DNA from: Micromonospora polyrhachis
GTDB lineage: Bacteria; Actinomycetota; Actinomycetes; Mycobacteriales; Micromonosporaceae
Assembly: GCF_014203835.1 (NCBI RefSeq)
Contig: NZ_JACHJW010000001.1
Coordinates: 5,158,501 to 5,222,500 of the forward strand
Direction: 5' to 3'
DNA: 64,000 nt
Part shown: piece by piece, positions 1 to 64,000 of the stretch
Position numbering within the stretch: position 1 is the stretch's first letter
How the letters are laid out: each line of letters opens with the position of its first letter
Position numbers and translations under genes: made by a program
The notes under the pieces: generated by a model
Told to the model about the DNA's origin: nothing
What the model saw: only the letters and a program-made list of their open reading frames with translations
Databases searched by the model: none

Positions 1-566
1 TGGGTGAGGGTGGGGCCGAGGGGGGTCGAGTGGGTAGAGCGGTTCGGTGACAGCATCGAACTTCTTCAGATGGACGTTGCTGGACAGCGGGTGGTGGGCA
101 CCCGTACCAGCACGTTTGTTCGCGGGAAGGTGTTGGCACGGGTGCCCGGGGCCTGCCGGCCGGGCAGGTGGAGCGTGTCCTGGGCCTGATAGCCATGACG
201 GATAAACGCTGCGGGTCGGGGACCAGCCAGGTTGCCACCGGGAGTTGCTCGACGGCAGCGGTGACCAGTTCGGTGATGGGGTCGATCTCCCGGTACCGGG
301 CGCGGCGTACCGGTCTCTGGCCGTTCACAACTGGGTTTCCGTGCGGGTGGGCCGGTCGATGGCTGTGGGGCGCATCCACGTCTGACCGTAGGCATCCTGG
401 ACCAGACGACGCGGGTTGGTGAGTGAAACAAGGGCCATAGGTTTACCCTCGTCATCGTCGAGAAGCGTAGGAGCAGCACGAACTGGTCAGCAGCCCAGCA
501 AGGGGCAAGCATCAGTGCGACATGCGGTCCAAAGGTCGGGTATCTGCCTACCGACAAGGAGGCAAC
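1..566. other. No convincing gene (566 bp)
   Basis: I see no gene I can support here. Open frames on both strands are long only because of high GC, and none has a good start, a ribosome binding site and protein-like composition together. The most protein-like piece is on the minus strand: from about 438 down to a stop at 325 a 37-residue frame begins MALVSLTNPRRLVQDAYG. A second open stretch in the same frame continues below 325 (residues around REIDPITELVTAAVEQLP). This could be a decayed minus-strand gene, but I cannot name a family. Confidence 0.4.
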
Positions 567-830
567 GTGAGCAGGACATCGCCGGATCGAATCCGAGAGC
601 TACGCCTGCTTGCTGGACTGTCGCAACGCGACCTCGCAGAGCGCGTGAACGAGCTGGCCCGGCAGCAGGGGCTACGTACGACTGCGGCGAGTGCCGATAC
701 AGTCGTCGCCGAACGAGTGCCGTTCACCGCAGACGCGATCAGCGAGCTATTGACAGGTGGGCGGCTCGCCCCGGCAGGCGCTGGCTGCGTCGAGCTGGCA
801 TGGCGTCATAGGGAGCAGCTGCTGAGCTGA
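567..830 (+). CDS. Truncated XRE-family regulator (N-terminal helix-turn-helix only)
   Basis: This frame encodes 87 residues. The GTG start at 567 is preceded by AAGGAGG (556-562) at a 4-base spacing. Residues 8-30 (RIRELRLLAGLSQRDLAERVNEL) read as the first helices of an XRE/Cro-type DNA-binding domain of the actinobacterial kind that has an extended loop after helix 2. After about residue 45 the similarity stops. The recognition helix and the C-terminal part expected of these regulators are missing, and the tail (AERVPFTADAISELLTGG) does not look like the family. I take it as a truncated or frameshifted remnant, possibly still translated. No neighbour suggests a target. Confidence 0.45.
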   Translation: MSRTSPDRIRELRLLAGLSQRDLAERVNELARQQGLRTTAASADTVVAERVPFTADAISELLTGGRLAPAGAGCVELAWRHREQLLS

Positions 831-910
831 TAGCAGCAACAAGTTCGGTTGGCCGACGACCTGTTGCTCGATCCGCAGCGGGTGGTCCAGGTGGGCGGGT
901 GGCCAGCGGG

Positions 911-1597
911 TCACGGGGTCAGGGTGACGCTCTCCTTCGCCAGCAGGTACGCCGGGAGCATCTCCTCGAACTCCTCGGTGTCCATGCCACCGAGGCTGAT
1001 CAGGAGCGTGCCGGATCGGCCGGTCGCTATGGAGATTGCCCGCCCGCGTCGCTCCTCGCCGGTCAGTTTGCTCTTCTGGAGGTAGGTCGCCTCGAACGAG
1101 TCGAGCCCTCCGGCTTTCGTTCGGCGGTACTGCACGTCGGTGGCCTCACTGCTGCCGGCGACGAACTTCTCCAACGCCGCCTGGGCTCCGACACCGCCCT
1201 TGTCGACCGTCCACACCCGAATGAAGCCGATGTTCCCGGCGGGCTTCGCGTCGATCTCGCAGCGTGCCGTGGCACCGCCCTGCTGCGCCAGGCTGGCGAA
1301 CTCGCCGGACGCCTCGACCGGCTTGACCTTCCACTTGGCCGGCACCGAGAAGGTGATCGCCAGCTTGCACGGGCTGGCGGCGGCACCGACCTTCGTGGCG
1401 GCGGCACCGGCCTGGACGCCGTCGTACCAGGGCGGGCCGGCCGCAACTGGTGTGGTGGTCGGGCTCGGTGCGGTCGATCCGCCCTGCGCGGACTTCTCCG
1501 GTTCGGCGGACTTCTCCGGTTCGGTGGTGCAACCACCGAGCACCCCGATGGCGAGTACGGCCAGCAGGGCCGTACCAAGTCGTCTTCCTCGTTCCAC
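911..1597 (-). CDS. Secreted lipoprotein, unknown function
   Basis: This encodes 228 residues from a GTG at 1597 preceded by GGAGAG. Longer upstream frames lack signal-peptide character. Residues 1-23 form a lipoprotein signal (VERGRR, hydrophobic LGTALLAVLAIGVL, lipobox GGC). The acylated Cys is followed by a low-complexity TEPEKSAEPEKSA linker with a PEKSAE-type duplication and a Ser/Thr/Pro-rich stretch. The globular part contains two Cys residues and motifs such as AITFSVPAKWKVKPVE and FIRVWTVDKGG. It should be exported and anchored to the outer face of the membrane. The family resembles actinobacterial lipoproteins of unknown function (LpqN-like is possible). It is a single gene, separated from its neighbours by more than 75 bp on each side. 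Confidence 0.7.
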   Translation of the reverse strand: MERGRRLGTALLAVLAIGVLGGCTTEPEKSAEPEKSAQGGSTAPSPTTTPVAAGPPWYDGVQAGAAATKVGAAASPCKLAITFSVPAKWKVKPVEASGEFASLAQQGGATARCEIDAKPAGNIGFIRVWTVDKGGVGAQAALEKFVAGSSEATDVQYRRTKAGGLDSFEATYLQKSKLTGEERRGRAISIATGRSGTLLISLGGMDTEEFEEMLPAYLLAKESVTLTP

Positions 1598-1912
1598 TGT
1601 CGACTCTCCGTTGTTGGCTGCTGAAATGACCAGGGTGGTCACCGAGGCATGAGCGGTTCGCACATTGTCCTGTGCAGAGTGAAACACGGTGACTAACGGC
1701 TTCGTGATCTGCGTCTCGCCAACTGTGGATCGCCCACCCCGCCCTGACGCCCACCCCGCCCTGATGCCCACCCGCCCGGGCCGCACGTGCCACGGCCGAA
1801 CTCCTTCTCGACCACACGCCGCAGCCCTGATCCACCCACGCCCCGATACCGCCGCGACGAGCCGACGGCCCAGCCCGAGCCAGCACGATCGACCCGTCCG
1901 GACCACGGGGGA
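1598..1912. other. Intergenic stretch with 17-bp tandem repeat
   Basis: This 315-bp gap lies between the GNAT gene stop and the lipoprotein start, both on the minus strand. It carries two exact copies of a 17-bp unit (1731-1747 and 1748-1764, CGCCCACCCCGCCCTGA) followed by a partial third copy. The rest is C-rich and noncoding in appearance. It should hold the lipoprotein promoter, but I cannot pick -35 and -10 boxes with confidence. Confidence 0.5.
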
Positions 1913-2683
1913 TCAGTGCGGCGGCAGTAGCACCGAGAGCACCCGGGTGAGCGGCCGGAAACCGGCGTTGTCGTACATCCGGCGGGCCGGGTTCCCGTCG
2001 GCCACAGACAGCCCCAACGCGGGAAGCCCGGCCTGGTGAGTGCCCCACAAGGCGTGGGTGAGCAGGGCCCGGCCGCACCCGCGGCCCTGGGCGCGAGGAG
2101 CCACCGCGAGATTGAGGATCCAGGCACAGACATCCTCGGTCCACGGCACCGGACCGGCGCACAGGACATGACCCGCGCTGCGACCGTCGGGATCCAACAA
2201 TCGGGCCGACGCCCCCACCAGGGGCGGGACCGGGTCCGCCGTATCGAACATCGCGCGAATCTGTTCCGTGTCACTGGGCTGCCACGCGCCATCCGGATGC
2301 GCCGGCCCGTACGCCGCCGCCAACCCCTCGGCCAGTTCGTCGTCCCAGCCCGGGGCACCCAACGACCAACCGTCGGCCAACGTTACCGGTGCCGGTATCT
2401 CGGTCAGGTCGTGACGCATGTCGGTCGCGGCCCGGCGGAGTTCGAGGCCACCGTCCACCAGTGCCTCCGCCAGCCCGTCGTCCGGGGTCTCCAGCCGCAG
2501 GCCGGCGAGGTCGTGTCGGGCCTGCCCGGCGACCAGACCCAGCGAAACCCCAGGCAGCGGCCGGACCTGGCCCGCGACACGTATCCCGTCGTCTTCACGG
2601 ATGCGGAACCGCGCGAGCGGGGTGCCGTCGTCGGCACACAGCAGCGAGTCGATGGGTGATGCGGAGTCTGGACGGATGGGCAC
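1913..2683 (-). CDS. GNAT-family N-acetyltransferase
   Basis: This encodes 256 residues from a GTG at 2683. The C-terminal half carries the GNAT fold signature: LNLAVAPRAQGRGCGRALL (motif A, acetyl-CoA pyrophosphate loop, R/Q-x-x-G-x-G/A pattern) around residues 189-207, then LGLSVADGNPARRMYDNAGF (motif B with the Tyr expected near the thiol leaving group). The N-terminal about 100 residues are distinct and may form a second, degenerate GNAT lobe, because the protein is longer than a single-domain GNAT. The acceptor substrate cannot be told from sequence. The gene is monocistronic, upstream of the strong terminator of the fab operon. Confidence 0.85.
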   Translation of the reverse strand: MPIRPDSASPIDSLLCADDGTPLARFRIREDDGIRVAGQVRPLPGVSLGLVAGQARHDLAGLRLETPDDGLAEALVDGGLELRRAATDMRHDLTEIPAPVTLADGWSLGAPGWDDELAEGLAAAYGPAHPDGAWQPSDTEQIRAMFDTADPVPPLVGASARLLDPDGRSAGHVLCAGPVPWTEDVCAWILNLAVAPRAQGRGCGRALLTHALWGTHQAGLPALGLSVADGNPARRMYDNAGFRPLTRVLSVLLPPH

Positions 2684-2854
2684 CGGGGCACCCTAGTGCC
2701 TCGGAGTGGGTCGACTCCACCGAGAATCCCGTTCCATGACCGGCACACCCGGTGGGAAGGAGGGCTGACGGTTCAGCACTCCGATGAGCTGCCAGTACCG
2801 CGCGCCCGCCGATCGGTGAAGGTCGTGAGTTGGTCGACCAACCACCTGGCCAGC

Positions 2855-2902
2855 GGCGAGGGCCCCCTGCTATCGCTTTCCGCCTAGCAGGGGGCCCTCG
2901 CC
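2855..2902 (-). terminator. Intrinsic terminator of the fab operon (18-bp perfect stem)
   Basis: GGCGAGGGCCCCCTGCTA (2855-2872) pairs perfectly with 2885-2902 across a 12-base loop. It starts 6 bp past the fabF stop. No long U-tract follows, as is usual for actinomycetes. The GGGCCC core links it to the other long hairpins in this window. Confidence 0.85.
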
Positions 2903-2908
2903 GACACC

Positions 2909-4129
2909 TCAGACGCGGGTGAAGACCAGGGTGACGTTGTGGCCGCCGAACCCGAAGGCGTTGTTCATCGCCGCCGGGATGTCCATGTGGCGAGCCTTGA
3001 GCGCGGCGACGTCGAGGCTGAGCTCGTCATCCGGGTCATCCAGGTTGATCGTCGGCGGTACGACGCTGTCCCGGATGGCGAGGATGGTCGCGATCGACTC
3101 CAGCGCACCAGCCGCGCCGAGCAGGTGCCCGGACATCGACTTGGTGGCGGTCAGCACCGGGTGGTCACCGAGCGTTGCCCGTAGCGCGCCGACCTCCTGC
3201 ATGTCGCCGACCGGCGTGGAGGTGGCGTGCGCGTTGACGTGTACGACGTCGGTGCGGGCCACCCCGGAGTCGGCGAGCGCCATGGTGATGGCCCGACCCT
3301 GTCCCTCCGGATGCGGCTGCACCATGTCGTACGCGTCCGAGGTGATCCCGGCCCCGGCGAGCCGGGCGTACACCCGGGCACCCCGGGCGGCGGCATGGTC
3401 GGCCCGTTCGAGTACGACCACCCCGGAGCCCTCACCGAGGACGAAGCCGTCCCGAGCCTTGTCCCACGGACGGGAAGCCCGCTGCGGATCGTCGTTGCGG
3501 GTCGACATGGCCCGCATCGCGGCGAACCCGGCGATCGGCAGCGGGTGGATGACGGCCTCCGTGCCGCCGGCCACGACCACGTCGGCCCGACCTGCGCGGA
3601 TCAGATCCAGCCCCAGCGCGATCGCCTCCGCACCGGTCGCGCAGGCGCTGGACATCGACCGTACGCCGCCCTTGGCGCCGAGTTCCAGCCCGACCCAGGC
3701 GGCCGGTCCGTTCGGCATCAGCATCGGCACTGTGTGCGGGGATACCCGCCGTGGCCCCGAGGCTTCGAGGATGTCGTCCTGGGCGAGCAGGGTCTGCGCG
3801 CCACCGATGCCCGAGCCGATGCTGACCGCGAGCCGCTCGGGGTCCAGGCCGGAGTCGGCCAGTCCGGCGTCGTCCCACGCCTGGCGCCCCGCGATGAGCG
3901 CGATCGCCTCGGAGCGGTCGAGCCGGCGCAGCTTGACCCGGTCGAGCACCTCGGCCGGGTCGACCGCGAGTTGGGCGGCGATCCGGACCGGCAGTTGGCC
4001 GGCCCACTCCTGGGTGAGCGGACTCACCCCGGAGCGGCCGGCGAGCATGGCGTCCCAGGTCGACGCGACGTCCCCGCCGAGCGGGGTCGTCGCGCCGAGC
4101 CCGGTGACGACGACGTCTGGTCGCGTCAT
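2909..4129 (-). CDS. fabF: Beta-ketoacyl-ACP synthase II
   Basis: This is a 406-residue condensing enzyme of type II fatty-acid synthesis that extends acyl-ACP with malonyl-ACP in the cytosol. The catalytic triad is visible: Cys163 in SSACATGAEAI, His301 in NAHATSTPVGD and His335 in KSMSGHLLGAAGA, with the GFGGHN motif near the C-terminus. Length matches the family (about 410). ATG at 4129 lies 2 bases after the acpP stop, so the two are co-transcribed and probably coupled. It is last in the fabD-fabH-acpP-fabF operon and is followed directly by an intrinsic terminator. A role in fatty acid rather than polyketide synthesis is inferred from the operon, since no chain-length factor or other polyketide gene is nearby. 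Confidence 0.97.
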   Translation of the reverse strand: MTRPDVVVTGLGATTPLGGDVASTWDAMLAGRSGVSPLTQEWAGQLPVRIAAQLAVDPAEVLDRVKLRRLDRSEAIALIAGRQAWDDAGLADSGLDPERLAVSIGSGIGGAQTLLAQDDILEASGPRRVSPHTVPMLMPNGPAAWVGLELGAKGGVRSMSSACATGAEAIALGLDLIRAGRADVVVAGGTEAVIHPLPIAGFAAMRAMSTRNDDPQRASRPWDKARDGFVLGEGSGVVVLERADHAAARGARVYARLAGAGITSDAYDMVQPHPEGQGRAITMALADSGVARTDVVHVNAHATSTPVGDMQEVGALRATLGDHPVLTATKSMSGHLLGAAGALESIATILAIRDSVVPPTINLDDPDDELSLDVAALKARHMDIPAAMNNAFGFGGHNVTLVFTRV

Positions 4130-4131
4130 GA

Positions 4132-4371
4132 TCAGGACTGCGCCTCAATGTAGGCGATGGCGTCGCCCACCGTCTTGAGGTTCTGCACCTCGTTGTCGGG
4201 GATCTTCACGCCGAACTTCTCCTCGGCGGCCACGACGACCTCCACCATGGAGAGCGAGTCGACGTCGAGGTCGTCGGTGAACGACTTCTCCTCGGCGACG
4301 TCGTCCGGGTTCACGCCGGCAACCTCTTCGAGGATTTCGGCGAGGCCGGCGGTGATCTCGTCACGGGTCAT
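4132..4371 (-). CDS. acpP: Acyl carrier protein
   Basis: This 79-residue acidic four-helix protein has the phosphopantetheine attachment site Ser39 in DVDSLSMVE. It carries growing acyl chains between FabD, FabH and FabF. The ATG at 4371 is preceded by AAAAGGAG about 9 bases upstream. It lies 114 bp downstream of fabH and 2 bp upstream of fabF in the same operon. Residues 1-30 (ITAGLAEILEEVAGVNPDDV) and the C-terminal VGDAIAYIEAQ helix are typical of bacterial fatty-acid ACPs. Confidence 0.97.
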   Translation of the reverse strand: MTRDEITAGLAEILEEVAGVNPDDVAEEKSFTDDLDVDSLSMVEVVVAAEEKFGVKIPDNEVQNLKTVGDAIAYIEAQS

Positions 4372-4485
4372 GGTGCTGGTTCTCCTTTTGGTGGATGGGT
4401 GTACGCCGTGCGAGCGTTGCCGCTCGTACGGGTGGTGCGGTCGTGGCCGTCCGTATCGGTGGTGCCGGCGCGGCCGGATGGCCCG

Positions 4486-5427
4486 TTACGGGCAGCGGAC
4501 AACCTGCCCAGCGTAGGTGAGGCCACCGCCGAAGCCGAAGAGCAGGATCGGGGCCCCCGGCGGGATCTCCCGCCGCTCGACCAGCTTGGACAGGGCCAGC
4601 GGCACGCTGGCTGCGGAGGTGTTGCCGGACTCGACGATGTCCTTGGCGATGATCGCGTTGGTGGCACCGAGCCGCTTGGCGATGCCGTCGATGATCCGGG
4701 TGTTGGCCTGGTGCGGTACGAACGCGGCGAGTTCCTCCGGTGCCACGCCGGCCCGCTCACAGGCCTGGCGGGCCAGCGGGGCCAGGGCGGTGGTCGCCCA
4801 GCGGAAGACGGTCTGGCCCTCCTGCTGGATGTACGGGCGCCAGCCCTCGATGCGTACCGCGTCGCTCTTCTCGGGCACCGAGCCCCAGACGACGGGTCCG
4901 ATTCCGGCGGGCTCGTCCTCGGCGGTGGCGGAGAGGACGGCGGCACCGGCACCGTCGGCGAAGATGATGCAGGTGGACCGGTCGGTCCAGTCGGTGAAGT
5001 CGGAGAGCTTCTCCGCTCCGATGACGATGGCGTGCCGGGCCGCTCCGGCACGGATGGCGTGGTCGGCGGTGGCCAGCGCGTAGGAGAACCCGGAGCAGGC
5101 GGTGTTGACGTCGAAGGCCCCGGGCGCGTTGATGCCGAGCTTCGCGGCGACCCGGCAGGCCACGTTCGGGCTGCGGTCGATCGAGGTGCAGGTGGCGACC
5201 ACGACGAGGTCGATGTCGGCGGCGGTGAGCCCGGAGTTGGCCAGCGCCTTGGCGGCGGCGGCGGTGGCCATGTCGCTCACCGTCTCGCCGTCGGCGATCC
5301 GCCGGGTGACGATGCCGACCCGGTCCCGGATCCACTCGTCGTTGGTGTCGACCAGTTGGGCGATCTCGTCGTTGGTGACCACCCGGGAGGGCTGGTAGTG
5401 CCCGAGCGAGACGATCCGGCTGCCCAT
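4486..5427 (-). CDS. fabH: Beta-ketoacyl-ACP synthase III
   Basis: This 313-residue initiating condensing enzyme joins an acyl-CoA primer to malonyl-ACP. In actinomycetes it commonly uses branched primers. The triad is Cys111 (NTACSGFSYAL), His239 (VPHQANTRI) and Asn269 (ESGNTSAASVP). The ATG at 5427 overlaps the fabD stop by one base (TGATG), so translation is coupled. Length and motifs are normal for the family. The 114-bp gap to acpP holds no other gene. Confidence 0.97.
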   Translation of the reverse strand: MGSRIVSLGHYQPSRVVTNDEIAQLVDTNDEWIRDRVGIVTRRIADGETVSDMATAAAAKALANSGLTAADIDLVVVATCTSIDRSPNVACRVAAKLGINAPGAFDVNTACSGFSYALATADHAIRAGAARHAIVIGAEKLSDFTDWTDRSTCIIFADGAGAAVLSATAEDEPAGIGPVVWGSVPEKSDAVRIEGWRPYIQQEGQTVFRWATTALAPLARQACERAGVAPEELAAFVPHQANTRIIDGIAKRLGATNAIIAKDIVESGNTSAASVPLALSKLVERREIPPGAPILLFGFGGGLTYAGQVVRCP

Positions 5428-6407
5428 CAGTTGTCTCCTCCGATGCGGGCGAGGGGTTGGCCCGGTGCGTCCGGGTCGTTGCGGGAAGGCGTGCCGTGTC
5501 GGGCGATCAGGTCACGGGCGGCGGGTAGGTCGTCCGGCGTGTTCAGGGTGACGATCTCCGGTACGCCGGTGGCCTTGAGTTCCCGCTTGACCAGGCCGGC
5601 GAGGGTGCCGGCCGGGGGCAACTCGATGATTCCGGTGACCCCGAGGTCGGCCAGCGCCCGCATGCACAGGTCCCATCGGACCGGGGCGGTCACCTGGCTG
5701 ACCAGGCGGTGCAGCATCTCCTGGCCGTGGCCGACCACCGTACCGTCCAGGTTGGACAGCAGGAGGCGGGTCGGGTCGGCGGTGGGGACGCCGGGTGCGA
5801 TGGCGGCGAGCGCCCGCTCGGCGGGGGCCATGTGCGGGGTGTGGAACGCCCCGGCGACCTTCAGTACGGTGACCCGGGCCCGGGTCGGGGGCTCGGTGGC
5901 CAGCTTCTCCAGCCGGTCCCCGGGGCCGGCGGCGACCACCTGGCCGGCACCGTTGCGGTTGGCCGCGTGCAGACCGTGCGCCTCGATCGCGGCCAGTACC
6001 TCCTCGGGGTCCCCGCCGAGCACCGCGGCCATCCCGGTTGGCTCGATGGCGCAGGCGGCGGCCATCTCCCGGCCCCGTACGCCGGCGAGGGTGATCGCCG
6101 ACTCGGCGGACAGTACGCCGGCCAGGGCGGTCGCGCTCAGTTCGCCGACGCTGTGTCCGACGGTGAGGCCGACATCGTGCATGGGTAGCTGCTCGGCCGC
6201 GAGTAGTGCGGCGGCGACCAGCAGCGGCTGGGTGCGGGCGGTGTCCTTGATCTCGTCGGCGTCGGCCCGGGTGCCCAGGTGCACCAGGTCGACCCCGGCC
6301 AGCGCGGACCACCAGCGCAGCCGGGCCTCGGCACCAGGTAGGTCGAGCCATGGAGTGAGGAAGCCGGGCTTCTGGGACCCCTGACCGGGGGACAGTACGG
6401 CGAGCAC
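5427..6407 (-). CDS. fabD: Malonyl-CoA:ACP transacylase
   Basis: This encodes 326 residues from the GTG at 6407 (reading VLAVLSPGQGSQ). Residues upstream in the same frame do not resemble the family, so I reject the longer start. The active site Ser86 sits in VGHSVGELSA, the general base His189 in AGAFHTPHM, and the oxyanion-loop GQGSQ lies at residues 8-12. It loads malonate onto ACP and is the first gene of the fab operon. No clear Shine-Dalgarno precedes the GTG, so short-leader or leaderless translation is possible. Confidence 0.95.
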   Translation of the reverse strand: MLAVLSPGQGSQKPGFLTPWLDLPGAEARLRWWSALAGVDLVHLGTRADADEIKDTARTQPLLVAAALLAAEQLPMHDVGLTVGHSVGELSATALAGVLSAESAITLAGVRGREMAAACAIEPTGMAAVLGGDPEEVLAAIEAHGLHAANRNGAGQVVAAGPGDRLEKLATEPPTRARVTVLKVAGAFHTPHMAPAERALAAIAPGVPTADPTRLLLSNLDGTVVGHGQEMLHRLVSQVTAPVRWDLCMRALADLGVTGIIELPPAGTLAGLVKRELKATGVPEIVTLNTPDDLPAARDLIARHGTPSRNDPDAPGQPLARIGGDN

Positions 6408-6542
6408 GGATACGACTTTGCTTGATACCGACGGGTCATGTGGGTGCCGGCAGGCACCAATCCGTACTAGAGACTTTGTTGAAGACATACAAAGATCGGT
6501 GATGGTCAGCGGAGTTATGTCAGCTTCGCGGCCTGTTGGCGG
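6408..6542 (-). promoter_or_regulatory. Probable fab operon promoter/operator region
   Basis: These 135 bp separate fasR from fabD on the same strand. Two related direct copies occur at 6414-6425 (GACTTTGCTTGA) and 6472-6483 (GACTTTGTTGAA), about 58 bp apart. On the coding strand they read as CAA(G)CAAAGTC. They are candidates for the binding site of the adjacent regulator, by analogy with actinomycete FasR, which acts just upstream of fabD. The site assignment is inference. Confidence 0.35.
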
Positions 6543-7739
6543 TTATGTGTGTGGTGAGGCTGGTGGGGCTGCCGGGTCGAGCCGGCCGATGGTCAGCGCC
6601 ACCCGGAGGGCGAACGCGTCCCGGGGAGCCAACGGCGACAGGCCGGTCACGTCGGCGATCCGGCGTAGTCGGTAACGCACCGTGTTGGGGTGTACGAAGA
6701 GTGCGCGGGCGGCGCTCTCCAGCACCCCGCCCGCGGCGAAGAACGCGTCCAACGTCTCCAGCAGCTCGCCGCCGGCCCGGACCAGCGCCGCGTAGCCGTC
6801 GTGGCGCAAGCTCCGACGTGCCTCGGAGTCACCCGCCAACGCCCGCTCGGGCAACAGGTCGGCTGCGGCGACCGGCCGAGGCGCGGCCGGCCAGGCGGGG
6901 GCCGCCCGGAACCCGGCCAGCGCCGCCCGAGCCGAGTCGGTGGCCTCGTCCAGACTCGGCACCGCCGGCCCCACCACCACCGGGCCGCTACCGAACCCGG
7001 CCAGCAGTTTCTCGGTGGCGGCCAGCGGATCGGCCGCCCCGCCGAGCACGACCACCAGGCGATCCCCGTGTACCCCGCCGATGATCTCCACGCCGATCCG
7101 GCGGGCCGCCCGGTAGACGGTGTGCAGGACGGCGGCCACCTCACCACCCGGGGAGCGTCCGACCGCGACCGCCACCGGCGGTGCGTCCGCCCAACCCAGC
7201 GCCGCCGCCCGGCTGGCCAGCACATCCGGGGAGTCGCCACGCAGCAACGCGTCCACCAGCAGGGCCTGGAGCCGGGCATCCCAGGCACCTCGGGACTCGG
7301 CGGCCCGCGCGTACGCCCGGGCGGCCGAGAAGGCGATCTCCCGGGAGAACTGGAGCACCACCTCACGGAGCAGTTGCTCCTCGCCCGGTGCGGCCAGGCT
7401 CGGGACCTGCTCCTCCACCACGTCGATGGTCACCTTGATCAAGGCTACGGTCTGTTGCAGGCTGATCGATCTGGCCAGGGCCCGGGGTGCTGCCGCGAAG
7501 ACCTCGTCGGACAACTCCTGCGGGCTGTCCGCCTTGCCCCCCTGGTGCAGCCACGTCACCAGGGACCGCACGCCGGCCTGCGCCACCAGCATGACCCAGG
7601 AGCGCTGGTCGGCCGGCAGGCCACGGAACCAGGGCAGTGACTCGTCCATCCGCGCCATGCTCGCGGTCGCCAGCGAACCGGCCGCGCGTTCGATCCGGCG
7701 TAGCGTCGCCGCGAGGTCGCCGTCGTCCGGGTCGGTCAT
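6543..7739 (-). CDS. fasR: PucR-type helix-turn-helix regulator of fatty-acid synthesis (FasR-like)
   Basis: This encodes 398 residues from the ATG at 7739 (MTDPDDGD). The C-terminus carries a PucR/CdaR-type HTH: LETLDAFFAAGGVLESAARALFVHPNTVRYRLRRI, with the invariant hydrophobic HPNTVRYRL segment near residues 355-365. Before it lies a GGDEF-like regulatory core found in this family (RIGVEIIGGVHGDRLVVVLGG). The position directly upstream of fabD on the same strand is the classic location of FasR, which in Streptomyces and Corynebacterium controls the fab genes. The name rests on this context. Ligand (acyl-CoA or acyl-ACP) is inferred from the family. Confidence 0.85.
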   Translation of the reverse strand: MTDPDDGDLAATLRRIERAAGSLATASMARMDESLPWFRGLPADQRSWVMLVAQAGVRSLVTWLHQGGKADSPQELSDEVFAAAPRALARSISLQQTVALIKVTIDVVEEQVPSLAAPGEEQLLREVVLQFSREIAFSAARAYARAAESRGAWDARLQALLVDALLRGDSPDVLASRAAALGWADAPPVAVAVGRSPGGEVAAVLHTVYRAARRIGVEIIGGVHGDRLVVVLGGAADPLAATEKLLAGFGSGPVVVGPAVPSLDEATDSARAALAGFRAAPAWPAAPRPVAAADLLPERALAGDSEARRSLRHDGYAALVRAGGELLETLDAFFAAGGVLESAARALFVHPNTVRYRLRRIADVTGLSPLAPRDAFALRVALTIGRLDPAAPPASPHT

Positions 7740-7868
7740 CGGTCCAGCGTGCCATGCCCCGCCCCGGGCAGCACCGCCCGGCCCGCCCCGGGCCGCGTCG
7801 CCCGAGGTGCTCCGCCGGATGAGCGGGGAACGGACGCGCGGGCGCGTCGACCGTGTCATCATCCACCG

Positions 7869-8558
7869 ATGATTGCCCGCCCACCGCTGGTCGTGCCACT
7901 GTTCGCACTCGGGGGCTTCGTGATCCTGCTCGGCCTGGTGCTGGCGGGCGGGACCCCGCTGGTCGACTTCGATACCTCGGTCAGCCATGCCTTTCGTGAG
8001 TACGGCCACCGCAATCCGGACCTGATTGCGGTGCTCCGGGTCGCCACCGATGTCGCCGCCACGCTGCCGTTCCTGCTTGGTGGAGTGGCGGCGACCCTGG
8101 CCCTGCTCGGCCGGGGCCAGCGTCGAGCCGGCATCTTCTGCCTGGTGGTTACCGGCGTGATCCCGGCGCTGTGGGGCCTCCAGCACTGGCTGCTGCACCG
8201 GCCGCGACCACTGGACGGATTCGTCACGGCGACCAGCAACGGTTTTCCGAGTGGGCACACCTCCAACGCGGCGGCGATCGCGCTGGTGGTCGTACTCCTG
8301 CTGTGGCCCCGGCAGGCACGGACCGCGCGGGTCGTCACGGTGGTCCTGGCCGTGGGGTTCGCGCTCTTCATCGCTTTCACCCGGCTGGCCCTGCTGGCGC
8401 ACTGGCCGGCCGACGTGCTCGGCGGATGGCTACTGGCCCTGGTCGTGGTATCGCTCGCCGCCCGTACGGCGACGGCCCGCATAGCGACGGCCCGTACGGC
8501 GACAGTCGGGGAGACCACGACGGCCCAGGAGGAGGTATCGGATCCGGCCGAGCGGTGA
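7869..8558 (+). CDS. PAP2-family membrane phosphatase
   Basis: This 229-residue integral membrane protein has about six hydrophobic segments. The three PAP2 signatures are all present: RPRP at 111-114, PSGH at 127-130 and R172-x5-H178-x3-D182 (TRLALLAHWPAD). The catalytic site faces the extracytoplasmic side. Likely substrates are undecaprenyl diphosphate or phosphatidic acid type lipids, but sequence does not separate these. The C-terminus ends in an Ala/Thr/Arg-rich tail (ARTATARIATARTATVG). ATG 7869 is the first Met before the first membrane segment. It is transcribed divergently from fasR and converges with the next response regulator (12-bp gap). Confidence 0.88.
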   Translation: MIARPPLVVPLFALGGFVILLGLVLAGGTPLVDFDTSVSHAFREYGHRNPDLIAVLRVATDVAATLPFLLGGVAATLALLGRGQRRAGIFCLVVTGVIPALWGLQHWLLHRPRPLDGFVTATSNGFPSGHTSNAAAIALVVVLLLWPRQARTARVVTVVLAVGFALFIAFTRLALLAHWPADVLGGWLLALVVVSLAARTATARIATARTATVGETTTAQEEVSDPAER

Positions 8559-8570
8559 CCGGTACCCGGT

Positions 8571-9272
8571 TCAGCGAGGGCCAGACAGGTTCAACTCCTG
8601 GGCCAGGATGGCAGCCTGGACCCGGCTGCGCAGACCGAGCTTGGTGAGGATCCGACTGACGTGGGTCTTCGTGGTGCTCTCCGCCATCACCAGGCGCTCG
8701 GCGATCTGCTGGTTGGACATCCCGAGGCCGAGGCAGGCCAGTACGTCCTGTTCACGCGGGGTGAGGTCCCGCACTGCGGCCACGGTCGCCGAGGAGGGCG
8801 TCGGGGCGCTGCGGGCGAAGGCGTGGATCAGTCGGCGGGTCACCCCGGGGGCGATGATGCCCTCGCCCCGGGCCACCGTCCGGACCGCCTCGACCAGGCC
8901 CTCGGCGTCGGTGTCCTTCAGCAGGAACCCGCACGCCCCGGCCCGCAACGCACCGAAGACGTACTCGTCGAGGTCGAAGGTGGTCAGCACCAGCACGTCG
9001 GCGAGTCCGTCGGCCACGATCTCCCGCGTCGCGGAGATGCCATCCAATCGGGGCATCCGCACGTCGAGCACGGCGACGTCGGGCCGCAACGACCGGCAGA
9101 GGGCCACCGCCTCCTCCCCGTCGGAGGCCTGCCCGACCACCTCGATCCCGGGTGTTCCGGCAAGGATCAGCGCCAGCCCCGCCCGAACCGCGTCCTGGTC
9201 GTCGGCGAGCACTACCCGGACCACGTCTTCGGTCGTACCTGCGGCTGCGCTCGCGCCCGGGTCCAGCGTCAT
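8571..9272 (-). CDS. LuxR/NarL-type response regulator
   Basis: This encodes 233 residues from the ATG at 9272. The receiver domain has acidic pocket DD (24-25), phospho-acceptor Asp70 (VAVLDVRMP), and the TTFD and LKD (switch and Lys) motifs. The C-terminal LuxR HTH is LTPREQDVLACLGLGMSNQQIAERLVMAESTTKTHVSRILTKLGLRSR. The start overlaps the kinase stop by ATGA, so the two are translationally coupled. It is the cognate regulator of the neighbouring kinase. Its regulon is unknown. Confidence 0.93.
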   Translation of the reverse strand: MTLDPGASAAAGTTEDVVRVVLADDQDAVRAGLALILAGTPGIEVVGQASDGEEAVALCRSLRPDVAVLDVRMPRLDGISATREIVADGLADVLVLTTFDLDEYVFGALRAGACGFLLKDTDAEGLVEAVRTVARGEGIIAPGVTRRLIHAFARSAPTPSSATVAAVRDLTPREQDVLACLGLGMSNQQIAERLVMAESTTKTHVSRILTKLGLRSRVQAAILAQELNLSGPR

Positions 9273-10552
9273 ACCTGTGCCTCCGTCGTCGGCAACTCGG
9301 CGTGCACCCGCCACTGGGACTCCCGGGGACCGGCGTCGAACCGACCATGCAACAGGGCGGCCCGCTCTCGCATCCCGATCAGGCCGGCTCCCGCGCCAGC
9401 CAGGGCACCATCCCGGGTACGGTCCGACAGCGGATTCTCGACGGTGACGCTGACCAGGTCGGGCTGGTAGTCGACGACCAGGGAAGCCTGTCCGGACCCG
9501 TGTTTGAGAGCGTTGGTCAACGACTCCTGCACGATCCGGTAGGCGGCGAGATCCACGCTGACCGGCAGCATTCGGGCCCGGCCGGTCGTCTCCACCCGCA
9601 CCGCCAGGCCGGCGACCCGGGCCCGGTCGACCAGCCGGTCCACCTCGGCCAACCGGACCCGGGTCGCCTCCTCGGCCGTCTCGGAGGTACCGGCTGCGGT
9701 CGCGTTGGTCGCCGTGCCGTCCGGCGTTGCGCCGCCTGGTCCGCTGCCGATTCCGCCTGGTCCGCCCGGGTCGCGGAGCAGGCCGATCATCTGCCGCATC
9801 TCAGCCAGCCCCTGCACGCTGTTCTCCCGGATCACCTGTAGCACCTGGTCCAGCTGCGCCCGATCCAGCCCGCGTACGGACAGTGCCGCCGTGGCGTGGA
9901 TCGCCACCGCACTCAGATGGTTGGCGATGACGTCGTGCAGTTCCCGGGCCATCCGGTTGCGCTCGGCGGTGACCGCCTGCCGCCGGTCGAGTTCGACCAG
10001 CCGGGCGGTCTGTTCCGCCCGGGCCCGCTCGGCGGCGGCGCGGGCCCGTTCCGCGGCCGCCTGGTCCCGGTACTGCCGGATGCTGATCCCGGTGACCACC
10101 GGCAGGACGCCGATCAGCATCACGAACACGCCGAGGACGAGGCCCTGCCAGGACCTGAGCAGTAACACCCCGGCTACCGAAGCGATGCCGGTGAGGGCCA
10201 CCTGGATTCGGAGCAGCCAGCGCCACAGCCGGGGTGGGCCGTAGACGCAGGCGTCGCCGAGCACCTGACCGTAGACCAGGATGGTGCCCAGGGATGCGCC
10301 CAACACCAGGTCGACGACGATGGCCACGCTGCCCACCGCCAGGCTGGTCCGGGGCGCTACCCGGCGTATCGCCACCGCCGCGCAGGCGGTGACGAGGGTG
10401 CCCAGGAACACGATCAGGGGCGGCTCGAGACCGGTCCGGAAGTTCGGATAGACGTCGAGGCCGATCAGCACCAGGCCACCGGCCAGGTAGGCGGCGGCCA
10501 ACGCCAGGTCACGTCGTAGCGTGCCCTGCCGTAGCCCCAGCCGTTCCAGCAT
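9269..10552 (-). CDS. NarL-family sensor histidine kinase (HisKA_3)
   Basis: This 427-residue membrane kinase has four or five N-terminal hydrophobic segments (about 15-150) and a short coiled coil of alternating Ala/Glu/Arg (165-185). The phospho-acceptor is His206 in RNRMARELHDVIANH. A HATPase region ends with GLIGMRERAALLHGRF. The Gly/Thr/Ala-rich insertion between dimerisation and ATPase domains (about 260-290) is an unstructured linker. It pairs with the coupled response regulator downstream. No extracellular sensor domain is seen, so it probably senses the membrane state or uses a partner protein. Confidence 0.92.
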   Translation of the reverse strand: MLERLGLRQGTLRRDLALAAAYLAGGLVLIGLDVYPNFRTGLEPPLIVFLGTLVTACAAVAIRRVAPRTSLAVGSVAIVVDLVLGASLGTILVYGQVLGDACVYGPPRLWRWLLRIQVALTGIASVAGVLLLRSWQGLVLGVFVMLIGVLPVVTGISIRQYRDQAAAERARAAAERARAEQTARLVELDRRQAVTAERNRMARELHDVIANHLSAVAIHATAALSVRGLDRAQLDQVLQVIRENSVQGLAEMRQMIGLLRDPGGPGGIGSGPGGATPDGTATNATAAGTSETAEEATRVRLAEVDRLVDRARVAGLAVRVETTGRARMLPVSVDLAAYRIVQESLTNALKHGSGQASLVVDYQPDLVSVTVENPLSDRTRDGALAGAGAGLIGMRERAALLHGRFDAGPRESQWRVHAELPTTEAQV

Positions 10553-10731
10553 TGCCCGATCCCATCACACCGTCGCGGCGGTGAACTCGCCCGTGGGGAC
10601 GACCATGGCCGTCCCGGGTCCGTCGAAGGATGTACCCGTCCATCCTTTGGCGGACCCGGATCTCACCATCGGCGGCGACGTCGCGACCCCGACCGTACGG
10701 GAGGCTGAAGGCGACGGAACAGGAGGTCGCA

Positions 10732-11271
10732 ATGGTACTGGCCGTGATCGTCGCCTGCGAGATCGGATTCTGGGTTCTGCTCGGTGCGGGACTGGTCGCT
10801 CGCTACCTGCTGCGGATGCGGCGGTTGAGCACCCTGCTGCTGATCTCCGTACCGTTGGTCGATCTGGTGCTGCTCGCCGCCACCGTGGTCGACCTGCGGC
10901 GGGGAGCCACAGCCAACTTCACCCACGGGCTCGCCGCCGCCTATCTCGGGTTCTCGATCGCCTTCGGACACTCCATGATCCGCTGGGCCGACCAGCGGTT
11001 CGCCCACCGCTTCGCCGGAGGGCCGCCGCCGTGGAAGCCGCCGAAGGGTGGTTGGGCCCGGGCCCGCTACGAGTGGCGGGAGTGGGGCAAGGGCATCCTG
11101 GGCTGGGCGGTCGCCTGCGTACTCCTCGGTGCGGGGATCCTGATGGTCGGCGACGCCAGCCGAACCGCCGAACTGCTTGCCTGGATCACCCGACTGAGTG
11201 CGGCGATGGCGATCTGGTTCGTTGCCTTCCCGCTCTGGGCGACGATCTTTCCCGGTCGATCCCAGAGCTGA
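10732..11271 (+). CDS. Multi-pass membrane protein, unknown function
   Basis: This encodes 179 residues from the ATG at 10732, preceded by AGGAGG (10721-10726). Hydrophobic segments lie near residues 2-24, 33-50, 62-80, 118-138 and 150-172. The loop between the third and fourth is positively charged and Pro-rich (GGPPPWKPPKGGWARARYEW), which suggests a cytoplasmic loop. I recognise no catalytic motif. It is transcribed away from the two-component pair across a 180-bp divergent promoter region, so it could be a target of that system; this is inference. Confidence 0.65.
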   Translation: MVLAVIVACEIGFWVLLGAGLVARYLLRMRRLSTLLLISVPLVDLVLLAATVVDLRRGATANFTHGLAAAYLGFSIAFGHSMIRWADQRFAHRFAGGPPPWKPPKGGWARARYEWREWGKGILGWAVACVLLGAGILMVGDASRTAELLAWITRLSAAMAIWFVAFPLWATIFPGRSQS

Positions 11272-11456
11272 GCCAGATGTCGATCCGATCAACCTGACCG
11301 GCACTGGTGACCTTGTCGGAGCGAGACAGTACGGTGACAGAGCCCAGTACGGATCGCCGCCCGCCGGGACACGGTCACGAGGTCCGGGGCACGACGATGC
11401 TCGTGCGGCCGGGCGACTGCCCATCCGGGCGACGGCGAGTGTGAGGAGATCGGCGA

Positions 11457-11900
11457 ATGACGCAGGGGGAGGCCGAATCCGGCCCCGCCGATGGTGAACA
11501 GCACTGCCTCTTGGGCGATCAGGCGGCATCAGCTGGTTTCGCTGCCAGACAACTCCGCTGGTCGTCCGGGACCGATGCGAATCCGGTCGGGGAGCAGCCC
11601 CACCCCGCGCCTACCGATGTCGAGGCGTACCCGGCCCACCCCGAGCCGGTCACGGACGAGGATCGGATCGACCGGGTGCCGCGGCAGCGGACGGGCGGTC
11701 ACGATCGCGAGGGTGTCGTCGTGCTACCCGAGCCGACCGGACCCGACCACGCGGTGACGATGGGCGCTCCACCGACGATGGGCACCCCGCCGACCTGCCG
11801 GACCGATCGTCCGGGCTGGGCCGGGGCCCACCGACACGGGGCGGTCCGACCCCGGCAGCGCATCAACCGACGGGAACGGCCACCGCGCCGGTGGTGCTGA
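11457..11900 (+). CDS. Possible hypothetical protein, disordered
   Basis: This is a 147-residue frame with an ATG at 11457 and GAGGAG about 10 bases upstream. The product is rich in Pro, Gly, Arg and acidic residues, without hydrophobic core, and looks disordered (TMGAPPTMGTPPT repeat). Composition is what a spurious frame in high-GC DNA would also give. If it is not a gene, 11272-11954 (683 bp) is noncoding. I see no other feature there. Confidence 0.25.
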   Translation: MTQGEAESGPADGEQHCLLGDQAASAGFAARQLRWSSGTDANPVGEQPHPAPTDVEAYPAHPEPVTDEDRIDRVPRQRTGGHDREGVVVLPEPTGPDHAVTMGAPPTMGTPPTCRTDRPGWAGAHRHGAVRPRQRINRRERPPRRWC

Positions 11901-11954
11901 CCGGACACGGTGCGCGCTCCTGTCCCCGGTTGTCGGGTGCCTCTCCCGTCCCGG

Positions 11955-12716
11955 TTATCGGGTGCGGCGACGCACCAGCAGCGCGATCCCGGCCAGGGCG
12001 AGGGTGATGAGGACGAGCACGCCGACGTTGAGCAGGAGCATTTCCCGCAGATCACCGACGACCTGGCCGAAATCCTTGGTCGGAGCCTGCTCCTTGTCGG
12101 TGGTCGCCCGCTCGACCCCGCCGCCGCCACCGCCGACCTGATTCTGCTGTTCGCTGAGCGGTGCCCCGGCGGCCCGTAGCGTCTCGGACATGTCGAGCCG
12201 ACCGAAGAACCAGGCGGCGGAGGTCTTGCGCCGGTCCGGCTGCTCAGCTGGCCGGAACGCCCGAGGTCCCCCCTCGGCCAGCGGGTAAAGGTCGTACGTC
12301 TGCTTGGCGACGTCGCCCTCCAGCACCACGACCGTGTACTTCGGCCCGAGGCCGTCCGACTTCGGAGCGGAGGTGGTCTGGGTGCTCTTGGTCATCCAGC
12401 CGACCTGTTCCATCACCGCGTCGAAGAGAATCACGTCGGCTGCGGCTCGTACGTGCAGCGGTTCGGTGATGCCGGGTCCGGTGATGGTGACCGCCGCCGG
12501 CGACTCGGGCGACCCGACATGTCCATGCGCTACGGCCCCGGCCGGCGGGATGCCGGTGTGGGGCGTCCGGGCCAGCACCGTGGCGGTGGTGGTGCCGGCC
12601 AGCGGAGAGGTAGGCGCGGGAAGGGCATACGCCGGGGTGATTGCGGCAAACGACAGGCCGAGCCCGGCCAGAAGTCCTGCGGCCCCTGCCAGTCGACGAC
12701 TCACCCGGTGGACCAC
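11955..12716 (-). CDS. Secreted, membrane-anchored protein of unknown function
   Basis: This encodes 253 residues from the GTG at 12716, preceded by GAGGAG with 7-base spacing. Residues 1-32 form an export signal (VVHRVSRRLAG then a hydrophobic run, with APAYALP-like cleavage region). The extracellular part has ITGPGITEPLHVRAAADVILFDAVMEQVGWM and a KYTVVVLEGDVAKQTYDLYPLAEGGPRAF segment. A Gly-rich stretch (GGGGGGVE) leads to one C-terminal transmembrane helix (MLLLNVGVLVLITLALAGIALLV) and an RRRTR cytoplasmic stop. This layout resembles wall-facing anchored proteins. It is divergent from a CopC-like gene of similar architecture, so a shared envelope or metal function is possible, but unproven. 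Confidence 0.7.
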   Translation of the reverse strand: MVHRVSRRLAGAAGLLAGLGLSFAAITPAYALPAPTSPLAGTTTATVLARTPHTGIPPAGAVAHGHVGSPESPAAVTITGPGITEPLHVRAAADVILFDAVMEQVGWMTKSTQTTSAPKSDGLGPKYTVVVLEGDVAKQTYDLYPLAEGGPRAFRPAEQPDRRKTSAAWFFGRLDMSETLRAAGAPLSEQQNQVGGGGGGVERATTDKEQAPTKDFGQVVGDLREMLLLNVGVLVLITLALAGIALLVRRRTR

Positions 12717-12953
12717 GGTCGATCTCCTCGCCCCGTACGGAATGGCCTTGCTCGGCACAGGTCATGCGCGGGTTGCCGGTAAAGTACGCGGATCCTGCCG
12801 GAGCAGGAGTAATACGCACTTACCTGTTTAGACTCCGGACAACAGCACTCGGTTGCACCTGGCCGAGTGGCATTTTGGAACTATCTGCGATCTCAGGTCG
12901 ACCAATGACGAACTGTAGATCCGAGTAAAGATCGTATCTGTCGGGAGGTGTTC

Positions 12954-13538
12954 ATGGGGAACCGGGGGACCCGGACAGCAGGGTCGCTGCTGGGGGCGAT
13001 CGTGGGGCTGCTCTGTGTACTGTTGCCCGCCGGGCCGGCGGCTGCCCACAACTCCCTCACCGGCAGTGATCCGAAGGATGGGGCGCAACTGCGTACCGCA
13101 CCGGATCGGGTCGAACTGACGTTCCTGTCCCGACTCGACCCGGCGACCACCAAGGTCACGGTCACCGGACCGGAGAGCGTGTCGGCCCAGGGTGGGGAGC
13201 CGGTCTTCGCCGGGTCCAAGGTGGCGGTGCCGTTCCGGCCCGGACCCGCCGGGACCTACCTGATCCGGTACGAGGTCGCCTCCGGCGACGGGCACCCGGT
13301 CAAGGGAACGGTCACCTTCAACCTGACCGTCGGTGCGACCCCCATCCTGTCACCATCCCCGGCACCGACCACCACCCCCACCGCCACGCCGACCTCAAGC
13401 GCCTCACCCGCGTTCGTACCAGCGTCACCGGGTACCGAGCCCGAGGAACCGTCGTACTGGTGGGTGGGGATTGTCGGTGCGGCGGTGCTGGTGGGAGTCG
13501 TCGCCATACTGGCGCTCCGGCGCCGCCGCCGTGGCTGA
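12954..13538 (+). CDS. CopC-domain (copper resistance-like) secreted protein
   Basis: This encodes 194 residues from the ATG at 12954 with GGGAGG (12943-12948) 5 bases upstream. A signal peptide ends at AAA-HNSL, so the mature protein starts with His, as in CopC where the N-terminal His binds Cu(II). The CopC beta-sandwich follows (SDPKDGAQLRTAPDRVELTF, and DGHPVKGTVTFN with the second conserved His). A Thr/Pro/Ser linker and a C-terminal transmembrane helix (WWVGIVGAAVLVGVVAILAL) with RRRRRG end the protein. It acts outside the membrane. No CopD-type partner is adjacent. Confidence 0.85.
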   Translation: MGNRGTRTAGSLLGAIVGLLCVLLPAGPAAAHNSLTGSDPKDGAQLRTAPDRVELTFLSRLDPATTKVTVTGPESVSAQGGEPVFAGSKVAVPFRPGPAGTYLIRYEVASGDGHPVKGTVTFNLTVGATPILSPSPAPTTTPTATPTSSASPAFVPASPGTEPEEPSYWWVGIVGAAVLVGVVAILALRRRRRG

Positions 13539-13598
13539 CGGCAGCGCCGGACAGTAGGGCCGACGGCAGCCCGCTCGATCAGGCCGCCCTGCGGCAGG

Positions 13599-15008
13599 TC
13601 AGGGGAGTCGCACCCGGGCGGCGCGCAGTCGGGTCAGGGTGCGCTCACGACCGAGCACCTCCAGCGACTCGAACAACGGCAGTCCGACGGTACGGCCGGT
13701 GACCGCGACCCGTACCGGTGCCTGGGTCTTGCCGAGCTTGAGGCCGCGTGCCGCGCCGACCTCCTCCAGGGTGGCCTTGAGGGTCTCGGCGTCCCAGGTG
13801 GGCAGCGCGTCGAAGGCGGCGATCGCCTCGTCGAGCAGTTCGGCGGACCCCTCCTTCATGGTCTTGGTCCAGGCCCCCTCGTCGATCAGCGGTGACTCCA
13901 GGAAGAGGAAGTCGACATTGGGCACGATCTCACTGAGTACGGCGATCCGGGTCTGCGCCAGCGGTGCCACGGCGGCGAACGCGGCCGGATCGTACTCCTC
14001 GGGCTGCCACGGCGGCGGTGCGATCGTGTCGGTGCCGGTGAGCCACGGCTGACAGGCGGCGATGAACTCGTCGACCGGCAGCGCCCGGATGTATTCGCCG
14101 TTGAACGCGCGTAGCTTCTTCTCGTCGAAGAAGGCCGGTGACGGATTGACCTCGGACAACCGGAACTCGTCCTCGATGACCGACCAGGGGACGATCTCCC
14201 GGTCGCCGGAGGGAGCCCAGCCGAGCAACATCAGGTAATTGCGCATTGCCGAGGCGAGATAGCCCTCATCCTTGTACGCCTCCAGCGCGACCTTGTCACG
14301 TCGCTTGGAGAGTTTCTGGCGCTTCTCGTTGACCACGACCGGCACGTGTGCCCACACCGGGGGCGTCACCCCGAGCGCTTCCCAGAGCAACTGCTGCTTC
14401 GGAGTGTTGGGCAGGTGTTCCTCGGCCCGGATCACGTGGGTGATCCCCATGGTCATGTCGTCGACCACGTTTGCCAACAGGAAGACCGGGGACCCGTCGC
14501 CCCGGGCGATCACGAAGTCCTCGATCAACTTGTTCTCGAAGGTCGGCTCGCCCCGAATCAGGTCGACCACCACGGTCGCGCCCTCGTCCGGCGTACGGAA
14601 GCGCAGCGCCCGGCCCTCGCCCGGGTCGAGACCCCGGTCGCGGCAGAAGCCGTCGTAACCCTGGTACTGCGAACCGGTACGGGCCTGGACCGCCTCCCGG
14701 GTGCAGTCGCAGTAGTACGCCCGACCGGCGGTGTGCAGCTTCGCGGCGGCGTCCCGGTGCTGCTGGGCGTTCTGCGACTGGAAGTAGGGCCCCTCGTAGG
14801 TGCCGCGCTCGATGCCGATCCAGTCCAGCGCCGACAGGATGCCCTCGGTCCATTCGGGGCGGTTCCGGGCCGCGTCGGTGTCCTCGACGCGGAGCACGAA
14901 GACACCGCCCTGCTGCTTGGCGAAGATCCAGTTCTGTAGGGCCGAGCGGGCACCCCCGACGTGGAACATGCCAGTGGGGGAAGGGGCAAATCGTACGCGT
15001 ACCGTCAC
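13599..15008 (-). CDS. gltX: Glutamyl-tRNA synthetase
   Basis: This 469-residue class I synthetase charges tRNA-Glu. The ATP-site signatures are HVGGA (residues 16-20, the GluRS form of HIGH) and KLSKR (232-236). Cys100, Cys102 and Cys122 in YYCDC...FCRD form the partial zinc-binding knob seen in bacterial GluRS. Length is normal. Start ATG 15008 is immediately followed by the conserved [11 protein letters not shown]. Position beside a beta-glucosidase/transporter pair is not the usual gltX context, and I see no co-transcribed partner. Confidence 0.95.
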
Positions 15009-15043
15009 AGGTCAAGGGTACGGCTGCCGGTGGAGAGCCGTTA

Positions 15044-15090
15044 GGAAGGGCCCCTTCCCAAGGCGGAAAGCGGCAAGAAGGAGCCCTTCC
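15044..15090 (-). terminator. Hairpin/dispersed palindrome between MFS gene and gltX
   Basis: Arm GGAAGGGCCCCTTCC (15044-15058) pairs with AGAAGGAGCCCTTCC (15076-15090) over a 17-base loop, with few mismatches. It lies 12 bp past the stop of the MFS gene (minus strand) and can end that transcript. The arms are also partly self-complementary. It belongs to the same repeat family as 57033-57081. Confidence 0.65.
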
Positions 15091-15101
15091 CTGCTCCCGA
15101 A

Positions 15102-16483
15102 TCAGGGGACGGTGCGGATCTTCACCACCAGGATGCTGCCGAGCAGGGTCACGGCGGCGGTCGCCGTGTAGAGGGCGGGGTATCCGCCGAGATGCACGAC
15201 GATCGGTGCGGAGAGCGCCGGACCCAGCACCTGCGGCGCGGAGTTGGCGATGTTGATGACGCCGAGGTCCTTGGCCCGGTTCGTCGCCTGGGGCAGCACC
15301 TGAGTGATCAACGCCGCGTCGACCGCGACGTAGACGCCGTAACCGGCACCGAGCAGGAGTGCAGCGACCAGGGCGGTCGGCCAGATCGGCCAGGCGGCGA
15401 GCAGCAACGCCGCCACCGCCATGATCACCCCGGCCCAGATCACGAAGATCTTGCGCTTGCCGGTCCGGTCGGAGAGTCGGCCGGCGACGACGGCGGTGGC
15501 CATGAGTCCGGTGGTGTAGAGCAGGATCAGGATGAGCAACCCGCTCTCCGGATCGTGATGACGGACCTGGTCGGTGAGGAAGTAGAGCAGGTAGAGGGTG
15601 CCCAGCGCGTTGCCCACCTGGACCAGGAAGCGGGTGCCCCAGGCCCAGGCGAAGTCCGGGTACCGCCGAGGGTCGACCCACATCCCGGCGAGCAGTTCCC
15701 GCCAGCGCAGCGGGGGTCGGTGCGTACGGGGTAGTGGGTCGTCGGCGGTGAGCAGGGTGAACGGCACGGCGAGCAGCAGCACGGCCACCGCCACCGCCGC
15801 GTACCCGGCCGCGTTTCCGGTGACGACGGCGGTGACCAGCACTGCCCCCACCACCAGGCCGAGCGCCTGTGGGATGCCGATCCAGCCGGAGACACCACCG
15901 CGTTGGGCCACCGGCACCCGGTCCGGTACGGCGGCGGTGAGGGTGGCCAGCATCGCGTTGAAGCACAGTTGCGCGGCGATCCAGGCGATCGTCACGCCGA
16001 GGATGGTGCGCTGCTGGGCGAGCAGTAACAGGGACGCCGCCCCGAGCACCGCGCCGCCCAGGGTCCAGACGTGTCGTCGGCCGAATTCGCGGCCACCGAG
16101 CCGTAGGCAGGTCCGGTCGGAGAGCGCCCCGGCGAGCGGGTTGGCGATGACCGCGGCCAGCGCACCGAGCCCGGTGACGATGGCGAGCATCGTCTCCTTG
16201 TCGGTCGGTGTGATCAGCTCCACCTGCTGGGGGAGCAGCACCTGGATGGGGGTGAAGAACGCCATCCAGACGCCGAGGTTGGCGCTGAAGATCAACGCGA
16301 TCCAGCCTCGGCGTACCGGGACGGTTGGCTCGGCGAGGGCGGTGGGCAGCGTCGCCGCCCTCGCCGGGTCGAGCAGGGATGACTCCGGCTCGAGCAGGGA
16401 TGACTCCGGCTCGGGCCGGGATGACTTCGGGTCGGGCCGGGATGACTCCGGCTCGGGCCGCGACGCGGCCGGGTCCACGGCGG

Positions 16484-16487
<4 letters not shown>
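15102..16487 (-). CDS. MFS sugar/glycoside transporter
   Basis: This encodes 461 residues from the ATG at 16487. About 12 transmembrane helices begin near residue 50 (GWIALIFSANLGVWMAFFTPIQVLL). The SDRTCLRLGGREFGRRH and GRLSDRTGKRK loops are the paired MFS/GPH-type signatures after TM2 and TM8. The ATG overlaps the stop of the upstream beta-glucosidase by 4 bases (ATGA), which implies that it brings in the glycoside that enzyme cleaves. The N-terminal 45 residues are a Ser/Pro/Glu/Asp repeat encoded by a 21-bp tandem DNA repeat. This tail is not part of the transporter core. Confidence 0.88.
16371..16454. repeat. 21-bp tandem repeat inside MFS gene
   Basis: Four consecutive 21-bp units (16371-16391, 16392-16412, 16413-16433, 16434-16454) with the pattern G(A/G)GC(A/C)GGGATGACT(C/T)CGG. 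They encode the repeated Glu/Asp-Pro-Glu-Ser-Ser type tail of the transporter N-terminus. Copy number changes would stay in frame. Confidence 0.85.
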
Positions 16488-17899
<1,412 letters not shown>

Positions 17900-18031
17900 C
17901 GACCCTCCTCGTAACGTGAAATGTGTTCGGACTCTATTCGTCCGGCGTGTCGATGGGAACCCTTCCCGTTCTGTCCGAAATTGCGCATAGAGTGCCGATA
18001 TTGAGAAATGTCCTTCATGGAGGCAGCGAAG

Positions 18032-18715
18032 ATGATTCTCGTTGAGCGCAGCGGGCGCGTCGGGGTGCCGATCGAATCGGTCTGGGAGGTGGTCCAGCAG
18101 GCCGAACAGCTGCCGTCCTGGCTGGCCGGGGTACGCCAGGCCGAGGTGCTCTCCGGCGAGGGTTACGGCCGACGGCAGCGGGTCCAGGCCCGCCGGGGTG
18201 CGTCCGGCGAGGCCGAGGTGATCGCGTACCAGGAGCCGACCCTGATCGGCTGGCGGGAGCGGGCCAAGGGTGCCGGAGCGCGGGCCGAGGCCCGCACCGA
18301 GGTGTACGTCCAACTGGCGGCCGACGGCGACGAAACCGGCGTACGCCTGATCGTGGTGCGCTGGCCCGCCGGCCCGGTCAGCAAGGCGTTGCTACGCCTG
18401 GGAGTGCGCCGGGTCGGTGCCGGGCTGGAGGGCTCCCTGGCCCGGCTGACCGAACTGCTCATGCCGGCCGAGGTCGGTGCCCGACCGGCCGGCGACCCGG
18501 GCGTTCTGGTTGGCGCGACCGTTGGCGGCCCGAGCATGGCCGGCGCGGACCTGGGTGACCAGTCGGCCATCGAGGAGCGGCGGGCTCCGGTTGGGGAGAC
18601 CCGGCTCGACGACCTGCTCCGCGGCCCGGCCGACGAATCGGCCGACGAAGAAGCTGGGGTCGGTGGTCACCGGGCGGCGGCCAGAGTTGTGGCCAGTGCG
18701 AAGGCGAAGTGCTGA
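18032..18715 (+). CDS. SRPBCC/polyketide-cyclase-fold protein
   Basis: This encodes 227 residues from the ATG at 18032, which has GGAGG (18019-18023) 8 bases upstream. ATGs at 18008 and 18017 lack this. Residues 5-140 fit the START/SRPBCC helix-grip fold: an N-terminal strand, VPIESVWEVVQQAEQLPSWLAGVRQAEVL, and a C-terminal amphipathic helix (GLEGSLARLTELLMPAE). The last about 75 residues are acidic and Ala/Gly-rich and look disordered. Such proteins bind hydrophobic ligands or act in membrane or cyclase roles. No specific substrate is indicated. It is divergent from the beta-glucosidase and convergent with aceE. Confidence 0.75.
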   Translation: MILVERSGRVGVPIESVWEVVQQAEQLPSWLAGVRQAEVLSGEGYGRRQRVQARRGASGEAEVIAYQEPTLIGWRERAKGAGARAEARTEVYVQLAADGDETGVRLIVVRWPAGPVSKALLRLGVRRVGAGLEGSLARLTELLMPAEVGARPAGDPGVLVGATVGGPSMAGADLGDQSAIEERRAPVGETRLDDLLRGPADESADEEAGVGGHRAAARVVASAKAKC

Positions 18716-18757
18716 ACCAGACCCGGGGGGCGCGAGACCTGGGGGCGGCAAAGGTCA

Positions 18758-18797
18758 GGGGCGGGCGATGACGGAAACTACCGTCACCACCCGCCCC
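18758..18797. terminator. Bidirectional terminator between SRPBCC gene and aceE
   Basis: GGGGCGGGCGATGACGG (18758-18774) pairs with 18781-18797 (15 of 17 pairs) across the 6-base loop AAACTA, followed by TT. It lies between converging genes. Confidence 0.8.
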
Positions 18798-18819
18798 TTA
18801 CCGACGGAACCGAGTCCGC

Positions 18820-21621
<2,802 letters not shown>

Positions 21622-21705
21622 CCTGCCCCCTGATACCTGGTTAAGTCACCTCTAGTGGCCCCAGACGCGATGCGCGACACAGGTACTCGTCGGTAACTAC
21701 CGGCA

Positions 21706-21753
21706 AGGAAGGACCTCTTCCTCTTGCTTTCTGTTGTACACGGGCCCCTTCCT
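21706..21753. repeat. Degenerate copy of the GGGCCC palindrome family
   Basis: AGGAAGG (from 21706) and a complementary CCTTCCT (ending about 21752, preceded by GGGCC) flank a TTGCTTTCTGTTGT spacer. It lies between divergent aceE and yjbQ, where a terminator would not be expected, so I treat it as a dispersed repeat copy. Confidence 0.45.
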
Positions 21754-21777
21754 GACCGCTCAGGCAGACTATGGCCC

Positions 21778-22182
21778 ATGCGCAGCGAAGTGATCACGGT
21801 CCGGACCGGCAGCCGTCCGGTGGTGCGGGACATCACGCAACAGGCGGAGCAGTTCCTCGCCGGGGCGGGCGACGGCCTCCTGCACGTCTTCGTCCCGCAC
21901 GCGACGGCCGGGCTGGCGATCGTCGAGACCGGGGCGGGCTCGGACGATGACGTACTGACCGCGCTGGACGACCTGCTCCCCGCCGATGAGCGCTGGCGGC
22001 ACCGACACGGGTCACCGGGGCACGGTCGGGACCACGTGATGCCCGCCTTCGTGGCCCCGTACGCGACCCTGCCCGTGCTCGGCGGCCGGCTCGCGTTGGG
22101 CACCTGGCAGTCGATCTGCCTGGTCGACCTGAACGGCGACAACGACACCCGCGAGGTCCGGTTCTCGTTCCTGCCCGGCTGA
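21778..22182 (+). CDS. YjbQ/UPF0047 family protein
   Basis: This encodes 134 residues from the ATG at 21778; the ATG at 21771 is in another frame. The family blocks are clear: VPHATAGLAIVETG, a DDLLPADERWRHRH segment, GHGRDHVMPAFVAP and the C-terminal LGTWQSICLVDLNG...REVRFSF. The conserved His and Asp residues cluster as in the trimeric YjbQ structures, which have been reported to bind metal and show weak thiamine phosphate synthase-like activity. The true role is not settled. Single gene. Confidence 0.9.
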   Translation: MRSEVITVRTGSRPVVRDITQQAEQFLAGAGDGLLHVFVPHATAGLAIVETGAGSDDDVLTALDDLLPADERWRHRHGSPGHGRDHVMPAFVAPYATLPVLGGRLALGTWQSICLVDLNGDNDTREVRFSFLPG

Positions 22183-22225
22183 CCGCCTTGTCCGGCTGAC
22201 CGCCTTGTCCGGCTGACTGGCTGAC
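22175..22225. repeat. 17-bp tandem repeat after yjbQ
   Basis: CCGGCTGACCGCCTTGT is present twice head-to-tail (22175-22191, 22192-22208), followed by a diverged third copy. The first copy overlaps the yjbQ stop codon. Confidence 0.75.
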
Positions 22226-22307
22226 CGCGTGCCCAGCCGAGACCGCCTGCCCGGCTGGCCGCTCTTGCGCCCGGCGGGGCTGGCGGGACGCGATTAGCCT
22301 CGCCGCT

Positions 22308-23918
22308 GTGACGCCTACCTCAGACCAGATCGATGCGCCCATCGTCGCCGTGACCGTCTATCCCGATCGGGCCCGGGTGACCCGACGCGGCACCGTCGCC
22401 CTGCCCGCCGGGCAGCACCGGGTACGCATCGGCCCGCTCCCCCTGGACCTGCATCGGGACTCGATCCGGGTCGGCGGGACCGGACCGGCCACCGTACTCG
22501 GGGTCGACGTGGTGACCCACCACCACGACCGCAGCCCCGATTCGGCCGTGGCCGAGCTGGAGGAGCAGCGGTGGACGGTGACAGTGGAGCTGACCGAGCT
22601 GGCCGACGCCGACGCCGTCGAGCGCCAGCGGGCCGAGTTCCTGGCCACGCTGGCGCAGCGGTCGGGTGGCACCTACGCCCGGGCGCTCGCCGCCGGGGAC
22701 GCCACCCCGGCCGACGTCGGCGCGTTCGCCGACTCGGTGGCCGACCAGCTCGCCGAGTCGCGCGCCCGCCAGCGGGAGCTGACCCACCGCCGGAGACTGG
22801 CCGAGGAGCGGCTGGCGGCGATCGAGCGGCAGCTGGCGACGTTGACCGGCCGGCAGCGCCCGGACCGGCTGGCCGCCGAGGTCACTCTGGCGGTCGGTGC
22901 CGCCGACGCCGACGCCGCCGAGGTCCAGCTCGAACTGTCGTACGTGGTGAACGGTGCCGGCTGGCGCTCGTCGTACGACCTGCGCCTGGTCGAGGAGACG
23001 TTGACGCTCACCTGGTTCGGCCTGATCACCCAGCGCACCGGGGAGGACTGGCCGGAGTGTGAGCTGCAGTTGTCGACCGCGCGCCCGTCGGCGGCGGCGA
23101 ACGTACCCGAGTTGGACCCGTGGTATCTCGACCGGTTCCGGCCGACCCCGCCCCCGCCGCCCCGGCAGTCCTTCGGGGCCATGCAGCCGCTGGCCATGCC
23201 GGTGGAGCCCGGCGGGGCTCCCGCCCCGGCTCCCGCGCCCGCCGCCGCGGCCCCTGCGCGTGCCCGGATGAAGGAGAGCGTCGCGACCGTCGAGCAGGGG
23301 GTGGCGGCGGCCACCTACCGGCCGGCGCGGCCGGTGGCCGTACCGGCGGACGGCAGTGCCCACCGGGCCACCGTCGCGGTGCTGGAGATGCCCACCAAGC
23401 TGGACTACCTGACCGCGCCGGTACGCGCCGAGGAGGCACACCTGCGGGCGACCGTGGTGAACGGCTCGACACACACGTTGCCGGCGGGGCCGGCGTCGGT
23501 GTTCCACGGCGGCGACTTCGTGGCCGCCACCAAGCTGCCGAGGTGGGCGCCGGGCGAGGAGGTCGAGCTGGCGCTGGGCCTGGACGACCGGGTACGCGTG
23601 GAGCGGGTGCTGGCCCGGCGCAGCGACACGAAGGCGACGCTGGGCTCGACCCGTCGCCGGGAGGTCGAGTACCGGATCACCGTGGCCAACCACACGCCTC
23701 GGGCGGCGGCGGTGACGGTGCTGGACCAGTTGCCGGTCTCCCGGGACGAGGGCGTGGTGGTGCGGGAACTGCGGCTGGAACCTTCGCCGACCGAGCGTGC
23801 TGACCTGGGACGGTTGAGCTGGCGGCTCCAGCTTGCGCCGGGGGAGTCCCGGGAGATCCACGTGGGACTGCGGGTGGAGCTGGCCAAGGGGGTCGAACTG
23901 GTCGGCTGGCGCGAGTGA
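22308..23918 (+). CDS. DUF4139 / mucoidy-inhibitor MuiA-like protein
   Basis: This encodes 536 residues from the GTG at 22308. The N-terminal domain begins APIVAVTVYPDRARVTRRGTVALPAGQHRVRIGPLP, the DUF4140 signature. A long charged coiled-coil region (about 85-185, ELEEQRWTVTVELTELADADAVERQ...LAEERLAAIERQL) follows. The C-terminal DUF4139 domain starts at LSYVVNGAGWRSSYDLRL and ends with VELAKGVELVGWRE. A Pro/Ala linker (PPPPPRQSF..., PAPAPAPAAAAP) interrupts DUF4139. MuiA-like proteins are widespread; function is poorly known. No signal peptide, so cytosolic. A terminator follows. Confidence 0.88.
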   Translation: MTPTSDQIDAPIVAVTVYPDRARVTRRGTVALPAGQHRVRIGPLPLDLHRDSIRVGGTGPATVLGVDVVTHHHDRSPDSAVAELEEQRWTVTVELTELADADAVERQRAEFLATLAQRSGGTYARALAAGDATPADVGAFADSVADQLAESRARQRELTHRRRLAEERLAAIERQLATLTGRQRPDRLAAEVTLAVGAADADAAEVQLELSYVVNGAGWRSSYDLRLVEETLTLTWFGLITQRTGEDWPECELQLSTARPSAAANVPELDPWYLDRFRPTPPPPPRQSFGAMQPLAMPVEPGGAPAPAPAPAAAAPARARMKESVATVEQGVAAATYRPARPVAVPADGSAHRATVAVLEMPTKLDYLTAPVRAEEAHLRATVVNGSTHTLPAGPASVFHGGDFVAATKLPRWAPGEEVELALGLDDRVRVERVLARRSDTKATLGSTRRREVEYRITVANHTPRAAAVTVLDQLPVSRDEGVVVRELRLEPSPTERADLGRLSWRLQLAPGESREIHVGLRVELAKGVELVGWRE

Positions 23919-23922
23919 CGGA

Positions 23923-23967
23923 CCGCCCCTCGGGGGTCGCCCAGGCCGGGCGGCACCCGAGGGGCGG
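23923..23967. terminator. Bidirectional terminator
   Basis: CCGCCCCTCGGG (23923-23934) pairs perfectly with CCCGAGGGGCGG (23956-23967). A second nested stem GTCGCCC/GGGCGGC lies in the loop. It sits between the converging DUF4139 and FMN reductase genes. Confidence 0.8.
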
Positions 23968-23987
23968 ATCAGCATTTCGTCGGTCGG

Positions 23988-24575
23988 TCAGACGGCGGCG
24001 GTGGCGAGCTGGGTTACCTTGATCTTGGCGACCAGCGCGTCGAGCAGCCCGCACAGCATGGTCTCGGTCGGCTCGTCCTGGATCGATCCGTCGGCGGTCA
24101 GCTTCTCGTGCGCGTTGGTGACGATGACCTCGGGTTTGGTCACCACGGCGGCGTCGACGCAGAGGCACAGCTGTCGCAGCTGGAGTTGGGCCCGTACGGT
24201 CCCCATGCCGGTCGGGGCGGCACCGGCGATGGCGATCGGCTTGTGTGCCAGCGGGGAGACCCACACCGAGACGGGGAAGGTGGGGCGGGAGGCCCAGTCG
24301 AGGGCGTTCTTGAGTACGCCGGGCACGCCGAAGTTGTACTCCGGGGTGGCGATGAACAGGCCGTCGGCGGCGGCGATCCGCTCCCGCAGGTCGACCACCG
24401 GGGCTGGCAGTGCGGTCTCCTGGTCCTGGTTGAACGGCGGGATCTCGGCCAGGCCGGTGTAGTGCTCGATGGTCAGCCCGGTCGGTGCCAGACGCTGGGC
24501 GGCCCGGATCAGGCCGGTGTTGAACGAGGCGTCCCGCAGGCTGCCGGAGATGGCCAGGACAGAGAAGTCGGACAT
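23988..24575 (-). CDS. NADPH-dependent FMN reductase family protein
   Basis: This encodes 195 residues from the ATG at 24575 with AAGGAA upstream. It has the flavodoxin-like fold of the MsuE/ChrR/azoreductase group: phosphate-binding ISGSLRDASFNTGLIR (residues 9-24) and TPEYNFGVPGVLKNALDWASRP, the conserved flavin-contacting loop. It reduces quinones, azo compounds, chromate or free FMN with NAD(P)H. The natural substrate is not indicated. It is divergent from a MarR regulator across 131 bp, the usual arrangement for a redox gene controlled by that regulator. Confidence 0.9.
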   Translation of the reverse strand: MSDFSVLAISGSLRDASFNTGLIRAAQRLAPTGLTIEHYTGLAEIPPFNQDQETALPAPVVDLRERIAAADGLFIATPEYNFGVPGVLKNALDWASRPTFPVSVWVSPLAHKPIAIAGAAPTGMGTVRAQLQLRQLCLCVDAAVVTKPEVIVTNAHEKLTADGSIQDEPTETMLCGLLDALVAKIKVTQLATAAV

Positions 24576-24706
24576 GTGGATTTCCTTGCTTGGGTTGCCC
24601 GGGAAGCGTCCTCGGGTCAGTTGCGGCGAGGCGGGAAAGGTTCTCCCGACCCAATTGCGTGAGCTGGCCAATAGTAGAGCAACTAAATTATCTGGTCGCA
24701 AGTACC
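24576..24706. promoter_or_regulatory. Divergent promoter region, FMN reductase / MarR
   Basis: The 131 bp contain an unusually AT-rich patch for this genome (24671-24691, with AACTAAATTA). TAAATT at 24684-24689 could be a -10 box for the MarR gene, giving a very short leader. A MarR-type operator would be expected here, but I see only a weak imperfect inverted repeat. Confidence 0.4.
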
Positions 24707-25189
24707 ATGTCCCCCATGGCGCAGCACACAACTCCCACCGGCAGTTCGAGCGTGCTCGACCAGTGCACCCTCGCCGGTGACGTGGTGCACCGGATCATGC
24801 ACATCGCCGGCGCGCTCCGGCACTACCAGGACACCGATCTCGCGCAGCTCGGGCTGACCCCGGCTGCCGCCCGCGCGCTGCACCAGCTCGACCCGGACCA
24901 CCCGCTGCCCGCCCGCGACCTCGCCGAGCAGCTCGGCTGCGACCGCTCCAACGTCACCGCCCTGGTCGACAAGCTCGAACAGGCCGGTCTCGTGCAACGC
25001 CGTACCGACCCGGCGGACCGTCGACTCAAGACCCTGGTGGTCACCGACACCGGCCGGCGGGTTCGCGACGAGGTGCACCGCGTGCTGTCCGACTCGCGGC
25101 TGCTCAGCGGACTGACCCAGGCCGAGCTGACCACGCTGCGCGACCTGGTCTGGAAGGTCTCCGATGGTGGCTGTCCGGAGGAGTGCTGA
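24707..25189 (+). CDS. MarR-family transcriptional regulator
   Basis: This encodes 160 residues from the ATG at 24707; the ATG at 24716 (MAQHTTP) is equally possible, as neither has a Shine-Dalgarno. The winged helix is LPARDLAEQLGCDRSNVTALVDKLEQAGLVQRRTDPADRRLKTLVVTDTG, with the recognition helix SNVTALVDKLE and the wing DPADRR. Flanking helices mediate dimerisation. Cys47-type redox sensing cannot be judged, but Cys residues occur (DQCTLA, QLGCD and GGCPEEC at the end). The divergent reductase is the likely target. Confidence 0.9.
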   Translation: MSPMAQHTTPTGSSSVLDQCTLAGDVVHRIMHIAGALRHYQDTDLAQLGLTPAAARALHQLDPDHPLPARDLAEQLGCDRSNVTALVDKLEQAGLVQRRTDPADRRLKTLVVTDTGRRVRDEVHRVLSDSRLLSGLTQAELTTLRDLVWKVSDGGCPEEC

Positions 25190-25258
25190 GGCGCCCGACC
25201 GGCGCGACACGCGCCGCCCGAAACGTGTCGCACTGGTTGCCGATGGCCCGAGTGGGTA

Positions 25259-27706
25259 ATGCTGTCCGACGTGACCACCCCTCAAGATCTCGACGAACGG
25301 TTCCGGGAGGCGGTCGGCGGTCTCCTCGTCCCGACCAACCGGCGCTCGCCGGACGGGCTGGTCCGCGACGACACCACACTCACCGGCGTCCGTGCGCTGG
25401 AACTCTTCGACGCCCAGTTGACCAGCCGGCACCTGGACCTCGCCGCGCGCTGGCTACGTAGCTTCGGTGAGGGATTCCACACCATCGGATCGTCCGGCCA
25501 CGAGGGAAACGCGGCGGTGGCGGCGGCCGTACTGTCCACCGACCCGGCCCTGTTGCACTACCGCTCCGGCGGTTTCTACTGCGCTCGGGTGGCCCAGGCC
25601 GGCCCGCTCCCGGCCACCACCCCGGCTACGGCCGACGGCACCCTCCTGACCACCGCCCGGGTGAGGACCGGTGCGACCGCCGGCGACGACGATGCCGCCG
25701 CCGGAGGCGAGACGGACGCCGACCCGATCGCCACGGCCGCCCGGGACGTACTGCGGGGGGTGGTGGCCTCCGCCGTCGATCCGGCGGCCGGAGGGCGGCA
25801 CAAGGTCTTCGGCAACGCCGACCTGGCCGTCATCCCCACCACCTCCACCATCGCCTCACACCTGCCCCGGGCGGTCGGCATCGGCTTCGCCATCGAACGG
25901 ATGCGGCGGCAGTCCGCCATTCCGACCCAGTCCCCGGCCCGGTCGCGGCTCGGCGGACCGTCCCGGCCCGACACCGACGCGGGGTCGCCCTGGCCACCGG
26001 ACGCGATCGTGGTCTGCTCGTTCGGCGACGCCTCGGTCAACCACGTCAGCGCCGTTGCCGCCTTCAACACCGCCGGTTGGTGCGACCACACCGGACTGCG
26101 GATCCCGGTGCTCTTCGTCTGCGAGGACAACGGGCTCGGCATCAGCGTCCGGTCCCCGGAAGGCTGGGTGGCCGCCACGCTCGGCGCGAAGCCGGGACTG
26201 CGGTACTTCTCCGCCGACGGCTGCGACCTGGCCCAGGCGTACGACGCGGCGAGTGAGGCCGCCTCCTGGGTGCGCCGGCATCGGCGGCCAGCCGTACTAC
26301 ACCTGTCGACCGTACGTCTGATGGGGCACGGCGGCGCGGACGCCGAACTGGCGTACCGGTCGGCGGGGGAGGTCGCCCAGGACCTGGAGCGGGATCCGAT
26401 CATCGCCACCGCGCGGCTGTTGGTCGAGGCGGGACTGGCCACCCCGGACGAGTTGATCGCCCGCTACGACGAGGTTGGCTGGCAGGTCCGGAAGGTGGCC
26501 GAGGAGGTGCTCGGCGAACCGAAACTGGCCACCGCCGCCGACATCATGGCCCCGATCGCCCCCCGCCGCCCGGTACGGGTGTCCCGGGCCGTCACCGACG
26601 CCGGCTCCCGGGCCGCCGGTCCGGGAGCCGCCGCCCGTACCGCCGCGTTCGGAGGGAAACTGCCCGAGCAGGCGGGACCGCTCACCCTTGCGCAGACCAT
26701 CAACGCGGCGCTGGCCGACGGACTGCTGGACCACCCGGAGATGACGATCTTCGGACAGGACGTCGCGGCCAAGGGCGGGCTGTACGGGGTGACCAAGGGC
26801 CTACGGCAGCGGTACGGTGCCTCCCGGGTCTTCGACACCCTGCTCGACGAGACCTCAGTGCTGGGCCTGGGGCTCGGTGCCGGACTGGCCGGCATGCTGC
26901 CGGTCCCGGAGATCCAGTACCTCGCCTATCTGCACAGCGCCGAGGACCAGCTGCGTGGGGAGGGGGCCACCCTGCGGTTCTTCTCCCGGGGAGCCTTCCG
27001 TAATCCGATGGTGGTCCGGGTGCCGGGGCTGGCCTACCAGGACGGGATCGGCGGGCACTTCCACAACGACAACTCGCTGGCCGTACTGCGGGATGTTCCC
27101 GGCCTGGTGCTCGCGGTGCCGGCGCGGGCCGAGGACGCCGCGCCGATGCTGCGCTCGTGCCTGGCCAGCGCTGCGGTGGACGGCAGCGTCTGCGTCTTCC
27201 TGGAGCCCATCGCGCTCTACCACACCCGGGATCTCTACCTGCCTGGTGACGACGAGTGGCTCTCTCCGTACGCCGGCCCGGGGGACTGGGGGAGCAGCCA
27301 CGCGCCGATCGGCCGGGCCCGCAGCTACGGGGTCGGATCGGCCGAAGATGTCACGATCATCACTTTCGGTAATGGGGTGCGGATGTCGCTGCGCGCCGCC
27401 GGTGCCCTGGCCGAGGAGGGGATCGGTACCCGGGTGGTCGACCTGCGCTGGCTGGCACCACTACCCGTTGCCGACATCATCCGGGAGGCCTCCGCCACTG
27501 GTCGAGTGCTGGTAGCAGACGAGACGCGCCGGTCCGGCGGGGTGGGTGAGGGCATCGTGGCGGCGTTGGTGGATGCCGGATATGTGGGTGCTGTGCGGCG
27601 AGTTGCCTCGGTTGACTCTTTTGTCCCCCTTGGTCCTTCTGCGACCCAGGTGCTCCTCTCCGAGGATGCAATTACCCAGGGTGCCCGTACGCTGCTGGCA
27701 CGGTAA
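25259..27706 (+). CDS. 2-oxoacid dehydrogenase E1, fused alpha and beta subunits
   Basis: This 815-residue protein joins the E1 alpha and E1 beta subunits of a branched-chain type 2-oxoacid dehydrogenase. The alpha part has RSGGFYCARVAQ (substrate/ThDP region) and the ThDP motif GDASVNHVSAVAAFNTAGW near residue 255, followed by FVCEDNGLGISVRSPEGW. The beta part starts about residue 475 (LTLAQTINAALADGLLDHPEMTIFGQDVAAKGG) and contains EIQYLAYLHSAEDQLRGE and the C-terminal VDLRWLAPLPVADII transketolase-C region. Two Ala/Gly/Asp-rich insertions (about 122-160 and 216-245) enlarge the alpha part. ATG 25259 is used; GTG 25271 (VTTPQDLDE) is also possible. No E2 or E3 is nearby. Confidence 0.92.
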   Translation: MLSDVTTPQDLDERFREAVGGLLVPTNRRSPDGLVRDDTTLTGVRALELFDAQLTSRHLDLAARWLRSFGEGFHTIGSSGHEGNAAVAAAVLSTDPALLHYRSGGFYCARVAQAGPLPATTPATADGTLLTTARVRTGATAGDDDAAAGGETDADPIATAARDVLRGVVASAVDPAAGGRHKVFGNADLAVIPTTSTIASHLPRAVGIGFAIERMRRQSAIPTQSPARSRLGGPSRPDTDAGSPWPPDAIVVCSFGDASVNHVSAVAAFNTAGWCDHTGLRIPVLFVCEDNGLGISVRSPEGWVAATLGAKPGLRYFSADGCDLAQAYDAASEAASWVRRHRRPAVLHLSTVRLMGHGGADAELAYRSAGEVAQDLERDPIIATARLLVEAGLATPDELIARYDEVGWQVRKVAEEVLGEPKLATAADIMAPIAPRRPVRVSRAVTDAGSRAAGPGAAARTAAFGGKLPEQAGPLTLAQTINAALADGLLDHPEMTIFGQDVAAKGGLYGVTKGLRQRYGASRVFDTLLDETSVLGLGLGAGLAGMLPVPEIQYLAYLHSAEDQLRGEGATLRFFSRGAFRNPMVVRVPGLAYQDGIGGHFHNDNSLAVLRDVPGLVLAVPARAEDAAPMLRSCLASAAVDGSVCVFLEPIALYHTRDLYLPGDDEWLSPYAGPGDWGSSHAPIGRARSYGVGSAEDVTIITFGNGVRMSLRAAGALAEEGIGTRVVDLRWLAPLPVADIIREASATGRVLVADETRRSGGVGEGIVAALVDAGYVGAVRRVASVDSFVPLGPSATQVLLSEDAITQGARTLLAR

Positions 27707-27816
27707 ATTCCGTTCCACTCGGTGTGCCACTTGCGCGCAGGGGCACAACTGTGTGGACTTTGCCCTATCGGTGTCAGACGACGCCGCTAGCAGTTGAGAT
27801 GAGGAGGCACGCGACA

Positions 27817-28254
27817 GTGAGCGCGACCGCTGGTCAGGCCGCCGACGGAGTACGGAGCCTGGCGGACCGGTTCGGCATCGAGCCGGGGATGGTCGTCATG
27901 GAGATGGGGTACGACGACGACGTCGACCAGGATCTCCGTGACGCCCTGACCGATCGCTGTGGGGAGCTGGTCGACGAAGACACCGACGAGGTCGTCGATT
28001 CGGTGCTGGTCTGGTATCGGGACGGCGACGGTGATCTCTTCGAGCTCCTCGTGGATGCTCTCGGCCCGCTGGCCGACAACGGCGTGGTGTGGCTGCTGAC
28101 GCCCAAGGCCGGGCGCGACGGGCACGTCGAGCCGAGCGAGATCAGCGAATCGGCGCCGACCGCCGGCCTTCAGCAGACGTCCACCATCAACGCCGGTAAG
28201 GACTGGAGCGGTGCCCGCCTCGTCCTGCGCCGGGGGGCGAAGACCAAGAAGTAG
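27817..28254 (+). CDS. DUF3052 family protein
   Basis: This encodes 145 residues from the GTG at 27817, with GAGGAGG (27801-27807) 9 bases upstream. The actinobacterial DUF3052 pattern is seen: SLADRFGIEPGMVVMEMGYDDDVDQDLRDAL, LVDEDTDEVVDSVLVWYRDGDGDLFELLVDAL and the C-terminal VWLLTPKAGRDGHVEPSEISESAPTAGLQQTST. Function unknown. Its placement next to ahpE and tRNA-Val is a conserved actinobacterial neighbourhood, usually also near aceE, which lies 6 kb away here. Confidence 0.9.
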   Translation: MSATAGQAADGVRSLADRFGIEPGMVVMEMGYDDDVDQDLRDALTDRCGELVDEDTDEVVDSVLVWYRDGDGDLFELLVDALGPLADNGVVWLLTPKAGRDGHVEPSEISESAPTAGLQQTSTINAGKDWSGARLVLRRGAKTKK

Positions 28255-28293
28255 GGGCCACCCACAGGCACCGGGTGGGTGGGCCGGACGCCT

Positions 28294-28313
28294 GTGGCAC
28301 CCTGGGGTGCCAC
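28294..28313 (+). terminator. Short hairpin upstream of ahpE
   Basis: GTGGCACC (28294-28301) pairs with GGTGCCAC (28306-28313) over a 4-base loop, about 10 bp upstream of the ahpE Shine-Dalgarno. It could be a weak terminator of the DUF3052 gene or an attenuator. Confidence 0.4.
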
Positions 28314-28335
28314 CGTGACTATCCAAGGAGCTTGC

Positions 28336-28803
28336 ATGCCGATCGAGGTTGGCGCCGAGGCGCCGGACTTCGTACTCAAGGACCAGAACAACCAGGAGGT
28401 CCGGCTCTCGGACTACCGTGGGCAGCGCACCGTGCTGCTGGTCTTCTATCCGCTGGCGTTCACCGGGATCTGCCAGGGTGAGCTGTGCGAGGTGCGGGAC
28501 AACCTCAACGAGTACGTCAACGACGATGTCCAGGTGCTGACGGTCAGCGTGGACTCGGTCTACAGCCACAAGATCTGGGCCGAAAAGGAAGGCTTCCAGT
28601 TCCCGCTGCTGGCCGACTTCTGGCCGCACGGTGCCGTGGCACAGGCGTACGGCGTGTTCAACGACGTCGCCGGCATCGCCAACCGGGGCACGTTCGTCAT
28701 CGACAAGGCTGGCGTGGTTCGGTTCGCCGAGATGAACATGCCGGGCGAGGCCCGCGACCAGGAAGGCTGGCGTAAGGCGCTGGCCGAGGCGGCGGCTGCC
28801 TGA
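28336..28803 (+). CDS. ahpE: Peroxiredoxin, AhpE type
   Basis: This 155-residue thiol peroxidase reduces hydrogen peroxide, organic peroxides and peroxynitrite. The peroxidatic Cys46 lies in PLAFTGICQGELCEV. Residues HKIWAEKEGFQFPLLADFWPHGAVAQAYGVFNDVAGIANRGTFVID closely follow mycobacterial AhpE. That enzyme is a 1-Cys type; here Cys51 provides an additional thiol close to the peroxidatic one, so a different resolving path is possible. ATG 28336 follows AAGGAG at 5 bases. A strong hairpin terminates it. Confidence 0.95.
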   Translation: MPIEVGAEAPDFVLKDQNNQEVRLSDYRGQRTVLLVFYPLAFTGICQGELCEVRDNLNEYVNDDVQVLTVSVDSVYSHKIWAEKEGFQFPLLADFWPHGAVAQAYGVFNDVAGIANRGTFVIDKAGVVRFAEMNMPGEARDQEGWRKALAEAAAA

Positions 28804-28834
28804 TCCGAGCTTTGCCGGGTCGCCGAATCGTGGC

Positions 28835-28884
28835 CGATCTTGGAAGTTTCTCCGTGCTTCCGGCCCGGGAAACTTCCAAGATCG
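28835..28884 (+). terminator. Terminator of ahpE (16-bp perfect stem)
   Basis: CGATCTTGGAAGTTTC (28835-28850) pairs perfectly with 28869-28884 across an 18-base loop, 32 bp past the ahpE stop. Confidence 0.8.
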
Positions 28885-28954
28885 TTGCCTGCGCGACGGA
28901 GATCCGGATGGCAAGGTAAGCTAACCGCCGCCGGTACGTCGCAGTGGCGTCTCC

Positions 28955-29026
28955 GGGCGCGTAGCTCAGTGGGAGAGCACTCGCCTTACAAGCGAGGGGT
29001 CGCAGGTTCGAAACCTGCCGCGCCCA
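28955..29026 (+). tRNA. tRNA-Val (anticodon TAC)
   Basis: A 72-nt cloverleaf: acceptor GGGCGCG/CGCGCCC with discriminator A, D-stem GCTC/GAGC, anticodon stem CTCGC/GCGAG around loop CTTACAA (anticodon TAC, reads GUA and possibly other Val codons), variable GGGTC, T-arm GCAGG TTCGAAA CCTGC. CCA is not encoded. The gene lies downstream of ahpE, a conserved actinobacterial order. Its 3' part is duplicated 2 kb downstream, marking it as an integration site. Confidence 0.97.
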
Positions 29027-29030
29027 CCCA
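28988..29030 (+). repeat. Left direct repeat (attL-like) in tRNA-Val
   Basis: 43 bp starting within the anticodon loop (ACAAGCGAGGGG...) and ending 4 bases past the discriminator. An identical copy is at 30988-31030, offset exactly 2,000 bp. A diverged match continues to 29076/31076 (about 40 of 46 bases), covering the tRNA terminator. Confidence 0.9.
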
Positions 29031-29046
29031 TCACCACCAGTGGAAA

Positions 29047-29076
29047 CCGCCCCAGAACGATCAGGCCCCGGGGCGG
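29047..29076 (+). terminator. tRNA-Val terminator
   Basis: CCGCCCC (29047-29053) pairs with GGGGCGG (29070-29076), 20 bp past the tRNA end. The same hairpin is duplicated at 31046-31077. Confidence 0.7.
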
Positions 29077-29592
29077 GTCAGGGTGATCTTCACATCTGAA
29101 TGCCGGGCGATGGCCTGAACGACGTGCGGCGGTACGCCCGGCATGGTGGAGCACCACGCCGCGCGCATCGGCGGGTGTCACCGCCGGCGGCATCCAGCGC
29201 CGGGCGGCATCCACCACCGTCACAGTCATGCCATCCCGGCGCGATGTCACTTCAGGCGGGAACGTTGAAATCTCCCACGCTATATCAGGTCTGTCGATTG
29301 CTACGGTGGACGCCGGCCGAGGCTGACGGAGGACTCGATGCCAGGGGGTGGCATCGGCTGCGTCGTCCACCGGCAAAGTCGTGCCGGTGTCCTGTTTGCG
29401 AGGCTGGGGCGGCGTGCTCTGCCCTTCAGTCTTGGTGATCAGGACTTCATGGACGTAACCGCTCGGTTTTAGCGTCCATGGCGTCCTGATCATCTCGTCG
29501 GGGCGGAGTGAGTTCGTCGATTGCCGGGCAGCAGCGCCGGGCGCACGGTGGGCGGATGCCTCATCTCGGCGAGAGTATCGACTTTGCCGAGG
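29077..29592. other. Noncoding/decayed island DNA
   Basis: No frame here looks protein-like. A minus-strand open frame crosses the whole tRNA but is an artefact of GC-rich sequence (its end reads the tRNA backwards). I see nothing further that I can support. Confidence 0.5.
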
Positions 29593-29724
29593 CCCTGACT
29601 CGATGCCCCGGCGGGCGATGCGGGATTGGGTTCCGCGCCGGCGCAGCATGGATCGCAGGTGCGGGAAGTCGTATGCGTTGTCTGCGTTTAGCTTGTCGAG
29701 GCGGCGGAACGCATCGCCAGACAC
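29593..29724 (-). pseudogene. Transposase remnant, IS5-like DDE
   Basis: The minus-strand frame reads RRLDKLNADNAYDFPHLRSMLRRRG then RIARRGIESG. This follows the IS5/IS427-type core (…ADKAYDSRANRAYLRRRGI…ARRGIES…) around the second catalytic Asp. The sequence then leaves frame where SERLGRHRW...E would be expected, and no N-terminal part is present. It is a fragment of about 44 codons. Confidence 0.55.
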
Positions 29725-29773
29725 CTGTCCAGCTTGCTAGACTGCTGTTATCCATCGAACTAGACTTAACACT

Positions 29774-29965
29774 GTGAAGCGGGTTGACCTCATTTCCGTG
29801 ATTAGCAAAGCCGCCGCCGACGCGGGATGCGAGTTCACGCTCGTCCGCGAAGGCGGCAGGCACACGGTGTACCGCTACGGTTCGCAACAGTTCACCGTGC
29901 CACGCCACAAGGAGATCAACGAGTTGACCGCGCGGGCGATCCTGCGCAGCCTCGGCATCAGGTAG
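29774..29965 (+). CDS. hicA: HicA family toxin (mRNA interferase)
   Basis: This 63-residue protein has a double-stranded-RNA-binding-like fold. The catalytic His is in EGGRHTVYRYG, and the family end VPRHKEINELTARAILRSLGI is intact. HicA cleaves mRNA in ribosome-independent fashion and is neutralised by HicB. The GTG at 29774 lies 7 bases after TAGACT (29761-29766), a good -10 box, so leaderless initiation is likely. hicB follows after 16 bp, in the usual toxin-first order. Confidence 0.9.
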   Translation: MKRVDLISVISKAAADAGCEFTLVREGGRHTVYRYGSQQFTVPRHKEINELTARAILRSLGIR

Positions 29966-29981
29966 AAGGGACTGCCAGCCG

Positions 29982-30428
29982 ATGATTACGTACACCGCTG
30001 CATGTAAACGCGCCGGTAACTGGTGGGCCATAACCGTGCCTGAGATCCCAGGTGTTTTTACCCAGGCGCGCCGATTGGACCAGGTAGAGGTGATGACTCG
30101 CGATGCCATCGCCATGTTCCTTGACGTGGCACCCAAGAGCTTCGATGTAGAGGTCCGACCGGAAGTGCCTCCGATTGTCGCTACAGCACGTAAGGCGCGA
30201 GCCAAGCTGGTTGAGGTCGAGAAGTCCGCAGAGGAGGCGACCGTCGAAGCAGCAAGGGAACTGTTGGCGGAGGGTTACACGGTGCGTGACGCGGGCAAGT
30301 TGCTTGGGATCTCTGCACAGCGGGTATCCCAGTTGACGGCAACCTCAAAAAGCGAGCAGCAGACGACGTCACGACATCTTGGCAAGAAGTCAAAGCCGAC
30401 TACGAGCGGCCAGCAGGCAGCAGCCTGA
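29982..30428 (+). CDS. hicB: HicB family antitoxin
   Basis: This encodes 148 residues. The N-terminal partial RNase H fold is recognisable: YTAACKRAGNWWAITVPEIPGVFTQARRLDQVEVMTRDAIAMFLD. The middle is a charged helix (VEKSAEEATVEAARELLAEG). A HTH follows: YTVRDAGKLLGISAQRVSQLTA (about 108-129), more like a sigma-4/XRE helix pair than the ribbon-helix-helix of many HicBs. A Lys/Thr/Ser/Gln tail ends the protein. It binds HicA and represses the pair. The last bases form part of the decayed segment with an IS remnant. Confidence 0.88.
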   Translation: MITYTAACKRAGNWWAITVPEIPGVFTQARRLDQVEVMTRDAIAMFLDVAPKSFDVEVRPEVPPIVATARKARAKLVEVEKSAEEATVEAARELLAEGYTVRDAGKLLGISAQRVSQLTATSKSEQQTTSRHLGKKSKPTTSGQQAAA

Positions 30429-30499
30429 CCGCGCACAACCAGGGGCACCGTGACCAGGTGTGCAGGCCGTTGACCTTGGCCCAGGCCAGCGCCGCAGCG

Positions 30500-30625
30500 A
30501 GTTCCCAAGCTGACAGGTCAAGCGGAGTACGACAGTGGCCGGGTCGATTGCGGTGGCCCGGTACAGCCAGCCCTCCCACGTGCTGACGTACGCGCAGACA
30601 CCTGGGACATGATTCACGTCGCACC
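30500..30625 (-). pseudogene. Transposase remnant, IS3/IS481-like
   Basis: Minus-strand residues DVNHVPGVCAYVSTWEGWLYRATAIDPATVVLRL (30620 down to about 30520) follow the pattern D-ITY-I/V-ST-(W/A)-EGWLYLA-(T/S)-V-IDLATR of the first DDE Asp and its following strand in IS3-type OrfB. A further homologous-looking piece appears in another frame below. Frameshifts and lack of the rest show a dead fragment. Confidence 0.5.
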
Positions 30626-30628
30626 CCG

Positions 30629-30987
30629 GGTGTCTGTGTTCGCTGTTCGTGTTACTTCCCGACGGGGCTGTCCGTGCAGCCCGTGTGACACTGGGTGCAC
30701 TCGCCTCGCACCTCGCCCACGGTGGCGGATCGATCTCATGCCGGCGGCGAGGATTACGGCGACGGCACGGGACAGGGGCCCGCTCCGTATCAGTTCGATG
30801 GTGCCGCCTATCCGACTGGCAGGTCCGCTTAGCGCGGAGCCAGTCGGCCGGCAGTTGCACTTATGTCAGTTCGGCGCCAACTCGCGTCAACTGGTCATGA
30901 TCGGCATCATGGTTCGGTACCCGCGCCCAGCCCTTCTCCTGGTGATGGATGCCGGTGGACCTCCGTGGACAGGGCGTCATGGAACTC
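30629..30987. other. Noncoding island DNA
   Basis: No gene is supported. A patch at about 30825-30860 (GGCAGGTCCGCTTAGCG) is similar to 32516-32550 (GACAGGTCCGCTCAGGG), possibly two decayed ends of the same element. Otherwise nothing is visible. Confidence 0.4.
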
Positions 30988-31030
30988 ACAAGCGAGGGGT
31001 CGCAGGTTCGAAACCTGCCGCGCCCACCCA
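30988..31030 (+). repeat. Right direct repeat (attR-like), tRNA-Val 3' part
   Basis: Identical over 43 bp to 28988-29030, carrying the 3' half of tRNA-Val from the anticodon loop on. The 5' half of the tRNA is absent, so it is not a functional gene. The following bases duplicate the tRNA terminator. Confidence 0.9.
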
Positions 31031-31045
31031 GCACCACCTGCGGAA

Positions 31046-31077
31046 ACCGCCCCAGAAAGATCACATCCCGGGGCGGT
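31046..31077. terminator. Duplicated tRNA terminator
   Basis: ACCGCCCC (31046-31053) pairs with GGGGCGGT (31070-31077). It lies 14 bp past the stop of the minus-strand gene at 31092 and may now serve that gene. Confidence 0.6.
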
Positions 31078-31091
31078 GAGAGCAACCTCGC

Positions 31092-31622
31092 TCACCCTAC
31101 GGTGAAGCCGCCGTGCCTGAAGGTCTCCCTCAGCCAGTCGAGCCAGGACACCCACAGGTCATCCCCCTCCAACTCGGCGCGCAGGCTCGGTGATGAAGCC
31201 TGGTAGAGGTTCAGCGCTTGCTCGATCTCGCTCCTACCTACCAGCCAGGGGCCGTTACTCGTCAACTTGAACTCTGGGATGCCAACCATCCCAGCGACCG
31301 TCTGGGCCGACGCCGCCCGTTCTGCCTCGTGGTAGGTGTCACGCCGACTCTGATCGGCGGATCGCCAGTCGTCGGTGTCATCGAACGGCCACTCCGGGAA
31401 GGGCTGCGGGGTTGCCTGGTAGGTCATGCCCGCGCGGCGCATGCCGCCACGGCAGAAGGCCATGCCGGCGATGTTCAGATGGAATTGATAGGCAGCCGCA
31501 AGCGAGTGGTATTTGTCCGTGCATGGTCGGCACAGATCCCCGAGTTCGAGGTGCGCTTGGTAGCACGAGCGAGCAGTCGCAGCAGGTTCGGGCAGATCAA
31601 CCCACTCAAAGCTGTAACCCAT
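31092..31622 (-). CDS. Unknown protein, accessory region
   Basis: This encodes 176 residues from the ATG at 31622, preceded by TGAGG at 5 bases. I do not recognise a family. Visible features: CYQAHLELGDLCRPCTDKYHSLAAAY contains a C-x11-C-x2-C arrangement near residues 20-35 that could bind a metal; CRGGMRRAGMTY follows; the C-terminal part (LNLYQASSPSLRAELEGDDLWVSWLDWLRETFRHGG) is helical. No signal peptide or membrane segment. It sits just outside the attR-like repeat, next to the island. Confidence 0.65.
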   Translation of the reverse strand: MGYSFEWVDLPEPAATARSCYQAHLELGDLCRPCTDKYHSLAAAYQFHLNIAGMAFCRGGMRRAGMTYQATPQPFPEWPFDDTDDWRSADQSRRDTYHEAERAASAQTVAGMVGIPEFKLTSNGPWLVGRSEIEQALNLYQASSPSLRAELEGDDLWVSWLDWLRETFRHGGFTVG

Positions 31623-31859
31623 GAGACCTCATTCCAGTGAGGAACGCATCCGCACAAATCAGGAGTCCATCAAACTGGGCGGTCCCCACACCCCTCGACG
31701 TACCGCGCGTGACCCTTTCCGGTGCGGTAGGTCAGGAACACCCCGACCTGGCGGTTCTCGGTTCGCCCGGCGGTTGCGGAGTGCTGACAATGCCCTCCGG
31801 CCGACCGCACGCCTTCTGGCGATCGTCAAAGAGCAGCAAGGAGGCCGGAAAGGTGGTCG

Positions 31860-32303
31860 TCAGTCGCCGGACCAGCCCCAGAAGTAGATCTCCTCGGGCT
31901 GGCCGGTGATGTCGTGCAGGACCGCGCACCGGCCGAACCAGCGGCGCTCGGCCAACCCGTCAATAGCCTTCACGTGCTCGCGGGTCAACACCTCGGTCCC
32001 CGCACAGCGCTGGGCCTCCTCGGCGGTCACTGGCTGCACCGTGCCGTAGTCGGGCTCCTCGCCCTCGGCGACCACGTGGAACATGTCCAGGATGGAGTGC
32101 GTGCCGGACTCCCGGACCCACTCGTCGTCGTATAGCTCGTCCAGCGTCTGCGGACGGTTGGGGTAGTCGCTCGCCGGGGTGCCAATCTCACCACGGACCC
32201 ACCAGTAGTCCCCGTCCGCGAACACCCGCGCCCGCAGGTCGTCAAGGGCCTCCTGCACATCGGGCCTATAGGTGACGAAGTAGCTCCAGCCGGAGGCACC
32301 CAC
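31860..32303 (-). CDS. Unknown small protein (WSYFV-YRPDV family)
   Basis: This encodes 147 residues from the GTG at 32303 (VGASGWSYFVTYRPDVQEALDDLRARVFADGDYWW), preceded by GGAAGGGG. Small actinobacterial proteins starting with a similar WSY(F/Y)VPYQ motif and lacking known function are common in variable regions. Other features are an acidic centre (LDELYDDEWVRESGTHSILDM) and a Trp-rich C-terminus (EIYFWGWSGD). No catalytic motif is apparent. Cytosolic by prediction. Confidence 0.65.
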   Translation of the reverse strand: MGASGWSYFVTYRPDVQEALDDLRARVFADGDYWWVRGEIGTPASDYPNRPQTLDELYDDEWVRESGTHSILDMFHVVAEGEEPDYGTVQPVTAEEAQRCAGTEVLTREHVKAIDGLAERRWFGRCAVLHDITGQPEEIYFWGWSGD

Positions 32304-32887
32304 GCTTGCCCCTTCCACGATTGACGGCAGACGGAGGCTAACGGACCCCACCGACAGCCACCGATTCCGTCCCGAAGCCCAGTCCAGCCCCGCAACGCTG
32401 ACAGCATCAGGGCCCAGACGTGGAAGCCGCGCTCACCCCCTGGCCAGCATAGGAACGGCCGCCCGGCTGGCTGCCGGCCCGCTTCGTCACAGTTTGTCGT
32501 GTGCTGCTCGGTGACTGACAGGTCCGCTCAGGGTAAAGCCATTCGGCAGGGGTGGCGCTCACGCCAGCTCGGCGCTCACTGCGCGGGCCGTGCGGCGGCC
32601 GTGCTCGGTCATGTGGGGAAAGGTGTGGCTGCGTACGGTCGATGTGGCAGGCATCAGCAGCCATTGCCGCGGCGGACGGAGGCACGGACACCGCCGCGAA
32701 CCAAGCTGGTCGCCGCCGGGCGAGGGCAGGGTCATGACGGCGGGTCAGTTGGCCCCTGCGGGGGCGTACGTAGCTCCGGCAGCCAGAGTCGGCCCTGCTG
32801 CGCACGTGACTCGCCGACGACTGGTCGCTTGGCGACACCACGACGTGCGGATGTGGGGGTGGCGGTGGATCTATATCGTTGTGCGGC
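32304..32887. other. Stretch without a supported gene
   Basis: Open frames exist on both strands but have skewed Arg/Ser/Pro composition and no start signals. The only noteworthy patch is at 32516-32550, similar to 30825-30860. Confidence 0.4.
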
Positions 32888-32995
32888 ATGGGTGCAATCA
32901 AACCGTGGCAGCTACTGGTCACTGGCATCTGTTGCCTGTTGCCGGTGGTAGCTGCGGTCGTCGGAGGGGTGTGGGCCATCCGCCGGGAGAAGTAG
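32888..32995 (+). CDS. Tiny single-span membrane peptide (35 aa)
   Basis: The ATG at 32888 opens MGAIKPWQLLVTGICCLLPVV, continues through a hydrophobic run ending GGVWAIRRE, and stops after Lys at 32993-32995. The layout is one transmembrane helix with a short polar start and a basic cytosolic end. Actinobacteria encode many very short proteins starting MG(A/S)(I/L)KPW followed by one helix (TatA-like starts are similar), so this is probably real. No clear Shine-Dalgarno. Function unknown. Confidence 0.5.
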   Translation: MGAIKPWQLLVTGICCLLPVVAAVVGGVWAIRREK

Positions 32996-33021
32996 TGCCA
33001 GGCGGGAACGCCGAGGCCGAT

Positions 33022-34143
33022 TCAGTCCTTCATCTTCACCGTGACAGTAGCGGTGTCGGACTTGCCGTTGTCGGCGAGCTGGTAGACGAAGGTGTCGGCG
33101 AGCTTGTGCGCCGCGGTGCGGACGTACTTCACCTCGTACCGGGGATCGGCCGTGCTGAGGTAGCCGTACTGCGGTGGGGTGACGATGGTGAGCGTGGCGG
33201 TGGTGCTGGCCCAGTCGTTGACGCGTACCTTGATCACCTTAGGGGTGTTGCGGTAGGCGTGGGCCAAGTCGTCGTTGGTCACCGGACCGGTTACGAACCT
33301 ACCGTCGCCCCCGCCGAAGTAGGTCGTCACCGTGCCGAGCCTGGTCGCCCGGATGTCGAGGTGGCCGTCCCGGTTGGCGTCGAGCGTGGTCACGGTCGGG
33401 AAGTTCGAGTTTCCGTCGAGCGTCACCCGCCGCCCGTCGGAGAGCATTACCAGCAGCCGCGATGGCGTGTCCGGGTCGCCGCAGCTGTCCAGCGTGCTGA
33501 CCACGATGTCGGTCCCGCCGTCGTGGTTGAAATCGGCTAGCGCGATGTGGATGGCGACGGTGCAGGTGCCATGCGGACCGATGGCCAGGGTGCCGTCTGG
33601 CAGGTTGCGAAAGGTACGGAGTCCCCAGCCGCCGGTGACCACGATGTCAAGCAGCCCGTCGCCGTCGAGGTCGGCGAGTTCCAGGCGGGAGCTGTGGTTG
33701 TAGAACCCGCTACCCACGGTGGTGAACGGTAGGAAGCTCCGTAGTGCGAACAACTGGTAGCCGAGGAGACGAGGTGTGTTGGCCCAGCCGAGCACCAACT
33801 CGGCCTCGCCATCGCCGCCCAGGTCGACCACGATGCCAACGTCGGGACATGAGTGTTGCCAGAGGGCGGGCGGTTGGTACGAGTGGGTCACGGGCGGATG
33901 GTGGCTGCCTGCCGGGTCACCCGCCTCGACGATGATCAGGCAGTCGATGTCGCCGGCGGCGAGGCTGATCCGGTCGTTGTGGCCGTCCCCGTCAAGATCG
34001 CCGTAGAACGGCTCGCCGGGCTGTTGGTTGGCAACTCTGTTCCTGTCGGACGCCTCGCGCGTCGCCGCACCGGCTGGGAAGGCGACGCCGATGCAGATTG
34101 CCGAGGCGGTGAGGGCTGCCGCAACGGTCCGTCTGGTCCACAT
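33022..34143 (-). CDS. Secreted FG-GAP/VCBS repeat protein
   Basis: This encodes 373 residues with a signal peptide (MWTRRTVAAALTASAICIGVAFPAGAA, cleavage near residue 27). ATG 34143 has GGGAGG at 6 bases. At least four calcium-binding FG-GAP repeats are visible: GDLDGDGHNDRI, ADLDGDGLLDIVV, ADFNHDGGTDIVV and LDANRDGHLDIRA, each D-x-D/N-x-D-G-x-x-D. They form a beta-propeller-like domain. The C-terminal 90 residues (VIKVRVNDWASTTATLTIVTPPQYGYL...FVYQLADNGKSDTATVTVKMKD) look like a cadherin/Ig-like tandem domain. It acts outside the cell, perhaps in adhesion or sugar binding. Confidence 0.85.
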   Translation of the reverse strand: MWTRRTVAAALTASAICIGVAFPAGAATREASDRNRVANQQPGEPFYGDLDGDGHNDRISLAAGDIDCLIIVEAGDPAGSHHPPVTHSYQPPALWQHSCPDVGIVVDLGGDGEAELVLGWANTPRLLGYQLFALRSFLPFTTVGSGFYNHSSRLELADLDGDGLLDIVVTGGWGLRTFRNLPDGTLAIGPHGTCTVAIHIALADFNHDGGTDIVVSTLDSCGDPDTPSRLLVMLSDGRRVTLDGNSNFPTVTTLDANRDGHLDIRATRLGTVTTYFGGGDGRFVTGPVTNDDLAHAYRNTPKVIKVRVNDWASTTATLTIVTPPQYGYLSTADPRYEVKYVRTAAHKLADTFVYQLADNGKSDTATVTVKMKD

Positions 34144-34279
34144 GATCTGCCTCCCTGCGCCGAGAAGTGCTCAAGTTCGAGCTGAGGCTAGTGGACCGGA
34201 TGGAACAGCGCGCCTTGCCTGACTGTGATCTGACAGCTACTGCAAGTGTTCAATCGGTCGAGGGGAACTGTGATTGTCG

Positions 34280-34924
34280 TCAGCGCCGACGGCGCGCGGA
34301 GAGGATTCCGCCGAGCTTGCTCTCCGGTGAGCTGAGGGTCGTCTGCGCCTCCACCGCGAAGCCGGCCTCCTCCAGCCACGCCGCCATCTGGGCGGGCTGG
34401 CGACGATGCACGTGGACCTTCATGGGATGGCCGCCGTAGCCCTGCGTCTTCAGCTGCGAGTCGCTGCCGACGTGGAAGGCGAGCAGCAGCGGACCATCGG
34501 GCCGTAGGACCCGGTGGAAGTGCGCCAGGACTCCGGCGATTTCGTCGTCCGGGATGTGGATCAGTGAGTACCAGGCGACCAGGCCCGTCACCGAGCCGGC
34601 GGCGAGGCCGAGAGCCGTCATGGAGCCCACGGCGAACCGGAGGCCGGGGTGGTCCCGGTGCGCGATCTTGATCATCGCAGGCGACAGGTCGATTCCGAAG
34701 GCGTCCACGCCGTACTGCTGCAGGTGGGCGGTGATCCGTCCCGGGCCGCATCCGACGTCCGCGACGGGCCCGCCGCCGGCGGCGCGTACGAAGTCGGCGA
34801 ACAAGGCGAGAGCTGCCCGCTCGTATGGCGTCTCGTCCAGAAGGTGGCGTACCAGCCCGGCGTAGCTCTCGGCGACGGTGTCGTAGGAGTGCCGAGTATT
34901 CGTCAGCCAGTCTGTGGATGCCAT
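34280..34924 (-). CDS. Class I SAM-dependent methyltransferase
   Basis: This encodes 214 residues from the ATG at 34924 (MASTDWLTNTRHSYDTVAESYAGLV). Motif I is PVADVGCGPGRI (around 55-66), the acidic residue of motif II is in FGIDLSPAMI, and post-motif blocks (VTGLVAWYSLIHIPDDEIAGVLAHFHRVLRPDGPLLLAFH) match the UbiE/Methyltransf_11 group. Substrate unknown. It is divergent from the DUF421 gene. Confidence 0.9.
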   Translation of the reverse strand: MASTDWLTNTRHSYDTVAESYAGLVRHLLDETPYERAALALFADFVRAAGGGPVADVGCGPGRITAHLQQYGVDAFGIDLSPAMIKIAHRDHPGLRFAVGSMTALGLAAGSVTGLVAWYSLIHIPDDEIAGVLAHFHRVLRPDGPLLLAFHVGSDSQLKTQGYGGHPMKVHVHRRQPAQMAAWLEEAGFAVEAQTTLSSPESKLGGILSARRRR

Positions 34925-35124
34925 GCCCGGCGACGCTACCGCAGTGGTCGTCCGGCGCCACCGCCGGTTTGTGTGCATCGCCCACCGGGGGTTGGGCCGT
35001 GCTCTGTCCGGACCCGTCACGGGAATGCACATCCGCGAGTTTCGTGGCAACCGTTTCGTGTCAAAGTGGTCGTGGGTAGCGACCGTTGGTGCATGTCTGA
35101 CGTGGCTAGGGGTAGCTGCCCCTG

Positions 35125-35649
35125 GTGATTGACTGGAAGAGCCTCTTCGTTCCGGACACTCCACTGCTGGAGATGGTCGTCCGCGGCAGCATCATGTACC
35201 TGGCGATCTTCTTTCTCCTGCGGGTGCTGTTGAAGCGGGAGAGCGGCACCACCGGCGTCACCGATCTTCTGGTCATCGTGTTGATCGCCGACGCTGCCCA
35301 GAACGGCATGGCGAACGACTACACCTCCATCGCCGACGGGATCGTCCTGGTCGTGGTGATCATCGGGTGGGCGTACCTGCTGGATCTTCTCGCGTACCAC
35401 TGGCCGCCCGCCGCCCGACTGATCCGTCCCGGGTCGCTGATATTGGTACGGGACGGGCGCATGTTGCACCGCAACATGCGCCGGGAACTGATCACCGAGG
35501 AGGAGTTGTTCACGCAGCTTCGGGAACAGGGCATCGACGATCTGGAGACGGTCAAGGAGGTCCGGATGGAGTCGGACGGCCGGTTCAGCGTGATCACCCG
35601 CAGTGGCGACCAGCCACGCAACAACCCCGACGAACGGTCCGTGACCTGA
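35125..35649 (+). CDS. DUF421 (YetF-like) membrane protein
   Basis: This encodes 174 residues from the GTG at 35125. Three N-terminal transmembrane helices (about 18-38, 48-62 and 75-95) are followed by the cytosolic DUF421 domain: RLIRPGSLILVRDGRMLHRNMRRELITEEELFTQLREQGIDDLETVKEVRMESDGRFSVI. The family occurs widely and its function is unknown. A short hairpin (AGGGG/CCCCT, 35108-35123) ends just before the start codon and could affect initiation. Confidence 0.9.
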   Translation: MIDWKSLFVPDTPLLEMVVRGSIMYLAIFFLLRVLLKRESGTTGVTDLLVIVLIADAAQNGMANDYTSIADGIVLVVVIIGWAYLLDLLAYHWPPAARLIRPGSLILVRDGRMLHRNMRRELITEEELFTQLREQGIDDLETVKEVRMESDGRFSVITRSGDQPRNNPDERSVT

Positions 35650-35714
35650 GACGCTCGCCGCGACCGACAGTTGCGGCAGGACAGCGCACCTCGGCTGAAC
35701 TCTATGATCGACTC

Positions 35715-36350
35715 ATGGCGCTGCTGCACCGGGCGGAACTACGCCCCACAAAGCTTGAACTGCTGGCGACCTGGTTGCCCGGTCAGGACTGGTACCAGGA
35801 GTCGGCCTCCGGTGAGCCGGTCCGGGTGGCGGCGTACCGGTTCGACGACCCGGCAGGTGAGGTGGGGATCGAGACGGTGCTCGTACAGGCGGGTGACGGG
35901 CCGATCCACCAGGTGCCGATGACCTATCGCGGTGCGCCGCTGGAGGAGGCTGACGGCTGGCTGATCGGCACCACGGACCATTCGGTGCTCGGCCCTCGCT
36001 GGGTGTACGACGCATGCGGCGACCCGGTCTACGTCGCCGCGCTGGCCAGCGCACTCTTTGCTGGCACCGGTCAGGCCGATGAGTTCATCGAGATCGATGG
36101 CCAGCTCGAACGCCGCGAGCGCAGCATGACGATCACCGTCAGCGGCGTGCCTCGTGCCGACATTCCCACCGTTGGTGCGCTTCGTCGGGTCACGGCCGGC
36201 GACCCGACGCGGATCGAGACAGGTTCTGTCGAGCTGGCCGTACTCCGCCGCCTCGACGGTAGTCGCGAGCCGAATGTCGATGCCACCCTGACCGGTTCCT
36301 GGGCGGGCCAGCCAACCCCGCTGTCCCTGGTGTACGCCTCCGTGCGCTGA
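35715..36350 (+). CDS. Stand-alone maltokinase N-terminal cap-like protein
   Basis: This encodes 211 residues from the ATG at 35715. The start MALLHRAELRPTKLELLATWLPGQDWY and the following FDDPAGEVGIETVLVQAGDGPIHQVPMTYRGAPLEEADGWLIGTTDHSVLGPRWVYDACGDPVYV are characteristic of the cap domain at the front of actinobacterial maltokinases (Pep2/Mak). The kinase domain itself (Brenner motif HGD-type) is absent. Stand-alone caps are known in actinobacteria; their role is unclear, possibly trehalose/maltose metabolism. It follows the DUF421 gene by 65 bp on the same strand. Confidence 0.82.
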   Translation: MALLHRAELRPTKLELLATWLPGQDWYQESASGEPVRVAAYRFDDPAGEVGIETVLVQAGDGPIHQVPMTYRGAPLEEADGWLIGTTDHSVLGPRWVYDACGDPVYVAALASALFAGTGQADEFIEIDGQLERRERSMTITVSGVPRADIPTVGALRRVTAGDPTRIETGSVELAVLRRLDGSREPNVDATLTGSWAGQPTPLSLVYASVR

Positions 36351-36359
36351 TCGGTGTCG

Positions 36360-36797
36360 TCAGCAGCCCTGGGCCGTCACCTCGGTCGGCGTACGGCTGA
36401 TCAGGAGTCGGTCCAGCACCACCAGCGGGACGATGCCGACGGGATACCAGACGATGTCGGTCAGGTCGAACTGCACCCCCAGCACGAGCCGGGCCAGCAG
36501 GCTGCGCTCCGACAGTGCGGCCGGGATGCCGGTCAGCTGGGAGAACTCGACCAGCCAGCAGAAGCCGACGGCGATCACCCCGGCCGGTAGCGGGGACATC
36601 CGCGGCCGCAGGAACAGCACCCCGGCGTAGACCATCGAGGCGTAGAGGGCGGTGCCGGAGTACTGCGCCAGCAGGCCGTCGCTTTCCAGGGTGCCGCTGG
36701 TCAGGGCGCGGATGCCGAGCGCGACGGCCAGGAAGAGGGCCGCCGAGGCGAGCGCAAGGAGTCGGACCGACAGCGGCTTGATCGACATTCCCGCCAT
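36360..36797 (-). CDS. DUF2809 membrane protein
   Basis: This encodes 145 residues from the ATG at 36797 (MAGMSIKPLS; the ATG at 36788 is an alternative). Four hydrophobic segments. The segment FCWLVEFSQLTGIPAALSERSLLARLVLGVQFDLTDIVWYPVGI is typical of DUF2809 proteins, distantly related to VanZ. Function unknown. It converges with the cap-domain gene (9-bp gap). Confidence 0.82.
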   Translation of the reverse strand: MAGMSIKPLSVRLLALASAALFLAVALGIRALTSGTLESDGLLAQYSGTALYASMVYAGVLFLRPRMSPLPAGVIAVGFCWLVEFSQLTGIPAALSERSLLARLVLGVQFDLTDIVWYPVGIVPLVVLDRLLISRTPTEVTAQGC

Positions 36798-36850
36798 GCT
36801 AGCGTCTGTCGATTCACGCCCACGCACTCCTGAGCGTGCGCGACATCGGG

Positions 36851-37354
36851 TTACCGATGTGTGGCAGCCGCGAGGAGGCGTCGTGTCGACTCGTCGAAGG
36901 CGACCATGCGCACTTTTTCGACGTCGGTACGCGTCGATATGATCGTGGAGATCGCGATCTTTGCTGCCTGATCGGGCGGGAACCCGTAGACGCCGGTTGC
37001 GATGGCGGGAAAGGCCACACTGCGAGCCCTCAGTTCGTCGGCGACCGCAAGGCTGCGCCGATAGCACGAGGCCAGAATCTCGGCCTCGCCGTACCCACCC
37101 CCTTCCCAAACCGGGCCGACGGTGTGAATGACGTGCCGTATCGGAGGATGGAGGTCGAAGGCCGGCGTCGCCATGGCGTTACCCGGCTCGCACGGGGCGA
37201 TCGCCGCACCCGCCTCGGCCAGTCGCGGGCCGGCCGCCCGGTGGATGGCGCCGTCGACCCCGCCCCCGCCCAGCAGCGACTCGTTGGCGGCGGTGACGAT
37301 GGCGTCCACGTTCTCGCTGGTGATGTCCCCAAGCACGACTTCGATCGCGGGCAT
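36851..37354 (-). CDS. Macro-domain protein (ADP-ribose/O-acetyl-ADP-ribose hydrolase)
   Basis: This 167-residue single macro domain reads: EVVLGDITSENVDAIVTAANESLLGGGGVDGAIHRAAG (the Asn and GGGGVDGAIH that hold the distal ribose and pyrophosphate), CEPGNAMAT, HVIHTVGPVW and SVAFPAIATGVYGFPPDQAA. These match the MacroD/YmdB class that removes ADP-ribose from protein side chains or hydrolyses O-acetyl-ADP-ribose. Cytosolic. No ADP-ribosyltransferase or sirtuin is nearby. Confidence 0.93.
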   Translation of the reverse strand: MPAIEVVLGDITSENVDAIVTAANESLLGGGGVDGAIHRAAGPRLAEAGAAIAPCEPGNAMATPAFDLHPPIRHVIHTVGPVWEGGGYGEAEILASCYRRSLAVADELRARSVAFPAIATGVYGFPPDQAAKIAISTIISTRTDVEKVRMVAFDESTRRLLAAATHR

Positions 37355-37476
37355 GGCTCCATGATGTCAAGTCGACGTTCCTGCGGTGGGGCAGTCCGGT
37401 CGCGTTATGGACATTCATCGATTGCTCTGTCAGGCTCCGTGGCCTGACCATCCCGGCACGACGACCTGGAGGATCG

Positions 37477-37719
37477 ATGCGTACCACCATCATTCGCGTG
37501 ATCACGGCGGCGGCGCTCGGCGCGGCCGTCCTCAGCGGCACGGCGGTCCTGGCCGAGCCGCAGTCCGGTGCCAGCCACACCGCATGGCCGCCGGACTGGC
37601 ACGTGTGGGGCTCCTTCGCCACGTCCGAGGAGTGTCGGGCGGCAGCGCCGGCCATCGCGGCGGAGGAGGGCTGGCAGGCGTACACCTGTAGCGGCAGGAC
37701 CCTGGTCTACACCTACTAG
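37477..37719 (+). CDS. Small secreted protein, two cysteines
   Basis: This 80-residue protein has a signal peptide (MRTTIIRVITAAALGAAVLSGTAVLAEP, cleavage after Ala-26 or so), leaving a mature peptide of about 54 residues. Cys at EECRAA and YTCSGR could form one disulphide. GGAGG stands 4 bases before the ATG. Small secreted proteins of this layout are frequent in actinomycetes and mostly uncharacterised. Its 3' end faces dnaE across a strong palindrome. Confidence 0.8.
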   Translation: MRTTIIRVITAAALGAAVLSGTAVLAEPQSGASHTAWPPDWHVWGSFATSEECRAAAPAIAAEEGWQAYTCSGRTLVYTY

Positions 37720-37766
37720 CCGCGCTGGGGCCGCATCCGTGGATGCGACCCCCGTCCCCCAGCACC

Positions 37767-37794
37767 TGCCCGACCACCGGCCGGTGGTCGGGCA
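37767..37794. terminator. Bidirectional terminator, 28-bp perfect palindrome
   Basis: TGCCCGACCACCGG (37767-37780) pairs directly with CCGGTGGTCGGGCA (37781-37794). In a hairpin the central bases form the loop. It lies between the converging small secreted protein gene and dnaE. Confidence 0.8.
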
Positions 37795-37801
37795 ACCCCG
37801 A

Positions 37802-40800
37802 TCACTCCAACGCGCCCGCGCCGAGCAGCCCCTTGATCTCGGACCGGAAGCTGATGTCCGGGCTGACACTGTGCCCGCCCAGGGACAGCATGGTGACCTT
37901 TCCGCCCCGGCTGCGCAGCCGTACGTGCAGTGGGGCGGCCCCCTCGTGGCGCTCGACGATGCTGCGCAGCTCGGCGGCCAACGCGGTGTTGACCTTCTCG
38001 GTCTGCATGGTGAGCACCACCGGCGGGTTTGCCGCCAGGTCCTGTTCGCTGATCTCCAGGACCGCCATGTCGGTGGCGGCGACGTTACGGGTGTCCTCCC
38101 GCTGGTTGATCCGGCCCTTGACCGCGACCACCGCGTCCTCGACGATCGAATCGGCCAGCAGTTCGTAGGTGGCGGGGAAGAACAGCACCTCCACCGAGCC
38201 GGCCAAATCCTCCAGGGTGGCGACCGCCCAGACCTTCCCGGCCTTGGTCATCCGCCGCTGGACGCCGGTGAGCAGGCCGGCAATCTGCACCGTCGCCCCG
38301 TCGGAGAGCTGCTCGCTGTCGGCCACCGCCGCCGTCGAGGTTTCGCTGTTCTTCGCCAGCACCCGTTCCGCCCCGGCCAGCGGATGGCTGGAGACGTACA
38401 GGCCGAGCATTTCCCGTTCGAGGGCGAGCAGTTCGCGGCGCGGCCACTCCTGGTCGCTGATGGTGAAGTCCAGCCCCACCATGCCGTCCGACTGGTCGGT
38501 GTCGAACCCGTCGCCGAAGAGGTCGAACTGGCCCTCGGTCTCCTTGCGCTTGATCGGTACGACTGCGTCGATCGCGTCGCTGTGCCGTTCGAGCAGCCCA
38601 CGGCGGGTGTGGTTGAGCGAGTCGAACGCGCCCGCCTTGATCAGCGATTCCACTACCCGCTTGTTGCAGACGGTGAGTTCGCTCTTGCTGAGGAAGTCGG
38701 CGAACGACTCGTAGCGGCCCTTCGTCTTTCGGCTGGTGACGATCGATTCGACCACGTTCGCGCCGACGTTGCGGACCCCGCCCAGACCGAACCGGATGTC
38801 CTCGCCGACGGCGGCGAACCGCAAATGTGACTCGTTGACGTCCGGCGACAGCACCTTGATGCCCATCGCCCGACACTCGGCCAGATAGACCGCCGACTTG
38901 TCCTTGTTGTCGCCGACGGAGGTCAACAGGGCGGCCATGTACTCGGCCGGATAGTTGGCCTTCAGGTACGCCGTCCAGTACGACACCAGGGCGTACGCGG
39001 CGGCGTGCGACTTGTTGAACGCGTACCCGGCGAACGGCAGGATGGTGTCCCACAGCGCCCGAACGGCCTGGTCGGAGAAGCCCTGGTCCCGCATGCCGGC
39101 CTGGAAGCCCTCGAACTCCTTGGCCAGCACCTCGGGCTTCTTCTTGCCCATCGCCTTCCGGAGCACGTCTGCGCGGCCCATCGTGTAGCCGGCGACCTTC
39201 TGGGCGATGAACATGATCTGCTCTTGGTAGACGATCAGACCGTAGGTCTCGGAGAGGATGTCCCGCAGCGGTTCCTCCAGCTCCGGATGGATCGACTTGA
39301 TCTCCTGCCGGCCGTTCTTCCGGTCCGCGTAGTCGTTGTGCGCGTTGACGCCCATCGGACCGGGTCGGTAGAGCGCGCCGACGGCGATGATGTCCTCGAA
39401 CGTGGTGGGCCGCATCCGGCGCAGCAGTTCCCGCATCGGCCCACCGTCGAGCTGGAACACGCCGAGGGTGGCACCCCGGGCCAGTAGCTCGTAGGTCACC
39501 GGGTCGTCGGTGGTGAGCCGGTCGAGGTCGATGTCCAGGCCACGGTTGATGCGTACGTTGTCGATCGCGTCGCCCATGACGGTCAGGTTCCGCAGCCCGA
39601 GGAAGTCCATCTTCAGCAGGCCGACGGCCTCGCAGGACGGATAGTCCCAACCGGTGATGATCGACCCGTCGTCCCGGGCCCAGAGCGGAACGCTCTCCAC
39701 CAGCGGTGAGCTGGACAGGATGACCGCGCAGGCGTGCACACCGGCCTGCCGGATCAGCCCCTCCAGACCTCGGGCGGTCTCGAAGACCGTGCTGATCTCG
39801 GATTCCTCCTCGATCAGCTTCCGGATCTCGGTGGCTTCCTTGTAGCGGGGATGGCCCGGGTCGACGATGCCCTTGAGCGGGATGTCGGAACCGAGGACCG
39901 CCGGCGGCATGGCCTTGGTGATCCGGTCACCCAACGCGTACGGGTAGCCGAGCACCCGGGTCGCGTCCTTGATCGCGGCCTTCGCCTTGATCGTCCCGTA
40001 GGTGATGACCTGGGCCACCCGGTCGTCGCCGTACTTCTCGGTGGCGTAGCGGACCATCTCCCCGCGCCGCCGGTCGTCGAAGTCGATGTCGATGTCGGGC
40101 ATCGAGGCGCGCTCGGGGTTGAGGAACCGCTCGAACAGCAGGCCGTGCCGGATCGGGTCGATGTTGGTGATGCCCAGGACGTACGCGACCAGGCTGCCGG
40201 CGGCCGACCCGCGGCCGGGACCGACCCGGATGCCGATCTCCCGAGCGTGCCGGACCAGGTCGCCGACGACCAGGAAGTACGCCGGGAAGCCCTTGGTGGT
40301 GATGACTTCCAGCTCGTACTTCAGCCGCTCCGGGTAGCCGTCGGGGATGCCTTCCGGGAACCGGCGCCGCATGCCGGCCTCGGTTTCGAGGCGTAGCCAA
40401 CTTTCCTGGGTGTGCCCCTCCGGCACGTCGAAGACCGGCATCCGGTCGACGAGGTCGAACACCTCGGCGTACGACTCGACCCGCTCGGCGATGAGCAGGG
40501 TGTTGTCGCAGGCCCCCGGCAGCACGCTGTCCCAGGTGGTCCGCATCTCCTCGGCGGCCTGGAGGTAGTAGGTGTCGCCGTCGAACTTGAACCGGTTGGG
40601 GTCGTTCATGGTCGACCCGGACTGGACGCAGAGCAGCACCTCGTGCCGGCGCGCCTCGTCCCGGGTGACGTAGTGCGAGTCGTTGGTGGCGACCGGGGGG
40701 ATGTTGAGCCGTCGGCCGATTTCGAGCAGGTCCTCCCGGATCCGGCGCTCGATGTCGAGGCCGTGGTCCATGACCTCCAGGAAGAAGTTCTCCTTGCCGA

Positions 40801-41338
40801 AGATGTCCTGGTATGTGCTGGCGGCCTTCAGGGCCTCGTCGAACTGGCCGAGCCGAAGTCGGGTCTGCACCTCGCCCGACGGGCAACCCGTGGTGGCGAT
40901 CACGCCCTCGGCGTGACTCGCGATCAGGTCGCGGTCCATCCGGGGCTTGCGGTAGTAGCCGGTGAGGCTCGCGTCGGTGGAGAGCTTGAACAGGTTTCGC
41001 AGCCCGGTCGCGTTGGCGGCCCACATGGTCATGTGGGTGTAGGCGCCACCACCGGCCAGGTCGTCGCGACGCTGCTCCGGCGTACCCCAGAAGACCGCCT
41101 TCTTGAAGGTCCGGTCGCCCGGGGCGAGGTACGCCTCGATCCCGAGGATCGGCTTCACTCCGGCGTCCTTGGCGGTGCTGTAGAAGCTGTACGCCCCGAA
41201 CATGTTGCCGTGGTCGGTCATGGCCAGGGCGGTCTGCCCCAGCCGGGCCGCCTCGGCGAAGAGCGGCTTGTGCTGCGCCGCCCCGTCCAGCATTGAGTAC
41301 TCAGTGTGCGTGTGTAGGTGTACGACCTGGTCAGGCAC
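37802..41338 (-). CDS. dnaE: DNA polymerase III alpha subunit
   Basis: This is the 1178-residue replicative polymerase from the GTG at 41338. The N-terminal PHP domain starts [15 protein letters not shown]. The catalytic Asp cluster is [12 protein letters not shown] near residues 414-425, preceded by [16 protein letters not shown]. The thumb/fingers ([31 protein letters not shown]), the helix-hairpin-helix region ([18 protein letters not shown]), and the OB fold ([42 protein letters not shown]) follow. This is full-length DnaE1 rather than the mutagenic DnaE2 type, judged by length and the tau-binding C-terminus. Monocistronic. Confidence 0.97.
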
Positions 41339-41527
41339 GCCCTGACTCCCCCTCGCGCCGCAAGATCGAACAGTTCTCCAGACGAGCCTATCGGGGGTAC
41401 TTGGGTGGGCCTGCGGAGGCTCGCCGGGGTGTGAAACGCGTCCGATGGAGGCGGTTTCGAGGGGCTACGGTTTGCCGCCAGCTGATCGCTCTCAGTCGAT
41501 CTAGCTGCTCGGGGTGAAAGGCGGCGG

Positions 41528-42223
41528 TCATACCTCCGGTCGCGGAGCAGCGTTGTTGGTTTCCGGACTGACCAGGCCGCTCCGGTAGGCGGCGACGACC
41601 GCCTGAACCCGGTCGCGCAGCCCGAGTTTGGCCAGGATCCGGGCGATATGGGTCTTGACCGTCGCCTCGGACAGGTGCAACGTGTCGGCGAGTTCGGCGT
41701 TGCTGAGCCCCTGGGCCAGATGACGCAGGACGTCGAGTTCGCGTGGCGTCAGATTGTTCAAGCCGCCGTACGTGGTGGTGGTCTCCGGTGTGCGGTCGAC
41801 GAAGCGTTCGACGAGCCGGCGGGTGATGGCCGGGGCGAGGAGGGCGTCGCCGACGCGCACGAGCCGTACGGTCGCGGTGAGCTGTTCCGGCGTGACGTCC
41901 TTGAGGAGGAACCCGCTGGCCCCGGCGGTCAGGGCGGCGTAGACGTAGCGGTCCAGGTCGAACGTGGTGAGCATGATGATCCGCGTGGTGCGCTGCGGGT
42001 CGTCGGCAAGGATGCGGCGGGTGGCTTCCAACCCATCCATCTCCGGCATGCGGATGTCCATGAGGACCACATCCGGCCGGGTACGGCGGACGGCGTCGAC
42101 CGCTTCGGTTCCGTTGGCGGCTTCGGCGACCACGTCGATGCCGTCCTCGGCGAGGATCAGGCGGAAGCCGGTACGGACCAGCGCCTGGTCGTCGGCGATG
42201 ACGACCCGCAGCGGATCGGTCAC
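41528..42223 (-). CDS. LuxR/NarL-type response regulator
   Basis: This encodes 231 residues from the GTG at 42223. Receiver acidic pair DD (11-12), phospho-acceptor Asp56 (VVLMDIRMPEMDG), switch residues TTFD and LKD. HTH: LTPRELDVLRHLAQGLSNAELADTLHLSEATVKTHIARILAKLGLRDR. Its start overlaps the kinase stop by 4 bases (GTGA). With the kinase it probably controls the divergent ABC exporter. Confidence 0.94.
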   Translation of the reverse strand: MTDPLRVVIADDQALVRTGFRLILAEDGIDVVAEAANGTEAVDAVRRTRPDVVLMDIRMPEMDGLEATRRILADDPQRTTRIIMLTTFDLDRYVYAALTAGASGFLLKDVTPEQLTATVRLVRVGDALLAPAITRRLVERFVDRTPETTTTYGGLNNLTPRELDVLRHLAQGLSNAELADTLHLSEATVKTHIARILAKLGLRDRVQAVVAAYRSGLVSPETNNAAPRPEV

Positions 42224-43527
42224 GTGATCTCCAAGGGGATGCGGGCCTGCACACGGTAGCCACCGGTGGGGCGATGGGTGACGTCGAGGTGCCCGCCGTA
42301 GAGGGCGAGGCGCTCGTGTAGGCCGATGAGGCCCCGCCCGTTGCCGGTGGCAGCCGACGGGGTCGAGGTACCGCCGGTGTTGGTGACCTCGATGGACAAC
42401 TCGTCGAAGGCGTAGGTGATGGTGACGGTCGCGTGGGAGCCGGCGGCGTGTTTGACGGTGTTGGTCAGTGCCTCCTGGACGACGCGGTAGGCGGTCAGGT
42501 CGACACCGGGTGGCACCGGTCGCACCTGCCCGGCCACGGTCAGCCGCACCGCTATGCCGGCGTCGCGTACCCGGGCGACGAGTTCGTCGAGCTGGTCGAG
42601 GCCCGGTTGGGGGGCCAGATCGGCGTCCTCGCCGTCCATGGTGAGCAGGCCCATGACGTGCCGCAGTTCGGTCATTGCGGCCCGGCCGCCGGACTCGACG
42701 GCCAGCAGCGCTTCGCGGGCCCGTTCGGGATTCCGGTCCATGATCTTTCGGGCGGCGCCGGCCTGGATGACCATCATGCTGACGTTGTGTGTGACGACGT
42801 CGTGTAGTTCGCGGGCGATGCGGGCGCGTTCGAGTTCGGTGGCGCGGCGGACGGCTTCGGCCTGCTCGCGTTCGAGGGCTTCGACCCGGGCACGGCCGTC
42901 GTCGGTGCGCTGTCGCCAGGTGCGCAGCCCGTTGGCGGCCACGGTGATGGGCAGCAGGACGAGCAGCGGCACGTACCGGTTGGGCACGGTCGGCAAGCCG
43001 GCCCCGGTGAGCGACCCGGCGGCCAGGACCATGACCGGCATGCTCACCAGCGTGGCGATGCGGTAGGGGCTGTACGCGGCGGCGCTGTACGCGGCGATGA
43101 CGCAGGCGTAGAACGTCAGCCGCGGCGCGGCCTCCGGGGTCAGCACCGCCGCGATGATCGCCACCCAGAGCACGCCGAGTGGGTAGCGGCGACGTAGTGC
43201 CAGCGGTATCGAGGCGAACAGCACCAGGGCCACCGCGAACGTCACGTAACCGAGGTCGGGCGGGTCGGCTGGCGCCAGCAGCGTCGGGTCGGGAGGCTGG
43301 TCGGCCGGCACCGACAGTGGCGGGTCGAACGGTTCGGCAGGGCCATCGGAATGGGATCCGGAGATGTTGCCGGTGAGGGCGTAGTGGACCAGGCCGAACG
43401 TGATGAACCCGGCGAGGAGGACGTCGAAGACCCAGTTACGTAGCGAGGGGCGCGGCAGTGGGCCCGAGACGCGTCTCAGTGCCCGCGTCCACCTCCAGCG
43501 ATCGAGCACTGCCATCGCATTCGTCAC
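42220..43527 (-). CDS. NarL-family sensor histidine kinase
   Basis: This encodes 435 residues from the GTG at 43527; ATG 43515 or ATG 43563 are possible, none has an ideal ribosome binding site. Hydrophobic segments lie near 33-50, 92-110, 117-135, 140-150, 160-178 and 186-200. An extracytoplasmic Pro/Asp-rich loop (60-90) may sense a ligand. Phospho-acceptor His242 is in RARIARELHDVVTHN. The ATPase region has NTVKHA (N box) and GRGLIGLHERLALYGGHL. It is coupled to its response regulator and divergent from an ABC/FtsX exporter, an arrangement typical of antimicrobial-peptide or cell-envelope stress sensing. Confidence 0.92.
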   Translation of the reverse strand: MTNAMAVLDRWRWTRALRRVSGPLPRPSLRNWVFDVLLAGFITFGLVHYALTGNISGSHSDGPAEPFDPPLSVPADQPPDPTLLAPADPPDLGYVTFAVALVLFASIPLALRRRYPLGVLWVAIIAAVLTPEAAPRLTFYACVIAAYSAAAYSPYRIATLVSMPVMVLAAGSLTGAGLPTVPNRYVPLLVLLPITVAANGLRTWRQRTDDGRARVEALEREQAEAVRRATELERARIARELHDVVTHNVSMMVIQAGAARKIMDRNPERAREALLAVESGGRAAMTELRHVMGLLTMDGEDADLAPQPGLDQLDELVARVRDAGIAVRLTVAGQVRPVPPGVDLTAYRVVQEALTNTVKHAAGSHATVTITYAFDELSIEVTNTGGTSTPSAATGNGRGLIGLHERLALYGGHLDVTHRPTGGYRVQARIPLEIT

Positions 43528-43713
43528 GTGATCATTCTGGTCGACGCCCCACCGGGGCAGCATCGCTCCTGCGCCGGGGTGAGCTACATCGTCCGGCTAG
43601 GCCAAAAGGATGAGTCGTGGTCGCCTCGCCCGGGATAGGTAGCGAAGATGCCTCGCCGGGCCGACGCGTCGGTCACCGTGATCGACCTACCGTCATGGCG
43701 CCAGGAAGCGATC

Positions 43714-44415
43714 ATGAACGGAGCCCCCATGACAAGCCCGGTAATCGAGCTGTGCGACGTGACCCGCGCCTACGACGAGGGGCCGCCCGCGTTGTCGCAG
43801 ACGTCGCTGACCGTGCGCCATGGTGAGGCGGTGGCGATCCTCGGCCCGTCGGGCAGTGGCAAGTCCACCCTGCTGAACCTGATCGCCGGACTCGACCGAC
43901 CAGACTCGGGAACCGTCACGGTCAACGGAACCCGGGTCGACCAGCTCGGCGAGGCGGGCGCGGCGAAATACCGTCGCGAATCGGTCGGCATGGTCTTCCA
44001 GTTCTTCAACCTTCTCGACGATCTGACCGTCGCCGACAACGTGGTGCTGCCCGCCCAGTTGGCGGGGATGCAGCGTGCGGCGGCCCACCGGCGCGCTGCC
44101 GAACTCCTGGAAGCCCTGGGCATCGCCCGGCACGCTCGCGCCTATCCCGGACGGTTGTCAGGCGGGCAACGCCAGCGCGTCGCCGTCGCCCGGGCGTTGA
44201 TGAACCGGCCGCCGCTGCTGCTGGCTGACGAACCGACCGGCGCGCTCGACCGCACCTCCGGCGAGGACGTCGCCGGGCTGCTGCGCGAACTCAATGCCGA
44301 CGGGCAGACCATCGTCGTGGTCACCCACGACCTCGCCCTGGCCCAGTCGTGCACGTCCCGGACGGTTGAACTGGTCGACGGACGCATCATCGCCGACCTG
44401 GCAGTCGCCCGATGA
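43714..44415 (+). CDS. ABC transporter ATP-binding protein (LolD/MacB type)
   Basis: This encodes 233 residues from the ATG at 43714 with AGGAAG at 5 bases; ATG 43729 (MTSPVIEL) with GGAG is equally good. Walker A GPSGSGKST, Q-loop FQFFNLLDDLTV, signature LSGGQRQRVAVARAL, Walker B LLLADEPTGALD and switch His (VVTHD) are intact. It energises the FtsX-type permease whose ATG overlaps its stop by 4 bases. Confidence 0.95.
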   Translation: MNGAPMTSPVIELCDVTRAYDEGPPALSQTSLTVRHGEAVAILGPSGSGKSTLLNLIAGLDRPDSGTVTVNGTRVDQLGEAGAAKYRRESVGMVFQFFNLLDDLTVADNVVLPAQLAGMQRAAAHRRAAELLEALGIARHARAYPGRLSGGQRQRVAVARALMNRPPLLLADEPTGALDRTSGEDVAGLLRELNADGQTIVVVTHDLALAQSCTSRTVELVDGRIIADLAVAR

Positions 44416-46748
44416 GCGCCGTCGGGCTCGTACTACGCGCGGGCGTACGCAAGCGCCGCGTGCAAACCATCGTGATCGGGCTCGCGACGTTGATGGCGGT
44501 CACCGCATCGGTCCTCGGCGGCGCCCTGCTGGTGGTGTCGAGTGCACCCTTCGACACTGCGTTCACCCAACAGAACGGAGCGCACCTGAGCGCCACCTTC
44601 GACCCGGCGCTGGTCACCCCCGACCAGCTGACCTCCTCCCAGGCGGACGGTGTCACCGCAACGGCCGGGCCCTACCCGACGGTCACGGTCACGGTCACCC
44701 CGCAGATCGGCGGCGCCGGGAGTCTGCCGCTGAACCTGGTCGGCCGGGACACCCCGAACGCGACCGTCGACCAGCTCACCCTCGCCGAAGGCGAATGGGC
44801 GGACGCCCCCGGCGAAGTCGTACTGTCAGCCTCGGACTGGTTCGAGCCGCTGGGCATGAAGCTGGTCCTGGCCGACCTGCCGGGCAGCCCCACCCTCACC
44901 GTGGTCGGCACCACCCGGTCGGCCAGCCAGACCGCCGACGGCTGGGTCAGCAGCGCACAGGTCAGCGCCCTCACCGGGTCGGGCGGGCCAGACGGATACC
45001 AGATGCTCTACCGGCTCGCCACCCCCGACACGACCACCACGATCGACGCCGCCCGGACGGCGGTGTCCGCGGGCCTGCCCGCCAAGGCGATGGTCGGATC
45101 GCAGTCCTGGCTCGACGTCAAACGGGTCGCCGAGCAGGAAACCGCGATCTATGTTCCGTTCCTCATGGCGTTCGGCATCCTCGGCCTGGTCATGTCGGTG
45201 CTGATCGTCGGCAACGTCGTCGCCGCGGCCGTCGGCTCGGGCACCCACCGCATCGGCGTACTCAAAGCCGTCGGCTTCACCCCCGCCCAGGTCATGCGCA
45301 CCTACCTTGGCCAAGTGCTGGTCCCCGCCGCCGTCGGCACCGCCGTCGGCATGCTCGCCGGGCATCTGCTCGCCATCCCCATCCTGGCCGAGACGAGCGA
45401 CGCGTACGGCTCGGCGACCCTGACCGTCCCGCTGTGGATCGACGTCGTCGTCGCCGCCGGCGTCCTCGGGCTGGTAGCCGTGACCGCCTGGGCCGCGTCG
45501 TGGCGAGCCGGCCGGCTGCGCACCATCGACGCACTCGCCGTTGGCCGCACACCGCAGGCCGGGCGTGGGCAGACGATTGCCCGACTGACCGCCCGGCTGC
45601 CGCTGTCCCGGCCGATCACGCTCGGTCTGGCGCGACCCTTCGCCCGGCCGGTACGCACTCTTTCCATGATCGTCGCCGTCGTGTTCGGTGCCACCGCCGT
45701 CACCTTCGCCGTCGGGCTGGCCGCCTCACTCAACGAAGTCCTGGTCGCCCGCCGGCACAACACCGCCGACGTTACGGTGGCCGCCATCCCGCCTGCTGTC
45801 GGACCGGACGGCCGACCCGACGGCCCGCCACCGAAGCTGCCCGCCGACAGTTCGGCGATCACCGCCGCGATCCACGCACAGCCGGGTACGAAGTACAGCC
45901 TCGCCTCCGCTTCGGTGACCGTCGCCGGAATGAGCGGCATCACCAAGCTCAACGCGTTCACCGGTGACGCCAGGCGGGGCGGCTACCGCATGATCGAGGG
46001 TGAATGGTTCGACGCGCCCGGCGAAGCCGTCGCGCCCACCGGGTTCCTGACCACCACCGGCCGAAAGATCGGCGACTCGGTGACCCTGAACGTCGGAGGC
46101 CAGCACGTCACCCTGCGCCTCGTCGGCGAAGTCTTCGACATCACCAACGACGGCATGAGCATCTACACCGATGCCAACAACCTCACCACGCCGGTACCGG
46201 TCACCATCATCAAGATCTCGCTCACGCCAGGGACCGACACCACCGCCTACGCCAACGCGCTCGAACCGGCACTCCAGCCACTGGGCGCCACCACCAATGC
46301 CTCGACCGCCGTGGGTGGCGACATGATCGTCGTGCTCAACGGCCTCACCGCGATCCTCACGCTGATGCTGGTCACCGTTGCCGGCCTCGGCGTACTCAAC
46401 ACGGTCCTGCTCGACACCCGGGAACGAGTCCGCGACATCGGTATCCACAAGGCGATCGGCATGACACCCCGGCAGACGATCACGAGTGTCCTGTCCTCGG
46501 TCGCCGTCAACGGTCTGATCGGCGGCGCGAGCGGAGTAGCGGCCGGCATGATCATGCACCGCGCGGTCGTACCCGCGATGGGCGACGCCGCCGGCCTTCG
46601 CCTGCCGCAGATCGCCCTTGACGTGTACGCGGCACCGACCGTGGCCCTGCTCGGATTGGGCGGCCTGGTCATCGCACTCGCCGGTGCTCTGCCACCCGCC
46701 GCCTGGGCGGCCCGGATCCGCACCACCACGGCGCTTCGAGCCGAATGA
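44412..46748 (+). CDS. ABC transporter permease, FtsX/MacB type
   Basis: This 778-residue permease has two FtsX units. An N-terminal helix (GLATLMAVTASVLGGALLVV) precedes a large extracytoplasmic domain (about 45-240). Then come helices 250-270, 300-325 and 345-365, a helix at about 420 (RTLSMIVAVVFGATAVTFAVGLAASL), a second extracytoplasmic domain (445-640) and a last helix bundle. ILGLVMSVLIVGNVVAAAV and GIHKAIGMTPRQTITSVL are FtsX-family motifs. It probably extrudes a lipid, peptide or antibiotic, with expression controlled by the divergent two-component system. Confidence 0.93.
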   Translation: MSAVGLVLRAGVRKRRVQTIVIGLATLMAVTASVLGGALLVVSSAPFDTAFTQQNGAHLSATFDPALVTPDQLTSSQADGVTATAGPYPTVTVTVTPQIGGAGSLPLNLVGRDTPNATVDQLTLAEGEWADAPGEVVLSASDWFEPLGMKLVLADLPGSPTLTVVGTTRSASQTADGWVSSAQVSALTGSGGPDGYQMLYRLATPDTTTTIDAARTAVSAGLPAKAMVGSQSWLDVKRVAEQETAIYVPFLMAFGILGLVMSVLIVGNVVAAAVGSGTHRIGVLKAVGFTPAQVMRTYLGQVLVPAAVGTAVGMLAGHLLAIPILAETSDAYGSATLTVPLWIDVVVAAGVLGLVAVTAWAASWRAGRLRTIDALAVGRTPQAGRGQTIARLTARLPLSRPITLGLARPFARPVRTLSMIVAVVFGATAVTFAVGLAASLNEVLVARRHNTADVTVAAIPPAVGPDGRPDGPPPKLPADSSAITAAIHAQPGTKYSLASASVTVAGMSGITKLNAFTGDARRGGYRMIEGEWFDAPGEAVAPTGFLTTTGRKIGDSVTLNVGGQHVTLRLVGEVFDITNDGMSIYTDANNLTTPVPVTIIKISLTPGTDTTAYANALEPALQPLGATTNASTAVGGDMIVVLNGLTAILTLMLVTVAGLGVLNTVLLDTRERVRDIGIHKAIGMTPRQTITSVLSSVAVNGLIGGASGVAAGMIMHRAVVPAMGDAAGLRLPQIALDVYAAPTVALLGLGGLVIALAGALPPAAWAARIRTTTALRAE

Positions 46749-46758
46749 CGAGGTGACC

Positions 46759-46790
46759 GCGGCGCGACCCGGAACAGGATCGCGCCGCGC
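46759..46790 (+). terminator. Terminator of the ABC exporter operon
   Basis: CGCGGCGCGA (46759-46768) pairs perfectly with TCGCGCCGCG (46781-46790) across a 12-base loop, 10 bp past the permease stop. Confidence 0.75.
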
Positions 46791-46969
46791 CATCCCCGGG
46801 CGACACGTGCCGGGAAACATCGCGCGGTCCGTAGTCGCCTGCCGGTCCAAGCCCAAGGTTGATGGCTGCCTAACTCCTGGCTGACATTCAGGCGGCATCC
46901 AACCGGGCCGGCAGGCATGGCGGCGTACTGAGCGGGTAGACCCGACCTTTACTCACCTCGGGGGGTGAC

Positions 46970-48109
46970 ATGGCGGGTGCCGCTGGGCCGACGATCGGGG
47001 TGCTCGGGTCGTACGGGGGACGGAACCTCGGCGACGAGGCGATCCTGACCGGGCTCCTGGCCGATCTGCGGGCCCGCCGGCCGGACGCCCAACTGCTGGT
47101 CTTCTCCCGTAACCCGGAGCACACCCGGGTCGCGCATCCCGGCGTACGGGTCGCGCCGTGGGACGGGGTGAGCCGTACCGACTCGGCGGAGGTCCTGGCC
47201 GGGCTGGACCTGCTGATCCTCGGCGGTGGCGGAATCCTCTACGACAGTGAGGCCCGCCGGTACCTCCGGCTGGTCCTGGCCGCCCAGGAGCGCGGGTTGC
47301 CGGTCCTGACGTACGCGGTGGGAGTCGGGCCGCTGACCGAGCCGGTGGACTGTTCGATGGTCCAGGCCGCGTTGACCGCCGCGATCGAGGTGACCGTCCG
47401 GGACGAGGAGTCCCGCCTGGTGCTGGAGGAGTCCGGGGTCACTCGACCGGTCACCGTCACCGCCGACCCGGCGCTGCTGCTGGAGCCGGAGGAGTTTGGC
47501 GTGTCGCTGCTGCGGGAGGAGGGCATCCCGCCGGGCAGTCGTCTGGTCGGCATCAGCGTCCGAGAGCCGGGCCGGGCGGCCGAACACCTCGACGTCGGTG
47601 GGTATCACCGGCTGCTCGCGCAGGTCGGTGACTTCCTGGTGAACCGGCTCGACGCCAGTGTGCTGTTCGTTCCGATGGAACGTGACGACATCCGGCACGC
47701 GCACGGCGTGTTGTCGCACATGACCGCAGCCGAACGGGGACGCATCCTGCACGGTGCCTATCGGCCCCGGCAACTGCTGGGGCTCATGCCGCACTTCGAC
47801 ATGGTGGTCGGGATGCGACTGCACTTCCTGATCTTCGCGGCGCTCTCCGGAATCCCGTTCCTGCCGTTGCCGTACGCGGGGAAGGTCTTCGACTTCGCGC
47901 AGCGGATCGGGATGCCGGCGCTGCGCGGCGTGGAGCGGGAGGTGGAGGGCCCGCTGCTGGCGGAGGTCGACCGGCTCTGGGACGAGCGGGATTCCCGGGT
48001 CTCGGACATCCGTCGCCGGGTGGTGTCGCTGCGCGAGCGGGCCGCGAACACCGGCCAGATCATCGACCCGCTGCTGCGGAACCTCACCGCCGGTGGTAGC
48101 CCCGGTTGA
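46970..48109 (+). CDS. Polysaccharide pyruvyl transferase (CsaB-like)
   Basis: This encodes 379 residues from the ATG at 46970 after a run of G residues. It opens with GVLGSYGGRNLGDEAILTGLLADLRARRPDA and continues with DLLILGGGGILYDSEARRYL and YAVGVGPL, the N-terminal Rossmann-like motifs of pyruvyl transferases. HFDMVVGMRLHFLIFAALSGIPFLPLPYAGKV is the C-terminal donor-binding block (conserved R-x-H). The enzyme transfers pyruvate from phosphoenolpyruvate to a wall glycan, as CsaB does for S-layer anchoring. No partner glycan genes are adjacent. Confidence 0.88.
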   Translation: MAGAAGPTIGVLGSYGGRNLGDEAILTGLLADLRARRPDAQLLVFSRNPEHTRVAHPGVRVAPWDGVSRTDSAEVLAGLDLLILGGGGILYDSEARRYLRLVLAAQERGLPVLTYAVGVGPLTEPVDCSMVQAALTAAIEVTVRDEESRLVLEESGVTRPVTVTADPALLLEPEEFGVSLLREEGIPPGSRLVGISVREPGRAAEHLDVGGYHRLLAQVGDFLVNRLDASVLFVPMERDDIRHAHGVLSHMTAAERGRILHGAYRPRQLLGLMPHFDMVVGMRLHFLIFAALSGIPFLPLPYAGKVFDFAQRIGMPALRGVEREVEGPLLAEVDRLWDERDSRVSDIRRRVVSLRERAANTGQIIDPLLRNLTAGGSPG

Positions 48110-48130
48110 GTAACCCCGGTTGGCCGGGAC

Positions 48131-48215
48131 CGACGGATCCTGACCGGGACCGGCCTGACGGATTCTGACCCGGACCGCCTGACGGATCCTGACCGGGACC
48201 GCCCGACGGATCAGA
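48131..48215. repeat. About 24-bp tandem repeat, 3.5 copies
   Basis: Imperfect repeats of GACGGATCCTGACCGGGACC with short spacers, between the pyruvyl transferase stop and the end of the next minus-strand gene. The last partial copy reaches its stop codon. Confidence 0.75.
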
Positions 48216-48417
48216 CCGCCGGTCCTCGGAATTCGTACTGCCAGGGCGGGTCGCCGCCGTCCGTTGTCTCCAGTTCGTAGATCTCGCTGTCGGTGAGTCC
48301 ACCGGCCCCGACGTGGTGGTGGGTGAGGGGCGGACGGCCGTTCGGGTCCAGCTCGACGGTGACCGTCTCGCCGTCGGCGGCCCCGCCGACCAGGGGAATC
48401 TCCGCGCTGGGTGCCAT
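48211..48417 (-). CDS. Small protein of unknown function (68 aa)
   Basis: This encodes 68 residues from the ATG at 48417 with GATGAGG just upstream. The sequence (AEIPLVGGAADGETVTVELDPNGRPPLTHHH... then EIYELETTDGGDPPWQYEFRGPAV) is acidic with three adjacent His residues. It looks like a small beta-rich protein resembling short phage- or plasmid-borne proteins, but I cannot name a family. It is divergent from the zincin/vWA/AAA cluster with 115 bp between starts. Confidence 0.55.
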   Translation of the reverse strand: MAPSAEIPLVGGAADGETVTVELDPNGRPPLTHHHVGAGGLTDSEIYELETTDGGDPPWQYEFRGPAV

Positions 48418-48532
48418 CACCTCATCCTGCCTCTGCGTTGGCGGCGGCGCAGGCGATCGCGCTGTGCCCACTCGTGTCGCCCGGCACTGGTAAGAAGGGC
48501 GCTGTCCAAATTTCGGCTCGTGGGGAGAAGCA

Positions 48533-51127
48533 ATGGACTTGAGCGGCTTGGTTCCTCGGTCGTCGGGTTCGACTCCCACGACCCGGGCCGTCGGGAGACT
48601 GCTGGCTGCCGCTGGTGCCGACGACCAGCGGGCGGTCGTCGTCCGGGTGGGTCGGCCATTGGGAGCGGTGTTACGTGAGCACCCGAAGCTGCCCGTTGAC
48701 CTGGTCGAGACGGTGCTGCGCGGCGACGACCGGGACCTGTTGCAGGCGCTGTACGACAACCCCGACCGGGACGGCGTCCACCGCGACCACTGGGATCGGT
48801 GGTCAGCCGCCGACCGGCCGGTGGTCGCCCGGCTCTGGTACGACCATGCCGACCTCACGCAGCGCCGTCGGATCCTGGCGGCGGCCGACCCGGGAACCCC
48901 GGGATGGACCCAGCGTTCCGGCCTGGTGGCGCAACTGCTCACGTCATCCGACATCGAACAGTTGCGGCCGGCCGTGGTGGGTCGATTTCCGGATCTGATC
49001 GAGCATGTGCTGCGGACCTGTCATGTCGGGCTGAGCCGGGCCGATCAGCTCCGTGCCGTCGGTTCGCTAGTCGACTGCGGCGTACTCGGGGTAGCGCTGA
49101 GCTGGCTGGGGACACTCGAACTGCACCCTGACGTGGTCGAGTTGGCTCGGGCGGCCGCCACTTCCACCGTAGGGGCGGACCGGTTGCGGGGTCTGGTCAC
49201 CGCGACCTCGGACCTGGTCCAGGACACCGGCGACCTGGTCGAGGAGTTGCGTCAGCTCCCCGGCAAGTTGTCGCACCACGAAACCAGGAAACAGGCGGAA
49301 CAGAAGGTGGGTCGACGCAACCGGTGGGACTGGGAGAGTCTGCGGGCGGCGCACGCGCTCCGACCGTTCCCGCCCGACTGCCTGGAGTTGCTGGTGACGC
49401 ACCGAGACTGCCCGGCGGACCTTGCCGTGCAGTGGTGTGCCGCCCTGCCCCGGGGGCTGGACGTGCTGCTCCAGGCGAAACATCCGATCCCGTCGCCGCC
49501 GCCGTCCCCACTGCTGCGGACCCTGCTGTCCGCGACGACCCTGACCAGGCTGATCGTCGAACGACTCGGATCGGGGCTGACCGGCCCCGATCTGCTGACC
49601 GAGTGCCAACCGGCGCGCACCGTGCTCCAGGTGGCGCACGGGCGGCGGGGCCGCTACTCCGACGAGCGGAAACAGGCCGAGTGGGACGCGTTCCGGGCGG
49701 GGCTCAGGGAACTGGTGGTGACCCGGCTCGGCCACGATGTCGAGGCGTGGCGGCTGCTGCGTACCCGGCTGCCGAGATTCAACGGCACGGTCACCCGGTT
49801 GCTCGACGAGGTGGCCGCGTCGATGGCCAAGCCAGCACGTCGGCCGGACCGGGTCGCCGCCGGCCCGGCAGTCGACTGGCCGGACGCCGCCCCGCTGGAG
49901 ATGTTCTTCGAGCCGCCATCGTTGCAGGTCAACCGGGCCGCGTTCGTGACCCTGCTCGACGCCGCCACCACCGACACCCAGTGGCACCTGCTGCCACACC
50001 TCGACGAGCGGACCCGGTACGACCTACTCGCCCTAGGGGAGTGGCGGGACGAGTGGGTCACCCGTGTGGTGGCCGACGGTGAGCTGCGGATCAGTGTGCC
50101 GTTGGCCCGCCGGCCGGCCCTGCCGGTCGAGGCGATCGAGGCACTGGCCGCGCTGGATGATCCCGCCACCAACTTCGGGCTGCTCTACCAGCCACAGGCG
50201 ACGGCACGGCAGCGACATCGACTGGTCAACGGGATCCCGTTCGGCCCGGCCCGGACCGAACCGCTGACCGTTAACCTGGACCCAGACCTGGACAAGGTCA
50301 TCGCTGAGGGGCCGGGGCGGGAATACCTGCTTCCGTTGCAGTACCACGACGACCCCGGGGTCGCGCAGGAGTGCGTGCGCAGAACCGGTCTGCCGCAGAA
50401 CCGGATGCTGCGGTTGATCATCGACTGGTGGGAGTTGGACGGGCACCCGAACCGCATCCTGGAACGCCTGCCGGCCAGCATCCAGGTGGGGGTACGCAAA
50501 CTGGTCACCGAGCTGGTCGACGCCCCGGACGCCGACGAGGCGCTGGACCGGCTGCGTGCTGCCGCGTACGAGGCGGAGTCACCGAAGCAGGCGGTACGCC
50601 GGATGCGTGGTGGTACCGCCCCCCGCACACTGCGAGCCGAGGGCTTCCGCTGGGACTGGGACTTCCTGGTCGAGGCGCATCGGGAAAAGCCCTTCGAGCC
50701 CTACATCCTGCACTTGCTCCGGGCGCTGCCCGGCTGCCCGGAGTTGCTGCGTGACGCGGCGTTGCGGGCCGGCTCGGATGCCACAGCACCGGTCCTGACC
50801 ACGGCTGAGCAGCGCGCACACAAGGCACTGGCCGGCGGGAAGACGCCCGCCGACGTGCTCGCGAAGCGGCCGGTCGCCGCTTGGGTGGAGCACGTCGTCC
50901 AGTGCGGTGACCTTCTCCCGGTGGACGTGCTCCGGTCCGGTCACCCGGCACGGGAGGCATTGTCGATCGACCGGGTCGACGACACGTTCCGTACGGAATT
51001 GGCAGCGCTTGTCGACAAGCACCTGGCCGGTCGGCCGGATGCCTGGCAGCTCGTGTTGGCCATGTTGCCCGACTTCGCCGGTACGGTGCCGGAATTGCTC
51101 AGCACCGCCGCACTGGCCGCCGAGTGA
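48533..51127 (+). CDS. 864-aa duplicated helical protein of a MoxR/vWA cluster
   Basis: I do not recognise a named domain. ATG 48533 follows GGGGAG. The protein is a tandem duplication: RWDWESLRAAHALRPFPP (264-281) recurs as RWDWDFLVEAHREKPFEP (706-723), both followed by a Cys-Pro; DVEAWRLLRTRLPRFNGTV (402-420) recurs as DAWQLVLAMLPDFAGTV (836-852); HPKLPVDLVETVLRGDD...LY..P (50-77) recurs as RPALPVEAIEALAALDD...LY..P (527-554). The last block resembles variant leucine-rich (LRV) repeats. No signal peptide or membrane helix. It lies 10 bp upstream of the zincin/vWA gene and 1.6 kb upstream of the AAA gene, so it should be a dedicated partner, perhaps a scaffold or recognition subunit. Confidence 0.8.
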   Translation: MDLSGLVPRSSGSTPTTRAVGRLLAAAGADDQRAVVVRVGRPLGAVLREHPKLPVDLVETVLRGDDRDLLQALYDNPDRDGVHRDHWDRWSAADRPVVARLWYDHADLTQRRRILAAADPGTPGWTQRSGLVAQLLTSSDIEQLRPAVVGRFPDLIEHVLRTCHVGLSRADQLRAVGSLVDCGVLGVALSWLGTLELHPDVVELARAAATSTVGADRLRGLVTATSDLVQDTGDLVEELRQLPGKLSHHETRKQAEQKVGRRNRWDWESLRAAHALRPFPPDCLELLVTHRDCPADLAVQWCAALPRGLDVLLQAKHPIPSPPPSPLLRTLLSATTLTRLIVERLGSGLTGPDLLTECQPARTVLQVAHGRRGRYSDERKQAEWDAFRAGLRELVVTRLGHDVEAWRLLRTRLPRFNGTVTRLLDEVAASMAKPARRPDRVAAGPAVDWPDAAPLEMFFEPPSLQVNRAAFVTLLDAATTDTQWHLLPHLDERTRYDLLALGEWRDEWVTRVVADGELRISVPLARRPALPVEAIEALAALDDPATNFGLLYQPQATARQRHRLVNGIPFGPARTEPLTVNLDPDLDKVIAEGPGREYLLPLQYHDDPGVAQECVRRTGLPQNRMLRLIIDWWELDGHPNRILERLPASIQVGVRKLVTELVDAPDADEALDRLRAAAYEAESPKQAVRRMRGGTAPRTLRAEGFRWDWDFLVEAHREKPFEPYILHLLRALPGCPELLRDAALRAGSDATAPVLTTAEQRAHKALAGGKTPADVLAKRPVAAWVEHVVQCGDLLPVDVLRSGHPAREALSIDRVDDTFRTELAALVDKHLAGRPDAWQLVLAMLPDFAGTVPELLSTAALAAE

Positions 51128-51137
51128 GGACGACAGC

Positions 51138-52595
51138 ATGGCGGAGGTAGCGACCGGTACGACGATGGCCGAGCGGCGGGCCAGCGTCGACCTCACCGAC
51201 CGGCGAGCCCTGTTGGCGTGCCAGCCGGACGACCCGGCGGTGCTGGCCGAGGCGCACCGGTTGAAGGAGACGGCGCTGTTGGACTTCGGGGTCCGCGACA
51301 GTGTGGTGACCTCGTGGCTCTATGCCAAGTGCCACCACCACATCCCGACCACGGCAGTGGAGACGGCGGCGGTCGTCGCCACCGGGGACGGCGGCTGTCT
51401 GCTGCTCTACAACCCGCAGTTCTTCGTGGACATCGGGCTGGCCGGGGTGCGGTTCGTGCTGTTCCACGAGGCCCGCCACCTGATGCACCGCCACCTCTAC
51501 GTGGAGCCGGAGCTGCGCGCCGATCCGGTGTTCCACCTGGCCGCCGAGGTGAGCATCAACCACGTGGCGATGGTCCGGTTGGCGTCCGGCGGGCTGCCGA
51601 CCCGCGCCGTGCCGGACGGCACCGGCGGCACGGTTCGCGAGCCGGTCGGGGTGGACCCACACGAGATCCACCGACGGTACGCCGAGGACCTGAGCGGTCA
51701 GGGCCGCAAGCCACTGTCGTACCAGGATTTCGTCGACACCGACCTGGTCGTCTACCGCGAGTTGAAGCGGATGCACACCCCGCTGGTGCTGCCGATCGGG
51801 CTGTGTATCCACGCCGACCACGTCGGAGGAGACATTGGCGAACTTCCCACCGATGGCGAGACGGTGGGCCGGATCGTCGGTGAGGTGTTGGCCGAGGCGA
51901 TCCGGGCCGCGCTGCGGGGCAACCGGATCGCCCGCGACGAGGTGCTGAACCTGGTCGACCGGTCCGAGGGTGGCGGTGACCGGCTGACCCGGATGTGGGG
52001 CACCCTCGGGGCCGTCGCCCTGCGGGGCGAGACGCCTCGGACCCGGCGGGTCCAGTGGTGGAAACGCTGGCTGGCGGACACCCTCGCGTCCAAGCTGCGC
52101 GAGGGGGAACGGCTGGTCTATCCGAAGAAACAGGGGGCGGTGTTGCTCGCCCTCGGTCACGACCCGATGCTGTCGCGACGCGGTCGGGAACGTACGAAGG
52201 TGGTGTTGGTCGCCCTGGACACCTCCGGTTCGATGTCGAACGAGGTGGTCGACTGGATCACCAGCCTGGTCGGCCAGACCGACGGGGTGGAGAGCCACTG
52301 GCTCAGTTTCGACGGGGTGGTGATGCCGTTCGTGCCCGGCGAACGGGTGTACGGCGGGGGCGGCACCAACTTCCAGAACGTGGTCGACTACGCCGAGGGG
52401 CGGCTGACCATCGACGGTGAGCCGTTCGAGGTGCAACCGGACGCGGTGATCATGGTTACCGATGGCTACGCGCCACGGGTCTCCCCAGCCCAGCCGGATC
52501 GGTGGATCTGGCTGATCACGGACGGCGGCGACGACTGGCCGGAGCACCACAATCCGCCGATGGCCTGCCATCGGGTAATCACCGGCGAGCGGTGA
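51138..52595 (+). CDS. DUF2201-type zincin-like metallopeptidase with vWA domain
   Basis: This encodes 485 residues from the ATG at 51138. The N-terminal part has the zinc-protease motif HEARH (110-114) in VRFVLFHEARHLMHRHLYVEP, with Glu137 (LAAEVSINH) placed as a possible third ligand. YAKCHHHIPT at 62-71 is characteristic of DUF2201. The C-terminal vWA domain has a complete MIDAS: DTSGS (361-365), Thr410 (GGGGTNF) and Asp442 (VTDGY). The combination suggests a metal-dependent protein-binding module tied to a protease-like domain. Such proteins work with MoxR-type AAA ATPases, one of which is encoded just downstream. Confidence 0.88.
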   Translation: MAEVATGTTMAERRASVDLTDRRALLACQPDDPAVLAEAHRLKETALLDFGVRDSVVTSWLYAKCHHHIPTTAVETAAVVATGDGGCLLLYNPQFFVDIGLAGVRFVLFHEARHLMHRHLYVEPELRADPVFHLAAEVSINHVAMVRLASGGLPTRAVPDGTGGTVREPVGVDPHEIHRRYAEDLSGQGRKPLSYQDFVDTDLVVYRELKRMHTPLVLPIGLCIHADHVGGDIGELPTDGETVGRIVGEVLAEAIRAALRGNRIARDEVLNLVDRSEGGGDRLTRMWGTLGAVALRGETPRTRRVQWWKRWLADTLASKLREGERLVYPKKQGAVLLALGHDPMLSRRGRERTKVVLVALDTSGSMSNEVVDWITSLVGQTDGVESHWLSFDGVVMPFVPGERVYGGGGTNFQNVVDYAEGRLTIDGEPFEVQPDAVIMVTDGYAPRVSPAQPDRWIWLITDGGDDWPEHHNPPMACHRVITGER

Positions 52596-52687
52596 CCCGG
52601 CCCGATCCGGGACAACGGCCCGGCCCGATCCAGGACAACGACCCGGCCCGATCCGAGACAACGGCCCAGCCCGATCCAGGACAACGA
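52596..52687. repeat. 23-bp minisatellite, 4 copies
   Basis: Four head-to-tail 23-bp units (52596-52618, 52619-52641, 52642-52664, 52665-52687) with the pattern CCCGGCCCGATCC(A/G)(G/A)GACAACG. The array begins at the base after the stop of the zincin/vWA gene and fills nearly the whole gap to the AAA gene. Confidence 0.9.
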
Positions 52688-52709
52688 GCACGAGGAGAAC
52701 AGCGTCAGC

Positions 52710-54626
52710 GTGAGCATTGCGGCACCCGTTCAGCAGAACCCGCTCGGCGACCCGCAGAAGGGCGCTCGTCGGCCCTGGCGGTCGAACGCGACATATCCGA
52801 AGCGACCGCCGGGGGCGGAGACCGGGGTACGCCTGGAGCAGTTCATCGACGCGATGATCGCGATGGGGCAGACTGGTCAGGTCTTCGGGGAGCACGGCAT
52901 CGGCAAGACCTCGACGTTCCTGTCGTACATCCCGGAGCGATTCCCCGGCACCCGGGTGATCCTGGTGCCGGCGGCCAACCTGACCCCGGACGACCTGCTG
53001 GTCAACGCGCCGGTCCGGGATCCTCGTACCGGCGAGCTGGCGCTCACCCAGCTGATCATGCGACAGCTCGCTCCCGGTGAACCGTTCGTGCTGCTGATCG
53101 ACGACTCGTTGCAGGCCGGCGACACCATCCAGTCGCAGCTCATGCAGGTCGCCTGCGACTGGACTCTCGGCGAACACGACCTGCGCGAACTCGGCTGCGT
53201 CGGCGTCTTCCTCACCGACAACGAGTCGCTGGTCGAGACCAGCGCCCGGCGTAGCGACCTGGCTGTCCTGGACCGGATGGTCACCGTACGGCTCACCGCC
53301 AACGACACCGGCTGGCGATTCAAGCTCGCCGAGCGCTACCGCGACTGGGACCTGACCGAGGTGTACCGGATCTGGGCTGCCCTGGTGCCGGAGTTGCGGC
53401 AGTTGCTGTCGCCCCGCACGCTGCAGCACGTACTGGACTGTGCCCGGGCCGGGCTTCCGCTGGCCTGGGGCCTGCCACTGGTCAACGGGCATCGGCTGCG
53501 CCTGGTCGAACCGGGTGACCCGGGCGACGGCGACCGCAAGAAGGAGAGCCGCAAGGACCGGGACCGCACCGACGAGACGCTGGACCGGATCGCCGCCGCG
53601 ATCGGCTGCGCCAACCCGGACACCGTCCCCGACCCGGTCCGGCGCATCCTGCGTACGGCCATCCGGGAACGCTGGGCGGTGCTGCTCCAGGGCCCGCCCG
53701 GCTGCGGCAAGACGGAGATCACCAAGCAGGTGGCCCGGGAGGAGACCGGCCGTGCGCCGGTCTACTTCTCGCTTCCGGTCACCAACGTCGAGGACCTGTG
53801 TGTGCCGGTGCTCACCCCGGACGGCACCCTGGACACGCTGCTCACCCGGTCGCTGCTCGGCCCGGAGCCGAAGGTGCTGGTCTGGGACGAGTACAACCGC
53901 CCCAAGGACAAGTCGACCTTCGCCAAGCTGATGGAGGTCACCCAGGAGTGGTCGCTGGCCGGTCGGCCGATCCCCAACCTGCGGGCCCAGGTGGCGTTGC
54001 AGAACCCGCCCTACCACCTCGGGCGCAAGCTGTTGGTGTCCCGTAACAACGTGGCCCAGGCGAGCCGGTTCACGGTCAGCTACGAGGTACGCCCCGAGGA
54101 CATTCCGGCCAACGAGTGGCTGATCGCGACGTACGGCGAGATCGCGGAGACGATGCTGGAGTGGTGGAAGACCGACATCGACGACGAGGGGCGGGACTGG
54201 ATCACCAAGCGCACCCTGGAACGGCTCATCAAACTGCACCGGGCTGGCCAGCCGTTGCAGTCCGGGCTGATCTATCTCGGTGACGGCGAGTACGCCCCGG
54301 TGCCGTTGACCAAGCTGGAGGCGCGACTGACCGAGCAGCGGGTCATCGGGCTGCGGGAGATCGCCCGGGACGTGGACGGCTGGGTGGCGCGACTCGCCGC
54401 CGCCTCCGAGACCTCCACCGAGGGGACCGACGACACCGACGCCGTACACCAGGTGTTTTCCAACGCCGAGGTGTCCCAGCTGAAGCGGCACCTGAACGTG
54501 GTGGCCCGGCTGCTACGGCACCTGCCGCCGAAGCTGCGCGCCACCTACCTGGTCGGGCAGACCCCGGAGAAGCAGAAGTTCTGGGTCACCGCCCTGGCCC
54601 GGATGGCGGAGCTTTCCCGCGACTGA
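52710..54626 (+). CDS. Tandem MoxR-like AAA ATPase
   Basis: This 638-residue protein has two AAA modules. Module 1: Walker A GEHGIGKT (60-67), Walker B FVLLIDD (126-132), sensor-like LTDN (168-171). Module 2: Walker A GPPGCGKT (328-335), Walker B VLVWDE (389-394) followed by the MoxR-like NRPKDKSTFAKLMEVTQEW, and sensor QNPP (431-434). A charged linker (270-290) joins them. The GTG at 52710 is the annotated start, with GAGGAG 12 bases upstream, longer than ideal. MoxR ATPases remodel protein complexes and act with vWA partners, so this should be the motor of the three-gene module. Confidence 0.9.
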   Translation: MSIAAPVQQNPLGDPQKGARRPWRSNATYPKRPPGAETGVRLEQFIDAMIAMGQTGQVFGEHGIGKTSTFLSYIPERFPGTRVILVPAANLTPDDLLVNAPVRDPRTGELALTQLIMRQLAPGEPFVLLIDDSLQAGDTIQSQLMQVACDWTLGEHDLRELGCVGVFLTDNESLVETSARRSDLAVLDRMVTVRLTANDTGWRFKLAERYRDWDLTEVYRIWAALVPELRQLLSPRTLQHVLDCARAGLPLAWGLPLVNGHRLRLVEPGDPGDGDRKKESRKDRDRTDETLDRIAAAIGCANPDTVPDPVRRILRTAIRERWAVLLQGPPGCGKTEITKQVAREETGRAPVYFSLPVTNVEDLCVPVLTPDGTLDTLLTRSLLGPEPKVLVWDEYNRPKDKSTFAKLMEVTQEWSLAGRPIPNLRAQVALQNPPYHLGRKLLVSRNNVAQASRFTVSYEVRPEDIPANEWLIATYGEIAETMLEWWKTDIDDEGRDWITKRTLERLIKLHRAGQPLQSGLIYLGDGEYAPVPLTKLEARLTEQRVIGLREIARDVDGWVARLAAASETSTEGTDDTDAVHQVFSNAEVSQLKRHLNVVARLLRHLPPKLRATYLVGQTPEKQKFWVTALARMAELSRD

Positions 54627-54741
54627 CCCGCCGGTACCGGGCCGCGTCCGCCAGGCGCCGGAGCGGCCGAACGCGGCCCGCCACCGGGTCCGCCGTATCG
54701 GGGCGAGGTTTCTCCCGGTCGAATCGGGGAACCGCGCGACC

Positions 54742-56364
54742 GTGGAGGACCTGGTCTGCGATGCCCGCGAACACGGACTCGCCGGCGACGGGTCGACCAA
54801 CGACCAGCCGGCGCTGGCGGCGTTGGTCGACCGGCTCGGTGCGGCCTACGCCGCCGACGGACGCCCACGCGTCATCCACTGCCCGGCGGGGGTCTATTCG
54901 ATCCGGGACGCGGGCACGGTCTGGCGCAGCGGAGTCTCCCTGACCGGGGCCGGTCCGGGGGTGACCCGGTTCGTCCTGTCGAACCCGGGTGCTCCCACCA
55001 ACCCGACCCCCCTGGCCTTCTTCACCACGGTCCAGCACGGTGCGGGGCGGGACAACCACATCGCCGACTGCACCTTCGCCGGCTTCGAAATCGACGGCTC
55101 GGGCGTGACGCTGCCCGGCTACGACGTGCTCGCCAAGGGGCTGGGCCTCCAGTACGTGCTGCGGGGCCGGTTCCGGGACCTCTACATCCACGACACCGGT
55201 GCGACCGGTCTGGGCTGCGACTTCCTCCAGGACACCGTGGTCGAGGGCGTGCTGGTGGTGCGCTGCGGCCGAATGGACAACGGGGACCAGATGGGTGGGG
55301 CCGGTATCGGCATCGGAGTGGGCGGTTGGGGTGCCACCGAACGACTCACCATCACCGCCTGCACCGCGATCGGCAACGGCACCAACGGGATCTTCCTGGA
55401 ACTCCAGAAGGACTACTGGACACCGCCGGGCGGTATCCGGATCGTCGGCTGCCACGCCGAGGGCAACACGTACGGGATCTCCGACTGGGGCACGGACGGA
55501 CTGATCGTTTCCGCCTGCACCATCACCGGCAACCTCGAAGCCGGGTACGACGTCTCGGCGCACGGCACCGCCGGGGTCGCCGGCCGGGGTGGCATCGTGA
55601 CCGGCTGCGTCATCGACGGGAACGTCCGCGACGGCGTCAGCATCGGCAACACGCCCGGCCCTTACACCGTGCGTGGCAACCGGATCAGCCGCAACGGTCG
55701 GTACGGCTATCGCGAGCACGATCTGGCCGGGGACGGTCAGCCGGCCGGCGGCATCGTCGTGGACAGCAACGAGATCTGGGACAACGGGCTGGACGGGGTA
55801 CGCGTCGACGCCACCCTCGTCGATGCCTTCATCACCGGCAACCGGATTCGTGACAACGGCCGCCGGAGCGCGCCTGCCGTTCTCGGTGCGGGCGGCGACC
55901 CGGTCAGCTACACCCGGGCAGCCCTCGTGGATCGGAGCGCGAACTGGCCACCGGACGGCCACCGGGGCAAGACGCTGACGGTCGGCGACCGGACGGTGAT
56001 CGTTACCGGCAACACGCACACCGAACTCACCCTTGCCCCGACCCGCCCCGGGGCGACGACGGCGTGGCAGGGCCCACCACCGGCACCGGGAAGCACCTAC
56101 CGGTTGCCGGACGCCCCGCCCGTACGGGCCGGGATCACCCTGGCCACCGCCACGACCGAACTGACGATCCGGGACAACCGGATCTGGGACGACCAGGAGG
56201 ACAGGACCCAGACGTACGGACTGTGGGTCACCCGGGACGGCAGTTGCGTTTCCGGCACGGTCGAGGGCAACGACCTGCGCAACAATGCCATCTCGGCCAC
56301 CCGGCTCGACGCCGCGCCGACCGGGGGGCGGTGGAACCGCAACCACGGCCTCGACGACCGGTGA
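54742..56364 (+). CDS. Right-handed beta-helix (pectate-lyase-like) protein
   Basis: This encodes 540 residues from the GTG at 54742. It opens CDAREHGLAGDGSTNDQPALAALVDRLGAAY, the usual start of pectate-lyase superfamily and phage tailspike proteins (D-x-x-x-x-G-A-x-x-D-G-x-x-N/D-D). Many parallel beta-helix (PbH1) rungs follow: GIRIVGCHAEGNTYGIS, GLIVSACTITGN, GGIVTGCVIDGNVRDGVSIG, YTVRGNRISRNGRYGY, IVVDSNEIWDNGLDGVRV and FITGNRIRDNG. A C-terminal insertion (about 375-460) carries a separate small domain. No signal peptide is visible, unusual for a polysaccharide lyase. Catalytic residues cannot be assigned. It lies 115 bp after the AAA gene on the same strand. Confidence 0.8.
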   Translation: MEDLVCDAREHGLAGDGSTNDQPALAALVDRLGAAYAADGRPRVIHCPAGVYSIRDAGTVWRSGVSLTGAGPGVTRFVLSNPGAPTNPTPLAFFTTVQHGAGRDNHIADCTFAGFEIDGSGVTLPGYDVLAKGLGLQYVLRGRFRDLYIHDTGATGLGCDFLQDTVVEGVLVVRCGRMDNGDQMGGAGIGIGVGGWGATERLTITACTAIGNGTNGIFLELQKDYWTPPGGIRIVGCHAEGNTYGISDWGTDGLIVSACTITGNLEAGYDVSAHGTAGVAGRGGIVTGCVIDGNVRDGVSIGNTPGPYTVRGNRISRNGRYGYREHDLAGDGQPAGGIVVDSNEIWDNGLDGVRVDATLVDAFITGNRIRDNGRRSAPAVLGAGGDPVSYTRAALVDRSANWPPDGHRGKTLTVGDRTVIVTGNTHTELTLAPTRPGATTAWQGPPPAPGSTYRLPDAPPVRAGITLATATTELTIRDNRIWDDQEDRTQTYGLWVTRDGSCVSGTVEGNDLRNNAISATRLDAAPTGGRWNRNHGLDDR

Positions 56365-57007
56365 CGAGTCCTCACCGCAGCCGTACCCGGACCGGGCGGA
56401 CCTGCCCGATCTGGGCGTCAACGGATTCGCGGTGGCCTCCCTGATACTCGGCATCATCGGCGGATTGGTACTCAGCGTCGTCTTCGGCATCGTGGCGCTG
56501 GTGCAGATCCGCCGCCGGCCGTACCGGGGCAGGGGACTGGCGATCGGTGGCCTGGCCGCCTCGGCATCCTGGGTGCTGCTCTTCGTGCTGTTCGTGGCGG
56601 CCATTGTCATGGACGATGCCGATCGGGACGCCGACGGTCAGGTCACCAACGGCGCAACGGTGAGCACCGAGCAACTTCGGCCAGGCGACTGCGTCAATGA
56701 TCTGAACGAGAACGACTACATGGTTAGCGACTTGCCGGCCGTATCCTGTGCCGAGCCGCATGAGGGCGAGGTCTACGCCGTAGTCCCGTTGCCGGAGGGG
56801 GACTGGCCGGGTAAACGTGAGGTCGCCCGGCAGGCGGAACAGAGCTGCTATGTCCTGCTCACCCGCTACGCCACGGCCGTCGACCCCAATCTGCTGGACG
56901 TCTTCTACCTCGCTCCCATGGAGCGGGGCTGGATGCGAGGAGATCGCGACATCGTCTGCATCGCCATCGACCCGAGCGGAAAACGGACCGGCTCGATCGG
57001 GGGTTGA
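56285..57007 (+). CDS. DUF4190-like membrane protein with septum-formation-type domain
   Basis: This encodes 240 residues if the ATG at 56285 is used; it then overlaps the previous gene by 80 bp, and no later in-frame start precedes the membrane region. Two transmembrane helices (GFAVASLILGIIGGLVLSVVFGIVALVQI, then GLAIGGLAASASWVLLFVLFVAAIVM) match DUF4190. The extracytoplasmic C-terminus (LRPGDCVNDLNENDYMVSDLPAVSCAEPHEGEVYAVVPLPEGDWPGKREVARQAEQSCYVLLTRYATA) has the paired Cys and CAEPHEGEV of the septum-formation (PF13845-like) domain. Function unknown. The start is the least certain part. Confidence 0.75.
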   Translation: MPSRPPGSTPRRPGGGGTATTASTTGDESSPQPYPDRADLPDLGVNGFAVASLILGIIGGLVLSVVFGIVALVQIRRRPYRGRGLAIGGLAASASWVLLFVLFVAAIVMDDADRDADGQVTNGATVSTEQLRPGDCVNDLNENDYMVSDLPAVSCAEPHEGEVYAVVPLPEGDWPGKREVARQAEQSCYVLLTRYATAVDPNLLDVFYLAPMERGWMRGDRDIVCIAIDPSGKRTGSIGG

Positions 57008-57032
57008 CGAGGAAGCCGGCCGCACAGGTGTT

Positions 57033-57081
57033 AGAAAGGGACCCTTCCTCTGCAAAAAATCGATAAGAAGGGGCCCTTTCT
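57033..57081 (+). terminator. GGGCCC-type hairpin before the SNF2 gene
   Basis: AGAAAGGGACCCTTCCT (57033-57049) pairs with AAGAAGGGGCCCTTTCT (57065-57081), 15 of 17 pairs, over a 15-base A-rich loop. It is 26 bp past the DUF4190 stop and likely terminates it. The 3' arm (AAGAAGGGG) also stands where the Shine-Dalgarno of the SNF2 gene would be. Confidence 0.75.
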
Positions 57082-57086
57082 TGCGC

Positions 57087-60000
57087 GTGGTGCATGGGGT
57101 GTGGCGGAGCGGTGGGCGGCTCGCGCTCTGGGGCGAGGACTCCGCGTTGCCAGCTCGGCCACCGCGTCGCCCCGGCCGACCACCCCGGGAACGCCCACAC
57201 CCCTTCGCGGCCGACCACGAGGCGCTGGCCGGCCTGCTCGGTGACGCGGCCGTCAAGGCGACGACCGGCAGCGTCGTACTCACGTTGCCCACCCGCAGCG
57301 GAACCCCCGCAGACTCGCCGGAGCTGGTGCGGGCCGAGCCGTCCGGTCCGGCTCGCGGGCCGGTCACCCTGGCCGGCTGGCGGGTGCCCACCATCGAGTA
57401 CGACGCCGACGACGCGCTGCCCGTCCTGCGGGCGCTCGGCGTCGACGGTCCGGTCTGCGGGGCGGGCCTGCACCAGCTTGTCGAGCTGGCCGAGTTCGCC
57501 GTCGACCTGGTGTGTCGGGGCCGGACCCTGCCCGGCGTGGCGGTGGACGGCCCGACCCGGAAACCTCGGGCGATCTGGCGGCCACTGCTGACCGCCGCCG
57601 ATGCCACCTGGGCCCGCGCCCTGGCCATGGCGCTGCCGCCAGCCGTCCGGGCCGCCGTGCCGGAGTTGTCGACCGGGGCGCTGGTCGCCGACGTCCTGGA
57701 CTCCCTCACCGATGCCGCTGCCCGAGCCACCCTCGACGGCGTACGTCTGGTCGACAGCCGCCGGTCCAGCGGCACGGATGCCGCCGTCCGGGCCTGGCTG
57801 CGGGCCCTGACCGGCCGGCAGCGCAGTTTCACCGCCCCGGCCGGGGCGGTGGCCGCCCTCGTCGACGAGCTGCACACCTGGCAGCGCGACGCGGCGGGCA
57901 GCCCGGTCCGGGCCTGTTTCCGGCTGGTCGAACCGATTCCGAAAGAAGTCGAGTTCGACCTGGACACGGAAGAGTCGGACACGGAAGAGTCGGACACGGA
58001 AGAGTCGGACACGGAAGAGTCGGACACGGAAGCGCCGGACATCGCAGCGGCAGATCCGGACGTAGAGCCGGATGCGGAAGTCGAGTTCGCGGCGGATCAG
58101 GGGACCGAACTGGCGACATCCGACGGTTGGCGGGTGGAGTTCGCGTTGCAGGCGGCCGACGAGCCGAGCCTGATCGTCGGGGCGGACCGGGTCTGGGAGT
58201 CGCGCGGGGCACTCCAGGCGCTGGCCCGGCACCTCGACACACCGCAGGAGACGCTACTCGCCGAGTTGGGCCGGGCCAGCCGACTCTGGCCGGAGCTGGA
58301 GACCGCGCTGCGTACCGCCACACCTGACGGGTTGGACCTGGACACCGAGGGGGCGCACCGGTTCCTGCGGGACGGCGCACCCGTGCTGCACGCGGCCGGG
58401 TTCGGGGTGTTGTTGCCGTCGTGGTGGCAGCGGCCCAACGCGCGCCTGGGTGCCCGACTACAGGCGCAGTCGCGGACCGCCCCGGGCACGGTGGCGTCGC
58501 GTAGCGCGCTCGGCCTGGACGCCCTGGTGGAATACCGGTGGGAACTGGCGCTGGGCGACCAGCCGCTGTCCGAGTCGGAACTGCGGACCCTGGCCAACCT
58601 CAAGACCCCACTGGTACGGCTGCGCGGCCGGTGGGTCGAGCTGGACGCCAAGCGTCTGGCGGCCGGGCTCAAGCTGCTGCGTACCGCCGGAGAGATGACG
58701 GTCGGGGAACTGCTGCGCCTCGGCCTGACCGCCCAGGACGATCCGGAGGCGTTGCCGGTGCTGTCGGTCAGCGCGGACGGGGCGCTCGGTGATCTGCTCA
58801 CCGGCCAGGTCGACCGGCAGCTCGCCCCGGTCGATCCGCCGGCCAGCTTCCAGGGCACGCTGCGGCCGTACCAGCAGCGCGGACTGGCCTGGCTGACGTT
58901 TCTGGAGTCGCTCGGTCTCGGTGGCGTTCTCGCCGACGACATGGGGCTGGGCAAGACGGTGCAGTTACTCGCCTTGCTGGCCGGCGGCTCGGCCGGCAGC
59001 GAGCAGACCACTGGGCCGACCCTGCTGGTCTGCCCGATGTCGCTGGTCGGCAACTGGCAGCGGGAGGCGGCCCGGTTCACGCCGGAGCTGCGCGTACACG
59101 TGCATCACGGTGCCGACCGGGCCCGGGGCGAGGAGTTCACGGCGGCGGTCGACGCGGCCGACCTGGTCGTCACCACCTACTCGGTTGCGGCCCGGGACGC
59201 TGGCGCACTTGCCGAGGTCGACTGGCACCGGGTGGTGGTCGACGAGGCGCAGGCGATCAAGAACGCCGCGACCCGACAGGCCACCGCAATCCGGTCACTG
59301 CCCGCCCGGCACCGGGTGGCGGTCACCGGTACGCCGGTGGAGAACCGACTGGCCGACCTGTGGTCGATCATGGAGTTCGCCAACCCGGGGCTGCTCGGGT
59401 CGGCGGCGGCGTTCAAGAAGCGGTACGCCGAGCCGATCGAACGTCACGGCGACGACGACGCGGCGCAGCGGTTGCGTCGGTTCACCGGCCCGTTCGTGCT
59501 GCGCCGGATGAAGACCGATAAGTCGATCATCTCGGACCTGCCGGAGAAGCTGGAGATGGAGGTGCTCTGCAACCTCACCGGCGAGCAGGCATCGCTCTAC
59601 CAGGCAGTGGTGGACGACATGCTCCACCGGATCGAGTCCAGCGAGGGCATCGAGCGGCGGGGACTGGTGCTGGCCACCATGACCAAGCTCAAACAGGTCT
59701 GCAACCATCCGGCCCAGTTGCTGCGGGACGGCTCGGTGCTGCCGGGGCGGTCCGGCAAGCTGGCCCGGCTGGAGGAGGTCCTCGACGAGGTACTGGCGGC
59801 GGGGGAGAAGGCCCTGATCTTCACCCAGTACGCCGAGTTCGGCAACATGCTGCGCGCCCACCTCTCCGCCCGGTTCGGCCACCAGGTGCTCAACGGGCGC
59901 GAGGTGCTCTACCTGCACGGCGGGGTCGGCAAGGCGGAACGGGATGCGATGGTGGAACGCTTCCAGCAGGGGGCCGCACCGCTGTTCGTACTGTCGCTCA

Positions 60001-60305
60001 AGGCCGGCGGCAGCGGGTTGACGTTGACCGCTGCCAACCATGTGGTGCACGTGGACCGGTGGTGGAATCCGGCGGTGGAGGACCAGGCCACCGACCGGGC
60101 GTTCCGGATCGGTCAGCGGCGCGCGGTGCAGGTACGCAAGTTCGTCTGTGCCGGCACGGTGGAGGAGAAGATCTCCGCGATGATCGCTGAGAAGCGCGGG
60201 CTCGCCGCGAAGATCGTCGGCACCGGTGAGCAGTGGCTCACCGAACTGTCCACCACCGAGTTGCGGCAGTTGTTCGCGCTGGAGGCCGGGGCGGTGGTGG
60301 AGTGA
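57087..60305 (+). CDS. SNF2-family helicase-like ATPase
   Basis: This encodes 1072 residues from the GTG at 57087 (VVHGVWRSGGRLALWGED; TTG 57081 and GTG 57090 are alternatives). The N-terminal half is the actinobacterial SNF2 accessory region (SWI2/SNF2_N after about residue 590, DUF3670-like before). Motif I is DDMGLGKT (617-624), motif II DEAQ (VVVDEAQAIKN), motif III VTGTPVENRL, motif V GSGLTLTAANHVVHVDRWWNP and motif VI QATDRAFRIGQRR. It translocates on duplex DNA rather than unwinding it. Residues 293-317 are (DTEES)x4-DTEAP from a 15-bp DNA repeat, in an acidic linker. The SWIM-protein gene overlaps its stop by 4 bases. Confidence 0.93.
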   Translation: MVHGVWRSGGRLALWGEDSALPARPPRRPGRPPRERPHPFAADHEALAGLLGDAAVKATTGSVVLTLPTRSGTPADSPELVRAEPSGPARGPVTLAGWRVPTIEYDADDALPVLRALGVDGPVCGAGLHQLVELAEFAVDLVCRGRTLPGVAVDGPTRKPRAIWRPLLTAADATWARALAMALPPAVRAAVPELSTGALVADVLDSLTDAAARATLDGVRLVDSRRSSGTDAAVRAWLRALTGRQRSFTAPAGAVAALVDELHTWQRDAAGSPVRACFRLVEPIPKEVEFDLDTEESDTEESDTEESDTEESDTEAPDIAAADPDVEPDAEVEFAADQGTELATSDGWRVEFALQAADEPSLIVGADRVWESRGALQALARHLDTPQETLLAELGRASRLWPELETALRTATPDGLDLDTEGAHRFLRDGAPVLHAAGFGVLLPSWWQRPNARLGARLQAQSRTAPGTVASRSALGLDALVEYRWELALGDQPLSESELRTLANLKTPLVRLRGRWVELDAKRLAAGLKLLRTAGEMTVGELLRLGLTAQDDPEALPVLSVSADGALGDLLTGQVDRQLAPVDPPASFQGTLRPYQQRGLAWLTFLESLGLGGVLADDMGLGKTVQLLALLAGGSAGSEQTTGPTLLVCPMSLVGNWQREAARFTPELRVHVHHGADRARGEEFTAAVDAADLVVTTYSVAARDAGALAEVDWHRVVVDEAQAIKNAATRQATAIRSLPARHRVAVTGTPVENRLADLWSIMEFANPGLLGSAAAFKKRYAEPIERHGDDDAAQRLRRFTGPFVLRRMKTDKSIISDLPEKLEMEVLCNLTGEQASLYQAVVDDMLHRIESSEGIERRGLVLATMTKLKQVCNHPAQLLRDGSVLPGRSGKLARLEEVLDEVLAAGEKALIFTQYAEFGNMLRAHLSARFGHQVLNGREVLYLHGGVGKAERDAMVERFQQGAAPLFVLSLKAGGSGLTLTAANHVVHVDRWWNPAVEDQATDRAFRIGQRRAVQVRKFVCAGTVEEKISAMIAEKRGLAAKIVGTGEQWLTELSTTELRQLFALEAGAVVE
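57963..58037. repeat. 15-bp tandem repeat inside SNF2 gene
   Basis: Four exact copies of GACACGGAAGAGTCG (57963-58022) plus a variant fifth (58023-58037). They encode Asp-Thr-Glu-Glu-Ser repeats. Confidence 0.92.
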
Positions 60306-61306
60306 CCGACTATTCCGAGTACGGCCGACCACGACGGGTCTCCGGCGGTGTACGGGCTCGCAGTACCCGAGGCGCGATCGGCGAGTCCTGGTGGTCCCGC
60401 CGGTTCGTGGATGTGCTGGAGTCGTTCGCGCTCGGCACCCGACTCACCCGGGGCCGCTCGTACGCGCGGGCGGGGCAGGTGCTCGCCATCGACGTCGCCC
60501 CCGGCGTGGTGACCGCCGAGGTGCAGGGGTCTCGACCGAAGCCGTACCGGGTGAAGGTCGGGCTGCGGCCGTTTCCGAAGCCGGTGTGGCGGAGGATCGA
60601 GGAGACGTTGTCCGCCCAGGCGCTCTACAGCGCCCGGTTGCTCGCCGGTGATCTGCCGCCGGAGCTGGAACAGGTCTTCGCCGAGGTGGGGGCACCACTG
60701 TTCCCGACCGGGATCGACGATCTAGATCTGACCTGCAACTGCCCTGACTTCGCCGTACCCTGCAAACACCTGGCCGCCACGTTCTATCTGCTCGCCGAGG
60801 CGTTCGACGCGGATCCGTTCCGGATCCTGCACTGGCGGGGTCGGGACCGGGCCGGATTGTTGGCCCGGTTGCGAGAACTGCGGACCGGCGGCGACGAGAA
60901 CGCGGCCAAGCCGGGCGACCCGAGGGCCACCGCGACCGCGCCCCGAGGCAGACCAGTGATGACACAGGCTGACTCAGTGGCGACACAGGCTGGCTCAGCG
61001 GCGACACAGGCTGACTCAGTAGCGGCGCAGGCTGGCTCAGTGGCGGCGACCGCGCCGCAGGACCGACCAGCGACGGTTCCGACCGCCGGTGCCGGACTGG
61101 CCCTGGCCGAGTTGCCCGACGTGCCGCTGGCGGACTCGGTCGACCGGTTCTGGCTGTCGCCAGTGCCCCTGCCGGCCCGTACCCCGGCCCTTCCCGCCCG
61201 AGCGGATCTGCTGCTGAGTCAACTCGGTGCGCCCGGCGCGGTAATCGGTGGGCCCGGGTTGATCGAGCGGTTGCGCCAGGCGTACGGGCGCTTCGGAGCG
61301 GAGTGA
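60302..61306 (+). CDS. SWIM zinc-finger protein
   Basis: This encodes 334 residues from the GTG at 60302, overlapping the SNF2 stop (GTGA), so coupled. The SWIM motif C-x-C-x(n)-C-x-H is CNCPDFAVPCKHLAATFYLL. The N-terminal region (GESWWSRRFVDVLESFALGTRLTRGRSYARAGQVLAIDVAPGVVTAEVQGSRPKPYRVKV) is the usual companion domain. SWIM proteins bind DNA or protein and commonly sit next to SNF2 ATPases in actinobacteria, as here. A low-complexity Gln/Ala/Ser linker (residues 221-248) is encoded by a 21-bp repeat. The C-terminus (GLIERLRQAYGRFG) is conserved in the family. Confidence 0.9.
   Translation: MTDYSEYGRPRRVSGGVRARSTRGAIGESWWSRRFVDVLESFALGTRLTRGRSYARAGQVLAIDVAPGVVTAEVQGSRPKPYRVKVGLRPFPKPVWRRIEETLSAQALYSARLLAGDLPPELEQVFAEVGAPLFPTGIDDLDLTCNCPDFAVPCKHLAATFYLLAEAFDADPFRILHWRGRDRAGLLARLRELRTGGDENAAKPGDPRATATAPRGRPVMTQADSVATQAGSAATQADSVAAQAGSVAATAPQDRPATVPTAGAGLALAELPDVPLADSVDRFWLSPVPLPARTPALPARADLLLSQLGAPGAVIGGPGLIERLRQAYGRFGAE
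60962..61045. repeat. 21-bp tandem repeat inside SWIM gene
   Basis: Four units (60962-60982, 60983-61003, 61004-61024, 61025-61045) encoding (T/A)QA(D/G)S(V/A)A. Same period as the array in the MFS gene but unrelated sequence. Confidence 0.9.
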
Positions 61307-61320
61307 CCCCTGACGCCCGG

Positions 61321-61578
61321 CTATCGGTAGCGACGGCGGGCCCGCCACATCAGCCCGCCGTTGATGAGGAGCGTCACCCCGCAGATCACGCCGGCCAGCC
61401 CACCGCCGAGCACGATCAGGGCAGGTAGGGACGCCCAGAGCAGAACGGTCAACAGCAGGAGAAGCCGGCCGCGCCGACCTCGGACCCGGTCATCCATCCG
61501 GGCGAAGAAGTCCGGGTCGGTGGCTCGGAGATGGCGGGTGATCTGCTCGAACCGGCGCTGATCCTCTTTGCTGAGCAT
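61321..61578 (-). CDS. DUF3040 membrane protein
   Basis: This encodes 85 residues from the ATG at 61578 (MLSKEDQRRFEQITRHLRATDPDFFARM), the typical DUF3040 opening: a cytosolic helix followed by two transmembrane helices (LLLLLTVLLWASLPALIVLGGGLAGVICGVTLLI). Function unknown. It converges with the SWIM gene (14-bp gap). Confidence 0.85.
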   Translation of the reverse strand: MLSKEDQRRFEQITRHLRATDPDFFARMDDRVRGRRGRLLLLLTVLLWASLPALIVLGGGLAGVICGVTLLINGGLMWRARRRYR

Positions 61579-61657
61579 GCTGGTGGCCTTCCCCTCACGC
61601 GTCAACGGTCCGGCGGCATACCCGCTGCGGAGCGGGCTCACGCAACCACTGGAGGAG

Positions 61658-61711
61658 GAGCTGTCCCCAACCGATGAGAGCTGCCCTGAACCAGTGGGTC
61701 AGGACAGCTCT
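61658..61711. promoter_or_regulatory. Competing hairpins (A/B/C arms)
   Basis: Arm A GAGCTGTCC (61658-61666) and arm B AGAGCTGCCCTGA (61677-61689) are near-copies, and both are complementary to arm C TCAGGACAGCTCT (61699-61711). B-C forms a 12-of-13-pair stem with a 9-base loop; A-C gives an alternative 9-bp stem. It lies 80 bp upstream of the DUF3040 start and 130 bp downstream of the primase-like stop (both minus strand). It may act as a terminator or attenuator. Confidence 0.45.
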
Positions 61712-61795
61712 ATTCGCTGACTGCTGTTGCCGCCGGTACCTGCCGATACCGGTGAGGCCGGAGTACCCGGTGTTGGCCCGGGGGAGGGCGGTGGC

Positions 61796-61848
61796 GGGAG
61801 GCGGTCTCAGGGGCAGTGGGGGCGGGGGTGGGAGGCGGTCTCAGGGGC
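61796..61848. repeat. 19-bp direct repeat at the primase-like gene end
   Basis: GGGAGGCGGTCTCAGGGGC occurs at 61796-61814 and 61830-61848. The second copy includes the stop codon of the minus-strand gene. Confidence 0.7.
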
Positions 61849-62545
61849 CGGGGGAGAGCCGGGCCCGGCGGGGCAGCGGCAGCTTTCCGGTGAGTAGGGC
61901 CGCGGGCACGGCGGGGTCGACGGCGTGCAGGGCGTTGACCAGGAGCCGCTGGGTGCGGTAGGAATCGGGCAGTTGCCACCGGACCGCCTCGGGGGGTACC
62001 ACCCAGCGCACCGGACCCTCCGGTAGCCGGGTCGGGGGTGCGGGGATCCACGAGCCGAGGCCGTGGCGGACCACGTCGAAACACTGGTCCAGTTCGGGCC
62101 GCAACGGGTTACCGGGGCGAACCAGGAACATCCACCGCCCGGCCGGGGTGACCGCGACCGGGCCATGACCTCGGTCGGGTCGTACACCGTAGGTGAGGCC
62201 GGGGTACGGGCGGGCGGCGTCGATCACCCGCCGGCCCAGATATGCGGGGACCTCGATGACGTCGAAGGCGCGTCCGGTGGCGAGGAGCAGGCCGTGGGGC
62301 TGGTGTCGCCACCAGGTGGCGACCCGGGTCGGGTCGCTGGTGGCGGCCTGTTCCCAGTTCTCCAGGGCAGGGTGGCAGCCGGTGGTTCGGCAGTCGGCCC
62401 GACCGCAGACGAAGCGTTGCCGGGCCAGGCAGGCGCCGGGGGTCACGTCCCAGCCGTGGGCGGCGTAGCGGACCGCGACCCGGCGCAGTCGTACCCGGTC
62501 CAACGGTGCCAGTTGGACGAATCGTGATCGGACACTGCCCCACAT
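61841..62545 (-). CDS. Bifunctional primase/polymerase (prim-pol) N-terminal-like protein
   Basis: This encodes 234 residues from the ATG at 62545. The family layout is visible: VAVRYAAHGWDVTPGAC, a Cys cluster (CLARQRFVCGRADCRTTGCHPA, possible zinc site), WWRHQPHGLLLATGRAFDVIEVPAYLG, where the usual catalytic D-x-D appears as D-V-I-E, and WMFLVRPG. Stand-alone actinobacterial members with an intact fold but altered acidic pair may not be active polymerases. No helicase partner is nearby. It is divergent from an XRE/TPR-type regulator. Confidence 0.75.
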   Translation of the reverse strand: MWGSVRSRFVQLAPLDRVRLRRVAVRYAAHGWDVTPGACLARQRFVCGRADCRTTGCHPALENWEQAATSDPTRVATWWRHQPHGLLLATGRAFDVIEVPAYLGRRVIDAARPYPGLTYGVRPDRGHGPVAVTPAGRWMFLVRPGNPLRPELDQCFDVVRHGLGSWIPAPPTRLPEGPVRWVVPPEAVRWQLPDSYRTQRLLVNALHAVDPAVPAALLTGKLPLPRRARLSPGP

Positions 62546-62810
62546 TCTTCGGATGACCCCCTAGATCAGCATCGGCGATGGTCTGGATGTTGACGCCGTT
62601 ACCGGTGGCACCCGTGTTCGTTCTTCTGGACAGGTGGCCGGTTGCAACTTGCACGAAAAACTATGAGGTTGGTGCCCGGGGTTGACGTACATACTGTGCG
62701 ACCGGGACAGACCGGAAACAACGAACTAACAGAATTAATGACACATCGCGCTCGTAATGCTCGTATCGCCCGACTTGGAGTCGCTGGCGGGGTAAGGGGA
62801 GGAACCGGAC

Positions 62811-64000
62811 GTGGATGAGGTGCCGATAGGCCGCCGCGTGGCGTACTGGCGAGGGCGCCGCAACATGTCGCAGCAGGTCTTTGCCGATCGGCTCGGCAAG
62901 TCCAAGAGCTGGGTCGACAAGGTCGAGCGTGGGGTACGGCGCCTGGACAAGTACTCGGTGCTGCACGAGATCGCCGACGTGCTGCGGGTCGACGTCCAAC
63001 TCCTGCTCGGCAAGGACCCGCAGCGTCGTACCGATGCGCTCAACTGCATCGACCAGGTCGAGGTGGAGGCGATCCGCTCGGCCCTGGAACGGTACGAGGC
63101 ACTGCCGGCCTTCTTCGCACCCTTCGCGGAGGTTCCCCCGCTGGACGACGTACGCAAGTCGGTGCGGCACGCCTGGTTGACCCTCCAGTACGCCAGGTAC
63201 GGCGTGCTGACCAGGGCGCTGCCGAAGCTGCTGTGCGATGCGCAAGCCGTCGATGCCGCGTACCGGGGTGGTGACGACGCCGCCCAGGAGGCGGCCCACC
63301 TGCTCGGGCAGGTCTACCAGATCGCCTCCTCGACCCTGCGCAAGCTGGGGGAACACGAACTGGCCTGGCTGGCCGCCGACCGGTCCATGGCGGTCTCGCA
63401 ACGCTCCGGTGACCTGCTGTTGGCCGGCGTGGCCACCTGCCGGGTCGGCAACGCCCTGCTCGCCCTCGGCCGTCCCCGCTCGGCGCTGGAGATCAACGTC
63501 AACTTCGCCAGCCAGCTCGCGCCGAACGGCTGCCGGGCGGCCAGCCCGCAACAGCTCTCGGTGTACGGGATGCTGCTGCTCCAGGGGGCCATGGCGGCGG
63601 CCCGGATCGGCGACAGCGCCAGCGTCCGGGACCTGTTCTTCGGTGCGGAGGAGGCCGCCGGCCTGCTCGGCGCGGACCAGAACCACTACTGGACCAGTTT
63701 CGGTCCGACCAACCTACGACTGCACCAGGCTGCCGCCGCCGTCGAACTGGGTGAGGGCGGGCGGGCGGTGGAGACCGATCGGGAGATTCCCCGGGACCGC
63801 TTCAACGCGTTGCCGCCGGAACGGCGGGCCCACCACCTGCTCGACCTCGCTCGGGGGTACGCGCAGATCGGCGACATGGAACAGGCGGGGACGACCCTGC
63901 TCCGGGGTGACCAGTTGGCCCCGTCGGAGATCCGCTGTCGGCCGATCGCCCACGAATTGATGTCCGACGTCCTGCGTCGCACACGGGGTGCGCCAGCTCA
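62811..64000 (+). CDS. XRE-family regulator with helical sensor domain (partial)
   Basis: The GTG at 62811 has AGGGGAGG (62796-62802... ) 8 bases upstream. The reading frame stays open to the window end, so the C-terminus is missing. Residues 5-60 are the HTH: VPIGRRVAYWRGRRNMSQQVFADRLGKSKSWVDKVERGVRRLDKYSVLHEIADVLRV. The rest is all-helical with TPR-like repeats (AYRGGDDAAQEAAHLLGQVYQIASSTLRKLGEHELAWLAADRSM...), as in Streptomyces-type regulators of development or secondary metabolism. Divergence from the primase-like gene is a common actinobacterial arrangement. Confidence 0.9.
   Translation, partial: MDEVPIGRRVAYWRGRRNMSQQVFADRLGKSKSWVDKVERGVRRLDKYSVLHEIADVLRVDVQLLLGKDPQRRTDALNCIDQVEVEAIRSALERYEALPAFFAPFAEVPPLDDVRKSVRHAWLTLQYARYGVLTRALPKLLCDAQAVDAAYRGGDDAAQEAAHLLGQVYQIASSTLRKLGEHELAWLAADRSMAVSQRSGDLLLAGVATCRVGNALLALGRPRSALEINVNFASQLAPNGCRAASPQQLSVYGMLLLQGAMAAARIGDSASVRDLFFGAEEAAGLLGADQNHYWTSFGPTNLRLHQAAAAVELGEGGRAVETDREIPRDRFNALPPERRAHHLLDLARGYAQIGDMEQAGTTLLRGDQLAPSEIRCRPIAHELMSDVLRRTRGAPA

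Follow-up and report, generated by a model that had tools for sequence, protein, structure and literature searches.

What do three adjacent genes in the genome of Micromonospora polyrhachis do, and do they act together? Within the window, the stretch of 64,000 nucleotides that was analyzed, genes A (48533-51127, 864 aa), B (51138-52595, 485 aa) and C (52710-54626, 638 aa) all lie on the plus strand, with 10 nt between A and B and 114 nt between B and C. Gene A encodes a duplicated, fast-evolving protein predicted to be an alpha-solenoid, gene B a probable DUF2201-type zincin and vWA protein, and gene C a protein with two AAA modules. Pairs of MoxR and vWA proteins have known roles as chaperones, and they also serve as switches in predicted conflict systems. 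The coordinates, frames and motifs of the three co-directional genes were as an earlier, sequence-only reading of this DNA had given them. For gene B, a longer open frame starts upstream at 50907, and the ATG at 51138 is the start that matches the alignment with relatives. The gap between B and C contains four copies of a 23-bp direct repeat (52594-52685, plus strand). The GC content was not distinctive (69.5% versus 69.4%).

The extent of the locus was examined by comparison with related genomes. In G020 and G001, both relatives, a beta-helix gene and an SNF2 gene come after the upstream pyruvyl-transferase gene, with no A-B-C. Window segments 46982-48431 and 54774-55862 lie about 75 bp apart in G001 (locus L170), as determined by blastn, and 6.3 kb apart in the window. 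The insertion relative to this empty site (48432-54773) carries exactly three genes, A, B and C. The beta-helix gene (54742-56364) and the SNF2 helicase gene (56817-60305) were considered as module members and rejected, as both are backbone genes that adjoin the upstream neighbor in the relatives. The SNF2 helicase contains DUF3670 and is nearest to the SCO1167/SCO6262 family, with a score below the NCBIfam cut-off for SCO1167; its PADLOC matches to Zorya and Dpd were set aside as generic helicase similarity. A short open frame of about 68 aa (48211-48418, minus strand), just upstream of the insertion point, is conserved in relatives and also belongs to the backbone.

Gene B was detected in 2 of 61 relatives and, with scores above marginal, in 6 of 395 genomes of the class, indicating that B is not a housekeeping gene. 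The possibility that B and C are ubiquitous housekeeping genes, against which the sequence-only reading had asked to be checked, was thus not the case. A scan of 84,980 species genomes yielded 80 loci with B, all actinobacterial by title. In a tree of B and C, the window grouped with Goodfellowiella and Streptomyces, apart from Micromonospora, Virgisporangium and Plantactinospora. The simplest reading of the patchy presence of A-B-C in these sequences would be gain by transfer; the alternative is loss of A-B-C in many relatives.

The linkage of the three genes was then analyzed across these loci. C was found at all but four of the 80 B loci; in those four, the contig runs out within about 630 bp past B. 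Wherever the contig was long enough, C followed B on the same strand, often overlapping or abutting it; C was beside B in 73 of 77 cases and 3.0-6.6 kb away, with A in between, in the other four. Of the 64 loci flanked by more than 4 kb on both sides of B-C, 50 had an A-family gene beside B-C, comprising A alone (18 loci), A with LRR and SDR genes (24 loci) and A with an SDR gene (8 loci). Eight further loci carried a protein of about 640 aa resembling an oxygenase, together with a TIGR02996/LRR protein, instead of A, and the remaining loci had an SDR gene alone (2) or no partner (4). A lay upstream, downstream, opposite or between B and C, and its linkage extended over both deep clades of the B-C tree. 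At the genome level, 5 of the 6 class genomes that have B also had A, versus 9 of the 389 that lack B (Fisher p 1.5e-7), and several of the A-family genes in those nine genomes stood in isolation. Two of the loci without B, L151 and L154 (compare L113), retained A and the SDR gene with both B and C gone, a joint absence in keeping with a paired action of B and C.

These data bear on the possibility that B-C is a stand-alone pair and A an unrelated, fast-evolving neighbor. The nine sampled genomes that have A without B, and the 6 of 64 loci that lack both A and the oxygenase pair, are consistent with it, but the linkage of A in 50 of 64 loci, in both deep clades and in varied positions, and its genome-level co-occurrence with B make this explanation highly improbable. 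Taken together, the empty site in a relative, the linkage in the neighborhood survey and the co-occurrence supported the earlier assertion that the three genes form one module, and answered its reservation that A might rarely accompany B and C.

Gene C encodes two AAA modules, the first with Walker A GEHGIGKT (residues 60-67) and Walker B LLIDD (residues 128-132; 52887-53105, plus strand) and the second with Walker A GPPGCGKT (residues 328-335) and Walker B VWDE (residues 391-394; 53691-53891, plus strand). The second module matched AAA_5 in Pfam (35.0 bits, cut-off 22), and the two modules were mutually homologous (hhalign probability 94, E 1.2e-7). Conservation was judged from alignments of 81 B and 77 C sequences that included the window's own proteins; the Walker motifs of C were kept in all but one to three of the 77 rows, some of the exceptions being truncated sequences. 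The description of C as a two-module AAA ATPase with both Walker pairs intact was therefore confirmed.

B had been read as a DUF2201-type protein; its DUF2201_N match lay exactly at threshold (23.2 bits, Pfam cut-off 23.2), and its vWA domain was backed by fold. PF09967 (DUF2201) was not reported for B in the Pfam scan, and the VWA_CoxE match was below the cut-off. The second half of B was recognized as vWA by fold (Z up to 10.9; model pLDDT 74.6); vWA-domain matches took up the structure-search list, so that a zincin fold for the N-terminal part of B was not confirmed there, and a NorQD chain was among the Foldseek matches to the vWA domain. The HEARH zinc-binding motif (residues 110-114; 51465-51479, plus strand) and the complete MIDAS, consisting of DTSGS (residues 361-365), T410 and D442 (52218-52463, plus strand), were both intact, as had been claimed. 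In the predicted model, HEARH sits within a long helix. A candidate third ligand region, E137...N141 H142 (51546-51563, plus strand), was invariant in the 81 sequences, as were H110, E111, H114, E137, H142, D361, S363, S365, T410 and D442 individually (81 of 81). Searches of A and B by sequence against solved structures gave matches at chance level only, and the searched literature on DUF2201, judged by title, offered nothing relevant to A-B-C.

The halves of A aligned end to end (residues 12-440, 48566-49852, versus residues 455-864, 49895-51124, both on the plus strand; hhalign probability 99.9, E 2.1e-37), indicating that A is a duplication of one unit of about 430 aa, as the sequence-only reading had proposed. 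Its further statement that the 864-aa protein has no nameable domain held in scans of Pfam, NCBIfam and PADLOC, which gave no family match for A and only two weak Pfam rows far under the cut-offs; full Pfam scans of 29 A homologues likewise gave scattered weak rows and no family. An AlphaFold2 model built from an alignment with 30 relatives was all-helical (mean pLDDT 87.6), supporting the earlier suggestion of a large helical-repeat protein that might be a recognition subunit. In structure searches, the best Foldseek E value was 5e-3 and Z was at most 6.3, to the PP2A scaffold and other HEAT/ARM proteins, and no enzyme-like match appeared. As such general HEAT/ARM likeness is common for helical repeats, a specific named fold was dropped and A is described only as a predicted alpha-solenoid of helical repeats.

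Comparison across loci revealed a pronounced variability of A. Its length ranged from about 280 aa to more than 1,000 aa, although the longest open frames may be over-extended, and a locus had zero to four copies, which could lie on either strand and to either side of B-C. In Phytomonospora, three A genes stand in tandem upstream of B-C, and other A genes are unlinked. The A proteins of about 290 aa in Streptomyces loci match mostly units of A's second kind (residues 455-864). At 60-65% identity of B, the median identity was 69% for C and 29% for the best A pair. A thus appears from these comparisons to be the variable, fast-changing part, with B and C conserved; either an arms race or client drift could account for its divergence. 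Streptomyces-like genomes (L145, L146, L147 and L150) also carry unlinked A-family members, about 1,200 aa long, whose C-terminus differs.

One short region of A was retained in spite of this variability. The C-terminal signature LPDFAGTVPELLSTA... (51065-51124, plus strand) is kept in B-C-linked A proteins, with the pattern FxG[T/S/N]xxELxxT a few residues before the C-terminus in 59 of 79 linked A proteins, some of the misses being over-extended frames. Among unlinked A proteins, the pattern was present in 4 of 6 from genomes with B and 0 of 9 from genomes without B (p 0.011, for a small sample and ignoring kinship among the orphan A proteins). This conserved tail is the likeliest predicted docking point on B-C, although the evidence is suggestive only.

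The explanation that we favor, with about even confidence, is that A-B-C is an accessory, horizontally spread remodeling machine of the MoxR/vWA type, with C as motor, B as coupler and A as target-binding solenoid. In MoxR/vWA pairs, peptide capture is the task of the vWA domain, and the AAA ring remodels the protein so bound (PMC9976466; PMC7159879). By this model, A would bind the target and bring it to B-C, a receptor role to which its helical repeat prediction, linkage, rapid divergence, copy-number variation and replacement by repeat proteins all point. The vWA domain of B, whose MIDAS is intact, would hold on to the client or to A through a peptide or an acidic residue, and the putative zincin domain of B, with an intact and invariant HEARH site, may cut the client. 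C, with its two intact AAA modules in one chain, would be the ATP motor that pulls or reshapes the target, presumably as a ring. We infer that the three proteins form one physical complex. Because relatives exchange A for other parts, A probably determines which target the motor works on.

The exchange of A was most evident in the oxygenase-bearing loci. A and the oxygenase pair never occurred in one locus among the 64 (p 6.8e-7, phylogeny ignored), and in the tree of B and C the clade with the oxygenase is nested next to a locus that has A, so that A looks ancestral and then replaced; replacement in one clade means one event or few, and the p value overstates the independent evidence. The protein that takes the place of A was identified at L049:13317-16351, with equivalents in L052, L054, L055, L057, L058, L061, L065 and L105. 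It had no Pfam match, and its invariant HxD...H...R positions, read by eye, resemble those of 2-oxoglutarate/Fe(II) oxygenases. An alternative is that the module is a maturation chaperone for metal insertion or enzyme activation, as in NorQ/NorD and CoxD/CoxE, with the SDR-like and oxygenase-like proteins as clients and A or LRR proteins as scaffolds. Known MoxR/vWA pairs act in this way (PMC9976466; PMC7159879), an SDR-like gene is present in 34 of 64 loci and an oxygenase-like gene, with the invariant HxD, H and R positions, in 8 of 64. However, in 18 of 64 loci, among them that in the window, A is the sole partner and no SDR-like or oxygenase-like enzyme lies within reach, and a single dedicated client would leave the tandem divergent A copies unexplained; we regard this explanation as distinctly unlikely.

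A second MoxR-DUF2201 system was found in the same genome, 1.7 Mb away (L157:1206-7861; G000:C1:6877205-6883860), with genes in the order SDR, LRR, ankyrin protein, single-AAA MoxR and full DUF2201 protein (110 bits). As in A-B-C, a protein with HExxH and MIDAS adjoins an AAA protein, and, as in the Streptomyces A-B-C loci, LRR and SDR partners are present; in contrast to A-B-C, the AAA module is single, the DUF2201 score is full and an ankyrin protein stands in A's place. The SDR and LRR proteins matched models from Streptomyces A-B-C loci (E 4.7e-153 and 8.6e-63), so that an SDR-LRR pair accompanies two kinds of MoxR-zincin-vWA core. Judged from these gene rows, A-B-C appears to be one branch of a broader arrangement of motor, zincin-vWA protein and repeat-protein partner. 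A wider proposal, which we advance tentatively as possible but doubtful, is that of an actinobacterial family of AAA/metallopeptidase machines whose conserved core takes interchangeable solenoid receptors that diversify rapidly, namely the duplicated helical A, LRR, TIGR02996-LRR or ankyrin proteins, along with optional oxidoreductases. Such a family would parallel, in bacteria, recognition machines that swap their receptors, and the recognized protein might undergo regulated proteolysis. The partner can be compared across about 80 genomes. Client recognition by such machines thereby becomes directly testable, down to the target-binding part, possible cleavage of the target and the effect of a receptor swap on target choice.

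The sequence-only reading had also proposed a role in defense or quality control. As a conflict system against phages or competitors, A would sense an invader molecule and B-C would set a threshold or release an effector. Consistent with this are the patchy presence, the horizontal origin implied by the window's B-C grouping with Pseudonocardiaceae and Streptomyces instead of its own family, the fast evolution and multiple copies of A, the near confinement of B loci to filamentous actinobacteria and the parallel to published ternary systems (PMC7159879). On the other hand, searches of phage, plasmid and viral collections gave no B, and the module contains no recognizable effector domain. Among known anti-phage systems (PADLOC 2023), A and B were unmatched and C gave weak generic AAA matches only; the VMAP-C and bpMoxR models were also unmatched. 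The neighbors of A-B-C loci were mostly metabolic and housekeeping-like, and among up to five neighbors at each of 18 loci (80 proteins, no background control) the PADLOC matches were few and confined to generic kinase, AAA and HerA models. Since B is missing from the mobile-element collections and its neighbors are mostly metabolic, the defense role was not supported and is ranked below general recognition and remodeling; we consider it unlikely.

Finally, we compared A-B-C with characterized and predicted MoxR-vWA systems. The general traits of a MoxR/vWA couple, a Walker-bearing AAA protein and a linked vWA protein with MIDAS, are both present. NorQ/NorD differs from A-B-C in having a single AAA module and a known client and is not known to have a zincin domain or a solenoid partner gene family. 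It resembles A-B-C in joining a motor to a vWA coupling protein, and serves as a cofactor-insertion chaperone (PMC9976466). Four ternary MoxR-vWA conflict systems, the VMAP, iSTAND, FtsH and beta-propeller types, have been described (Kaur et al. 2020, PMC7159879). VMAP-C (PF20028) was absent from A and 29 homologues in full Pfam scans, and a VMAP-C search of the window's own genome missed the locus. C reached 11.3 bits for bpMoxR (PF20030; cut-off 27). With respect to an iSTAND- or FtsH-type third component, A and its homologues had no P-loop family match in Pfam and the model of A is all-helical; A also gave no propeller match. By these tests A-B-C falls outside the four ternary systems, to which the sequence-only reading had likened it. 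Like those systems (PMC7159879), A-B-C combines an AAA protein, a vWA protein and a variable third part with a helical or repeat scaffold, and is enriched in filamentous bacteria. Unlike them, it has another solenoid as third component, a vWA protein with an intact zincin domain, a double AAA protein and no effector domains; the A-B-C core adds a metallopeptidase-like domain and a double motor to the MoxR-vWA theme.
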